Source of the DNA: Prevotella sp.
GTDB taxonomy: Bacteria; Bacteroidota; Bacteroidia; Bacteroidales; Bacteroidaceae
Direction of reading: 5' to 3'
DNA: 44,932 nt
Assembly (NCBI GenBank): GCA_017460765.1
Contig: JAFUAK010000270.1
Location: forward strand, 1 to 44,932
Shown: piece by piece, positions 1 through 44,932 of the stretch
How positions within the stretch are numbered: position 1 is the first letter of the stretch
How the letters are laid out: each line of letters opens with the position of its first letter
Translations under genes and position numbers: made by a program
Notes under the pieces: model-generated
Database searches by the model: none
Told to the model about the DNA's origin: nothing
The model's input: the letters and a program-made list of their open reading frames with translations, nothing else

Positions 1-16
1 AAAAGGTAAAAAAGTA

Positions 17-1999
17 ATGAAGAGATTGGTAATCAAGAAAAGGCTGAAGGCAAAAGGGTTATTTTTACCTTTTTACCTTTTTACCTTTTTGCTTTTATAT
101 GCCTGTGCCCGGATGGGACAGCCCGACGGAGGCTGGTATGACGATGACCCACCAAAGGTGCTGGGCAGCACACCAGCCGACCAGTCAACGAATGTGAAGA
201 CCAAGAAGATCACCATCCTCTTCAATGAATTCATCAAGTTGGAAGATGCCACGAACAAGGTCATTGTCTCCCCACCCCAGTTAGAGGTGCCTGAGATCAA
301 GGCTGCCGGAAAGAAGATTGTGGTGGAACTGCAGGACATTCTGAAAGAAAACACGACCTATACCATTGATTTCAGCGATGCCATCAGCGACAACAACGAG
401 GGTAATCCGATGGGGAATTTCACCTATAGTTTCTCTACGGGTGAACAGATTGATACCATGGAGGTAGCAGGCTACGTGCTTGACGCCAGTAACCTGGAGC
501 CAGTGAAGGGTATCCTCGTGGGACTCTACGACGACCTGGCCGACTCTGCCTTCAAAACCAAGCCGCTGCTGCGCTTCTCACGTACCGACAGCCGTGGGCA
601 CTTCGTTATCAAAGGTGTGGCTCCGGGCACATACAGGGCCTATGCCGTGCAGGATATGGACGGAGACTTCCGCTTCTCACAGAAGAGTGAGATGATTGCC
701 TACAACCATGAGACCTTTGTGCCCAGTTGGAAACCAGATGTCAGAATCGACACCGTATGGCGCGACTCCCTGCATATCGACGCTCTGTTGCAGACACCCT
801 ACACCCACTTCCTGCCTGACGAAATTACCCTGATGGCCTTTACGCAGACGCAGACCGACCGTTTCCTGGTGAAGACGGAACGCAAGGACCCCGAAAAATT
901 CAGCATGTACTTCAGTTACGGCGACTCTCTCCTACCCGTTATCAAGGGGCTGAACTTCGAGGCCGATAGTGCCTTCATCATCGAGGCTACAGAAAAGCGG
1001 GACACGATCCACTACTGGCTTCGCGACACCGCTCTGGTGAACCAGGACACACTCCGCATGGAAATCAGTTATATGATGACCGACACCTTAGGGAACCTCG
1101 TGAACCAGACCGACACGCTGGAGACACTGGCAAAGGTGTCGTACGAAAAACGTCAGAAGGATCTGGCAAAAGAAATAGAGAAGTGGCAAAAGGAACAGGA
1201 GAGAAAGAAAAAGCGTGAAGAGAAATATGACTCCATCTATCCTGCCAAACCCCTACAGGTGAAGTTCAACGCACCACAGTCGATGGATCCCGACAAGAAA
1301 ATTTCCATCGACGTACCCACGCCCCTTCAACGCTTGGACACGGCTGCCGTACACCTCTACTCGATGATTGACTCCGTATGGTACGAGGCTCCATTTACGT
1401 TCCGACCCGTAGAACATCAACTCAGGCGGTTTGAAATACTCGCAGAATGGCGTCCAGAAACAGAATATAGCCTGGAAGTGGATTCTGCCGCGTTTGAAGA
1501 CATCTACGGACTGGTGTCGAATCCTTTCAAACAAGGTATCAAGGTGAAAAGCCTGGATGACTACAGCACATTGACGCTCAAACTCAGCGGTATTACCGAC
1601 ACACTGCCCCTCCGCGTGCAGTTGCTCAACTCTTCGGGCAGTGCTGTAAAAGAAGTCGTGGCCAAAGACGGCATCGCCTATTTCGACTATGTGGCACCAG
1701 CCAAATACTATATCAGTGCCCTCGTAGACAGGAACGGCAACGGTATCTGGGACACGGGCGACTATGAGGCCGACCTGCAACCGGAGGACGTGTACTTCTA
1801 CACCCGAGAGATTGAATGCAAGGAAAAATGGGATGTCACCCAGTCATGGGATCTCAGTGCCACACCGCGCTTCCAACAAAAGCCACAGGCCATCGTCAAG
1901 CAGAAGGCCGAAAACAAGAAAAAACTGCAGAACCGCAATGCCAAGCGCGCTGCAGACTTAGGAATAGAATATAACAAGGACAAGATAACAGTTAAGTAA
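17..1999 (+). CDS. Ig-like domain surface lipoprotein (SbsA/Big_5 type)
   Basis: 660 aa. The N-terminus is basic and hydrophobic and ends in LLLYAC, so Cys30 is the likely lipidated residue. The following RMGQPDGGWYDDDPP is typical of Bacteroidales lipoproteins of this family. Residues about 48-142 fit an SbsA-like Ig domain (KITILFNEFIKL, then YTIDFSDAISDNNEGN). Residues about 145-235 resemble a carboxypeptidase-regulatory-like beta domain. A lysine/glutamate-rich stretch near 385-400 may be a short helix. No catalytic motif is visible. It is probably an envelope protein of unknown function. The next gene follows after 3 bases, so the two are co-transcribed. The signal peptide is encoded over an 8-bp tandem repeat. 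The gene starts so close to the window edge that its promoter is not visible. Confidence 0.8.
   Translation: MKRLVIKKRLKAKGLFLPFYLFTFLLLYACARMGQPDGGWYDDDPPKVLGSTPADQSTNVKTKKITILFNEFIKLEDATNKVIVSPPQLEVPEIKAAGKKIVVELQDILKENTTYTIDFSDAISDNNEGNPMGNFTYSFSTGEQIDTMEVAGYVLDASNLEPVKGILVGLYDDLADSAFKTKPLLRFSRTDSRGHFVIKGVAPGTYRAYAVQDMDGDFRFSQKSEMIAYNHETFVPSWKPDVRIDTVWRDSLHIDALLQTPYTHFLPDEITLMAFTQTQTDRFLVKTERKDPEKFSMYFSYGDSLLPVIKGLNFEADSAFIIEATEKRDTIHYWLRDTALVNQDTLRMEISYMMTDTLGNLVNQTDTLETLAKVSYEKRQKDLAKEIEKWQKEQERKKKREEKYDSIYPAKPLQVKFNAPQSMDPDKKISIDVPTPLQRLDTAAVHLYSMIDSVWYEAPFTFRPVEHQLRRFEILAEWRPETEYSLEVDSAAFEDIYGLVSNPFKQGIKVKSLDDYSTLTLKLSGITDTLPLRVQLLNSSGSAVKEVVAKDGIAYFDYVAPAKYYISALVDRNGNGIWDTGDYEADLQPEDVYFYTREIECKEKWDVTQSWDLSATPRFQQKPQAIVKQKAENKKKLQNRNAKRAADLGIEYNKDKITVK
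62..91 (+). repeat. Octanucleotide tandem repeat (TTTTTACC)n in a signal peptide
   Basis: Units start at 62, 70 and 78, with a partial unit at 86. The tract encodes the hydrophobic core of the lipoprotein signal peptide. The unit is 8 bases, so gain or loss of one copy would shift the frame. The first 13 bases of the window contain the complementary sequence (AAAAGGTAAAAA), giving a short inverted repeat across the start codon. Confidence 0.8.
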
Positions 2000-2002
2000 G
2001 AT

Positions 2003-2812
2003 ATGAAGAAAATTATTTGTACTATATGTCTGATCTGCGGCTTTGCTTTGTCATCACATGCTCAGTGCGGGATTGAGAACACTGCCTTCAAGTCGGGAGA
2101 GTCACTGACTTACGACCTCTACTTCAACTGGAAGTTTATCTGGATGAAGGTGGGTACGGCTTCGATGGATACAAAGATGACGAAGTTTGAGGGCAAGGAA
2201 GCCTGGAAGTCGTACCTTATTACCCGCGGCAACGACAAACTCGACAAGTACTTTATGATGCGCGACACCCTGCTGTCGTACTGTAACCCTGACCTCGCAC
2301 CGCTCTACTTCCGCAAGGGAGCCCGTGAAGGAAGCCGTTACTATGTGGACGAGATCTGGTACACCTATCCCAACGGCCATAGCAAACTGAAGAAGCACCG
2401 CATAGACGCAGACGGTGAGGAACACTGGAAGACTTCGGAGTATAAGACCTGCATCTACGACATGATGTCGATTTTCCTCCGTGCCCGCAACTTCGATGCC
2501 TCCAAGATGAAAAAGGGTGAGGTGATTCCCATGCCCATCAGTGATGCACGCCGTCTGAGCAACTCCTGGCTGGAATTCCGTGGGCGCGAGAACTTCAAGG
2601 TAAGCGATACCAAGGAGAAGTTCCGTTGCCTGGTGTTCTCGTTCTATGAATGGGAGGACAACAAGAGCCACGAACTCATCCGCTTCTACGTCACCGATGA
2701 CCAGAACCATATACCAGTACGCCTCGACCTGTTCCTGAGTTTCGGATCGGCCAAGGCGTACCTGAAGAACTATAAGGGCGTCAGGAGCCCGATGACGGCG
2801 AAGATCAATTAG
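2003..2812 (+). CDS. DUF3108 family secreted protein
   Basis: 269 aa with a cleavable signal peptide (hydrophobic ICTICLICGFALSSHAQ). The body matches the DUF3108 pattern: GESLTYDLYFNWKFIWMKVG near the N-terminus, a D-x-MS segment (YDMMSIFLRARNF) in the middle, and a C-terminal DDQNHIPVRLDL strand. Members are probably periplasmic or outer-membrane-associated beta-rich proteins with no known reaction. The start is 3 bases after the lipoprotein stop, indicating one transcript. Its 3' end overlaps the convergent phosphatase gene by 8 bases. Family assignment is fairly firm; function is unknown. Confidence 0.85.
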   Translation: MKKIICTICLICGFALSSHAQCGIENTAFKSGESLTYDLYFNWKFIWMKVGTASMDTKMTKFEGKEAWKSYLITRGNDKLDKYFMMRDTLLSYCNPDLAPLYFRKGAREGSRYYVDEIWYTYPNGHSKLKKHRIDADGEEHWKTSEYKTCIYDMMSIFLRARNFDASKMKKGEVIPMPISDARRLSNSWLEFRGRENFKVSDTKEKFRCLVFSFYEWEDNKSHELIRFYVTDDQNHIPVRLDLFLSFGSAKAYLKNYKGVRSPMTAKIN

Positions 2813-4100
2813 CCTCGAAAGCCGCTATCTTGTCGAGATAGTACTGACGCACATCCTGCCATTTGTAGTAGGGCCACTGATCGGTGCTGACAGGCATATA
2901 GGCCTCGCGCTCGTTGAGCAGGGCCTTTACAAGGATGTCGCCCTTTCCCTTCTTTGGACGGTAGAACACCAATTGTACGTTACAGGCCATCGGGAAGATG
3001 CGATAGTTACGCCAATAGATGTCGAGTTCATCGAGATTCTCCACGGCCATGCCGCAGTTGTCGAGTTCCAGCAGACAGGCCAGCGGCATCACACACACCT
3101 CATGGCCAAAGCGCAGTACAGCCTGTGTCTGTGTGACAGTATCTGCCGTTTCAATGATATTTTTCAACAGGTTCAACTGGCTGAACGGCATCTTCTGACC
3201 TGAAACAGGTGATGCACCATAGTCGAGGTACCAGCCGACGTTACGGATGCGCCACTGGTCGTAGAGTTCCTCGTCGGTGAAAAGCGACAGCAGTTCGATA
3301 TCCGTGTCATGGCTCTGCATGTTGGTGGCCACATCAAAGAGACGGCGCATCAGGTCGCCCGCCATCACATTATTATAGACCCACTGCTGGTCGTTAAAAA
3401 GCACTTTCATCAGCCGTTCGGGGTGGGTGTACTTCACCTCAGCGTCGTGGTACTCCTTGTCGCCCTTCCTGCCTTCCTCTTTAACGACACCCTCCCAGGG
3501 CTGGTTCAAGTAGTACTGGAGCGACTCGCTGACATCATTATGAATTTGTGCAGTGGGATTGGCAGCAGCCAGTTCCTCACACTCGGCTATCATCGAAAGG
3601 ATACAGCGGAATACGGTGGTCGAGCGCGCATCGATCTTCAGGTTCTTTGCCTTGAAAATCTCAGGGAAATTCTGTGCCATGCGCTTGCCGATGCCATGGT
3701 GCTGGCGCTCACCAACCGTCGTCAAGTCACCCAGACGCTTCTCGGTTGTTGAGAAGATGGCTTCAAGTTTTTGAAGCGTCTCCTCCCCTACCTCTGTCAA
3801 CTTCCCATTCTCCTGCGCACTTTTCAGTGCACGGATAGGCAACGTGTAGTCGCCCTCCCAGATCAGCCAGCGCGAGCCGTGACGGCCATAGTGATTCATG
3901 AAATAAGGCTCATAGCCCTTGGGAGCAGGCGTCAGAGGCTTGGCAGACAACTGACGATCATAGTCCAGATAGTTACTGCCTGCCAGATAGCGGTTGGCGG
4001 CGATCTCATCCTTTGCCGGGATCTCGAATACAGGTGCTTTCTGCGCCTGTGCGGCCATCGCCGTGAAGCCAATGGCCAGCGTTAGGAATAATTGTCTCAT
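2805..4100 (-). CDS. Histidine acid phosphatase (MINPP-like)
   Basis: 431 aa from the ATG at 4100, which opens a proper signal peptide (MRQLFLTLAIGFTAMAAQAQ). A longer frame to 4166 only adds a non-signal leader. The catalytic RHG motif (Arg73-His74-Gly75) lies in NHYGRHGSRW, and the distal RFGHE (His333-Glu334) would supply the general acid. This is the clade-2 histidine phosphatase layout of phytases and multiple inositol polyphosphate phosphatases. The likely role is release of phosphate from extracellular phosphoesters such as inositol phosphates; the exact substrate is inferred. It lies 10 bases after the preceding minus-strand gene and may end the long operon that starts at 17214. Confidence 0.8.
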   Translation of the reverse strand: MRQLFLTLAIGFTAMAAQAQKAPVFEIPAKDEIAANRYLAGSNYLDYDRQLSAKPLTPAPKGYEPYFMNHYGRHGSRWLIWEGDYTLPIRALKSAQENGKLTEVGEETLQKLEAIFSTTEKRLGDLTTVGERQHHGIGKRMAQNFPEIFKAKNLKIDARSTTVFRCILSMIAECEELAAANPTAQIHNDVSESLQYYLNQPWEGVVKEEGRKGDKEYHDAEVKYTHPERLMKVLFNDQQWVYNNVMAGDLMRRLFDVATNMQSHDTDIELLSLFTDEELYDQWRIRNVGWYLDYGASPVSGQKMPFSQLNLLKNIIETADTVTQTQAVLRFGHEVCVMPLACLLELDNCGMAVENLDELDIYWRNYRIFPMACNVQLVFYRPKKGKGDILVKALLNEREAYMPVSTDQWPYYKWQDVRQYYLDKIAAFEAN

Positions 4101-4110
4101 TGATAAATTA

Positions 4111-5334
4111 TTATTTGATGTAGTGTTTCCTGCCGTTCTGGATAACAATGCCCTTATAGGAGGCATCCACTCTTTGGCCGGAGAGGTTGTAGCGGGCTCC
4201 GTCTGCCATCTTGGCGTTCACAGCCTTTATCGCCGTACCACCACTTTTTGCAGTTGATTCGACTTTCTCAAAGACCTGAACATTCTTGAGAATCGTGGTG
4301 CCTACAACCTGACCATTACCCAATAAGACAAAACCGTCTCTCCAAGTGTTTCCATCAAAATCAGAGAAATCAATATCGATAATCTGAAAGTCATCACTGG
4401 CAGTTACGGGAACCTCACGTATAAGGCTGGTGTCCCAACGGCCCAAAAACATCCAATATGTACCATCAGAAGGAACTTTCAGGGTCAGGCGGACGATGTA
4501 ATCGTGCCCCGCCTCGAATGACAAGTCACCTTCTGTAATGGACGTCTCAGGAAACCATAGAGACTCTCTCTTATAAGGATTGGTAATAGCCAGGCCTTCG
4601 TCTGTCGCCTCATAACTCCAATCAGGCATTTCACCATCCCAAATAAAGGAATATTCTAAACTTTCCCAGTTCTTCTCATATATCAGTCTCATGCCATTCT
4701 CATCAACAGGACCAAGATCATAGATATCAGGCAGGTCATTTGGATGGATAGGCAGTCCCAGTTCGTGTGGATTATAATAGAGGATGCCATAGTTTCCACT
4801 TTGATAGAGGTCATTCAGTACCAGAATTAACTCAAGCACCTCTTGTGATGTTTTCACTTGGCAAAGCATGGTGTACCTCTTGCTGTCTTCCTCGCTGGTC
4901 TCAAGGGTTACGTTATTGCCAAGGTGTTCCAATATGTCGTTTATCTGGAAACCGTCCTTTAAAAACATCGTGATTCTTGGATAGATATAGACCGTCCGCT
5001 TTTCTGACTGATAGATATCCGTCATCTTATATATTTCCGATACGTAATAATTGCCTTCGGGCAGGGCATGGTCTTTCAACACGAAGAACCTGTTGTCGTT
5101 GTCCTTGACGATAACTTTATCCTCTGTTATCCTCTTGCCTTCTAACAGATCGTCAAGGGTTTTCAGACTTTCATCGTCCATCGCATGGACATAGTTATAA
5201 TAACTTGACGCATCAGGGACCAGTTCCATAAACCAGTCTTTTCCACTGAACGAATCTCTCCACCAATACCCCCATTGCGCATTCATGCTCAGGGAGCAAA
5301 GGAGCAACAGCATTACCAGTAAATTCTTTTTCAT
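4111..5334 (-). CDS. Secreted protein with peptidase-prodomain-like region and Prevotella-type C-terminal tail
   Basis: 407 aa with a clear signal peptide (MKKNLLVMLLLLCSLSMNAQ). I do not recognise a named family. Residues about 60-190 (YPRITMFLKDGFQINDILEH, then TLETSEEDSKRYTMLCQVKT) resemble the N-terminal prodomain that precedes S8 peptidases in gut Bacteroidales, but no Asp/His/Ser protease domain follows. Residues about 240-350 look like a beta-sandwich, possibly carbohydrate-binding. The C-terminus ends YNLSGQRVDASYKGIVIQNG plus a basic end, a tail common on exported Prevotella proteins. It follows btuC by 29 bases with no visible terminator. The prodomain comparison is an inference from sequence pattern only. 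Confidence 0.6.
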   Translation of the reverse strand: MKKNLLVMLLLLCSLSMNAQWGYWWRDSFSGKDWFMELVPDASSYYNYVHAMDDESLKTLDDLLEGKRITEDKVIVKDNDNRFFVLKDHALPEGNYYVSEIYKMTDIYQSEKRTVYIYPRITMFLKDGFQINDILEHLGNNVTLETSEEDSKRYTMLCQVKTSQEVLELILVLNDLYQSGNYGILYYNPHELGLPIHPNDLPDIYDLGPVDENGMRLIYEKNWESLEYSFIWDGEMPDWSYEATDEGLAITNPYKRESLWFPETSITEGDLSFEAGHDYIVRLTLKVPSDGTYWMFLGRWDTSLIREVPVTASDDFQIIDIDFSDFDGNTWRDGFVLLGNGQVVGTTILKNVQVFEKVESTAKSGGTAIKAVNAKMADGARYNLSGQRVDASYKGIVIQNGRKHYIK

Positions 5335-5363
5335 AACCTTTTAGTTTTTAGTGACTATTAATA

Positions 5364-6395
5364 CTACTCGCTGATCTCGTCCTTACGACGTCGGAAAAGA
5401 ACAGCGGCAATGACAGGAGCACCCACCAGGGCTGTGACGGAGTTGACAGGCAAGGCTCCCTCAAAGCCTGGCATACGGGCAATCAGGTTGCAGACCAAGG
5501 CCAGAGCCGCACCACAGAACATTGTGGCTGGCATCAGGATGCGATGGTCGCTGGTACGGAAAATGGCCCTCGACAGATGAGGCACAGCCAGACCAATAAA
5601 CATAATTGGGCCACAGTAGGCTGTAACGATAGCAACCAGGACACCAGAACAGAGGATGACCAACATACGGGCCCGAGGGATGTCCAAACCCAGATTGGCA
5701 GCATAGCGATCACCCAACAAGAGGAGGTTCATCGGCTTCACCAAGAGGCAACTCAATGGTAACAATATGCACATGAGGATGACAAAAAGTGCCATTTCAT
5801 CGCCAGAAACACGGGAGAATGAGCCGAGTCCCCATACCACGAAGGCCTTCACATCCTCCTCAGGTGACAAGAATTTCAGGACGCCGATGATGGCATTCGC
5901 CAGATAACCAATCATCACACCTATTATTAATAAGGTGACATTGCCCTTTACCCGCTGTGAAATCCACACAATGAGCATCATCACAGCAAGGGCACCAATG
6001 ATGGCAGCCACGGAGATGGCCGCATCGCCCAAATAACCCAGGCGGCTAAGGGCCACACCACCAATCCTACCAGAAAGCAACACGACAAATGCCACGCCAA
6101 GGGCAGAACCATTAGAGATACCCAATACAGAAGGGCCTGCCAATGGATTGCGGAACACTGTCTGCATCTGCAAACCGCTGACAGCCAACCCGGCTCCAGC
6201 GACAATGGCTGTTAATGTCTGGGGCAAGCGCGATTGGAAAATGATGTTTGTCCAAATCTCATTCTCTCCGGCACCAACAAGTATCCGACAGGTTTCCATC
6301 ACAGGAATCCTAACAGAACCTATCAGCAAGTTGGCAATCGCCAGAATGACGATGACCACCATCAAGGTTGATATCAATAGTAGTGTCCGTCTCAT
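5364..6395 (-). CDS. btuC: Cobalamin ABC transporter permease (FecCD/BtuC family)
   Basis: 343 aa, highly hydrophobic, with about ten membrane segments. The FecCD family signature is present (RLPQTLTAIVAGAGLAVSGL, then FRNPLAGPSVLGISNGSALG), as is the late cytoplasmic-loop glycine region (GPIMFIGLAVPHLSR) that contacts the ATPase. Family members move vitamin B12, siderophores or haem across the inner membrane. The B12 assignment comes from context: it overlaps the second binding-protein gene by 4 bases and shares an operon with btuB and btuG. No ATPase gene is next to it; the matching one is at 23117-23914 beside cobD, cobS and cbiB. Confidence 0.85.
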   Translation of the reverse strand: MRRTLLLISTLMVVIVILAIANLLIGSVRIPVMETCRILVGAGENEIWTNIIFQSRLPQTLTAIVAGAGLAVSGLQMQTVFRNPLAGPSVLGISNGSALGVAFVVLLSGRIGGVALSRLGYLGDAAISVAAIIGALAVMMLIVWISQRVKGNVTLLIIGVMIGYLANAIIGVLKFLSPEEDVKAFVVWGLGSFSRVSGDEMALFVILMCILLPLSCLLVKPMNLLLLGDRYAANLGLDIPRARMLVILCSGVLVAIVTAYCGPIMFIGLAVPHLSRAIFRTSDHRILMPATMFCGAALALVCNLIARMPGFEGALPVNSVTALVGAPVIAAVLFRRRKDEISE

Positions 6396-7516
6396 TTCAA
6401 CAAATGATAGAAAGTTGGCTGATAGTCATTCTCAACAAGGTCGGGATGGAAGATTGCTACAAAGTCTTTCAACAATACATCGGGCTCCACTGGAGAAATC
6501 TCGTAATAAGGTGTTGCCTTCATATTACAATAGATGACCTTCCGTTCCTTATAGGCTTGGAAGAGTTCGTTACGCGGCTCCGAAGCCTTCAGGGCCTCAT
6601 ATGAAAAGTCGCCAGGATAACTGTTCAGAATACGCCAGTAGTCGGCCTTGGCAGCAAGAGCATACATCTTCTCAAACTCCAGATTTTCACCTGCTGTCTC
6701 TTCGTCATCGATAACGTAGTCTGCCCCTGCATCTCGGAAAATCTGTGCCAGATAGTTCTTGCCACCGACAGCATGCCACGTGCCGCTATGCATTTCACCA
6801 CTGAAGACTTTAGGTCTCGGGCCTTTGGCTGTAAACTGTTGGCATTTGGCTTTCAACTCATTATAACGACTTTCAATACCGGCAAAGAGGTCATTGGCCT
6901 CCTGCTCTTTACCAATAAACATACCAACGAACTTAATCCACTCAGCCTGCCCCAAAGGATCGAGTTCCTTATAGCCAAGATGGGGAACCAGCGTGATTCC
7001 CGTCTCCTTGATAGGCTCATAACCACCCCGTTTGAAGGGAGAGATAAAGATAATATCCGGATGGGCAGCAAGGATCATCTCCGGATCAAAGTTGCCCTCC
7101 ATGCCAATCTTCACGATACGCCCATCCTTCACTCTCTGAAGGATATCCTCGTTGAAAAGGTTTTTCGTTCCCGTCAGTCCCTTTATGACATCGTGTGCAT
7201 CAAGCATAGTAAAGTTCGACAACTGCAAGGCTGTCATACAGATAGTACGACGGATTGGTACGACAACCTTCGTGTAACCTTCAGGTACCACCGCTGTTTC
7301 AGATGAAACCAGTGCAAAGCGGTCACCCTTACCGACATCCACTAAACGAATACCCATAGTATCCCTGACGGTGAAACCTGTAGCATACTTGGGAAAGACG
7401 GGCACAAGGGAGTCCACTCCCTCTGCCTGAGCATCCGACCTTCCCTGACCATTGCGGCCCCCACACGAGCAGAGGGCGGCTATCAACATGACGGATAAAA
7501 ACTTAAATCTATTCAT
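6392..7516 (-). CDS. btuF: B12-binding lipoprotein, BtuF-like (second copy)
   Basis: 374 aa. The lipoprotein signal ends ALCSCGG. The rest is a class III periplasmic binding protein (Fe/B12 type): MTALQLSNFTMLDAHDVIKG in the N-lobe, a helical backbone around residue 200, and FSGEMHSGTWHAVGGKNYLA opening the C-lobe. It should deliver corrinoid to BtuC. It is a paralogue of the gene directly upstream, sharing layout and motifs such as PDxIxxSPF and VGG/PGG. It overlaps both neighbours by 4 bases (ATGA), so translation is coupled. The ligand could be a different corrinoid, or haem, rather than B12; the operon favours B12. Confidence 0.8.
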   Translation of the reverse strand: MNRFKFLSVMLIAALCSCGGRNGQGRSDAQAEGVDSLVPVFPKYATGFTVRDTMGIRLVDVGKGDRFALVSSETAVVPEGYTKVVVPIRRTICMTALQLSNFTMLDAHDVIKGLTGTKNLFNEDILQRVKDGRIVKIGMEGNFDPEMILAAHPDIIFISPFKRGGYEPIKETGITLVPHLGYKELDPLGQAEWIKFVGMFIGKEQEANDLFAGIESRYNELKAKCQQFTAKGPRPKVFSGEMHSGTWHAVGGKNYLAQIFRDAGADYVIDDEETAGENLEFEKMYALAAKADYWRILNSYPGDFSYEALKASEPRNELFQAYKERKVIYCNMKATPYYEISPVEPDVLLKDFVAIFHPDLVENDYQPTFYHLLK

Positions 7517-8631
7517 GGTTCCAGTTTTTGATAATACTTGAGTGATTCTATCTGATCTATTCCAGGATGAATGATCTGTATAAAGTCGTTCAACAGCCAG
7601 TCAGGACGGAAAGGCGACTCCTCATAGAAGTGCGACATCCTCACGTTACAGCCATAGACCTCACCTGTCTGGAAGGCCTGGAACTGACTGTAGCCTTCCT
7701 TCTCATCAAGAAGTTGGCCGCGACGCATCGGCTGGTCGCTATCATAACGGAACAACCACACCTCTGCTTCGCCGGCTCTCTCCAGTACCGTCTCGAAGGG
7801 CAACGAAAGTGAGCCGCTATGCTCGTCGGCTGTCCACGGATAACGGCCTCCTGCGTCCTTGATCATCTGTCCGATGGTGCTACGTCCTCCCGGAACATAC
7901 CAAACGGAGCCTACCTGCTTGTCAACGACCACCGAACGGCCTTGTCCTGCCTGCTGTGCCTTCTTCCTTAGTGCCTGATAGTTCTGATCGACAACGGCAA
8001 AGAGGCTGTCGGCCTTTACCTGACAACCGAAGAGCAGGCCATAGAGACGCATCCATTCGGCTCGGGCCAGCGGAGAAACCTCCATATACTCGGCACACTC
8101 TACCAAGGGAATATCTATCTCCTCCAGTTTACCATAGCCACCACTGTTCTCAAAGGGGGAGAGCAGGATGGCATCGGGCCGAAGGTCGATAATCTTCTCG
8201 ATTACAGGACTCATCCCGTCGCCGCAGTCCACAATCCTGCCACTTGCCACCTGTTCGTGAATCCAAGGTATTTTAATATACTTTAAATCGGCCACTCCTG
8301 CTATCTTATCCTGACATCCCAAGGTCATCAGCAGGGCACTATGGACGGTTGTAAAGACAACTGCTTTTTGCAGCGGGGTGCGGATAACCGTTCCTTTCGG
8401 CAGGTGAACCGGCATCTGTGCATCACGTGGCACCAGGACATAGGTATGCAGTGCCCGATCCTCCTTCCAGGGGTTGGCCAGTGTCACCATCGTATAACCA
8501 TCGTATTCTACGATGCTGGGCAGAGTGGCATACTTGAAGACAAGGCTGTCACCATCCCCCTGAAAACGGGATGCCTGCCCTCCACAGGAGAGCAGAGCCC
8601 ATAGAATGAGGAGTTCTGACAGATACTTCAT
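7513..8631 (-). CDS. btuF: B12-binding lipoprotein, BtuF-like (first copy)
   Basis: 372 aa from the ATG at 8631; a TTG two codons' width upstream at 8634 is unlikely to be used. The lipobox is ALLSCGG. It has the class III binding-protein fold with LRPDAILLSPFENSGGYGKL in the N-lobe and VGSVWYVPGGRSTIGQMIKD in the C-lobe. Its start overlaps the btuG stop by one base (TGATG), and its stop overlaps the next paralogue by 4 bases. It and the next gene are a tandem duplication that has diverged considerably, suggesting different ligand preferences or a heteromeric arrangement. Both ideas are inference. Confidence 0.8.
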   Translation of the reverse strand: MKYLSELLILWALLSCGGQASRFQGDGDSLVFKYATLPSIVEYDGYTMVTLANPWKEDRALHTYVLVPRDAQMPVHLPKGTVIRTPLQKAVVFTTVHSALLMTLGCQDKIAGVADLKYIKIPWIHEQVASGRIVDCGDGMSPVIEKIIDLRPDAILLSPFENSGGYGKLEEIDIPLVECAEYMEVSPLARAEWMRLYGLLFGCQVKADSLFAVVDQNYQALRKKAQQAGQGRSVVVDKQVGSVWYVPGGRSTIGQMIKDAGGRYPWTADEHSGSLSLPFETVLERAGEAEVWLFRYDSDQPMRRGQLLDEKEGYSQFQAFQTGEVYGCNVRMSHFYEESPFRPDWLLNDFIQIIHPGIDQIESLKYYQKLEP

Positions 8632-9806
8632 CAATAGGTGAAGGTTTGAGTTCCCAGAGTAAAGCCGATCATGTGAGGCTCAATACCGGTCTGGAAGTGG
8701 GTGCCTTCCAAATACTTACCACCCTCTGAATACATATTGGCATAGCCAGGCAGTGTATAACTGGCGTAACCCGTATCGGGATCCAGACTGCGAGAGGCAA
8801 TGACGATATTACCTGTGATAGGATCAACTGCAATGGCTGCAGGACTTACTATCTCATAGCCATCATCGCCTGTAAGTGTCAGTGTAGTAAACGAAGTCGG
8901 ACTCGTATAAGTATTGACCTTACTATAGACTGGTGCAGAGGTGCTGCCATAAGGATTGCTGAAAGTTATCAGGTTGTAGCCCACGATACTACCATTGATA
9001 TAGACCATTCCAACACCTAAGCCTGTTGCGTTTTTGACAACTTGGGTAACGTTGCCGTTAGTATAGAAATAGAGACCAGCATCGATCTGGTTCCAGTTCT
9101 CGTCGTAATGTCCCCAGTCAAGGTAATAGAAGGAATCGCCAATAGCCACAATTTCCTGCGGATTCTGAATTTTCTCATTGGTAATGGTCTCTACTGCACC
9201 GGAACTCAATGTAATCTTTGAGATAGAGGCTTTGCCATTGCCATAGTCACTATTGGCCACAAAAAGGACTGGGGATGCCGTCGTACCACCCACCGTAATT
9301 CCTTCGGGAACAGACCCCACCTGGAACCTATCGGTCACTTTCAACGTCTTGGCATCGAGTTCACCCACATAGCCGCCATAAGTGGTGAAATATATCTTGT
9401 TGTTAAGCCCTGTCAGATGGCGGGGACTATAGCCCTCGGCTTCACCCATTTCAGCAACGGTATTTACACGGCTGATGATGTTGAAGTTCTTATCCAACAC
9501 AAAGATAGTATTTTCCGTAGAGCCAGCAACAAAGACCGTGTCACCCTTGGTGTAGGCATCATTTGGCGTGTCACCAAGACCTGTGGCACCATTAAGCAAC
9601 TGCTGCGCCTGCATCGTACTGTAGTCGAAATACGTCAGACTACCGTTGTTCTGGTTCCAAGTGCCGTTGTTAACAACATAAATACCCTTTGTGACCACCA
9701 GCGTCTGGGAATTCTTGCCATTGTTGTTGTCATCATCATTTAGACATGAGGTAACAAGCGTACTGCCCATTGCCATCATCATCAGACTAAAAAAGATCTT
9801 TTTCAT
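8631..9806 (-). CDS. btuG: BtuG-like surface B12-capture lipoprotein (DUF5074 beta-propeller)
   Basis: 391 aa. The signal ends TLVTSC, with Cys21 followed by LNDDDNNN, an acidic run of the kind that sends Bacteroidetes lipoproteins to the cell surface. The body consists of repeated propeller blades: YVVNNGTWNQNNGSLTYFD, DTPNDAYTKGDTVFVAGSTE, and FVANSDYGNGKASISKITL. In Bacteroides, BtuG propellers of this class sit on BtuB and bind B12 extremely tightly at the cell surface. Its place directly after btuB supports the same job here. It starts 15 bases after the btuB stop. A general YncE/DUF5074 protein is the alternative label; the operon makes BtuG the best reading. Confidence 0.8.
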   Translation of the reverse strand: MKKIFFSLMMMAMGSTLVTSCLNDDDNNNGKNSQTLVVTKGIYVVNNGTWNQNNGSLTYFDYSTMQAQQLLNGATGLGDTPNDAYTKGDTVFVAGSTENTIFVLDKNFNIISRVNTVAEMGEAEGYSPRHLTGLNNKIYFTTYGGYVGELDAKTLKVTDRFQVGSVPEGITVGGTTASPVLFVANSDYGNGKASISKITLSSGAVETITNEKIQNPQEIVAIGDSFYYLDWGHYDENWNQIDAGLYFYTNGNVTQVVKNATGLGVGMVYINGSIVGYNLITFSNPYGSTSAPVYSKVNTYTSPTSFTTLTLTGDDGYEIVSPAAIAVDPITGNIVIASRSLDPDTGYASYTLPGYANMYSEGGKYLEGTHFQTGIEPHMIGFTLGTQTFTY

Positions 9807-9821
9807 ATATTTGTTATTGTT

Positions 9822-11804
9822 TTAAAGTTGATATTTCAGGGATATTTGCCAACTTCTGCCCGGCATCGGATAGAAGTGGACGATCTCATATTGTTCGTTG
9901 AAAAGATTCTTCAAATCGAAGCGGGCTTCCAAGTGCTGCCGATGCCAGCAAAAGGTATGCCAGGCCGTCAGACCAGCGTCCCAGTAGCCGTCAATCTCGG
10001 AACCCTCATAATGCTGATTATTAGACCACCGTTTGCTGATGCCCGAGCCATGCAGCGAGAGACTGATCCACGGATTTTCCCAACCAAGGGCGATACTTCC
10101 TGAATGCCGGGGAATATAGGCTATCTGGTTACCATAATAGGGTGAGGTGTCGTTCGTGCGGTTCTCTGCCTGCTGATAACTATAGTTGCCAGACAACTGT
10201 AAGGAGTGGTGTTCACGGGGGTGCCAGGTGGCACTGATTGTCATATCGGTTCCTATAACACTCACCTTACCTACATTAACGCAAGTCCATATAAACATAT
10301 TGTATGGAACCGCCACAATCATATCCTTTACATGGTTATAATAGCCATCGAGGGTTAATTGGAAATTGAAGGCTGAAGACTGGAGATTGACAGTCAATCC
10401 AACATTATACTGGTCTGTACTTTCTGGAAGCAGATCCAGATTGCCGTAATGGAAATAGTAACTTTCATTGAAAGTAGGCGATCGAAAAATATTCTTATAT
10501 GAGGCCCGTACAAAGAAATTCTGCTCCGGCAACAACCTATATGACAAGGAGAGAGAAGGCGAAAGCCGTCGCATATTCCGGGCACTTTCTCCATCCTTGG
10601 CGTCATTCAGATAAAGTGAGTAAAGCAAACGGCCAAGCACCGTTAGCCTATTCCCATGAAACTTCGCTGTAGCCGACTGAAGAACGCTGTGCCGATAGGG
10701 ATGGCTATCGATGGTTCGCACGGACGAACTGTTCAGGTTGTTATAACTATAGTCGGCAGAATAGTCAAAACTCCACTGCTCTGAAGGAGTATAGAGAATG
10801 GCAGCCGCCGTATACCATTCCCGCTGCCAATAACTCGCATCATAGTTATGATTAGGAATGAGCGGGTCTTTATAAATAGAGCCATTCCAATTGAATTTAG
10901 CATTCCACTTCAAAGACCAGCCCGTGCGATTATGCGCCAGGTACTGCAACTGACCAAAGAAGTTCTGGTCGTGTAGCGTTTCCTTGCTGAGGGTTGTATT
11001 ATAATGGACCACACCTGGCAACTGGCGGTCATTATCGTAATAATAGACCTTTCCATTCAACCGATTGAACGTGTTTATGTTCCACAAGAAGTTCATTTCG
11101 CCGTGTCCTGAATTCATCCGGCTGTTCGTACGGTTCTCTGTTATATCATGCAATGTATAAGGATAGTCATTCTCCGCATAGGTATATTCTCCCATTATAG
11201 AGAGTGCTAATGCCTCTGAAAGGTTCTGTTCATACTGTAGGAATGGACTGATATAGCCAAAGGATCCTACCTTCAGTTGGTTTGTGAAATGAGCCTTTGC
11301 GTCATCACTAGGCATCCCAATAGTCTGAATGTTAAGCAGGGCTGAAGTTGAAGCGTTGCGGGCAGGAATAAAGATGTCGTCATTGTCGCCAATAGTAAGT
11401 GAAAGTTGTTCCACATTGTCCAGACTATAACGTGACAGATCTATTTCGCCACTCTGGCAGTCGCTGAGTAGAATGCCGTCGTAACTTATGCCTGTATGCT
11501 TGGCACCAAAGCCGCGCACAGACATTGTTTTCATACCACCAGCCCCTCCATAGTCGCGCAAGGTAACACCAGGGATACGGTGCAGGGCATCTGCCACATC
11601 TGTGATACCAAGTGTCAACATCTCTTCTCGGTCGATAATATGCAGTGGTGCAGTACTTGTCGTTTCATGTTGTCTTCTGTTCTCTGTCACTGTTATTTCC
11701 TGCAACTGATGCGTTCTGTCCGTAATGGTATCATTACTGGCTGGCCGCCCATTTGCCGTCATTGCCAACATGCAGGCCGATAAAGTAATAACGTTTACCT
11801 TCAT
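9822..11804 (-). CDS. btuB: TonB-dependent cobalamin receptor BtuB
   Basis: 660 aa. The signal peptide is followed by a TonB box, QEITVTE, at residues about 35-41. The plug domain spans about 45-170 (IDREEMLTLGITDVADALHR, then GVTLRDYGGAGGMKTMSVRG). A 22-strand-type barrel makes up the rest, ending in GRSWQISLKYQL. The length is close to that of E. coli BtuB-type receptors, and there is no N-terminal STN or carboxypeptidase-like extension as in SusC. Neighbours (btuG, two btuF, btuC) make a corrinoid the expected cargo. The start overlaps the upstream nuclease-fold gene by 4 bases. The coding region contains a 7-bp tandem tract at 10358-10392. Confidence 0.85.
   Translation of the reverse strand: MKVNVITLSACMLAMTANGRPASNDTITDRTHQLQEITVTENRRQHETTSTAPLHIIDREEMLTLGITDVADALHRIPGVTLRDYGGAGGMKTMSVRGFGAKHTGISYDGILLSDCQSGEIDLSRYSLDNVEQLSLTIGDNDDIFIPARNASTSALLNIQTIGMPSDDAKAHFTNQLKVGSFGYISPFLQYEQNLSEALALSIMGEYTYAENDYPYTLHDITENRTNSRMNSGHGEMNFLWNINTFNRLNGKVYYYDNDRQLPGVVHYNTTLSKETLHDQNFFGQLQYLAHNRTGWSLKWNAKFNWNGSIYKDPLIPNHNYDASYWQREWYTAAAILYTPSEQWSFDYSADYSYNNLNSSSVRTIDSHPYRHSVLQSATAKFHGNRLTVLGRLLYSLYLNDAKDGESARNMRRLSPSLSLSYRLLPEQNFFVRASYKNIFRSPTFNESYYFHYGNLDLLPESTDQYNVGLTVNLQSSAFNFQLTLDGYYNHVKDMIVAVPYNMFIWTCVNVGKVSVIGTDMTISATWHPREHHSLQLSGNYSYQQAENRTNDTSPYYGNQIAYIPRHSGSIALGWENPWISLSLHGSGISKRWSNNQHYEGSEIDGYWDAGLTAWHTFCWHRQHLEARFDLKNLFNEQYEIVHFYPMPGRSWQISLKYQL
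10358..10392. repeat. Degenerate heptanucleotide tract within btuB
   Basis: Five 7-base units with the plus-strand pattern AYTGRAR. Their TG steps fall at 10360, 10367, 10374, 10381 and 10388, exactly 7 apart. The tract lies in the btuB barrel region. It resembles the sharper heptamer tracts in cbiB, in mntP and at the 32.6-kb gene junction. Confidence 0.6.
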
Positions 11805-12646
11805 GTTGTTTTGCTCAATACAATCAGCCTATGTCCCAAGTCTTGCTGGTGGCAGACAGTGATGATCTGTCCTATCACCTCCTCCATCCTCGGTACTTGT
11901 GCCACATAGTAAGTAGGATAATCAGGACAGAGTACCACGAGATTCATCCCCCTTATCCTGATACCGTAATGGGTTTCGAGCATATAACGATAGAGATTCT
12001 GCTGCACACAGTAATGGTAGAAAGGTGTATCAGGCAGGGTGATGCCGTTTATGCCCGTTCTCCCTCCAAAGGCTGCCACAATAGGCTGGCCCAGAGGATT
12101 GACCACCTTGCCGCTCCGCTTCCAGTCATAGATGGTAAACGTGCCGTCAGCCTCCTTGCAGATCAAGTCAATAGTTCCTGCGATGTTCAGGTCGGTGTCA
12201 TAGACAGGCCATTCCTGACGATAGGGTTTGATCTTGTAATCCTCGATGAAATGGAGGAAATGCTGTTTCTCCTTCTCGATGCTGATCTGTTCCTCTTGCC
12301 CTTCGAAACAGAATGTATAGTCTATGTCGAAGAAACCCTGCTGGAAGTAGTGCTCCGTCTGCTCATGCATGAACGTGCCCACTTCACTGGCCATGCACCC
12401 GATCCGCCTCCATTTCGTCAGTGACTCCTCGATAGGGATATGGTAGCGCTCCCATTGGCGCTGGGCTGCCGCCTCGGCATCGAATGGCTCGAAGAAATAG
12501 GCAATCAGCGAACTGACTGGCAGGAGTTGGGTCTCGCCTTTATACGTATAGATATGTCCCTCCGGCTCAAAGTCGATAAACCGATCCTGTTCATACAGTC
12601 CGGCATCCGTGAACCTCTGCATCTTCTCTAACATCTCACTCATCAT
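11801..12646 (-). CDS. PD-(D/E)XK nuclease-fold protein in the B12 operon
   Basis: 281 aa, cytoplasmic (no signal peptide). The order of motifs fits the RecB/Cas4-like PD-(D/E)XK superfamily. An early GTFMHEQTEHYF is followed by a Glu before VYDTDLNIAGTIDLICKE (the PD-like Asp), then YDWKRSG (the D-x-K pair), then VQQNLYRYML, the conserved Gln/Tyr helix. The catalytic residues appear intact, so it may be an active DNase. I cannot name its substrate. It starts 11 bases after the GH127 stop and overlaps btuB by 4 bases, so it is translated with the B12 uptake genes. Why a nuclease should sit there is not clear. The ATG at 12643 is an equally good start. Confidence 0.7.
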   Translation of the reverse strand: MMSEMLEKMQRFTDAGLYEQDRFIDFEPEGHIYTYKGETQLLPVSSLIAYFFEPFDAEAAAQRQWERYHIPIEESLTKWRRIGCMASEVGTFMHEQTEHYFQQGFFDIDYTFCFEGQEEQISIEKEKQHFLHFIEDYKIKPYRQEWPVYDTDLNIAGTIDLICKEADGTFTIYDWKRSGKVVNPLGQPIVAAFGGRTGINGITLPDTPFYHYCVQQNLYRYMLETHYGIRIRGMNLVVLCPDYPTYYVAQVPRMEEVIGQIITVCHQQDLGHRLIVLSKTT

Positions 12647-12657
12647 TTATCACCACC

Positions 12658-14766
12658 TCAATCTTCCAGGCCGCTCAGGCTGCGGGCGAGCCATACGTCC
12701 ATCTTGCCAGCGCCACGATGGTTCCAAGCATAATAGGGGATGAGGCGTACGATGACGTCTCGGGCCTCAAGGCGACCGTCAGGAGTGATGCTGGCTTCTT
12801 GGGCACGGGCATTGATAGCGGTCACGTAGAACGTGCGGCCGTCGCCCTCTGTGTTCCGGATACCATAGTCTTCCTGTACCTGGAACTGTGGCTGGCTGGC
12901 GAGCAGCAAGTGGTGGGTGTTAATGCCTTTCACGTTTTCTCCATCGGCGCAATAGACGATCTGTGACTGACCAACATTGCCTTCAGTATTGTCGGCCCAC
13001 TCGGCACAATAGACTAACGGTCCGCGCTCCACGGCAATGCGACCACGGTCGTCGGCCACTCTCGGACTGGCGATGACGGTGCGCACAGGCATGTCGAAAT
13101 GGATGCGAATGATATCACCTTTTTTCCAATTGCGATTGATGGCCAGATAGCCATTCTGCAACTCGCCCGTGACAGGCTGGCCATTGACACTCACGTCGTA
13201 ACCACAAAGGATATCATCGCTATAGGAGTAAAGGTTGCTCGGCACCACCTGATTCTGCACCCAACCCGGGATACGGATCATCATATTGAACTGTTTGGCC
13301 TTGTTTTGCACCACCTTGATGGCAATGTCGCCGTCCCAAGGATACTGAGTAGTCTCCTCCAATGTCACATTCTTGCCATTTACGAGAATGGTGGCGGTAT
13401 TGGAGGCAAAGAGGTTTACATAGAGGTTATTGTCACGCACGCCGTAGACATAGCCTGGCATCGAGGGAATGAAACGGCAGAGGTTTGACGGACAGCAGGC
13501 ACAGCCAAACCAAGGCTGTCGGGTCTTCGTGCGGTCGGCATTGAAGGTGTATTCACCATCACTGCTGAGTGGGTTCGGGTAGAAGAACTTTCCGCCATCG
13601 ACGCTCATGCCGCTGATGACACCATTGTACAGAGTACGTTCCAGACAATCGATATACTTCGCGTCACCATGGAGCAGGAACATACGTTCGAAGAGGTAAA
13701 CCATTGAGATGGCTGCACAGGTCTCGTTGTAGGCCGTCAGGTTAGGCAGTTCGAAATCCTCACCGAAAGCCTCGCCCCGATGACGGGCACCAACACCTCC
13801 CGTCAAGTAATACTTACGCGAGACGATATTCTCATAGATGGTATCAATGGTCTTGATATAGTCGGAGTCACCCGTCAGGGCTGCCACGTCGGCGATACTG
13901 GCATACATATACCCGGCACGGACGGCATGGCCCCAGGCCTCAGTCTGTTCAAGGATAGGCTTGTCGCTCTGCGAATAGATATCGTGGATCTTCGTCTTAC
14001 CACGATAGTCGAGCAGGAACTTGGCCTCATCGAGATATTTCTTCTCACCTGTCAGTACATACAGACGAGCCAGCGCCATCTCCGCTATCTGATGACCAGG
14101 CACTACACAGGCCTGACCAGGATTCGGGCCAACCTCCTTAATCACACAATCTGCATATCGACGGGCAATGTCGAGGAACTTTTTCGACCCCGTAGCCTGA
14201 TAGTGGGCACAGGCTGCATCCACCATGTGGCCGAGGTTATAGAGTTCATGACTCAGCACCTCTTCCACCTCCCAGCGTTGCTTGCCGCTCCACTGATGAG
14301 GATGCTTGGGATTGATCGTCCGAGCGGTATAGAGATAGCCGTCGGGTTCCTGAGCCGCCCCCACCACGTCGAGCACGCTGTCGATATAGGCTTTCAGTTT
14401 GGCATCGGGATAAGTCTGAAGCACATAACTGGCACCCTCGATGGTCTTATAGACATCAGTATCGTCAAAAGAGAAGCCCATAAACTTAGCGACGTCCCAT
14501 TCGGGTGTTTGCAATCCTGGGTGTCCAGGATGCTGCAAGGTATAAGCCGCCATCTCAAAGTTCTTGTAACGGTGTTCGCTCTCACATTTCGAGAAAGCCA
14601 GAGGAATGGTGACCTCACGGGCAGCCTGAATACGGTCGCCCCAGAATGTGTTCGGCGTAATCTTCACTGCAGTGAACGGAACTTGGGTAAAGGGATACCC
14701 ACTTTGGGCCATCGCTGCGCCCCATGAGATTGCTACAAGGCAAACTAATGAAAAGAACTTTTTCAT
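12658..14766 (-). CDS. GH127 beta-L-arabinofuranosidase-like enzyme
   Basis: 702 aa with a signal peptide (MKKFFSLVCLVAISWGAAMA). An (alpha/alpha)6-barrel domain carries the GH127 catalytic signature: Glu348 and Cys350 in AYNETCAAIS, and the paired Cys424-Cys425 in FGCACCPSNLCRF. These match the zinc-site cysteines and glutamate of the characterised beta-L-arabinofuranosidases. Beta-sandwich domains follow, with GRIAVERGPLVYCAEWAD near residue 590. It should release beta-L-arabinofuranose from plant glycans or glycoproteins in the periplasm. It lies 3 bases after the GH51 gene, so the two hydrolases share a transcript. Other GH127 activities, such as aceric acid removal, cannot be excluded. 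Confidence 0.85.
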   Translation of the reverse strand: MKKFFSLVCLVAISWGAAMAQSGYPFTQVPFTAVKITPNTFWGDRIQAAREVTIPLAFSKCESEHRYKNFEMAAYTLQHPGHPGLQTPEWDVAKFMGFSFDDTDVYKTIEGASYVLQTYPDAKLKAYIDSVLDVVGAAQEPDGYLYTARTINPKHPHQWSGKQRWEVEEVLSHELYNLGHMVDAACAHYQATGSKKFLDIARRYADCVIKEVGPNPGQACVVPGHQIAEMALARLYVLTGEKKYLDEAKFLLDYRGKTKIHDIYSQSDKPILEQTEAWGHAVRAGYMYASIADVAALTGDSDYIKTIDTIYENIVSRKYYLTGGVGARHRGEAFGEDFELPNLTAYNETCAAISMVYLFERMFLLHGDAKYIDCLERTLYNGVISGMSVDGGKFFYPNPLSSDGEYTFNADRTKTRQPWFGCACCPSNLCRFIPSMPGYVYGVRDNNLYVNLFASNTATILVNGKNVTLEETTQYPWDGDIAIKVVQNKAKQFNMMIRIPGWVQNQVVPSNLYSYSDDILCGYDVSVNGQPVTGELQNGYLAINRNWKKGDIIRIHFDMPVRTVIASPRVADDRGRIAVERGPLVYCAEWADNTEGNVGQSQIVYCADGENVKGINTHHLLLASQPQFQVQEDYGIRNTEGDGRTFYVTAINARAQEASITPDGRLEARDVIVRLIPYYAWNHRGAGKMDVWLARSLSGLED

Positions 14767-14769
14767 ACC

Positions 14770-17214
14770 TTATTTGATTCTAATGATGTTCAAAGAATAG
14801 GCAGGAAGTTCCACCTCGACGGTATTACACTCGGGTGACAACTCATGATACGTCGGGGAGATGTTCGTCGGGTTGGGCAGAGAGTTCTCGTCCTCACCAT
14901 CGTTGGCACGCAGACGGATCAGACTGGCATTCTTCACTTCGAAGTTCTGGATGTTCAGACGGGCCGTCGTGCCTTCCTCCTGCGAGTTCACAATCTTCAC
15001 GATCAACTCGCCACTCTGCTCGTCGATGGTGGCCGATGAGAACACACCAAGCGAGGTGTTCTGCTTCAGCACCTCGTCGAACACGAGGTCATCGTCGAGC
15101 CATGCCTTGATGCTGTCGCCCGCTACGGTCAGGGTTACATCGTACCACTTGCCAGTCTCAACGCTGCCTGGCTTCATGGCCGTCTGGATCTTTCCGCCGC
15201 CACCAATCTGCTCGATAGCGTGAGCCGTATTGCCCCATCCGCCGAAGTTTACCCAACAATAATGCTGGGGATCGACATAGTTGAACACGATGATAAAGCC
15301 TTCATAGCCATCATCCTTGCGGGCCTTGCACTTGATAGTATAATGATCGCCCACAGATGCCTTGCACATTGCCACACACTGCTCACGGTCGCTGGTCTGC
15401 GAGACATAGCCCTCCTGAGCGTTCAGTTTCCACTCACCCGTAATAAACTCAGGCTGTCCGCTCTTCGGCAGCGGGTCGGGATGGGTGAACGAAGCCTGCG
15501 TGCCCCAAGTGGCAAAGCCCACGCGGCTTTCCTTCGGGGTGATCTGTTTCTGCTTCATGGCCTTGTAGGGATTGTTCTGAGTGACCTTTACCACCTGCGT
15601 ACCAATGTTCTGCGGCATCAGCATCTGTACATAATAAGACGGAGTGCCCATTACGCGGTTCGAATTGAAGCGGATCATGTCAGGACGCCACCTCGCATCA
15701 TTCTCATTGACAAAGATGGGGGCATATGAGTTCAGAGGCACCATATCGGAATTGTTCTCCATACCCATCATATAAACGGCCTCGCCCAAAGCGGCATTCA
15801 TGTTCCCAAGATCGCCAAAGCCATTGGTCACGGCATACTCGCCTACATAGATCTTCGGACCCTTACGGTCGTAAATATCGTACTTATGGAAAGCATCGGC
15901 GAACCAGGCAGGATTCCGATAATAGTGTTCATCGAGCAGATCCACAGGCAGGTCGCTCTCCCACTTCGGGTTATCATCACCCCATGCCACGAGGTTACCA
16001 ATCAGGTTCATCTTCGGATACTTCTCAAGGATAGCCTTACGGAACTTGTCATAACGCTCGTAGTAACGGTCACTCTGCTGACGCGGATCGGGCTGATTGT
16101 TCTCATTACCAATCTCCAGATACTCAATATTGAACGGTGCGGGATGGCCGTTCTTGGCACGTAAGGCTCCGTATTTCGTCGTCACATCGCCATTGGCATA
16201 CTCCAAGGCAGCGAGGCACTCGTCTATCCAAGGCTGGAGGCTGTCAACAGGCGTCAGGCCACCGTGCCACAGACCGACATTCACCACATAAAGTGGTTTG
16301 GCACCAAGATCTTCGGCCATCTGCAGATACTCATGGAAGCCGATACCGTCGGTGGTACGATAGCCCCAGTTCACATTCCAGTGACCGGGACGCTCTTCGA
16401 TCGGACCGATAGTACGCTCCCAGCGGAAGGCATTCTCAGGCGAAATCTGTCCTTCTACAAAGCAGCCACCTGGGAAGCGCATGAACTTAGGATGCATCTC
16501 ATAGAGCATCTGGGCGAGATCGGGGCGCAGACCGTTCTCACGGTTCTTGAATGTCGGCGGGAAGAGCGACACCATGTCGAGTTGGATGGTGCCCTTGCCG
16601 TCGAAGACCAGAGCAAACTGGGCTTTCGGATCATTTCCGTCACTGGTCAATACGGTGGTGTATTTCGTCCAGTTCTTTCCTGCCGCTACCTCCACATCGG
16701 TCGACGCATAGACCTGTTCCCCTTTCGTGTCACAAAGGGTGGCCTTCATAGTACCCTTATACTGTCCCTTCATCCAGAAACTGAGCCGGTAGTTACGGCC
16801 CTGTACGGCGTTGATGCCCCAGAAGCCCTCATTTACGAGGCAGACAGGAGCCTGGACCGTAGCGTTAATGGAGAGTTCAAGGGCATTGTCCTGAGCACTG
16901 TTCAGCAATTTTATTTTCTTGGAGGGATGGATCAGACGGGTATCGATTGTGGCTCCAGGCGAGGCATACGTGCTCCATGCCTGCATGTCGGCGGGCTGAC
17001 CGTAATCGGGTCCGTCCTCAAACGAGCGGTTGCGAATCAGTTCGGCATAGATACCGCCATCGGCAGCGTGGTTGATGTCCTCAAAGAAAATACCATAGTG
17101 GGTGGGACTGATCTTCGGTCCCCGATTGTTGGTGTCGATGTCAATCGTCACCTGTGCGCTGACGGTCATTACCGCAGTTGCAATAGTAGTCAGTAGTATC
17201 GCTCTAACGTCCAT
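14770..17214 (-). CDS. GH51 alpha-L-arabinofuranosidase with an added lectin-like domain
   Basis: 814 aa with a signal peptide (about residues 1-20). It has an N-terminal CBM-like sandwich, then a TIM barrel with the family acid/base Glu371 in YLEIGNEN and the probable nucleophile Glu459 in YVGEYAV. PKFMRFPGGCFVEG is the usual clan GH-A start. Residues about 590-745 are an extra LamG/DUF1080-like domain (GEWKLNAQEGYVSQTS, then FGVFSS-type strands). This makes the protein longer than the divergent GH51 at 17345. The C-terminal beta domain closes it. It should cleave alpha-L-arabinofuranosyl side chains of arabinan or arabinoxylan in the periplasm. It is the first gene after the promoter at 17255-17262 and appears to lead a very long operon. 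Confidence 0.85.
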   Translation of the reverse strand: MDVRAILLTTIATAVMTVSAQVTIDIDTNNRGPKISPTHYGIFFEDINHAADGGIYAELIRNRSFEDGPDYGQPADMQAWSTYASPGATIDTRLIHPSKKIKLLNSAQDNALELSINATVQAPVCLVNEGFWGINAVQGRNYRLSFWMKGQYKGTMKATLCDTKGEQVYASTDVEVAAGKNWTKYTTVLTSDGNDPKAQFALVFDGKGTIQLDMVSLFPPTFKNRENGLRPDLAQMLYEMHPKFMRFPGGCFVEGQISPENAFRWERTIGPIEERPGHWNVNWGYRTTDGIGFHEYLQMAEDLGAKPLYVVNVGLWHGGLTPVDSLQPWIDECLAALEYANGDVTTKYGALRAKNGHPAPFNIEYLEIGNENNQPDPRQQSDRYYERYDKFRKAILEKYPKMNLIGNLVAWGDDNPKWESDLPVDLLDEHYYRNPAWFADAFHKYDIYDRKGPKIYVGEYAVTNGFGDLGNMNAALGEAVYMMGMENNSDMVPLNSYAPIFVNENDARWRPDMIRFNSNRVMGTPSYYVQMLMPQNIGTQVVKVTQNNPYKAMKQKQITPKESRVGFATWGTQASFTHPDPLPKSGQPEFITGEWKLNAQEGYVSQTSDREQCVAMCKASVGDHYTIKCKARKDDGYEGFIIVFNYVDPQHYCWVNFGGWGNTAHAIEQIGGGGKIQTAMKPGSVETGKWYDVTLTVAGDSIKAWLDDDLVFDEVLKQNTSLGVFSSATIDEQSGELIVKIVNSQEEGTTARLNIQNFEVKNASLIRLRANDGEDENSLPNPTNISPTYHELSPECNTVEVELPAYSLNIIRIK

Positions 17215-17254
17215 AAAATAAAAGATGTATATTTGTTATTTCCAATTTTGTGTG

Positions 17255-17262
17255 CAAAGATA
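17255..17262 (-). promoter_or_regulatory. Bacteroidetes -7 element for the leftward GH51/GH127/btu operon
   Basis: On the minus strand the sequence reads TATCTTTG, a perfect TAnnTTTG -7 box, 40 bases upstream of the GH51 start. No good TTTG -33 element lies 19-21 bases further up, so it may need an activator. It is the only clear promoter before a chain of genes that ends near 2805. Confidence 0.6.
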
Positions 17263-17282
17263 ACACTTTTCTTAAAATAATC

Positions 17283-17313
17283 TTTGCCATATCAGGGATT
17301 TTCTTTATCTTTG
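17283..17313 (+). promoter_or_regulatory. Bacteroidetes promoter for the rightward GH51/aldo-keto reductase genes
   Basis: TTTG at 17283-17286, then 19 bases, then TATCTTTG at 17306-17313. Both elements and the spacing fit the Bacteroidetes housekeeping consensus. The GH51 ATG lies 31 bases downstream. Confidence 0.8.
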
Positions 17314-17344
17314 CAACAATTATTCACCAATAACCTATTTTCTT

Positions 17345-19381
17345 ATGATGAAACGAACGACCTTCGCTGCCCTTCTCATGGCAGCCACACTGGGTGCCAA
17401 TGCCCAGAAACCCATGACTGCCCCTGCCGGCGGCAAGGCTATCAGTGACGAACTGATAGGCATCTTCTTTGAAGATATCAGTAGTGCCGCTGACGGTGGA
17501 CTCTATGCCGAACAGATTCAGAACGGCTCTTTCGAATACTCCCCCGTGGAGCGCGACGGCTGGGGAGCCGGTACCGCCTGGAAGATGATTCGTCCGGGGC
17601 ACTCCCTCGGTTGGCTGGAGGTGCGCAACGACAATCCCATGCATCCCAACAACGCCACTTATATGCGCCTGAACGTCGAGCGCTCCAAGGAGTATTATGA
17701 CTATACAGGCTGGAGAGGCTTCGGCCTTCAGAACGACGGTTTTGACGGCATCTCCATAAAGGCCGGTGAGAAGTATGATTTCTCTGCTTTCCTCCGCAAT
17801 GTAGATGCCTCGGCCAAACAAGTACGCATCGCCCTCGTCGAACTCCAGCAGGGCTGGCCCCCACGGAATCCCAAACTCCTGGCCGATGCCGTGATCGACG
17901 TGACAGACAACGCGTGGAAAAAATACGAAGTAGTACTCACGCCCGACAGTTGCTCTAAGAACGCTTCCCTACAGATCCTTGTACTAAACAATGGTGCCGT
18001 CGATATCGACGTGGTATCGCTGATGCCCGAGGACACCTACAAGGGGCACGGTCTTCGCAAGGATCTTGCCCAGGCACTGGCCGACCTGCAGCCGAAGTTC
18101 ATGCGCTTCCCCGGTGGATGCGTGGTGCACGGTGGTGGTGACGGTTTCTGGAACACCTATCGCTGGAAGACCACCCTTGGTCCGAAGGAGCAGCGCCGTC
18201 AATTGAAGAACACATGGGGCTACCACCAGAGCGTAGGGCTGGGTTACTTCGAGTACTTCCAGTTCTGTGAGGATCTCGGTATGGAGCCTTTGCCCATCCT
18301 GCCCTGTGGCGTGAGTTGTCAGGGAACCAATGGCGGTTGGGGTATGTGGCCCACTCAGGCTCAGGATGTCTGTCCGATGGAAGAAATGGACGAATGGGTG
18401 GCTGAAGCCATCGACCTTATCGAATGGGCCAACGGAGATCCTGCTACGAACAAATGGGCGAAGATGCGTGCTGATGCCGGTCATCCCGCTCCCTTTAACC
18501 TGAAATACCTCGGTCTTGGCAATGAGGAGAAGATCTCCCCAGAGTTCAATGAGCGCTTTAAATATGTATATGAGCGCGTGACGAAGGCCCATCCCGAGAT
18601 TGTCATCGTCGGTACAGCCGGCCCAGGCTCTCATCCTGATAATCCCGACTTCCAGAACGGTTGGAAACTCGCCGAAGAGACGGCCATGCCCATCATCGAC
18701 GAGCATTACTACGAGCCCCGTGACTACTTCCTCAGCAGCCGACAGTACGACTACTATCCCCGCGACCGCAAGACAAAGGTCTATCTGGGCGAGTATGCTT
18801 CCAAGGACAAGAAACTTATCGATGCCCTCGCTGAAGGTCTCTATCTGCTCCATGTGGAGAAGAACGGCGATGTGGTCGCCATGACCTCTTATGCGCCTCT
18901 CTTCGCCAGGAAGACCAACACGAACTGGAACCCCGACCTGATCTACTTCGATAACGAGCGCCCCTATCTGACTTGCAGTTATTACGTGCAGCAGATGTTC
19001 GGACAGTCGAGCGGCAACTATTACTATGGCGACTGTGTGACCATCGAGAATCCCGACAGTGCTCCACGCTGGCAGGGACTGCCCAAAGACCAAAACAGCG
19101 GTGACCTGCAGGGTCAGTCGGTGGTGCTCAACACCAAGACGCGCCAACTCTTCGTAAAGATCTGCAATGCCAGCGGTGAGACCAAGAAGGCCAATATCAA
19201 CCTCAGTCGTTTCGGTCTCAAGAAGATGGCCACCAAGACCGTGCTCTCTGGCAAGGCCGACGATGAGAATAACTACGATGCCCAGCCTATCGTTCCCGTG
19301 AAGGAGCAGATCAAGGCCCAGAAGAAGTTCTCGCTCGACCTCGCCCCCTACTCGTTCGTGATGCTCCAATACTCACTATAA
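17345..19381 (+). CDS. GH51 alpha-L-arabinofuranosidase (second, compact copy)
   Basis: 678 aa with a signal peptide (TTFAALLMAATLGANAQ). The GH51 fold runs from LIGIFFEDISSAADGGLYAE and PKFMRFPGGCVVHGG through the acid/base Glu394 (LGLGNEEK) to the probable nucleophile Glu483 (VYLGEYAS). It ends with a beta-sandwich (SLDLAPYSFVMLQYSL). It is paralogous to the divergent GH51 but lacks that gene's lectin-like insert, and the loop after the barrel start is different (PCGVSCQGTNGGWGMWPTQA). The two enzymes may prefer different linkages or chain lengths. ATG codons at 17345 and 17348 are both usable. The aldo/keto reductase follows after 10 bases. Confidence 0.85.
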   Translation: MMKRTTFAALLMAATLGANAQKPMTAPAGGKAISDELIGIFFEDISSAADGGLYAEQIQNGSFEYSPVERDGWGAGTAWKMIRPGHSLGWLEVRNDNPMHPNNATYMRLNVERSKEYYDYTGWRGFGLQNDGFDGISIKAGEKYDFSAFLRNVDASAKQVRIALVELQQGWPPRNPKLLADAVIDVTDNAWKKYEVVLTPDSCSKNASLQILVLNNGAVDIDVVSLMPEDTYKGHGLRKDLAQALADLQPKFMRFPGGCVVHGGGDGFWNTYRWKTTLGPKEQRRQLKNTWGYHQSVGLGYFEYFQFCEDLGMEPLPILPCGVSCQGTNGGWGMWPTQAQDVCPMEEMDEWVAEAIDLIEWANGDPATNKWAKMRADAGHPAPFNLKYLGLGNEEKISPEFNERFKYVYERVTKAHPEIVIVGTAGPGSHPDNPDFQNGWKLAEETAMPIIDEHYYEPRDYFLSSRQYDYYPRDRKTKVYLGEYASKDKKLIDALAEGLYLLHVEKNGDVVAMTSYAPLFARKTNTNWNPDLIYFDNERPYLTCSYYVQQMFGQSSGNYYYGDCVTIENPDSAPRWQGLPKDQNSGDLQGQSVVLNTKTRQLFVKICNASGETKKANINLSRFGLKKMATKTVLSGKADDENNYDAQPIVPVKEQIKAQKKFSLDLAPYSFVMLQYSL

Positions 19382-19391
19382 GAGACAACTT

Positions 19392-20363
19392 ATGAAGGAA
19401 CTGTATTTCGCGGACAAGAGCCGCTATGACAATGGGATGGAATATGAGCGCTGTGGACGCTCAGGTGTGTTACTGCCTAAGGTAAGCCTCGGTTTCTGGC
19501 ATAATTTCGGAAGCGTGGATCCCTACGAACGGAGCCGCGAAATCACTCACTACGCCTTCGACCACGGTATCACCCACTTCGACTTGGCCAACAACTACGG
19601 CCCCGTCTACGGCTCTGCCGAGGAAACGATGGGCAGGCTGATGGAGGAAGACTTCCGTCCTTACCGCGACGAACTGTTCATCTCATCGAAGGCTGGCTAC
19701 GACATGTGGCCTGGCCCCTACGGCAACTGGGGTTCTCGCAAATATCTGATGGCCTCGCTCGACCAGAGCCTGAAGCGGATGAAGATCGACTACGTGGATT
19801 TGTTCTACAGCCATCGCTACGACCCCGAAACCCCGCTTGAGGAAACTCTCCAGACCCTTGTCGATATCGTGCGCCAGGGCAAGGCCCTCTATGTCGGTAT
19901 CTCTAACTGGCCACTCGAACCGTTAAAGTTCGGCTACGACTACCTAAAGGCCCACGACGTGCCCCTGCTTATCTACCAGGGCCGTCTGAATATGCTCGAC
20001 CGCAAGCCACAGGAGACGGGCATCACGGACTTCTGCGCAGAGAAGGGCGTGGGCTTCATCGCTTTCTCACCTTTAGCCCAGGGACTGCTGACGGACCGCT
20101 ATCTCAACGGCATTCCTTCCGACAGCCGCATGGCCAAAGAGAAGTTCCTGAAGAGTTCGATGCTCACCCCCGAGTTGCTCGCCAAACTGAAGCATTACAA
20201 CGATGTAGCCCAGAGCCGCGGGGAGACGCTCGCCGAGATGGCCCTGGCGTGGATCCTCCACCAAAAGGCCGTCACCTCAGTATTGATTGGCGCCAGTTCG
20301 ACTGCACAATTAGAGAAGAATCTGAAATGCGTCAGTGCCGCTCCCTTCGAAGAAACATTATAG
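19392..20363 (+). CDS. Aldo/keto reductase (YghZ/GpR-like)
   Basis: 323 aa, cytoplasmic. The AKR catalytic tetrad is present: Asp and Tyr in THFDLANNYGPVYGSAEETM, Lys in LFISSKAGYDMWPGPYGNWG, and His in DLFYSHRYD. NADPH-binding strands occur near the C-terminus (VTSVLIGASSTAQLEKNL). The extended PGPYGNWGSRKYLMASLDQS segment is typical of the YghZ/L-glyceraldehyde-3-phosphate reductase branch. Its position 10 bases after the GH51 gene suggests a role in sugar aldehyde or ketose reduction linked to arabinose breakdown, which is an inference. The stop overlaps the convergent cbiB stop by 6 bases. Confidence 0.85.
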   Translation: MKELYFADKSRYDNGMEYERCGRSGVLLPKVSLGFWHNFGSVDPYERSREITHYAFDHGITHFDLANNYGPVYGSAEETMGRLMEEDFRPYRDELFISSKAGYDMWPGPYGNWGSRKYLMASLDQSLKRMKIDYVDLFYSHRYDPETPLEETLQTLVDIVRQGKALYVGISNWPLEPLKFGYDYLKAHDVPLLIYQGRLNMLDRKPQETGITDFCAEKGVGFIAFSPLAQGLLTDRYLNGIPSDSRMAKEKFLKSSMLTPELLAKLKHYNDVAQSRGETLAEMALAWILHQKAVTSVLIGASSTAQLEKNLKCVSAAPFEETL

Positions 20364-21278
20364 GAAAAGGTATCTGAGCAACACGCAGATGACCATCAAG
20401 ACTTCTGCCGTCCGATTGATGCGGACGGCAGTTTTCATATCTGCCGTTGAGAGTTCACGGTCGTTCTCGCCGATATAAGGTTTGTCGAAGAGTTCACCGA
20501 AATAGTAGTGCGGGCCGCCGAAGCGACAATCGAGAATCCCTGCCAGGGCGGCCTCAGGGTATCCACTGTTGGGACTGGCGTGGCAATGACCGTACTTCGT
20601 CACGAATCGTAAAAGAGAAATCCGTCCAAAAGCCAAGACCATCAACAGGGCAGTGAGACGGGCGGGGATATAGTTCGCCACGTCATCGATATGGGCAGCC
20701 CAACAGCCGAACTCCTTATAGCGTTCCGTACGATAGCCGATCATCGAGTCGAGCGTATTCACCATCTTATAGGCCAGCATGCCTGGTGTTCCCAGCAGGG
20801 CGAGCCAGAACAGCGGGGCTATCACCCCGTCGCTCAGATTCTCTGCCAATGTCTCCAAGGCGGCCTTACGCACTTCCTGGGCAGAAAGTTCAGAGGTATC
20901 GCGCCCCACAATGCGGGCCACCTGCCTCCTGCCCTCGTCCAGCGAGCGGTCCAAGGCCAGAAAGACCTCCCGCACTTCACGGATCAGCGTCGTTCCTGCC
21001 AGACAATAGAAGATAATGATGACATCGAAGGCTATAGAGAGTGGAGAGTGAAGAGTGAAGAGTAAAGAGTGAAGAAGACAAGTGACGGTGAAGACGAGCA
21101 CGATGAGGAAGAAAGCCAGCAGGGCACCTTTCAGTTTACGATGCTCACCCTTGTTCAGCCGATGTTCGCCTAAGGCTATCATCTTGCCGAACCACACAAT
21201 CGGATGCGGCAGACGCGAAGGGTCGCCGAAAACAAGGTCGAGCACCCAACCAATAATCAGTGAGAAAACTCCGTTCAT
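20358..21278 (-). CDS. cbiB: Adenosylcobinamide-phosphate synthase CbiB
   Basis: 306 aa polytopic membrane protein. The family hallmarks are all present: GWVLDLVFGDPSRLPHPIVW at the N-terminus, LAENLSDGVIAPLFWLALLG in the middle, NTLDSMIGYRTERYKEFGCW, and CHASPNSGYPEAALAGILDC. CbiB joins aminopropanol phosphate to adenosylcobyric acid. It overlaps cobS by 4 bases and ends the minus-strand operon. Residues 68-82 (within CLLHSLLFTLHSPLSI) are encoded by a six-unit heptamer tandem repeat. That makes this loop or membrane segment unusual and possibly unstable. Confidence 0.9.
   Translation of the reverse strand: MNGVFSLIIGWVLDLVFGDPSRLPHPIVWFGKMIALGEHRLNKGEHRKLKGALLAFFLIVLVFTVTCLLHSLLFTLHSPLSIAFDVIIIFYCLAGTTLIREVREVFLALDRSLDEGRRQVARIVGRDTSELSAQEVRKAALETLAENLSDGVIAPLFWLALLGTPGMLAYKMVNTLDSMIGYRTERYKEFGCWAAHIDDVANYIPARLTALLMVLAFGRISLLRFVTKYGHCHASPNSGYPEAALAGILDCRFGGPHYYFGELFDKPYIGENDRELSTADMKTAVRINRTAEVLMVICVLLRYLFL
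21036..21077. repeat. Six-unit heptanucleotide tandem repeat inside cbiB
   Basis: The plus strand shows GAGT at 21039, 21046, 21053, 21060 and 21067, exactly 7 bases apart, followed by a degenerate sixth unit (GAAG). The unit is roughly GAAGAGT (minus strand TTCACTC/TCTTCAC). It is the longest of the heptamer tracts in the window. The reading frame is currently open through it. Confidence 0.85.
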
Positions 21279-22075
21279 AACTGGTCCATCAAAGTTGAAC
21301 TGGCGATGAGCGTGAGATAGACAGACAGTTCAACGAGCAGACAGACGGCACCGCAGCAGTCACCTGTATAACCGTGGATCTTGCGCCAGATAAGCAGGTA
21401 GAGAAAATACATCACGAGAGCCGGGATGAAAATGAGCGCCTCCCAGGCAACACCCGTGTACCAAATGAACAAGGCCATCGGCAACAGCCCCTGTACCGCC
21501 AGACTGATACCATTAACCACCGACATCTTCCGATAGACCACCTTTGCCTTGGCCTCCTCTTCTCGACGGGCATAAGGCATCATCGACACCATTTGGGACG
21601 TCAGCATCTTAGCGTAGGGGTCAGCCGCCAGTATCGTCAGAGCCGCCAGTCTGGGGGGCAGCCAGCCTAAACAGTAGAAGAGCAGAAGCAGATAAAGAAT
21701 CAGGCCGATGACACCGTAGGTTCCGATATGTGAGTCTTTCATGATGGCGAGAATCCGTTGGCGGTCGTTGCCACCGCCTCCAAAGCCGTCGAAGAAATCG
21801 GCCAGTCCGTCTTCGTGGAGGGCACCCGTCAACAAAATACGCACCGTGATGGCTATCACTACGGAGACTGATGTGGGAAACACCTGTGCTGAAAGCCAAA
21901 GCGTAGCGGCCATGACGCCACCCGTTAGCCAACCCACAAGAGGCCAGTGCTCAACGACGGTCTGATAGCATTCTTTGGGCGGCTCATGCAGTCGCCAAAA
22001 AGGCAGGCGGGTGAAGAAAATCAGTGCCGCCCAGACGCGGTCATACCAGTGGGTCTGGTCGATATTCACTTCCAT
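21275..22075 (-). CDS. cobS: Cobalamin synthase (adenosylcobinamide-GDP ribazoletransferase) CobS
   Basis: 266 aa integral membrane protein. The metal/substrate-binding motif HEDGLADFFDGFGGG lies at residues about 87-101, and the N-terminus (ALIFFTRLPFWRL) and DPYAKMLTSQMVSMMPYARR helix match the family. It joins alpha-ribazole phosphate to adenosylcobinamide-GDP at the inner membrane, the last assembly step. It overlaps cbiB by 4 bases and lies 3 bases after cobD. CobU, which makes its GDP substrate, and CobT are not in this window and must be elsewhere. Confidence 0.9.
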   Translation of the reverse strand: MEVNIDQTHWYDRVWAALIFFTRLPFWRLHEPPKECYQTVVEHWPLVGWLTGGVMAATLWLSAQVFPTSVSVVIAITVRILLTGALHEDGLADFFDGFGGGGNDRQRILAIMKDSHIGTYGVIGLILYLLLLFYCLGWLPPRLAALTILAADPYAKMLTSQMVSMMPYARREEEAKAKVVYRKMSVVNGISLAVQGLLPMALFIWYTGVAWEALIFIPALVMYFLYLLIWRKIHGYTGDCCGAVCLLVELSVYLTLIASSTLMDQL

Positions 22076-22078
22076 AGG

Positions 22079-23110
22079 CTACCGATTTCCCTCCTTCCAA
22101 ACCTTGTATTGTTTAATGGCCTCCACAAGCACGTCGTCCTCCTCTGGTGTCCGTGCCGTCACACGGAAGCAGTGGTTGTCGAGTCCTCTGAAATTGGAGG
22201 CATCACGAATCAGTATGCCATGCGTGTCGACGAGCCAGTTCTTCAGTTCCGTCGATTCGCCAAAGTCCATATTCACCAGCATAAAGTTCGTACCCGTATC
22301 CATCACCATCAGTCCTTCGATAGCCGACAGCATTTCCTGTAGTCGCCTGGCCTCTCTCAGATAGTCTTCCAGGTTAGGAATCATCTTCACATCGTTTTCT
22401 ATCAGGAACCTCCCGGCTTCGATAGCCATCGCATTCACTGTCCAGGGCTGGCGTATCTGACGCAGACGGTCAATGATAATGGGTGAACTAAAGATATAGC
22501 CCAACCGCAGACCAGGAATACAGTATTTCTTAGAAAGAGAGTGAATCAGCAGCACGTTGTAGCAGTCTGTCATCTCCTTGGCTTCCAGCGTCGGACTCAG
22601 TGTATAATCGGCATACGACTGATCCACCACATAGAGATAGCGGGGATGCTGACGGATAATGTGGTTCAAGAGATTCTTCATCAATACGTTACCTGTCGGA
22701 TTATTCGGATTACAAAGCCAGTAGAGACGATCCTCTGGCAGCACCTCAAGTTCGTCGGCAGAGTCGTAGGATATCAGATGCCGATAGGCTTTGCAGGCAT
22801 CCTCATACTCATTGAACGTAGGCTGCGGAATCACTGATGCCCAGCCTTCATAGAGTTGTGCAATCAGATAGATGGCCTCATTGGCACCACTGGTTATCAT
22901 GACTGAATTCTCCGGTACACCTAGATGGTTGGCCAGTATTTCCTCCAATGCATGCGGTTGTGGTTCAGGATAATGACTCACCACATCGAAGTGTTGCATC
23001 AGATGCACCTTCAATTCAGAAAGGTCAGCCCCGCTATAGACATTGGAACTGAAATTCATCTTTATCTTCTCGCCATATCGAAAGGCGTCGTCACCATGTC
23101 CGTATATCAT
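22079..23110 (-). CDS. cobD: L-threonine-O-3-phosphate decarboxylase CobD (PLP-dependent)
   Basis: 343 aa, fold-type I aminotransferase family. Visible marks are NFSSNVYSGADLSELKVHL (substrate lid), MITSGANEAIYLIAQLYEGW, LCNPNNPTGN (cofactor contact), and HSLSKKYCIPGLRLGYIF, with Lys194 as the probable PLP lysine. Histidinol-phosphate aminotransferase is the close relative. Position between a corrinoid ATPase and cobS makes CobD, which supplies aminopropanol phosphate for CbiB, the better call. Gaps to neighbours are 6 and 3 bases. Confidence 0.85.
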   Translation of the reverse strand: MIYGHGDDAFRYGEKIKMNFSSNVYSGADLSELKVHLMQHFDVVSHYPEPQPHALEEILANHLGVPENSVMITSGANEAIYLIAQLYEGWASVIPQPTFNEYEDACKAYRHLISYDSADELEVLPEDRLYWLCNPNNPTGNVLMKNLLNHIIRQHPRYLYVVDQSYADYTLSPTLEAKEMTDCYNVLLIHSLSKKYCIPGLRLGYIFSSPIIIDRLRQIRQPWTVNAMAIEAGRFLIENDVKMIPNLEDYLREARRLQEMLSAIEGLMVMDTGTNFMLVNMDFGESTELKNWLVDTHGILIRDASNFRGLDNHCFRVTARTPEEDDVLVEAIKQYKVWKEGNR

Positions 23111-23116
23111 ACGTTT

Positions 23117-23914
23117 TTAATTATTCCTGATTATCCTAATGGCCAGTGTCTCTGCGTCGAAGGTGATACCATCGCGCTCGATGAAACGGCCGAGAGCACC
23201 CTCCTGGGCCAGTTGCCGTGGTGAGCCGATGGCCACAGCCTCTCCACGGTTCATCAGCCAAATCGTGTCGGCCAACTGTAAAGCCAGTTCCACGTCGTGG
23301 GTAGAGAGGAAGATGATCTTTCCTGCCTCACGGCTGATACGCCGCAACAATTGCAGCACTTCCACCTTACTGGGATAGTCGAGGAAAGCCGTCGGTTCGT
23401 CAAGGTAGATGACGGGCGTCTGCTGGGCCAGGGCCTTTGCAATCATCACCTTCTGTCGTTCGCCGTCGCTCAGTGTATGTACCATCCGTCGGCTCAAGTC
23501 CTCGATACCTACTAGGGCGATGGCCTTATCCACCACGTGCAGGTCTTCCTTTGAGTAAGTCCCCCAAAAGCCTGTGTAGGGTGAACGCCCCAGACTCACC
23601 AGTTCGCGCACCGACATGTTCCTGACATCAGGCTTCTCGGTCAATACCACACCGATCCTACGACTCAGTTCCTTGTCGGTATAGGTGGAGAGTTCACGCC
23701 CTTCAATGAGAATCTCACCTCCGGTTTTAGGCTGGAAGGCAGAGAGCGTACGCAACAGCGTTGACTTTCCCACACCGTTGGCACCCAGCAGACAGGTCAG
23801 TTCCCCGCTACGGATGGCCCCACTGATACCTCCAGCCACCGATTTCACACCATGTTTCGTCTGATAGCCGATGCCAAGATTCCTGAGTTGTATGCTGTCT
23901 CTTTCCATCTCCAT
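23117..23914 (-). CDS. btuD: Cobalamin ABC transporter ATPase (BtuD/FecE type)
   Basis: 265 aa. Walker A GANGVGKST (residues about 44-52), signature LSDGERQ (148-154), Walker B VIYLDEPTA (168-176) and the switch His206 in STHDVE are all intact. The Bacteroidetes FecE/BtuD group also shows the GRSPYTGFWG Q-loop region seen here. It is the obvious partner of BtuC at 5364-6395, although the two genes are in separate operons about 17 kb apart. It follows the GT2 gene by 11 bases. A second ATG lies two codons downstream of the chosen start. Confidence 0.85.
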   Translation of the reverse strand: MEMERDSIQLRNLGIGYQTKHGVKSVAGGISGAIRSGELTCLLGANGVGKSTLLRTLSAFQPKTGGEILIEGRELSTYTDKELSRRIGVVLTEKPDVRNMSVRELVSLGRSPYTGFWGTYSKEDLHVVDKAIALVGIEDLSRRMVHTLSDGERQKVMIAKALAQQTPVIYLDEPTAFLDYPSKVEVLQLLRRISREAGKIIFLSTHDVELALQLADTIWLMNRGEAVAIGSPRQLAQEGALGRFIERDGITFDAETLAIRIIRNN

Positions 23915-23925
23915 TCTTTCAGATA

Positions 23926-24882
23926 TCAGGCCTCCATCTCAATATGGTAACGTGGTCTGTGTTTTACCTCAATATAGATCTTTCCGATATAATTACCAAT
24001 GACACCCAGCGAAATGATGACAATGCCACCAATAAGCCATAGTGACACCATTAGGGAAGTCCAACCTTGTACGACTCTGTCCACAATATAAGAATAGAAC
24101 ACCCACCCCAGCATACCTAATCCGATGAGCAGACAGATAATACCGCTCAGGAAAATAACCGAGATCGGTTTGACACTGAAGGATGTAATGCCGTCGATAG
24201 CAAATGACAGCATTTTCCCAAAGGGATACTTGCTTTCTCCTGCGAACCGCTCAGCGCGGTCGTAATAAACCTTCTTCACAGGATAGCCTAACAGCGGAAC
24301 CAGACCACGGAGGAACAAATTCCGTTCGGAATACTGGCATAACTCGTCAACAGCACGACGGCTCATCAGGCGATAGTCTGCATGGTTATAGACCGTATCA
24401 GCCCCTAAAACAGCCATCAGGCGATAGAAGAAGAGTGCAGTTGTACGCTTGAAGAAAGTATCGGTCGTACGCTCCCTGCGCACGCCATAGACAATATCCG
24501 TCCCTTCCAGATAAGCATCCACCATCGCCACAATGGCATTGACATCGTCCTGCAGATCGGCATCAATGGTGACAATGGCGTCGGCCCTGTCCTTAAAAGT
24601 CTCCATGCCTGCCATCAAGGCATTCTGATGTCCGGCATTATGAGCCAACTTCAAACCATGCACCTGCTCACTTCCTTGCTGAAGTTTGAGAATGAGTTGC
24701 CATGTGGTATCCTTTGAACCGTCATCCACATAGGCGACAAAACTCTCCTTCATGATCTTCGACTTGGCAGTCAAATCCTTCAACAGCCCTGTAAGACGCG
24801 TATTGGTCTCTGTCAACACGGCTTCCTCATTGTAGCACGGTACAACGATTACCAGTCTGGGTGGGGTATTCACAATACTCAT
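23926..24882 (-). CDS. GtrB/ArnC-like polyisoprenyl-phosphate glycosyltransferase (GT2)
   Basis: 318 aa. The GT2 domain has the nucleotide-binding start LVIVVPCYNEEAVL, the DDGSKDTTW loop, and the metal-binding TIDADLQDD. Two hydrophobic C-terminal segments (SVIFLSGIICLLIGLGMLGW and the following LWLIGGIVIISLGVIGNYIG) and the basic YIEVKHRPRYHIE end are typical of GtrB/DPM-type enzymes. These load a sugar onto undecaprenyl phosphate on the cytoplasmic face. The gene directly upstream encodes a polytopic GT-C-like protein that could use the resulting lipid-linked sugar. The two are 10 bases apart. Confidence 0.85.
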   Translation of the reverse strand: MSIVNTPPRLVIVVPCYNEEAVLTETNTRLTGLLKDLTAKSKIMKESFVAYVDDGSKDTTWQLILKLQQGSEQVHGLKLAHNAGHQNALMAGMETFKDRADAIVTIDADLQDDVNAIVAMVDAYLEGTDIVYGVRRERTTDTFFKRTTALFFYRLMAVLGADTVYNHADYRLMSRRAVDELCQYSERNLFLRGLVPLLGYPVKKVYYDRAERFAGESKYPFGKMLSFAIDGITSFSVKPISVIFLSGIICLLIGLGMLGWVFYSYIVDRVVQGWTSLMVSLWLIGGIVIISLGVIGNYIGKIYIEVKHRPRYHIEMEA

Positions 24883-24892
24883 ACGGCTTTCT

Positions 24893-26533
24893 CTACTTGT
24901 TTACTTTATATAGTTTCTCTGCCTTTTTCTCAAGCCTTCCCGTAGGGACCAGTTCATCCATAAAATACGAGGCTCCGTAGTGATTCGAGGCTGAAAGGAG
25001 ATAGAGATCACCACCCTGAATGTGTGAAGACACACTGTCGAGATAGGACACCAGTTGCTGTTTATCCGTCAACGCCTTTGGCATAACAATCCGCCAGAAG
25101 TGGAGATCGTGCCGCGGGCTGGTCAGCGTATAACAATAAGTCTCCGGCATCTTCTCCATCCGATGGTAATGGTATTGTTCTGTCATGAAGTCGTATGAAA
25201 TCGGTGCCGACACACCCCATTCCAAGGTCAGGATGTTCGAGGTGGGCACAGTATCAAGCACTGTCTTCTGCTGCTGCCGCCAATCGCCGATGATTTCCTT
25301 AATGCTCCGGATATACCAAGGGTAGAACACATGACCCGTCAACAACATATTCTCGTCGTTGGTGACCAGTTGGAAGCCGGCGCCGATGCCCAGTTCATAA
25401 CTTGTGCCGCCACGCTCCGTATAGTAGAGGGGTTTTACAATACCCACCTTACTGAGTGGATTGACATTAAACCAGGGCAAACTCAGGTTACTCTTACGCA
25501 CGGAAACGGTCATGAAGAGGATAAAGCCAAGCAGCACGAACCATTTCAGCACGGGCCAACGGCTTAACCATTGCTCAAGCCGTTGCAATGCATAGACACC
25601 GGCAATAATGACGAAGGGTGCATTGTAGAGGAAATGCTTCGAGGCATTGCCAAACAGCACATAGACACTATGCAACAGGATGACGGGTACCAAGATTAGG
25701 AACAGCGTCTTCCAGAGTTTTTTGGCAATGATGACACCCAGGCCGACAGGCATCAGCAGGAAATACGCCAACGAGTAGAAGCCCGTGATGGAAAGAATGC
25801 GCTCCGTGGATGTAATGATGAAGTTCCACTTCTGATAGGCCCCATAGGTGCCCAAGGCCTGGGCTCCCATCAACCAGAAGAAGAACAGGCCTATCACCAC
25901 GACGACTCCTGCATAGACAGCCGAGACGCCCAAAGCCTTTTTGAACGACTTACCCTCGAAGACCAACATAGGCAATACTGTGGGGAATACGATGACGATG
26001 TCTAGCCGGAAAAGTACGGCAAGACATAGTAACAGGCCTGAAAGTGCATAGCGTTCCTTACTGATCATGATCAGGGCCCAGATAAAACAGGCTGCCGCAG
26101 GAATTGCCGAATTGGGATACATGGCGATGGCATAGATTTCCGGCAGGAGCATAGTGGCAATCAGGATTCTCGTCTTGGAGGCTTGGGTGACATGCTGGAT
26201 AAATGCCATACTGCCGAATAGGAATATCAGGCTCGCCACAACCGTCATCACACAATAGATTTGCTCACAAGTAAAGAAAGGCATCAGATGCTTCAAGGAC
26301 ACTATCATGATCGTTATCAGCGGTTGCATCCGGTACTCGTATGAATAAATCGGGGGGAATGACCAGCCCTCACGATACATGATGTCACAGCCAAGGATGA
26401 TTTCCTGCCCATCGGTCTCGTAAGCCCGAAGCGGGAAGATACCATAAAACATCCATAGGATAAAGAGCGTCAATAGTATTGGATAGGAATACCTGTCGAC
26501 GAATTTATAGGCTATCGTTAAAGTATTGTTCAT
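24893..26533 (-). CDS. Polytopic membrane protein, putative GT-C glycosyltransferase
   Basis: 546 aa from the ATG at 26533; an in-frame TTG at 26545 would add four residues and looks unlikely. It has about ten membrane segments in the first 350 residues. Acidic residues follow the first membrane segment (FPLRAYETDGQEIILGCD), as expected for the catalytic loop of GT-C enzymes such as ArnT or PMT relatives. A soluble C-terminal part of about 200 residues follows. Pairing with a GtrB-like enzyme suggests that it transfers a sugar from a polyprenyl phosphate carrier to an envelope acceptor. It is the first gene after the promoter at 26568-26575, in the same apparent operon as the cobamide genes. 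Confidence 0.6.
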   Translation of the reverse strand: MNNTLTIAYKFVDRYSYPILLTLFILWMFYGIFPLRAYETDGQEIILGCDIMYREGWSFPPIYSYEYRMQPLITIMIVSLKHLMPFFTCEQIYCVMTVVASLIFLFGSMAFIQHVTQASKTRILIATMLLPEIYAIAMYPNSAIPAAACFIWALIMISKERYALSGLLLCLAVLFRLDIVIVFPTVLPMLVFEGKSFKKALGVSAVYAGVVVVIGLFFFWLMGAQALGTYGAYQKWNFIITSTERILSITGFYSLAYFLLMPVGLGVIIAKKLWKTLFLILVPVILLHSVYVLFGNASKHFLYNAPFVIIAGVYALQRLEQWLSRWPVLKWFVLLGFILFMTVSVRKSNLSLPWFNVNPLSKVGIVKPLYYTERGGTSYELGIGAGFQLVTNDENMLLTGHVFYPWYIRSIKEIIGDWRQQQKTVLDTVPTSNILTLEWGVSAPISYDFMTEQYHYHRMEKMPETYCYTLTSPRHDLHFWRIVMPKALTDKQQLVSYLDSVSSHIQGGDLYLLSASNHYGASYFMDELVPTGRLEKKAEKLYKVNK

Positions 26534-26567
26534 ATCTGTCTCCAAACCGTTTGCTACAAAACATGTG

Positions 26568-26575
26568 CAAAGATA
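26568..26575 (-). promoter_or_regulatory. Bacteroidetes -7 element for the GT/btuD/cobD-cobS-cbiB operon
   Basis: The minus strand reads TATCTTTG 35 bases upstream of the ATG at 26533. There is no clear TTTG at the -33 position; the region upstream is A-rich. It appears to drive six genes down to 20358. The rest of the interval to 26654 holds no other recognisable signal. Confidence 0.6.
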
Positions 26576-26654
26576 ATACTTTTTTTTATTTGTCGTACAT
26601 CTTTCCTTACTTTTTTGCCAAAATCCCCCATCATTTAGGGAATAAACGGATAAA

Positions 26655-27254
26655 CTACCCTATGTCGAAGAGATGAGCGACCAGAATCTTCAAACCAATA
26701 ACCAACAGGATGATGCCCCCCAGAAGTTCAGGCTTCAGACGCTGGGCAATACTGCGGCCGAAACGCACGCCCAAGACATTGCCAAAGATGCTGAACAGGA
26801 AGGAAACTATACCTATTATAATTAATGGTAGCGTAAGCATCGACAACTGGTTGTAGCCCATACAGGCAAAGGAAATGCCGACGGCCAGAGCGTCAATGCT
26901 CGTGGCGACAGCCAGCAACAGTTGAGTGCGGAGATTCCGGGGATCAAAGGAGGGTTCCTCCTTATCGTCGAACGATTCCTTCACCATCTTTCCGCCGATA
27001 AAGGCCAGCAGTCCAAAGGCAATCCAGTGGTCGATGGCCTCCAACTGCGCACTGAAATGATTGGTGGCAAACCAGCCTATCAACGGCATCAGCGCTTGGA
27101 AAAAACCAAAAAGAAAAGCCATGCGAACGACATAGTACTTTTCACTTTTCACTTTTCCCTTTTCATTTCTGACAATCACCCCACTGACAATGGAAACCGT
27201 AAAGCAATCCATTGCCAACGCTACGGCCAATAGCCAGATATCTAACTGGTTCAT
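26655..27254 (-). CDS. mntP: Manganese exporter MntP
   Basis: 199 aa with six membrane segments. The two family motifs are present: AVALAMDCFTVSIVSG in the first helix and LLLAVATSIDALAVGISFAC in the fourth, each with the Asp needed for Mn2+ export. The cytoplasmic loop after helix 1 contains RNEKGKVKSEKYYVVR, encoded by a four-unit heptamer tract at 27137-27165, so its length may vary between strains. No yybP-ykoY manganese riboswitch fits in the short upstream gap. The gene is divergent from the GH36 gene. Confidence 0.9.
   Translation of the reverse strand: MNQLDIWLLAVALAMDCFTVSIVSGVIVRNEKGKVKSEKYYVVRMAFLFGFFQALMPLIGWFATNHFSAQLEAIDHWIAFGLLAFIGGKMVKESFDDKEEPSFDPRNLRTQLLLAVATSIDALAVGISFACMGYNQLSMLTLPLIIIGIVSFLFSIFGNVLGVRFGRSIAQRLKPELLGGIILLVIGLKILVAHLFDIG
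27137..27165. repeat. Four-unit heptanucleotide tract within mntP
   Basis: CTTTTC occurs at 27138, 27145, 27152 and 27159, exactly 7 bases apart; the unit is CTTTTCA with one variant. It encodes the KGKVKSEK loop. It belongs to the same GTGAARA family as the tracts in cbiB and at 32594-32625. Confidence 0.8.
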
Positions 27255-27307
27255 ATCGTATTTGTTTATCTATTTCTAATACTTTGGCTGCAAAATAACA
27301 ACATTTT

Positions 27308-27338
27308 TTTGAGATAACCAAATTTTTTCCTATCTTTG
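27308..27338 (+). promoter_or_regulatory. Bacteroidetes promoter for the GH36 gene
   Basis: TTTG at 27308-27311, a 19-base spacer, then TATCTTTG at 27331-27338. The ATG is 34 bases downstream. On the other strand, the mntP side has only a weak TTATTTTG match at 27291-27298. Confidence 0.8.
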
Positions 27339-27372
27339 CAACATCATTACAACAATAACTAAAACGGTTCGC

Positions 27373-29559
27373 ATGAAAAAGTTACTATTCTTTGCATTGC
27401 TCGCAGCCACTGCCCAAACGGCATTGGCGGAGCAGGTGACGATCCAGACCAAGAACACGACGATGGTTCTGAACGTGGACGAAGGAAAACAACCACAGTA
27501 TGTGTATTACGGTGCCAAACTGAGCGACAACGACCTGCAACACTTGCAGGCTGCGACGGGTGGACGAATGGACGCATACCCTGCCTATGGTCTGAACACC
27601 CCTGCCGAGGCCGCTATCGCCATGCGCCATGCTGACGGCAACATGTCGACAGCCCTTTATGCTACGGGCCAGGTGAAGCAGGAAGGCATGATCACCCGCA
27701 TCCCCCTGAAGGATCCCGTATACCCCATTACCGTAAACCTCTGCTACATGCCTCGCCCAGAGGTGGACATGATCGAGGTCTGGACGGAGATAGAGAACGG
27801 CGAGGCCAAGCCCGTCACACTGACGCAGTTTGCCTCCATCTGTCTGCCCATCCGTCGCGGTGACGTGTGGCTCAGCCACTTCTACGGTTCCTGGGCCAAC
27901 GAGGCCCGTCTCGTAGAGGAGCCTCTCCTGCCCGGTGAGAAGGTTATCAAGAACAAGGATGGCACCCGCAACTCGCATACCGACCACGCCGAGGTGATGT
28001 TCTCCCTCGACGGCAAGGCCCGCGAGAACGCTGGCGACGTCATCGGCGCTGCCCTCTGCTACAGCGGTAACTTCCAACTGAAGATCGACACCGACGATAC
28101 GGAGTACCACTATTTCTTCGCCGGCATCAACCCCGACAACTCGGAGTATCATTTGAAGAAGGGTGAGATCTTCTGCACGCCAAAGGTGGCGCTGAGTTTC
28201 TCAAAGTGCGGTCTCTCTGGTGTCAGCCGCAACTTCCACAAGTGGGGCCGCCAGTACATGCTGGCCCACGGTGACAAGGAGCGTAAGATCCTGCTGAACT
28301 CGTGGGAAGGCGTCTACTTCGACATCAACCAGGCTGGCATGGACCAGATGATGGGCGACATCGCCTCGATGGGCGGTGAACTCTTCGTGATGGACGATGG
28401 CTGGTTCGGCGACAAGTACCCCCGCAAGACCGACAACTCCTCACTGGGTGACTGGGTGGTCGACAAGAACAAACTGCCCGAGGGCATTGAGGGACTGCTG
28501 CGCGATGCCAAGAAGCATGGTATTAAGTTCGGCATCTGGATTGAGCCGGAGATGACCAACAGTGTCTCTGAACTCTATGAGGCCCATCCAGACTGGATCG
28601 TGAAGGCCCCGAAGCGCGATGCCGTCTTGGGTCGTGGCGGCACGCAACTCGTGCTCGACCTGTCGAATCCCAAGGTGCAGGACTTCGTATTCTCCATCGT
28701 GGATGACCTAATGACGAAATATCCTGAAATCGACTATATCAAATGGGATGCCAACATGCCGATTCTGAACCATGGCTCACAGTATCTGACGATGAACGAC
28801 CAGAGCCACCTCTATATTGAGTATCACCGTGGCTTCGAGAAGGCCTGTCAGAGGATTCGCGCCAAATATCCCGATCTCACCATCCAGGCCTGCGCTTCAG
28901 GTGGCGGACGTGCCAATTGGGGTGTGCTGCCCTACTTCGACGAGTTCTGGGTATCCGACAACACCGATGCTCTCCAGCGCATCTACATGCAATGGGGCAC
29001 CAGTTATTTCTTCCCCGCCATCGCCCAGGCCTCGCACATCTCCGCTACGCCCAACCACACCGTCTTCCGTACCACGGCCCTTAAGTATCGCATTGACGTG
29101 GCCATGAGCGGACGTCTCGGCATGGAGATCCAGCCCAAGAATATGACCGACGATGAGAAGGCCCTCTGCCGTAACGCCATCAGCGAGTACAAGCAGATTC
29201 GCCCCATCGTGCAGTTTGGCGACATCTACCGCCTCGTCTCGCCCTACGACAAGAAAGGTCTGGCCTCGCTGATGTACGTCGACGAAGCCAAGTCAAAGAG
29301 CGTCTTCTTCTGGTGGAAGACTGAGTCGTTCCAGAACGAGCATCTGCCCCGTGTGAAGATGGCAGGACTCGATGCCAAGAAAATGTATAAGGTACACGAG
29401 TTGAACCGCATCGACCTGAAGCCGCTCGACATCGAGGGCAAATCGTTCTCAGGTGAATACCTGATGAACCACGGTCTCGAAGTGCCCTACCGCAACGAGC
29501 CCGAGTGGTCGAAGAAGAACGACTGGTCGAGCCGCGTGCTCTACCTCGAGGCAGAATAA
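27373..29559 (+). CDS. GH36 alpha-galactosidase
   Basis: 728 aa with a signal peptide (MKKLLFFALLAATAQTALA). The N-terminal beta-supersandwich is followed by the GH36 barrel: NSWEGVYFDINQAGMD, FVMDDGWFGDKYPRKTDNSS, the nucleophile Asp459 in YIKWDANMP, CASGGGRANWG, and the acid/base Asp529 in FWVSDNTDA. It should release terminal alpha-galactose from raffinose-family sugars or galactomannan in the periplasm. Its length is normal for the family. It has its own promoter and ends exactly where the convergent membrane-protein gene ends. No transport or regulatory genes accompany it. Confidence 0.9.
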   Translation: MKKLLFFALLAATAQTALAEQVTIQTKNTTMVLNVDEGKQPQYVYYGAKLSDNDLQHLQAATGGRMDAYPAYGLNTPAEAAIAMRHADGNMSTALYATGQVKQEGMITRIPLKDPVYPITVNLCYMPRPEVDMIEVWTEIENGEAKPVTLTQFASICLPIRRGDVWLSHFYGSWANEARLVEEPLLPGEKVIKNKDGTRNSHTDHAEVMFSLDGKARENAGDVIGAALCYSGNFQLKIDTDDTEYHYFFAGINPDNSEYHLKKGEIFCTPKVALSFSKCGLSGVSRNFHKWGRQYMLAHGDKERKILLNSWEGVYFDINQAGMDQMMGDIASMGGELFVMDDGWFGDKYPRKTDNSSLGDWVVDKNKLPEGIEGLLRDAKKHGIKFGIWIEPEMTNSVSELYEAHPDWIVKAPKRDAVLGRGGTQLVLDLSNPKVQDFVFSIVDDLMTKYPEIDYIKWDANMPILNHGSQYLTMNDQSHLYIEYHRGFEKACQRIRAKYPDLTIQACASGGGRANWGVLPYFDEFWVSDNTDALQRIYMQWGTSYFFPAIAQASHISATPNHTVFRTTALKYRIDVAMSGRLGMEIQPKNMTDDEKALCRNAISEYKQIRPIVQFGDIYRLVSPYDKKGLASLMYVDEAKSKSVFFWWKTESFQNEHLPRVKMAGLDAKKMYKVHELNRIDLKPLDIEGKSFSGEYLMNHGLEVPYRNEPEWSKKNDWSSRVLYLEAE

Positions 29560-30969
29560 CTACAGTACTGCGTCGATGGGTGAGCGGAGGAAGTCGACAA
29601 GGAGCCAGCCGTTGTAAACCCACAGATAACAAGTCAGTGCAAGAACCGACAATTGGAGGGCCTTGTGCTGACTTCCTTTTGTAGCCTGGAAGGCATAGGC
29701 GACGGAGAGAGGAAGGACAAAGAGCCAATGGGGCGCCATGATGAAGATCTCGTTGATGCCAAAGCCGAGGATCAGGTGGATCACCATGTCGAAGCCGAAG
29801 AAGGAAAGGGCGAGCCAGAGGAAACGATTCCGACGGCCACACCAGATGCCGATGGCAGCCAACAGGAGGATGACGGCCTCGACGACATAACTCCACACCC
29901 ACTCGTACTTCACAAAGACAGGACGGAACACGAGCGTATCCTCCAGAAAGTGCTGGCGATGGAACTGGATGGTCTCGCCAAAGAGGTTCTCGTAGATGGT
30001 CTCCAAGCGCGAGGTCGTCACATCCGTCCACTTCAGGTAGCCCTGCTGCTCTATCGGCTTGCCCGTCTTAGCGGCCTGGCGCTTGAGCACCTCTGCCCTC
30101 TTGGCCTGCTTAGTCTGATAAATCTTCTGCTGCTCGGGCGTCATCCGCGCGACATACTCGGCTTCCAACCGCTGTTTTGCAGCCTTGACCTCCTGCTTGG
30201 CTTTCTCCCTTGGCTGCACAAAGACATGGTCCTGCCACATCGCTATGCCCCAAAGCAAGGCTGTGGGCAGGAAGACGGCCAGCAGCAGGTACTTCGGACG
30301 GAAGAATGCCTTGCCGTTGACGAAGAAGCCTGAAAGGAAGGTCTTGATGCCATTGCTGAGCGTCACGCCCGCCGTGATGAGGAAGAGCAAGGTCGACTGC
30401 CACCAAGTGAAAGTCCTGCCAGCCTGCAGGAACTTGCCTGAGATGTAAAGCGTCAGCATCAGCAGGAACATGGAGATGGTGAAGTGGTCGGGTACCAGTA
30501 CCGACAGCATGATGTAGGCGAACGAGAAATAGAAGGCCGACAGCAGTGTGGCATCGTAATGGCCCAACTGAATCACCTCGCGGTTGATCCTATATAAGAA
30601 AAGGTAGGAATAGAGCGAACTCAGGATCAGGGGCACCGCCACGATATACTGTACACAGTTCACGCCGAAGACAGCCGTCAGTCCCTGATTAAGCAGCCAG
30701 AGCGGCCAGATCATAAAGGCCAGCAGCGGATGTCGCACCACATTATAGACCGTATCCCAGTCGGTCACACCCAAATAGGTCAGCGGATCGTATCCCGCCA
30801 GGTGGAACTCTCGCTCGAACACCTTCCAATAGGGGCCGAAGCCCTCCTGCATGAAGAGGTCGTGCATGCGATAGATAAACAGGGCATTGAAGGCGATGAT
30901 AACGACTAACGCCACGGCGGCCTGGATGCGCTCCTCGGGCCTGATCTTGAAAATCCTGAATGGGTTCAT
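29560..30969 (-). CDS. Polytopic membrane protein, DUF6080-like
   Basis: 469 aa with about eight to ten hydrophobic segments, starting MNPFRIFKIRPEERIQAAVA. A long cytoplasmic or periplasmic loop at residues about 240-310 is rich in Lys, Ala and Gln and likely helical (KQEVKAAKQRLEAEYVARMT). The layout resembles proteins I recall as DUF6080 in Bacteroidales, but I cannot confirm the name. Its function is unknown; it may be a GT-C-like envelope enzyme, since an acidic-residue loop follows the first membrane segment. It overlaps the HAD phosphatase gene by 4 bases and is the last gene of the yicC-gmk-nadD operon. Confidence 0.65.
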   Translation of the reverse strand: MNPFRIFKIRPEERIQAAVALVVIIAFNALFIYRMHDLFMQEGFGPYWKVFEREFHLAGYDPLTYLGVTDWDTVYNVVRHPLLAFMIWPLWLLNQGLTAVFGVNCVQYIVAVPLILSSLYSYLFLYRINREVIQLGHYDATLLSAFYFSFAYIMLSVLVPDHFTISMFLLMLTLYISGKFLQAGRTFTWWQSTLLFLITAGVTLSNGIKTFLSGFFVNGKAFFRPKYLLLAVFLPTALLWGIAMWQDHVFVQPREKAKQEVKAAKQRLEAEYVARMTPEQQKIYQTKQAKRAEVLKRQAAKTGKPIEQQGYLKWTDVTTSRLETIYENLFGETIQFHRQHFLEDTLVFRPVFVKYEWVWSYVVEAVILLLAAIGIWCGRRNRFLWLALSFFGFDMVIHLILGFGINEIFIMAPHWLFVLPLSVAYAFQATKGSQHKALQLSVLALTCYLWVYNGWLLVDFLRSPIDAVL

Positions 30970-31550
30970 AGGCGAAACGGTTTATAATGGGCCTCATCGG
31001 CAAAAGCCAGCAACTCCTTGTCGCCGCGACTGTCGCCGTAGGCTGTCAGATGATAGTCTTTTCGGTTCGGATAGAGGGCCAAGATGCGGCTCACCTTCTC
31101 CTGGCCGTAGCAGTTAGGGGTGAGGAATCGGCCCGTCAGTTGTCCGTCGGCCACCTCAATCTGTGTGCCAAGCACACTTACTTGTGGGAAAAAGGGCTGC
31201 ACCCAGTTGTCGATACTCGCACTCACAATCAGCACCTCGGCCCCTTCTGCCCGCGCCTGCTCGACGGCTCTCATGCCCTCAGGCCGCAGTAGATGACGGT
31301 TATCGGCCGCAAATTGCTGGCATAGACGATCGAAGGTCTCAGTCTCCATACCCTTGAAGAAATAGGAGAACACACGCTGCTTCGCCTGCCAGTTGGGATA
31401 GAGGCGAAGTTTCATCAGCACCAGCAGATGGGCGTGGCACAGGAAGCCCCATAGGAAAGCCTGCGTGCCCTTGGCGTAACGGATGAAGGCCAACAGCGTG
31501 TCACGCGTCGTCAGCGTCCCGTCGAAGTCAAAGGCACAGATCTTTTTCAT
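30966..31550 (-). CDS. HAD superfamily subfamily IB phosphatase (SerB-like)
   Basis: 194 aa from the ATG at 31550, which places CAFDFDGTLTTRDTL (motif I, DFDGT) correctly at the N-terminus; the longer open frame to 31595 is not needed. Motif II is VLIVSASIDNW, and motif III/IV includes AYGDSRGDKELLAFAD. The helical cap between residues about 15 and 85 is typical of the IB group. These enzymes act on phosphoserine, phosphoglycerol-type lipids or similar small phosphates. Its neighbours are membrane and envelope-modifying proteins, which hints at a lipid phosphate substrate. ATGA overlap with the acyltransferase stop. Confidence 0.8.
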   Translation of the reverse strand: MKKICAFDFDGTLTTRDTLLAFIRYAKGTQAFLWGFLCHAHLLVLMKLRLYPNWQAKQRVFSYFFKGMETETFDRLCQQFAADNRHLLRPEGMRAVEQARAEGAEVLIVSASIDNWVQPFFPQVSVLGTQIEVADGQLTGRFLTPNCYGQEKVSRILALYPNRKDYHLTAYGDSRGDKELLAFADEAHYKPFRL

Positions 31551-32608
31551 AACTTCGGACTGGGTATCTGGTCGATCAGTTTCTTCACAAGCCAAGAGAC
31601 GACGAGCGTCGCCACGACATAGAGTAGCAGGCCCGCATACATATCATCACGGATATAGGGCCTGACGAAGATCTTGCGCACCAACGGGTGCATCACGAAG
31701 ATAACGGCAGAGATATTACCCAGCCAGAGGATATAGGGCATGAGCGACTTGGGTATCAGTTTCACCAAGGCAATCGTCCCTATGACGATGAAGACAGGCA
31801 CCCACAGCCAGAGGTGAGGCGTGAAAAACGAAAACAGGAACGCAAGGATTACACAGGGGGTCAGGAACGTTGTGTAATTTTGCGGGAAATTACACAACGT
31901 TCCTGACCCCCTGTGTAAACGGGCGAAGAGGACGCCGAGGCCGAAGGGCAGCATACCGCCGACGAAGTTATAGCGCAGACGCTCCAACGTCTCCATATCG
32001 TCCAGATACCACACCTGCCACAGCCAGCAGACGGCAATCAGAGCCACGACAACGCCCCAGTGGCGCCAGCGATAGAACACCAAGCGATAGAGCAGATAGA
32101 GTTGCAGCGTGACGCTGAAATACCAATAGGGCCCGGGCCACACGACCTCCGAGGGGTGCTCGAAGAAATTGGCAAACATACCCAGCATGCCAACCACCTC
32201 CAGCCACGTATAGCGGTGCATGCCTGGCGTGATGGCATCGAACATCACAAAGAGCACGAATCCCACGATGAAGATGCGGAACAACTTCAGGTAGTTATAG
32301 CGGAAGAATCGCCAGATGCCCACCTCGGGCAGAGAGTCATACTTCATCACCAGGCCGAAACCACTGAGGAAGAGGAACACGGGCACACCGTAATGTCCGA
32401 AGAAAGAGATCAGATGCATGGGCAGGAACTCGTCTGGCTGCTGGATCACCGCCCAGAGCCTGTCACACTTCCACTGCTGCCACGTGTACTCGTTCTCACG
32501 GACGATATCTTTCAGCCAGTGACAGTAGTTGTGGAGCATAATGCCCAGGATGGCAATGCCCTTCATCGCCGTACACTCCTCCCGTGTCAGAAATTCTTCA
32601 CTCTTCAC
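31547..32608 (-). CDS. Acyltransferase family 3 membrane protein carrying an in-frame palindrome
   Basis: 353 aa integral membrane O-acyltransferase-like protein. MKGIAILGIMLHNYCHWLKD carries the family His. PVFLFLSGFGLVMKYDSLPE and the ISAVIFVMHPLVRK near the C-terminus match the family. It probably acetylates a cell-surface glycan. Start: a GTG at 32608 overlaps the upstream stop (GTGA) and lies inside a heptamer repeat; the ATG at 32566 is an alternative. Residues about 231-254 (LHRGSGTLCNFPQNYTTFLT and onward), in a loop between membrane helices, are encoded by a perfect 32-bp inverted repeat. They look like a late insertion that kept the frame open. Confidence 0.75.
   Translation of the reverse strand: MKSEEFLTREECTAMKGIAILGIMLHNYCHWLKDIVRENEYTWQQWKCDRLWAVIQQPDEFLPMHLISFFGHYGVPVFLFLSGFGLVMKYDSLPEVGIWRFFRYNYLKLFRIFIVGFVLFVMFDAITPGMHRYTWLEVVGMLGMFANFFEHPSEVVWPGPYWYFSVTLQLYLLYRLVFYRWRHWGVVVALIAVCWLWQVWYLDDMETLERLRYNFVGGMLPFGLGVLFARLHRGSGTLCNFPQNYTTFLTPCVILAFLFSFFTPHLWLWVPVFIVIGTIALVKLIPKSLMPYILWLGNISAVIFVMHPLVRKIFVRPYIRDDMYAGLLLYVVATLVVSWLVKKLIDQIPSPKL
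31849..31918. repeat. Perfect 32-bp inverted repeat inside a coding sequence
   Basis: Arm 1 (31849-31880) begins TTACACAGGGGGTCAGGAAC and arm 2 (31887-31918) is its exact reverse complement. A 6-base loop (TGCGGG) lies between them. It is entirely within the acyltransferase gene and is translated without a stop. It looks like a REP- or RPE-type palindromic element rather than normal coding sequence. Flanking bases do not extend the symmetry, and I see no obvious target duplication. Confidence 0.95.
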
Positions 32609-32625
32609 TTTTCACTCTTCACTTT
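32594..32625. repeat. Heptanucleotide tract spanning a stop/start junction
   Basis: TTCA occurs at 32597, 32604, 32611 and 32618, exactly 7 bases apart. The tract covers the stop of the phosphoethanolamine-transferase-like gene (32605) and the GTG start of the acyltransferase (32608). It encodes KVKSEK at one end and MKSEE at the other. Confidence 0.8.
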
Positions 32626-34440
32626 ATCGTAGTCCGTCGTCCCTTTCAGGATACGCGGACGCTTCATGTCGTAGTCAGGACTGATGACATTGTAGGCATC
32701 ACGGTAGTCCTTCGTATAGATTCCTCCCAGATAGAGCAGCAGATGGGGCAGACAGTCGGTCATCATCGGACGGTCTTTCGCAGCCTGTATCGCCATCCAG
32801 CCGTAGGGATGGTTCTCCCTGTATTTCGGCGAGCCCCATATCCAGAAAGGAATCTCGAACTCCTCGCGTGCCAGACGGTAGTCGATGTTAGAGGTATGCA
32901 TCCGTCCGTACATATAAGGACGGCCATTGTAGATCTCCTCGCCGTGATCGGCCATGTAGATCACCACCGCATCTTTGTCGGCGAATTTCTCTGTGATGGC
33001 AGCCACGATGGAGTCGTTATAGAGGGTGGCATTGTCGTAGTCGGCCACGATCAGTTTTTGCTTATGCGTCAGGTCAGGACGGTCGTACATCGGGGCCAGC
33101 AGGTGCTTGCGGCTCCACTGCGGATAGCGCGACTTGTACATCACGTGCTGTCCCATCAGGTGGAGGATAATCAGGTTGTGCGCCTGATCCTCCTTCTTCA
33201 GGTGGTCGTACTCCTCCAGCACGCCCTCATCGAAGCGGTGCAGGCGCTCATTGCGGGTATCAAACTGGGCCTTGCTCAGTTCGGGGTTGTTCAGGAAGAA
33301 GCCGCCACTGAAGTCATAGACCGCCTCGCCCGCCTCTGGCAGGAACTGGTTGGTGATAAACGTCACGTGGTAGCCCGCCTTGCGGAATACCTCAGGGAAT
33401 AGCGGATAATCGCACCACTGGCCCGAATCGCCGACGGTATGGAGCGACAGCACGTTCTTGAACACATAACTTGTCAGGTTCCACGGAGCCACCACATCGG
33501 TAAAGGGCACCAGCGTCCCCTCCTTTGCCATCGCCACCTGACGGGGTGTCGTCGGCATGTTGTAGCCATAGAGTTGGGAGTGGTGCTTGTTGTAACTCTC
33601 ACCGATCACCAGCACGATGTTCGGCACACGGAAGGTGCAACTGTCTACCACAATCTCGTCCTTCACCGTCAGGAGCGGTTCCAACTGTTCCGTGGCGAGA
33701 CTGTTGGCATAGATACTGAACACCAGGCGATAGACGGGCAGGTAGAGTTCTGCCTTCGGCTTCTGCGTCAACTGGTGCTCCACCTCGCCGATGGTATTCT
33801 TCGTCATGAGTTTACGGATAGCCCCCTTGTTCATTTGGCACTCGTCCCAGGCGTGCACCAGCAGCAGGGCGACGCCGATGCCCAGAATACACCTGCAGCC
33901 CGTCCCCACGAAGTTCATCACCACGGGATTCAGTTTCGGCAGGATGATGCGCCTCTTCATACGGCCTACCACCTTGCGGGCAATCGTCCAGAGGATATGC
34001 GCCAGCAGGATGAGCAGTATATAGCCTACCGGCGACGTGAGGACATCCCAACTGAGATAGCCTGACAGGAACTCCCCGGCCTCCTGGCTGTTGGTTTCTC
34101 CCACCAGCATCAGCATCGTCGGCGTCAGCGTCGACTCGAAGCGCACGTAGCAGTACATATCCGCGATGGCTGTGCCGTATAAGATGATGTATAAGGGAAT
34201 CCTTACCCAGAAGCGGACCTTCCTGGGGAAGAGCATCAGCAGGGCACAGACGATATAGAGGTCGAAGAACAGTTCGAGGGTCGACAGGTCGTAAGGCTCC
34301 GCTCCCTTCACGTGGAGGGGAATCTCCACCTGCGTACACACCCAGCCCAGGACGAACATAAACACGAAGAAGACACCGTTGCGCTGAATCGGCGCAAACA
34401 GCCACCCTATCCACTTGAATATATTCAGTCGTCTAAGCAT
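32605..34440 (-). CDS. Phosphoethanolamine-transferase-like sulfatase-fold membrane enzyme
   Basis: 611 aa. Four to five N-terminal membrane segments (residues about 15-175) are followed by a periplasmic alkaline-phosphatase/sulfatase-fold domain. PNIVLVIGESYNKHHSQLYG carries the nucleophile position, here Ser or Tyr after GE rather than the Thr of EptA's GETAR. YMADHGEEIYNGRPY is the metal-binding end motif, and HTVGDSGQWCDYPLFPEVF matches the EptA-type middle. It probably transfers phosphoethanolamine or a similar head group to lipid A or another envelope glycan. It overlaps nadD by 8 bases and the acyltransferase by 4. Its C-terminus is encoded in a heptamer repeat. Confidence 0.8.
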   Translation of the reverse strand: MLRRLNIFKWIGWLFAPIQRNGVFFVFMFVLGWVCTQVEIPLHVKGAEPYDLSTLELFFDLYIVCALLMLFPRKVRFWVRIPLYIILYGTAIADMYCYVRFESTLTPTMLMLVGETNSQEAGEFLSGYLSWDVLTSPVGYILLILLAHILWTIARKVVGRMKRRIILPKLNPVVMNFVGTGCRCILGIGVALLLVHAWDECQMNKGAIRKLMTKNTIGEVEHQLTQKPKAELYLPVYRLVFSIYANSLATEQLEPLLTVKDEIVVDSCTFRVPNIVLVIGESYNKHHSQLYGYNMPTTPRQVAMAKEGTLVPFTDVVAPWNLTSYVFKNVLSLHTVGDSGQWCDYPLFPEVFRKAGYHVTFITNQFLPEAGEAVYDFSGGFFLNNPELSKAQFDTRNERLHRFDEGVLEEYDHLKKEDQAHNLIILHLMGQHVMYKSRYPQWSRKHLLAPMYDRPDLTHKQKLIVADYDNATLYNDSIVAAITEKFADKDAVVIYMADHGEEIYNGRPYMYGRMHTSNIDYRLAREEFEIPFWIWGSPKYRENHPYGWMAIQAAKDRPMMTDCLPHLLLYLGGIYTKDYRDAYNVISPDYDMKRPRILKGTTDYDKVKSEK

Positions 34441-34966
34441 AATAGCCGTTCTTCAGGATGATTCGCTCCACAGCCCTCGGCACCAGGTCACCGATAGGCT
34501 CGCCCTCTCGGATCCGTCGCCGGATCTCCGTACTCGATATATCGATAAAGCCTTCGTCGCCAGGCGTACGGGTATAGACCACAATCTCAAAGTTCGCCTT
34601 GATATCCTCGGCGCGATACCAGCGGTCGAAGTGCTCCCAGTTGTCGCCGCCGATCATCAACACGAACTCGCGGTCGGGATAGTCCCTGCTCAGGGCCTGG
34701 AGCGTGTTCCACGTATACGACGGTTTCGGCAGGTGCATCTCATAGTCGCTCACGCGGATGCCCTTAACATTTCTCAGGGCTGCCCTCGCCATCGCAAGGC
34801 GTGCCTCGTCGTCGAGCAGGTCAGCACTCTGCTTCAGCGGATTCTGCGGCGACACCATCAGCCACACCTCGTCAAGCCCCGCCTTTTCCTTCAGTTGTCG
34901 GGCCAGCGAGATATGTCCGTTGTGGATGGGGTTGAACGACCCGCCGAAGATGCCTGTCCTTATCAC
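34433..34966 (-). CDS. nadD: Nicotinate-nucleotide adenylyltransferase NadD
   Basis: 177 aa. TGIFGGSFNPIHNGHISLAR at the N-terminus is the T/HxGH nucleotidyltransferase motif, and DISSTEIRRRIREGEP near the C-terminus is the family ISSTxIR motif. The enzyme makes nicotinate adenine dinucleotide in NAD synthesis. The start is a GTG overlapping the gmk stop by 4 bases (GTGA), so translation is coupled. The yicC-gmk-nadD order is common in Bacteroidetes. Confidence 0.95.
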   Translation of the reverse strand: MIRTGIFGGSFNPIHNGHISLARQLKEKAGLDEVWLMVSPQNPLKQSADLLDDEARLAMARAALRNVKGIRVSDYEMHLPKPSYTWNTLQALSRDYPDREFVLMIGGDNWEHFDRWYRAEDIKANFEIVVYTRTPGDEGFIDISSTEIRRRIREGEPIGDLVPRAVERIILKNGYYA

Positions 34967-35538
34967 TGTTCCAAGAACTTCTGAATAATCTCCAGGGCGT
35001 CAGCCTCAGCGTAGTCAAGGATGTCGTTGATGACCACCTTGTCGAACTTCTCGGCAAAGGTCAGTTCGAACTCCGCACGGGCAATGCGCTGGTCGATGAC
35101 ATCGGGCGCGTCCGTAGCCCTGCGCTCCAGCCGACGGCGCAGTTCGTTGATCGATGGGGGCTGGATGAAGATGCTCAGCGCCTCATCGCCATAGTAGTTC
35201 TTGATGTTCACGCCACCCTTCACGTCAACGTCGAACACGACGTTCTGCCCAGCCTCCAACTGCCGTTCCACCTGGGCCTTCAGCGTACCGTAGAAACGGT
35301 CCTGATACACCTCCTCGTACTCCAGGAACTCTTCGTTCTCAATCCGCTGACGGAACTCCTCAGGCGTAATAAAGAAATACTCCACGCCATTCTGCTCCGT
35401 CCCTCTCGGTGCCCGCGAGGTGCAGGATATCGAGAACGCCAGATTCAGTTCCCTGTGCTCCTTCATCAGCCAGGAGATAATCGTCGACTTGCCCGTCCCC
35501 GACGGTGCCGAAAAAATAATCAGTTTCCCTCTTCTCAT
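34963..35538 (-). CDS. gmk: Guanylate kinase Gmk
   Basis: 191 aa. P-loop FSAPSGTGKSTI (residues about 9-20), the GMP-binding SCTSRAPRGTEQNGVEYFFI, and FDVDVKGGVNIKNYYG with the later lid RRLERRATDAPDVIDQRIAR are all as expected. It phosphorylates GMP to GDP in the cytoplasm. It begins immediately after the yicC stop and overlaps nadD by 4 bases. Length is normal. Confidence 0.95.
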   Translation of the reverse strand: MRRGKLIIFSAPSGTGKSTIISWLMKEHRELNLAFSISCTSRAPRGTEQNGVEYFFITPEEFRQRIENEEFLEYEEVYQDRFYGTLKAQVERQLEAGQNVVFDVDVKGGVNIKNYYGDEALSIFIQPPSINELRRRLERRATDAPDVIDQRIARAEFELTFAEKFDKVVINDILDYAEADALEIIQKFLEQ

Positions 35539-35540
35539 TC

Positions 35541-36416
35541 TTACAATGCGTTTAGCACTTGTTCCTTAATCTGCTCCAGTTCGTCCTTCATCTTGACGAC
35601 GATGTTCTGCATCTCCGCCTGGTTCGACTTTGAGCCCGTGGTATTGATCTCGCGGCCCATCTCCTGAGCGATGAAACCGAGTTTCTTGCCCTGTCCGGCA
35701 GGCTCGTTCATTGTGTCGCGGAAATACTTCAGGTGGTTGGTCAGTCGCTGCTTCTCCTCACTGATGTCAAGTTTCTCGATGTAGTAGATCAGTTCCTGCT
35801 CCAGACGGTTGCGGTCGTAGTCCACACCCGGGATCTGCTGCAGCCCGTCGACGATACGCGCCTTGATCTTCTCCACGCGACTCTGTTCGAAGGGTACGAT
35901 CTCGCCCAGCAGGCGCTCGATATTGTCGATCTTCTCCGTGAACTTCTTCTGCAGGGCGGCTCCCTCCTGCTTACGGAAGTCGGTGAGGGCCTTCAGGGCC
36001 TCCACGACAGCCTGTCGCACACAGGCCCACTCCTCCTCGTCGAGCACCTCAGTGTCCGTCTTCGTCAGCACGTCGGGCATGCGCAGCAGGGTGTAGAACC
36101 AGTCCTCGGGCACGGGAATACCCGTCTTCTCGGCGATGCCCTTGATCTGCTGGTAGTAATTCTCCACGAGGGCTGCATTGATGGGCGTGGCGTCCACCAG
36201 CGTGTCCTTCTCAATCCACACACTCATGTCGACCTTGCCGCGGATAAGGGCCTCGGCCACCATCTGGCGCATCTCCATCTCCTTCTCACGGTAGAGGGGA
36301 GCGATGCGGGTGTTCAGGTCCAACTGCTTCGAGTTGAGCGACTTAATCTCAACGTTGATTTTCTTCTCTTTATAGGCCACGACCGCCTTGCCGTAGCCCG
36401 TCATTGACTGTATCAT
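35541..36416 (-). CDS. yicC: YicC family endoribonuclease-like protein
   Basis: 291 aa. The start is set at the ATG at 36416 because the family begins MIQSMTGYGKA, and because a promoter sits at 36445-36476, downstream of the longer frame's start (36458). The N-terminal YicC domain (VEIKSLNSKQLDLNTRIAPL) is followed by a long coiled middle. The DUF1732 C-terminal end includes KKLGFIAQEMGREINTTGSK. Members of the YicC/RmuC-associated group have been linked to RNA cleavage and sRNA turnover. It heads a seven-gene operon running to 29560. Confidence 0.9.
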   Translation of the reverse strand: MIQSMTGYGKAVVAYKEKKINVEIKSLNSKQLDLNTRIAPLYREKEMEMRQMVAEALIRGKVDMSVWIEKDTLVDATPINAALVENYYQQIKGIAEKTGIPVPEDWFYTLLRMPDVLTKTDTEVLDEEEWACVRQAVVEALKALTDFRKQEGAALQKKFTEKIDNIERLLGEIVPFEQSRVEKIKARIVDGLQQIPGVDYDRNRLEQELIYYIEKLDISEEKQRLTNHLKYFRDTMNEPAGQGKKLGFIAQEMGREINTTGSKSNQAEMQNIVVKMKDELEQIKEQVLNAL

Positions 36417-36444
36417 ATAAACCTTAACTATTGCTTTTTGCCTG

Positions 36445-36476
36445 CAAAGATAGTGCAAATAGCGTGAAAAACCAAA
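36445..36476 (-). promoter_or_regulatory. Bacteroidetes promoter for the yicC-gmk-nadD operon
   Basis: On the minus strand TTTG (36476-36473), a 20-base spacer, then TATCTTTG (36452-36445). The yicC ATG lies 28 bases downstream. The -33 element overlaps the hairpin loop and stem edge at 36466-36492. Confidence 0.8.
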
Positions 36477-36492
36477 TATATTCCGGTTTTTC
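36466..36492 (-). terminator. Stem-loop after the LRR lipoprotein gene, possible terminator
   Basis: GAAAAACC (8 bases) pairs exactly with GGTTTTTC across an 11-base AT-rich loop, 15 bases after the lipoprotein stop. The T-rich 3' arm could act as a weak intrinsic terminator for the operon coming from 42875. The stem has few GC pairs, so the call is tentative. Confidence 0.4.
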
Positions 36493-36507
36493 TGACGTTT
36501 AGGCCGT

Positions 36508-37743
36508 TTAGTTGATGGCTACAATCCTGCCAAAGCCGTTCCAAGGCGCCGTTGTCTGATATGCCCCGACGGCAGAAGCCGGCACGTGGAGCGTCGACTT
36601 GTCAATGGGGACATTCTCGAAGATGCCATCCGCATCGAAGGCGTAGGGAAGTACGGGAACCGTCTCGCCATAGCAATAGACCTCCCTCAGTGCATCACAG
36701 TTCCTGAAGGCCCCTGAATCAATCGTCGTCAGACTGCCGGGAAGCGTCAGGGTGACCAACAGACTACACTCCGAGAAAGCATCGATACAGATACGGGTCA
36801 CGCCCTCAGGCACTTCGAAAGTCTTCAGTCCCGTACATCCCTTGAAGGTGCCCTCTGGTATCGTGGGGAGAGGCCAACTGACCGCAGCCAGGCTCTTGCA
36901 CTCGGAGAAGAGCAGCGCCCCGACCTCTTCGACACTGGCGGGGACGACGGCGGATGTCAGGGCAGTACAGTTTGCGAAGACTCCCCTTCCCATCGACCTG
37001 AGGGAATGGGGCAGCGTCAGACCTGCCAGGCTGACACAGTTATTGAAGGCATGCGGCGCAATATGCACGACACCCTCTGGAATGGTCACAGCCGACAACT
37101 TGAAACAATGGGCAAAGCACTCTTCGGGCAGGGTCGTCAGGGACTCGGAGAGCGTCACCGAAATGAGACTGGTACACCCCGTGAAACACCGCCAGCCGAT
37201 CTTGCTGACACGATTGGGGATGGTGACTGACACCAGGGAGGCACAGCAGAAGAATGCACTCGCCTCTATCTCCTCCACACTCTCCGGGATGGAGATGGCC
37301 GCCAGCGACGAGCAGTTGGAGAAAGTCTCGCCCCTGATCACCTTGAGACGGGCTGGCAGCGCCACCTCCCGCAGCGCATAGCACATCATAAAGGCCCGCC
37401 CACCTATCTCCTTGACGCTCTGGGGAATCCTGACGGAACGCAACTTCTCACAAGCCATAAAAGCCTTGTCCGCAATCCCCTCCACCCTGTAGGTCATGCC
37501 CTCATACACCACTTCCTCGGGAATCACCACGTCGCCGGCGTAATAGATATCACCCGCAGTGACGACGGCCACCCCGGTCTCTGGCGAAAGACGGTAGCAA
37601 AGGCCGTCAATCCTGGCATCGAAGGGATCATGGACCAGTCGTTCCTCCACGACTTCCACATCATCAGAACAGGCCACCGCCAGCGTAGCGACAGCCGTCA
37701 GCACAAGCAGTGCCCAAAGGGATCGTATACTCTTCATCATCAT
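36508..37743 (-). CDS. BspA-like leucine-rich repeat lipoprotein
   Basis: About 411 aa from the first of three consecutive ATG codons (37743, 37740, 37737); a longer frame to 37830 adds a basic, non-signal leader. The signal peptide ends ATLAVAC followed by SDD, so it is a lipoprotein, probably on the surface. After about 100 residues come twelve LRR_5 (BspA/Treponema-type) units of the form AFxxCxxLxxVxIPxSV, for example AFMACEKLRSVRIPQSV and TFSNCSSLAAISIPESV. Such repeats bind host proteins or other bacteria in known family members; the ligand here is unknown. It starts 7 bases after the outer-membrane protein gene and is the last gene of the sigma-factor operon. Confidence 0.85.
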   Translation of the reverse strand: MMMKSIRSLWALLVLTAVATLAVACSDDVEVVEERLVHDPFDARIDGLCYRLSPETGVAVVTAGDIYYAGDVVIPEEVVYEGMTYRVEGIADKAFMACEKLRSVRIPQSVKEIGGRAFMMCYALREVALPARLKVIRGETFSNCSSLAAISIPESVEEIEASAFFCCASLVSVTIPNRVSKIGWRCFTGCTSLISVTLSESLTTLPEECFAHCFKLSAVTIPEGVVHIAPHAFNNCVSLAGLTLPHSLRSMGRGVFANCTALTSAVVPASVEEVGALLFSECKSLAAVSWPLPTIPEGTFKGCTGLKTFEVPEGVTRICIDAFSECSLLVTLTLPGSLTTIDSGAFRNCDALREVYCYGETVPVLPYAFDADGIFENVPIDKSTLHVPASAVGAYQTTAPWNGFGRIVAIN

Positions 37744-37750
37744 TGTTGTT

Positions 37751-40465
37751 TCATCTTGATCGTTTTTCTGCTCGCTGCGTCTCCGCATCCTTCTTGTCAC
37801 GATAGGTGCGACGCACCTTCTGGCCGCCAAGCGACCAGGTAGCCGTCAGACTGACGAGGTGCGCATGGTGGTTGGTATGCACCTGTTCCGTAAACCAACA
37901 GTAGGAGCGGGTGAGGTCGGTCACATGCTGGTGGAACGGATCATGGGCCGTCAGCGAGATTTTCAGGCGGTCGCCCAGCAGGGAATAGCGCAGGGCGAAG
38001 GAGGCATAGCCGTAGGCCCCCAGGTCCGCCATCTTCTCCAGTTGGCGGAACCAATGGTCGTAGCGGGCATTCAGCAACAGCGTATGCCGGCGGTTCAGGA
38101 AGATATCGGCAGAGAGGGCGACGGACTGTCCCCAGCCGTGCAGGGGATGTTTGTTGGCATTGAAGGTCTCGTCCTCATTCCAGTCGAAGTCGGGGTCGAA
38201 GGACTCTCCATGATAATAGTAGATATTGCCTTCGAGGGCAGCGTCCATCAGGGAGCCTAAGCGATGCTGGTAGCGCAAGTAGACGCCTGTCTGGTATTCC
38301 TCCAGCCTGTTCTCCGGCCTGGTGGTCTGGTTCTCCAAGATGTAGCGCTGGTTGCTCTGCAGTGCAAAACGCGTGATCCACTCTGGCAGGTCCTGCCCAT
38401 GCCGATAGTAGAGGTTCGCATAGAGACCTCCCGAATGGCGGTAGTCCAGTTCCAGGAGGTCTGTCACACCTGGGGTCAGCGCAGGGGTGCCGGAGAGCAG
38501 GTTGGTCATGGAGAGATAGAACGGTGTCTGGTTCAGGTCGTCGAAGTCCGGACGGTTGATCATCCGCTCCCCATGGAGCGTCAGGTGCTGCCTGTCGTCA
38601 ATCTGATATTGGAGCGCTGCAACGGGCAGCAGTCTGCTGAAGGGCTGCTTGGTCTTCAGGGCCTTCACGTCATCCCGTTCCTCACCCCTTAACCAGGAGT
38701 AGTCCCAACGGAGGCCAAGGGTTACCGACAGTTGGGGCAGCAGTTGCTTGTGGACATTCAGATAGACGGCCGCATTCCGTTCCTGATAGTTATAACTGTT
38801 GTTCAGGATTCTGTCTTCATCGATATTGGAGGAGCGCTCCTGTTGCCTGAACACCGTATTGTCGATATCCGTATAGGCCAGTCCCGCCTCCACCTTGGCA
38901 AACGGGAGAGGAAGGGTCAGGTCGAGTTTGGCAGAGTGGATCCTATAGTCGGTATCCAGACCGAAGGCATAGAAAGCGTGATAGTCATCTGTCGTATAGT
39001 AATTCGGTATGTTCACGTCGCCTTCCACTTCCGAGTTCCCGTAGCCCGACTTCCTGAAATAGTTATAGGTCAGGCTTAACAATTTGTCCTGTGCGTCCAG
39101 CATCCAGTCGCTGTAGACCGTCAGCCCGAGGGTGCGCATCGGCCCATCGGGCGACTGGGCAGATACGGAGTTCATTGTGTAGGAGCGGATATTGGGACCA
39201 AGACCCGAATAGGGGGCGTAGTCGATGTCAAAGCGCACACTGCCCTCGTCAGCCAGATCCTGGTTCCCCCGATTCTCCTTATACGACAGCATCGCTCCCA
39301 GATTCCAGCGCTCTGCCGGCTGACAGTGGAGCGTCAGGCTAGCCCCCAAGTCCCTGTCCTTCTGCCTGTCAATGCTGTTGGCTACTTTCGTAAAGGCCTG
39401 AGGGCGCTTATAGGTGGTCTGATGAGCTGTCCGTTCCGTCTGGCGACTCGCAAAGACATCCAGCGACGCGTCGAACTGTTCCGCTGCGTAGTTCACAGTA
39501 CCGCCGAGACGACCGCTCCAGTCATCGCTGGTGGCCAACTGTGCTGACAGGTCACCCCGCCAACCGAGCGTCTGGCCCTGCTTCGTCACGATATTGATAA
39601 GGCCTCCGCCGCCATTGAACTGGTAGCGGCCTGATGGGACAGTGATGACCTCGATGCGCTCGATCTCCTCTGCCTGCAATGACCAGAGTTTCTGGCGCAT
39701 CGTCTCCTCGTCCATCGCCGTCGTTCGCCCATTGAGCAGGAAGCCTGCCCTACCCCTGCCCAAGATACTGGCCTGTCCGTCGGCCATACTCACCAGGGGA
39801 AGACGGCTTAGCAGTTCGTAGGCACTCTGCCCCTGGGCAAACGGGTCGTTGGGCACAAGATACAGCAGACGGTCCGCCTCACTGCGCAGGACCGCCATCT
39901 GTCCGCTGACCGTCACACCCACAAGTCGATAGTCCTCCGTCTGCATGTGGATGGTGCCCACCTGCCCCACTGTCAGCATGCGCTCCAACGTCTTGAAGCC
40001 CACACAACTGATACGCGCCCTCACCCGCTCCTGCCGGGTGGGAATCACGAAGTCGCCCGCCTCATTGCTCACCCCACCCCCCACCATTGTGGAGTCGGCA
40101 GTGCTGAACAGGATGATATTGGCGTAGGCGACAGGGTGCTGCTCACTATCCACGAGCCGCCCCACCAGTTTGGTGCGCTCCTTCTGGATGCACTCCACGA
40201 AAATCTCCTTTCCCAGCACGGTGACCCTGACGGGATAGAAGCCGCACACCTCCCTGACGGCATCGGGCAGGGATCGCCCCCGCTGGATGGTCTTGGTCAC
40301 GGTGAAGTCCTCCAGTTCGTCATAGACAAACGTGATGTCGTAGTGCCTGTCCGAGTTGTCGAGGGCTATCAGGGCTTCGGAAAGTGAGGTGCCACGAAAC
40401 GTGTGCTGCGCCCTCATGGAGAGCACAGCCGCTGCGAGAAGAATCAGGCATAACGCTCGTCTCAT
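37751..40465 (-). CDS. STN/TonB-type outer-membrane beta-barrel protein (transducer-like)
   Basis: 904 aa with a signal peptide (RRALCLILLAAAVLSMRAQ). Domains in order: an STN secretin/TonB short domain, residues about 21-92 (GTSLSEALIALDNSDRHYDI, then GKEIFVE); a carboxypeptidase-regulatory-like domain, about 96-175 (VGRLVDSEQHPVAYANIILF); a plug, about 180-300; and an OMP_b-brl_3-like barrel to about residue 880. An STN domain on an outer-membrane receptor is the part that signals to an anti-sigma protein. The gene sits 3 bases after such a protein, so it is probably the sensor of this circuit. No SusD partner is present; the LRR lipoprotein follows instead. The ligand is unknown. Confidence 0.8.
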   Translation of the reverse strand: MRRALCLILLAAAVLSMRAQHTFRGTSLSEALIALDNSDRHYDITFVYDELEDFTVTKTIQRGRSLPDAVREVCGFYPVRVTVLGKEIFVECIQKERTKLVGRLVDSEQHPVAYANIILFSTADSTMVGGGVSNEAGDFVIPTRQERVRARISCVGFKTLERMLTVGQVGTIHMQTEDYRLVGVTVSGQMAVLRSEADRLLYLVPNDPFAQGQSAYELLSRLPLVSMADGQASILGRGRAGFLLNGRTTAMDEETMRQKLWSLQAEEIERIEVITVPSGRYQFNGGGGLINIVTKQGQTLGWRGDLSAQLATSDDWSGRLGGTVNYAAEQFDASLDVFASRQTERTAHQTTYKRPQAFTKVANSIDRQKDRDLGASLTLHCQPAERWNLGAMLSYKENRGNQDLADEGSVRFDIDYAPYSGLGPNIRSYTMNSVSAQSPDGPMRTLGLTVYSDWMLDAQDKLLSLTYNYFRKSGYGNSEVEGDVNIPNYYTTDDYHAFYAFGLDTDYRIHSAKLDLTLPLPFAKVEAGLAYTDIDNTVFRQQERSSNIDEDRILNNSYNYQERNAAVYLNVHKQLLPQLSVTLGLRWDYSWLRGEERDDVKALKTKQPFSRLLPVAALQYQIDDRQHLTLHGERMINRPDFDDLNQTPFYLSMTNLLSGTPALTPGVTDLLELDYRHSGGLYANLYYRHGQDLPEWITRFALQSNQRYILENQTTRPENRLEEYQTGVYLRYQHRLGSLMDAALEGNIYYYHGESFDPDFDWNEDETFNANKHPLHGWGQSVALSADIFLNRRHTLLLNARYDHWFRQLEKMADLGAYGYASFALRYSLLGDRLKISLTAHDPFHQHVTDLTRSYCWFTEQVHTNHHAHLVSLTATWSLGGQKVRRTYRDKKDAETQRAEKRSR

Positions 40466-40468
40466 TGT

Positions 40469-41092
40469 CTATTCCACGATCAGCAGGTCGTCGGCCAGCG
40501 TGATGTTCACCTTCTCCGACAGGTTCAGGCGTTCCACGATCGGCTGCACGGGCTCTGCCTTGTTCCATTTGATATAGAAGCGCACGTGGCGCGTCTCCTC
40601 ATGACGGTATTCCGTGCGCAGTTGGTAGTAGGCCGCCACTTCCGTCAGGATTTCCTGCAGTTCCGCATTCTGGAATGTCCAGACGGAGTCGGTGGCAACG
40701 GTCTGACTGCCGTCTGCTGCTACCGTATTCTCTATCGGAGCCTGAGCCGACTTGTCGTCTGGTGTCTCCGTATGGTCCTGCATCCATTGGATGGCGGCAA
40801 ACGAGAAACCCGACAGCAGCAGAATCACCACGAGTACGGCGGCTATCCTGCGGAGTGTCAATATCCGGGCAGGGCGCCTCTCCCTGATCTGCTGCCAGGC
40901 AGCCTCTGTCTCAGCCTCGCTGACCTCCTGGGTATCAGCATAGGCACTGGCCGCATCGCACATCATACGGTAATAGTCAGCACACTCTTCGTCGCTGAGC
41001 AACTGCCGCAGTTGCTCGTCGGTATAGCGTTCAGGATGCTCAACGGCTTCGAGCACCTGCGTCAACTTGTCTTCTTGCTGGATGTCATTCAT
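40469..41092 (-). CDS. Short anti-sigma-like protein with DUF4974
   Basis: 207 aa. An N-terminal cytoplasmic part of about 75 residues (the expected sigma-binding region) precedes one membrane helix (IAAVLVVILLLSGFSFAAIQ). A linker follows, then a C-terminal DUF4974 domain (TFQNAELQEILTEVAAYYQL to the end). The central FecR domain of ordinary FecR proteins is absent, so the periplasmic part is only the STN-like DUF4974 module. It overlaps the sigma gene by 4 bases (ATGA-type). It should hold the sigma factor inactive until the outer-membrane protein signals; this is inferred from the family and the gene order. Confidence 0.8.
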   Translation of the reverse strand: MNDIQQEDKLTQVLEAVEHPERYTDEQLRQLLSDEECADYYRMMCDAASAYADTQEVSEAETEAAWQQIRERRPARILTLRRIAAVLVVILLLSGFSFAAIQWMQDHTETPDDKSAQAPIENTVAADGSQTVATDSVWTFQNAELQEILTEVAAYYQLRTEYRHEETRHVRFYIKWNKAEPVQPIVERLNLSEKVNITLADDLLIVE

Positions 41093-41586
41093 TGTTCCTG
41101 ATCTTTAAAATGTTCGTGTAACGTCGTGATGGCCTGATGCAGGTGCTTATAGACGGTCTTCTCGCTGATGCCCAGCGTGGCGGCGATCTCCTGATACTTC
41201 TGATGCTGGTCGAAGCGCAGCAGGAACACCTCTCTGGTCTGTGGTGCCAAAGCCGTATCCACGAGGTGGCGCAGCCTGGCATATCGCTGTTGCTCCGTCG
41301 TCTCCGAGAGATCGACCATGTTGTCCACAGGTATCAGCCTTTCCATCTTCTGCCGGATCTGCTGATGGGCGATGATATCCCTGCAACGGTTACGGACGGA
41401 GATGGCCAGATAGCCCTCGGCCTTGTCGTCATCAGGCTGCGTGCCCGCCTGCATCATCCTGGTGAACACGTCGCTCACCACGTCCTTGCTCTCCTCCTCA
41501 TCGTGCAGGAAGGTATAGGCCATCCGCCTTAGTCTGGCATAATGCTTCTTGAAAAGCCCTTCTATCGTGGTTTGTTCCTGACTCAC
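41089..41586 (-). CDS. ECF RNA polymerase sigma factor
   Basis: 165 aa. Region 2 is FKKHYARLRRMAYTFLHDEE with SKDVVSDVFTRMM. Region 4 is REVFLLRFDQHQKYQEIAAT followed by LGISEKTVYKHLHQAITTLH, the helix-turn-helix for the -35 element. The start is a GTG at 41586 overlapping the stop of the upstream LRR gene (GTGA), so the sigma factor is translationally coupled to an LRR protein gene. That is not the usual place for one. It overlaps the anti-sigma gene by 4 bases. Probable targets are its own operon and envelope genes. Confidence 0.9.
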   Translation of the reverse strand: MSQEQTTIEGLFKKHYARLRRMAYTFLHDEEESKDVVSDVFTRMMQAGTQPDDDKAEGYLAISVRNRCRDIIAHQQIRQKMERLIPVDNMVDLSETTEQQRYARLRHLVDTALAPQTREVFLLRFDQHQKYQEIAATLGISEKTVYKHLHQAITTLHEHFKDQEQ

Positions 41587-42875
41587 TTTACAATGATCTT
41601 TTTGCCTTCTTTGATATACACACCCTTCCTCGGCTGTGCGATGCGCACACCACCCAGAGAATAATAAGGTGACTCCTGTTGAGTACTTTCGCCCACTCTA
41701 TTATTAATTGAAGTGACAGGCTTATCACCAACCTCGTAGATATTCACGAAGTTACGCCAGCAATCGGCTGACTTATACTTCATGAGAGAGCCTTCCGGAA
41801 CATAAAGTGGAATGGAAAAATCAACATCCAAGCCCCATAAACAAGTAGGCGGAACTGGATTGAGGCATGTCATGGAGGTCAGGCCAGTACAACCCTCAAA
41901 CACATAGTAGTATATCTCATCTACACTGTCTGGGATAATGAATTCAGTAATACTGCTACATCTATAGAGGTAATAGGCTGGCACCGTGGTTGTTCCCTCT
42001 GGAATGCTGGCCTTCTTCAGGCTCGCACATTCATAGAAAACCGATGTTCCCAAACTGGTTACACTGCTTGGGATATCTGCCGACACCAGTTTTGTGCAAC
42101 CTCGAAAGACGGAATTCCCGATGGAAATGACACTACTTGGGATGGTCACTTCCTTGAGGCCATTACAATTCTCAAAGGCACTATTGCCAATGGAGGTAAC
42201 TCCATAGGGTATATTGACTTTTGACAAATACCCACATCCCTGAAATGCTCCATCGCTAATGGTTGTCACACTGCCAGGCATGTCAGCCGATGGCAATTCA
42301 CAGCCATAAAAGGCCATACCTCCAATTGTAACGACACCTTCAGGAATAATGGTATTCTTACAACCAAGTATTAATGTGTTTGTAGATTTTTCAATCAGTG
42401 CGTTACAGTTGTCACGCGATTCATAGACCTCATTCCCTGCCTCCACAGAAATGGCCGTCATCTGGGTGCAACGGTAAAAGGCCCATGGTTCAATGGATGT
42501 CACGCTGGCAGGTATAGTCAGCGACGCCAGGCTACGACAGTCCATGAATGCCTGCCTGGCGATATGGGTCAGTGTATTTGGCAAGTGCAACTTCGTCATA
42601 TAACAGCAATCACTGAAAGCATTTTCACCCACCGATGTCACTCCGTCTTCTATTTCAATGGCCAATATGTCATGCCTATAATTACCCCAAGGGGCATCAA
42701 AACGGTCTTCGGCATAATTCTCCATCGCACCGTCACCCTGAATCGTGAGCGTATGGGTTACCTCTGTATATGTGTAACTCAACCCCTCTCCACAAGAGCC
42801 ACTATCATCTGCCTCCGCCGCCATGGGCAGCAGCACCAAAGCCATTACGAATAGTACTTTCTTCATACGCTTCAT
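41583..42875 (-). CDS. Secreted BspA-like leucine-rich repeat protein with C-terminal tail
   Basis: About 430 aa from the ATG at 42875 (42866 is the alternative); the longer open frame to 42947 begins upstream of the probable transcription start. The signal peptide is VLFVMALVLLPMAAEA. After a CGEGLSYTYTEVTHTLTIQG-type cap come about ten LRR_5 units (AFMDCRSLASLTIPASV, AFENCNGLKEVTIPSSV). The C-terminus YYSLGGVRIAQPRKGVYIKE with a basic end is the Prevotella-style export tail. There is no lipobox, unlike the LRR protein at 36508. Its stop overlaps the sigma factor start, so it leads the signalling operon. Codon use is more AT-rich than that of the genes after it. Confidence 0.85.
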   Translation of the reverse strand: MKRMKKVLFVMALVLLPMAAEADDSGSCGEGLSYTYTEVTHTLTIQGDGAMENYAEDRFDAPWGNYRHDILAIEIEDGVTSVGENAFSDCCYMTKLHLPNTLTHIARQAFMDCRSLASLTIPASVTSIEPWAFYRCTQMTAISVEAGNEVYESRDNCNALIEKSTNTLILGCKNTIIPEGVVTIGGMAFYGCELPSADMPGSVTTISDGAFQGCGYLSKVNIPYGVTSIGNSAFENCNGLKEVTIPSSVISIGNSVFRGCTKLVSADIPSSVTSLGTSVFYECASLKKASIPEGTTTVPAYYLYRCSSITEFIIPDSVDEIYYYVFEGCTGLTSMTCLNPVPPTCLWGLDVDFSIPLYVPEGSLMKYKSADCWRNFVNIYEVGDKPVTSINNRVGESTQQESPYYSLGGVRIAQPRKGVYIKEGKKIIVK

Positions 42876-42901
42876 TTCTTCTTTAAAGGTTTCAACTTTA
42901 C

Positions 42902-42935
42902 CCATGAGACGGCTGAGCCAGGGAAAACCTACCCC
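42902..42935 (-). promoter_or_regulatory. 34-nt leader element, copy 1 (LRR/sigma operon)
   Basis: On the minus strand it runs from GGGGTAGGTTTTCCCTGG to GCCGTCTCATGG. It matches the element at 44390-44423 at 32 of 34 positions; the differences are two C/T transitions between the two blocks. It starts a few bases after the predicted transcription start and ends about 26 bases before the ATG. A short GGG/CCC hairpin and a GGY/GCC hairpin are possible. It could be a riboswitch-like RNA or a protein site. Confidence 0.8.
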
Positions 42936-42944
42936 TTCAACCTG

Positions 42945-42952
42945 CAAATATA
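42945..42952 (-). promoter_or_regulatory. Bacteroidetes -7 element for the LRR/sigma operon
   Basis: The minus strand reads TATATTTG, a perfect TAnnTTTG, placing transcription start near 42938. No TTTG is seen at -33, which may mean activation or use of the ECF sigma encoded downstream. The predicted start falls inside the longer LRR reading frame, which supports the shorter start. Confidence 0.65.
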
Positions 42953-43014
42953 CAAAAGTCTGGATGAATCACGGCATTTTCGCGTAAAAAAGTTGTTAAA
43001 TTGCCTCATCACCT

Positions 43015-44367
43015 TCATTTCACACCAAGTTGTTGATCAATATTCTCTTCCAGCCAAACCTTCCTCTGATTGAAATAGGTCTTCGCTGCTTCTACAAAGA
43101 CAGAAGAGAGGGGTAAGCGTCCCATCTCTGCTGACCACCTGCTATTGTTCAGTTCTATGGAAGCGTCCACGGCCTGGCGCAGGTCTGATGTCAGAAATCT
43201 GTCAAGAGAATGTGACAGTCCGTCAAAGACCATTTCCTTGTTATTTTCCCATAAAGAGACGTAACTACGTACAAAAGTCCTGTTCTCGCTGGCAAACAGG
43301 CCCTTGAAGAAATAGCGTCCGTGAATCTCGTCCCATCCCCCGCTCTTCATGATGACATCGAAATCCCACAGAGGACCCATCTTGAGCAAAGAGGCATCCT
43401 GATTGTCATACTTCATCAGGAAAATGTTCGAGCCGGCACCGTCCGTATTGCCCAGGATGTCGTGGGCCAGCATCCATCTGGCAAACGACTCCACATCGAT
43501 CTTTCCTGGATAGGAGCCGTCACGCGTCGATTCTTCCGCTTCGCTCAACACCTTTTGTATATAGTCAAGACGCTCCTTGGTCAAATCCTCCGTCTCTGGA
43601 TATTTGAAGGTATAGTTCAGGGGCTCCTCAAAGGAAGCAGGCACATAGCGGTCTTCATTCCACCAATAGGCATCCAGTTCCATCACATACCCAGTCTTAT
43701 CAACATTCAGACGGCAGTCGGTATTGCGCTTCACAGACTCCATCAGCATGTAGAGTCCGCGATAGTCGCCATTGAATACAACGTTGACAAACTGGTACTG
43801 AGGCGTCCATGCGAGTCTCATCAGTTCGTTGACCTTCAGGCCAATAAGGTTATTCAGGCTGAAGAACGGCATCAGAAGCCAGTCCTTGTCTGCCAGGCGA
43901 CTGTCTCCTCGCCCGAGCATGTCGGCCTTCGACTGCAATTTGATTTTGAAAGGTTTCTTGGGTCGGCGCGCACTCCAGTTGCCACGCACCTTCACCGTCA
44001 TGCCGCTCCGCTTCTCCCTGTATTCGCCGCTTTCATACAGCACGCCGTCCTTATCCTGCACCACCACGCGACCAGGCACCTTCGCGGCGTTTGTGATGCT
44101 GCCTCCCAGGCACCCTTCCGGATGGTCGGCAATCTCATAGTCCGGCTCCACACCACCTACCGTCTGGATCCACACCACTGGCAGACCTATCCCTAACAAC
44201 TGTCTCATCAATACGCTATCGGATCCCTCTGTCGGCGGGAGAGGAAGCGTCTCCTGCTCCCGTAATTTGGGCTTCGAGGCCGGCGTATCCTGATAGTCGG
44301 GCTGATCGCAGGATGTCAGCAGGATACAAAGGCCGGAAGCCACCATGAATAAAACTTTCTTCATCAT
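43015..44367 (-). CDS. CotH-kinase family lipoprotein
   Basis: 450 aa. The signal peptide ends CILLTSC, with the lipidated Cys followed by DQPDYQD. The CotH core is clear: TVKVRGNWSARRPKKPFKIK (nucleotide-binding Arg/Lys region), KDWLLMPFFSLNNLIGLKVN, ARWMLAHDILGNTDGAGSNI and MGPLWDFD (metal-binding Asp). CotH enzymes are atypical protein kinases. Here it would be exported and might phosphorylate or modify surface proteins; that is inference. ATG codons at 44367 and 44364 are both usable. It lies 65 bases upstream of the LRR promoter region and shares a 34-nt leader element with that operon. Confidence 0.85.
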   Translation of the reverse strand: MMKKVLFMVASGLCILLTSCDQPDYQDTPASKPKLREQETLPLPPTEGSDSVLMRQLLGIGLPVVWIQTVGGVEPDYEIADHPEGCLGGSITNAAKVPGRVVVQDKDGVLYESGEYREKRSGMTVKVRGNWSARRPKKPFKIKLQSKADMLGRGDSRLADKDWLLMPFFSLNNLIGLKVNELMRLAWTPQYQFVNVVFNGDYRGLYMLMESVKRNTDCRLNVDKTGYVMELDAYWWNEDRYVPASFEEPLNYTFKYPETEDLTKERLDYIQKVLSEAEESTRDGSYPGKIDVESFARWMLAHDILGNTDGAGSNIFLMKYDNQDASLLKMGPLWDFDVIMKSGGWDEIHGRYFFKGLFASENRTFVRSYVSLWENNKEMVFDGLSHSLDRFLTSDLRQAVDASIELNNSRWSAEMGRLPLSSVFVEAAKTYFNQRKVWLEENIDQQLGVK

Positions 44368-44389
44368 CTTTTCCTTGATTTAATTCCAT

Positions 44390-44423
44390 CCATGAGACGG
44401 CTAAACCAGGGAAAACCTACCCC
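44390..44423 (-). promoter_or_regulatory. 34-nt leader element, copy 2 (cotH)
   Basis: Same element as at 42902-42935, 32 of 34 identical, on the same strand and ending 22 bases before the cotH ATG. The two differences (TTTAG instead of CTCAG in the middle on the minus strand) leave the GGY/GCC pairing possible. Flanking sequences of the two copies are unrelated, so the match is not a simple gene duplication. Confidence 0.8.
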
Positions 44424-44576
44424 TATAGGCTCTTTTTTGCTGAAAAGATGTTAAATGTTAAGCCCCTCCATGCAAGATTTCAGGATTTCCGGGTTTCTAT
44501 AATAAAGAGAAGCGAAAAAGACATTGTTAGTAATTCCCCATGAATGACACACCGCATTAGATTTGTTCATGCGCGT

Positions 44577-44608
44577 GCCGCCCTCCCCATTCAGGGCGGC
44601 ATTTTTTT
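44577..44608 (+). terminator. Intrinsic terminator on the plus strand
   Basis: GCCGCCCT pairs perfectly with AGGGCGGC over an 8-base loop, one more T-A pair flanks the stem, and a run of seven T follows. It is strong and points rightward. No plus-strand gene is visible for 15 kb to its left, so it may belong to a small RNA or to a lost gene. Confidence 0.8.
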
Positions 44609-44712
44609 GTTCCTCATTGTAAAATTTATAGTGAAATGTTGCAATTTTGGCTTTTAATTCTACTAAAAACTTAATAAGATGGTGAAAACCAATTAATTAT
44701 TATGTTTCGTAA

Positions 44713-44777
44713 CCCTACCTATAATTCTACTAAAACCCTACCAAAGTTCTACCGAAACTCTACTAAAGTCCTACAAC
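44713..44777. repeat. Degenerate 11-bp tandem array (YYCTACYRAAR)
   Basis: CTAC occurs at 44715, 44727, 44738, 44749, 44760 and 44771, a spacing of 12 then four times 11 bases. Units such as TTCTACTAAAA, CCCTACCAAAG and TTCTACCGAAA differ only by transitions. A further isolated AATTCTACTAAAA lies near 44657. An 11-base period would put each unit on nearly the same face of the helix. Confidence 0.8.
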
Positions 44778-44848
44778 AAGAGGCAGAAAAGGTTTCTAAA
44801 GGGAGGTCGCAGACCTGAATTGATAAAAAAAGCCATATCATTGCCTGA

Positions 44849-44932
44849 GTTTTATCAAACGCTGCCTTGGTTTTATCAAACGCCGTCATTGTTTTAATAA
44901 ACGCTGACGCAGTTTTAACTTTACCCCGTACT
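44849..44932. repeat. 21-bp tandem array (GTTTTATCAAACGC...)
   Basis: Units begin at 44849, 44870, 44891 and 44912, exactly 21 bases apart, with GTTTTATCAAACGC best conserved in the first two. The array reaches the window edge and may continue. The minus strand is open through it and reads as seven-residue repeats (AFDKT plus two residues), but the DNA period alone could explain that. Confidence 0.8.

Follow-up and report, generated by a model that had tools for sequence, protein, structure and literature searches.

A REPIN-like palindrome of probable RAYT/TIRYT type read in frame within a Prevotella acyltransferase gene

The window studied here, a 44,932-nucleotide stretch of Prevotella DNA, carries within a membrane acyltransferase gene a perfect palindrome that is probably a non-autonomous, REPIN-like mobile element of the RAYT/TIRYT type, tolerated in permissive protein loops. 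The element belongs to a dispersed repeat family (family A) whose units have the hairpin layout found in the flanks of RAYT genes. Copies lie in frame in conserved genes, and the encoded peptide is absent from most of the orthologues inspected.

Table 1. Coordinates of the palindromic element and its host gene in the window
Feature	Position	Strand	Remarks
Palindromic element, inverted pair of family-A hairpin units	31849..31918	.	70 bases
Left arm	31849..31880	+	32 nt; contains unit TTACACA-GGGGGTCAGGAACGT-TGTGTAA
Central loop, 6 nt	31881..31886	.	Centres vary among copies in the same genome
Right arm	31887..31918	-	32 nt; exact inverted copy of left arm
Host gene, Acyl_transf_3 membrane acyltransferase, 353 aa	31547..32608	-	Reads through the element

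An inverted-repeat search confirmed the initial annotation's description of two 32-base arms that are exact reverse complements around a 6-base loop (100% complementarity; Table 1). Among repeats with arms at most 80 nt apart, this is the strongest in the window, the runner-up measuring 17 nt at 94%. No second copy of the arm was found elsewhere in the 45-kb window or in shuffles of it. The very stable mid-gene hairpin that had been proposed is borne out by RNA folding of the coding strand, which predicts -58 kcal/mol, and the element is indeed translated from end to end without a stop, as LHRGSGTLCNFPQNYTTFLTPCVI in the host frame. Only two of its six frames are open, and the host gene reads one of them. 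The sequence GGGGTCAG in the left arm matches the published TIR motif GGGGWSAS, and the window element as read has neither a GTAG/GTGG tetranucleotide at the hairpin base nor a CGTC tag. At the left edge of the window (positions 1 to 89), there are also A/T-rich inverted repeats (AAAAGGTAAAAA / TTTTTACCTTTT).

The host reading frame was assigned by a profile search (PF01757, Acyl_transf_3; E = 3.7e-19, residues 14 to 341). A match to the gene was present in 185 of the 299 genomes searched, and we inspected 29 further loci. In these, the position of the element corresponds to a variable segment that runs from 'LPFGxGVLFAR' to the next hydrophobic segment. All 29 lack the element peptide at that site, and their loops are not shorter: in the nearest orthologue (G199, 77% identical), 360 codons align with 352 in the window gene, which indicates that sequence was replaced and not simply added. 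Judging from the alignment, the element has taken the place of the ancestral loop and perhaps of part of a helix. As to the suggestion that the site could tolerate an insertion, the loop is naturally variable and the peptide is missing from the 29 orthologues; the amendment is replacement instead of mere addition. No clean empty site was seen among these loci, whose loops vary in length and sequence even in the 77% identical relative.

The arm is not unique in its genome (G000; a 2.69-Mb draft in 305 contigs, 79.3% complete), as the initial annotation had anticipated for a mobile repeat. The first 21 nt of the arm gave 19 matches with at most three mismatches at 12 places, compared with none for the reversed control, and a degenerate copy on contig C83 brings the places to 13. 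Ten of these 13 lie within called genes and can be read through; the three others (C74:1781, C111, and C265) lie outside. Curated models match eight of the ten genic hosts, and the window acyltransferase is a ninth. Named hosts include RsmF (rsmF), a GSCFA protein, a bifunctional fucokinase, a glycyl-radical activase, a CshA/DbpA-like DEAD helicase, CbiE/CbiT, HemW (hemW), and isochorismate synthase. In the rsmF and GSCFA copies, TGTGCAA replaces TGTGTAA and the other arm is changed to match; both copies are read in a frame in which the common form carries a stop. Across the genus, near-exact units occur in 27 of 398 genomes including G000 (26 of the 397 others) and in 5 of the 175 more complete ones. 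The reversed control matched seven times in six genomes, so a few of the hits in the 26 genomes may be due to chance. An exact 18-mer of the arm was absent from the viral contigs searched. Three of five exact 18-mer hits in contigs (L020, L022, and L023; two of them actinobacterial) have no surrounding unit and look like chance matches.

In every palindrome, a unit of ~30 nt, NNNCACA-xGGGG[A/T]CAGGAACGx-TGTGNNN, is present as an inverted pair; within the unit, a stem of variable sequence (NNNCACA/TGTGNNN) encloses a GGGG[A/T]CAGGAACG loop. The variable stem positions covary. Of 67 distinct family-A-type units, 38, 34, 28, and 32 show complementarity at the first, second, third, and fourth pair outside CACA/TGTG, compared with 23.8, 20.0, 18.0, and 27.7 expected with shuffled partners (permutation P = 0.0001, <0.00005, 0.002, and 0.08, respectively), in a set that includes a few apparent chance matches and with statistics that ignore relatedness. 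Beyond the unit, the bases are specific to each locus yet mirrored across the dimer. In 18 dimers (that of C265 being paired with its nested extra arm), flank positions 1 to 5 match in 17, 18, 12, 11, and 10 cases versus 8.7, 7.2, 5.4, 6.1, and 4.5 when flanks are re-paired, and from position 6 outward the symmetry is not significant. Dimer centres and outer flanks vary from copy to copy in G000, which argues against simple copying of one master dimer. Four dimers with 60-nt cores in G103 have a common asymmetric inner part at the centre. The arms of some family copies carry mismatches. A direct flank repeat of at least 5 nt was present in 1 of 16 dimers, versus 0.9 in shuffles, giving no sign of target-site duplication. 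Two elements (L182:2617-2720 and L183:2425-2525) have a truncated extra arm end joined directly after GGGGTCA(G), as though a more recent unit had inserted into an earlier one at its conserved core.

Paired and single units differ in their location. Dimers lie inside called genes in 17 cases and outside in 5, and singles and tandems in 9 and 35 (P = 1.3e-5 by Fisher's test), as counted with a purpose-made codon-usage gene caller that over-calls (97 to 98% of the window coding), with copies C140 and C83 (the latter open on the opposite strand too) reassigned from single to dimer after sequence inspection, with genic singles that resemble chance matches or gene ends (L308, L322, L324, C58, and C173) retained, and with the four G103 dimers of common ancestry not being independent. 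In the other genomes, 11 places are inside genes and 19 are not (a hand count of 30 classified places of about 42 listed). The genic dimers there are located in a PLDc protein, a DUF6057 protein, a GSCFA protein, a Peptidase_C25 protein, two glycosyltransferases, and a DBI_PRT (CobT-type) protein. Among 15 dimers treated as genic, one of which (L187) is elsewhere called intergenic, 12 have cores whose length is divisible by 3 (P = 2.9e-4). Over 16 dimers, 54 of 96 frames are open, and the frame filter is therefore real but not severe.

The layout of the units links them to Y1 transposases. We found one such gene in G000 (C275:595-951), which scored above the cut-off for PF01797 and matched NF047646 under its cut-off. 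It is flanked by a sister unit, B (TCACAG..AGGGACGGTTCTTTTTGTGCAC), that has the layout of the arm with a different sequence. A search of G000 for unit B gave 27 matches, of which three surround the RAYT gene; the control gave 1. The unit-B sequence reads AGGGACGG, which does not strictly fit GGGGWSAS, whereas the family-A sequences (GGGGTCAG / GGGGACAG) do. The 23 groups of family B in G000 comprise 5 inside genes, 6 overlapping gene ends, and 12 in intergenic regions; the one inverted unit-B pair away from the RAYT gene lies in frame in sufS. To widen the comparison, 40 fetched loci and 18 more were reduced to 38 distinct long RAYTs with a YIHQNP motif, within about 300 nt of which there are 77 [A/G]GGG[A/T]C[A/G]G cores. 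Stems of at least 5 pairs surround 49 of these cores and stems of at least 6 pairs surround 38, compared with re-paired expectations of 12.4% and 6.0%, although the 77 units are not independent because each RAYT gene has several. The stems include AATCTCACA/TGTGAGATT, GGAATCAA/TTGATTCC, GATGTAACA/TGTTACATC, and CTGACA/TGTCAG; for the most part, the loop and the closing CA/TG are kept, and the other stem positions vary freely while remaining paired. The remaining 28 cores have a stem of less than 5, including all of those at the RAYT of the nearest relative (L328, in G199). The repeats around that gene have GGGGTCAGGCCCC cores without the usual stem and represent another variant. Three RAYTs were scanned for a C-terminal helix-turn-helix, and only a weak hit in one of them was obtained.

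Among the RAYT loci examined, which cover part of the genus, none bears the exact family-A arm or GGGG[A/T]CAGGAACG in its flank. The sole near match, at L113, has one mismatch and is not convincing as the cognate gene. As G000 is 79% complete, the cognate RAYT may be missing from the assembly. The expectation of a Y1/RAYT gene in the genome was thus realized as to its presence and the layout of its flanking repeats, with the exact cognate not found. In a separate case (L135:2863-4312, contig C137 of G013), two inverted GGGGACAGGAACC units ~1.4 kb apart bracket an ATPase-like gene, with a Walker motif seen by eye, and not a transposase; mirror-image flanks extend beyond these units (GCGTAACGCAGTG/CACTGCGTTACGC).

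Taken together, we consider that units of this kind form the terminal inverted repeats of RAYT/TIRYT Y1 transposase genes and are paired in the window element in a REPIN-like arrangement. An HUH/Y1 transposase probably recognizes loop and stem shape in the single-stranded hairpin and would spread units in trans, perhaps as pairs; the transposition chemistry and the cognate enzyme are inferred. Insertions that break genes would be lost, while in-frame, stop-free copies in structurally permissive loops would persist and be translated as a probably inert stretch of ~24 residues. Fold-back or template-switch events at the hairpin may also reshape copies in place, as suggested by the mirror-image flanks and variable centres. 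Against this explanation stand the lack of a family-A RAYT among the loci examined, of a target duplication, and of a clean empty site, the presence of only one RAYT in G000, and the variation of centres and outer flanks among the G000 copies. The initial proposal of a mobile repeat thus gains from the dispersed copies and the RAYT-flank-like layout, and the resemblance turns out to be to TIR/TIRYT repeats and not to GTAG REPs, with transposition itself presumed.

A different account, possible but distinctly less probable, is that transposition spreads single units, whereupon fold-back or template-switch synthesis at a unit generates the perfect palindromes on the spot by copying that unit, together with a few adjacent bases, in the opposite orientation. 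Locus-specific flanks mirrored out to five positions in 18 dimers are what such synthesis would leave, as are centres that vary among the G000 copies, arms that are near-perfect although the copies differ from one another, and the lack of a direct target duplication. The asymmetric inner part common to the four G103 dimers is instead expected from one master dimer, and REP doublets elsewhere have been proposed to move as doublets (PMC3116915). We regard it as improbable that the element is a MITE derived from a classical DDE insertion sequence and has no relation to RAYTs: it is short, palindromic, dispersed, and without a transposase of its own, as a MITE would be, but the unit layout matches RAYT flanks and target duplication is at the level of chance (1 of 16 versus 0.9 expected).

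The hairpin's predicted stability (-58 kcal/mol) could also befit an RNA or DNA signal selected within genes, such as a terminator, an mRNA stability element, or a regulator site. This seems equally unlikely, since the host genes are unrelated, the positions and reading frames differ, and most orthologues inspected lack the element. Still less credible is an assembly artefact, i.e., chimeric inverted joins in metagenome-assembled genomes. G000 is a 305-contig, 79% complete draft, and two other unit-bearing genomes are recorded as metagenome assembled, yet the reading frame of conserved genes is preserved on either side of the repeat, other genomes likewise contain palindromic pairs belonging to the family, and some copies have mismatched arms. 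The element as a mobile, RAYT-linked palindrome remains our preferred explanation.

Parts of this picture are already known, namely, in-frame palindromes (Rickettsia palindromic elements and intragenic REPs), TIRYTs with GGGGWSAS repeats, and REPINs. Di Nocera et al. described TIRs, TIRtrons, and TIRYT transposases in 2013 (PMC3733652, cited here from its available text), and the resemblance extends to the GGGGWSAS motif, the inverted repeats flanking a Y1 transposase gene, and the dispersed single and dimeric copies. As far as that text describes TIRs, the units here differ in being hairpins with covarying stems whose dimers are mostly in frame in genes; a transposase gene flanked by the same repeat was found for sister family B and not for family A. 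Quentin et al. (2018) relate TIRYTs to their subclass 2.1, for which the available portion of the article reports no REP-like sequences (PMC6006769). Going by the same portion, the RAYTs studied here have the YIHQNP motif of subclass 2.6 and a length nearer that of 2.1. Like the REPINs of Bertels and Rainey (2011; PMC3116915, available text), the window element has two inverted units in one hairpin, is RAYT linked, and is non-autonomous. REPIN doublets are described there as randomly distributed in extragenic space; the dimers studied here, in contrast, are mostly genic (17 of 22 in called genes) and have no GTAG tag. With Rickettsia palindromic elements and intragenic GTAG/CGTC REPs (as presented in the accessible text of PMC3733652), it shares a palindromic structure, often as dimers of 20 to 30 codons, in frame in functional genes. 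It differs from them in its phylum, in lacking GTAG/CGTC in the window element, and in having TIR-type relatives beside RAYT genes; Rickettsia elements are set apart here by tag and description. The Rickettsia-like behaviour originally envisaged is upheld as in-frame insertion in conserved genes; the CGTC tag is absent from the window element. The literature searched, which leaves most subscription journals outside its coverage and is thus weak evidence, contained no earlier description of this family. What differs from known systems is a TIR-type unit in the form of a covarying-stem hairpin, dimers that are mainly genic, and loops reused by unrelated palindromes.

These findings place Rickettsia-like palindromes in functional genes of the Prevotella group, far from the obligate intracellular bacteria where they were first seen. 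The Prevotella group is abundant in the gut and rumen. The findings also tie the behaviour to a group of Y1 transposases for whose flanking repeats no REP-like structure was assigned in the part of the source available (PMC6006769). Two questions become testable: whether protein loops draw raw material from selfish palindromes, and why paired and single units differ in location.

To compare host loops, eight host segments were searched in 11 relatives. Of the aligned orthologues of nine host genes, a single one, GSCFA in G103, has a family-A-type element at the corresponding site, largely as the insertion hypothesis had predicted. Sister-family or unrelated palindromes are present in a few more, and the remainder have neither. 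The GSCFA loop contains three different palindromes in three genomes (the G000 element, a GGGGACAG variant in G103, and a B-like GGGGGACGGTTCTTTTGT pair in G031). The RsmF loop has a B-like pair in G018, and the CbiE/T loop has a degenerate B-like palindrome in G103 (seen by eye; low score) and another degenerate palindrome in G018. Where G000 has a family-A element in fucokinase, G129 (L205) has an unrelated 102-nt palindrome of the CCCTCTCC...GGAGAGGG type, also in frame. None of ten HemW orthologue loops examined has a palindrome. In the five of the eight searched host genes that were scored, 5 of 45 non-own loops reach a palindrome score of at least 15 (entered as 5 of 50 in the test itself), compared with 6 of 840 100-nt windows drawn at random from these loci; the RsmF loop itself accounts for two of the six. 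As a precedent for shared sites, the available text of PMC3733652 reports different REPs near the same recB site in two Xanthomonas.

Tentatively, a small set of permissive loops in core enzymes of Prevotella-type bacteria may be landing pads common to many unrelated mobile palindromes. Paired RAYT/TIRYT hairpin units and other palindromes would repeatedly invade, overwrite, and degenerate in the same loops of different species, and palindrome remains might thereby account for much of the loop-length diversity of these enzymes, with the paired form genic and singles mainly extragenic. If so, this placement would be the reverse of that of classical REPINs.

Other hairpins were seen in the acyltransferase loop. 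A scan of 29 genes, counting the window gene, in which there are none, found TTCCCA..TGGGAA-type hairpins there in 8, and a further gene, L169, also has them; they lie in frame in L152, L154, L157, L159, L162, L163, L165, L168, and L169, mostly as arrays of three at a 22-nt pitch, with a single hairpin in L165. Among 28 other acyltransferase loops, only that of L162 has a palindrome score of at least 15. We rejected these hairpins as RAYT repeats, as L339 alone had them among 88 locus ids scanned, in the form of a similar triple array. Finally, in a gene that by eye resembles an acyltransferase relative of the window gene, a lone unit sits in frame in another loop (L320:1565-1599, contig C11 of G324).
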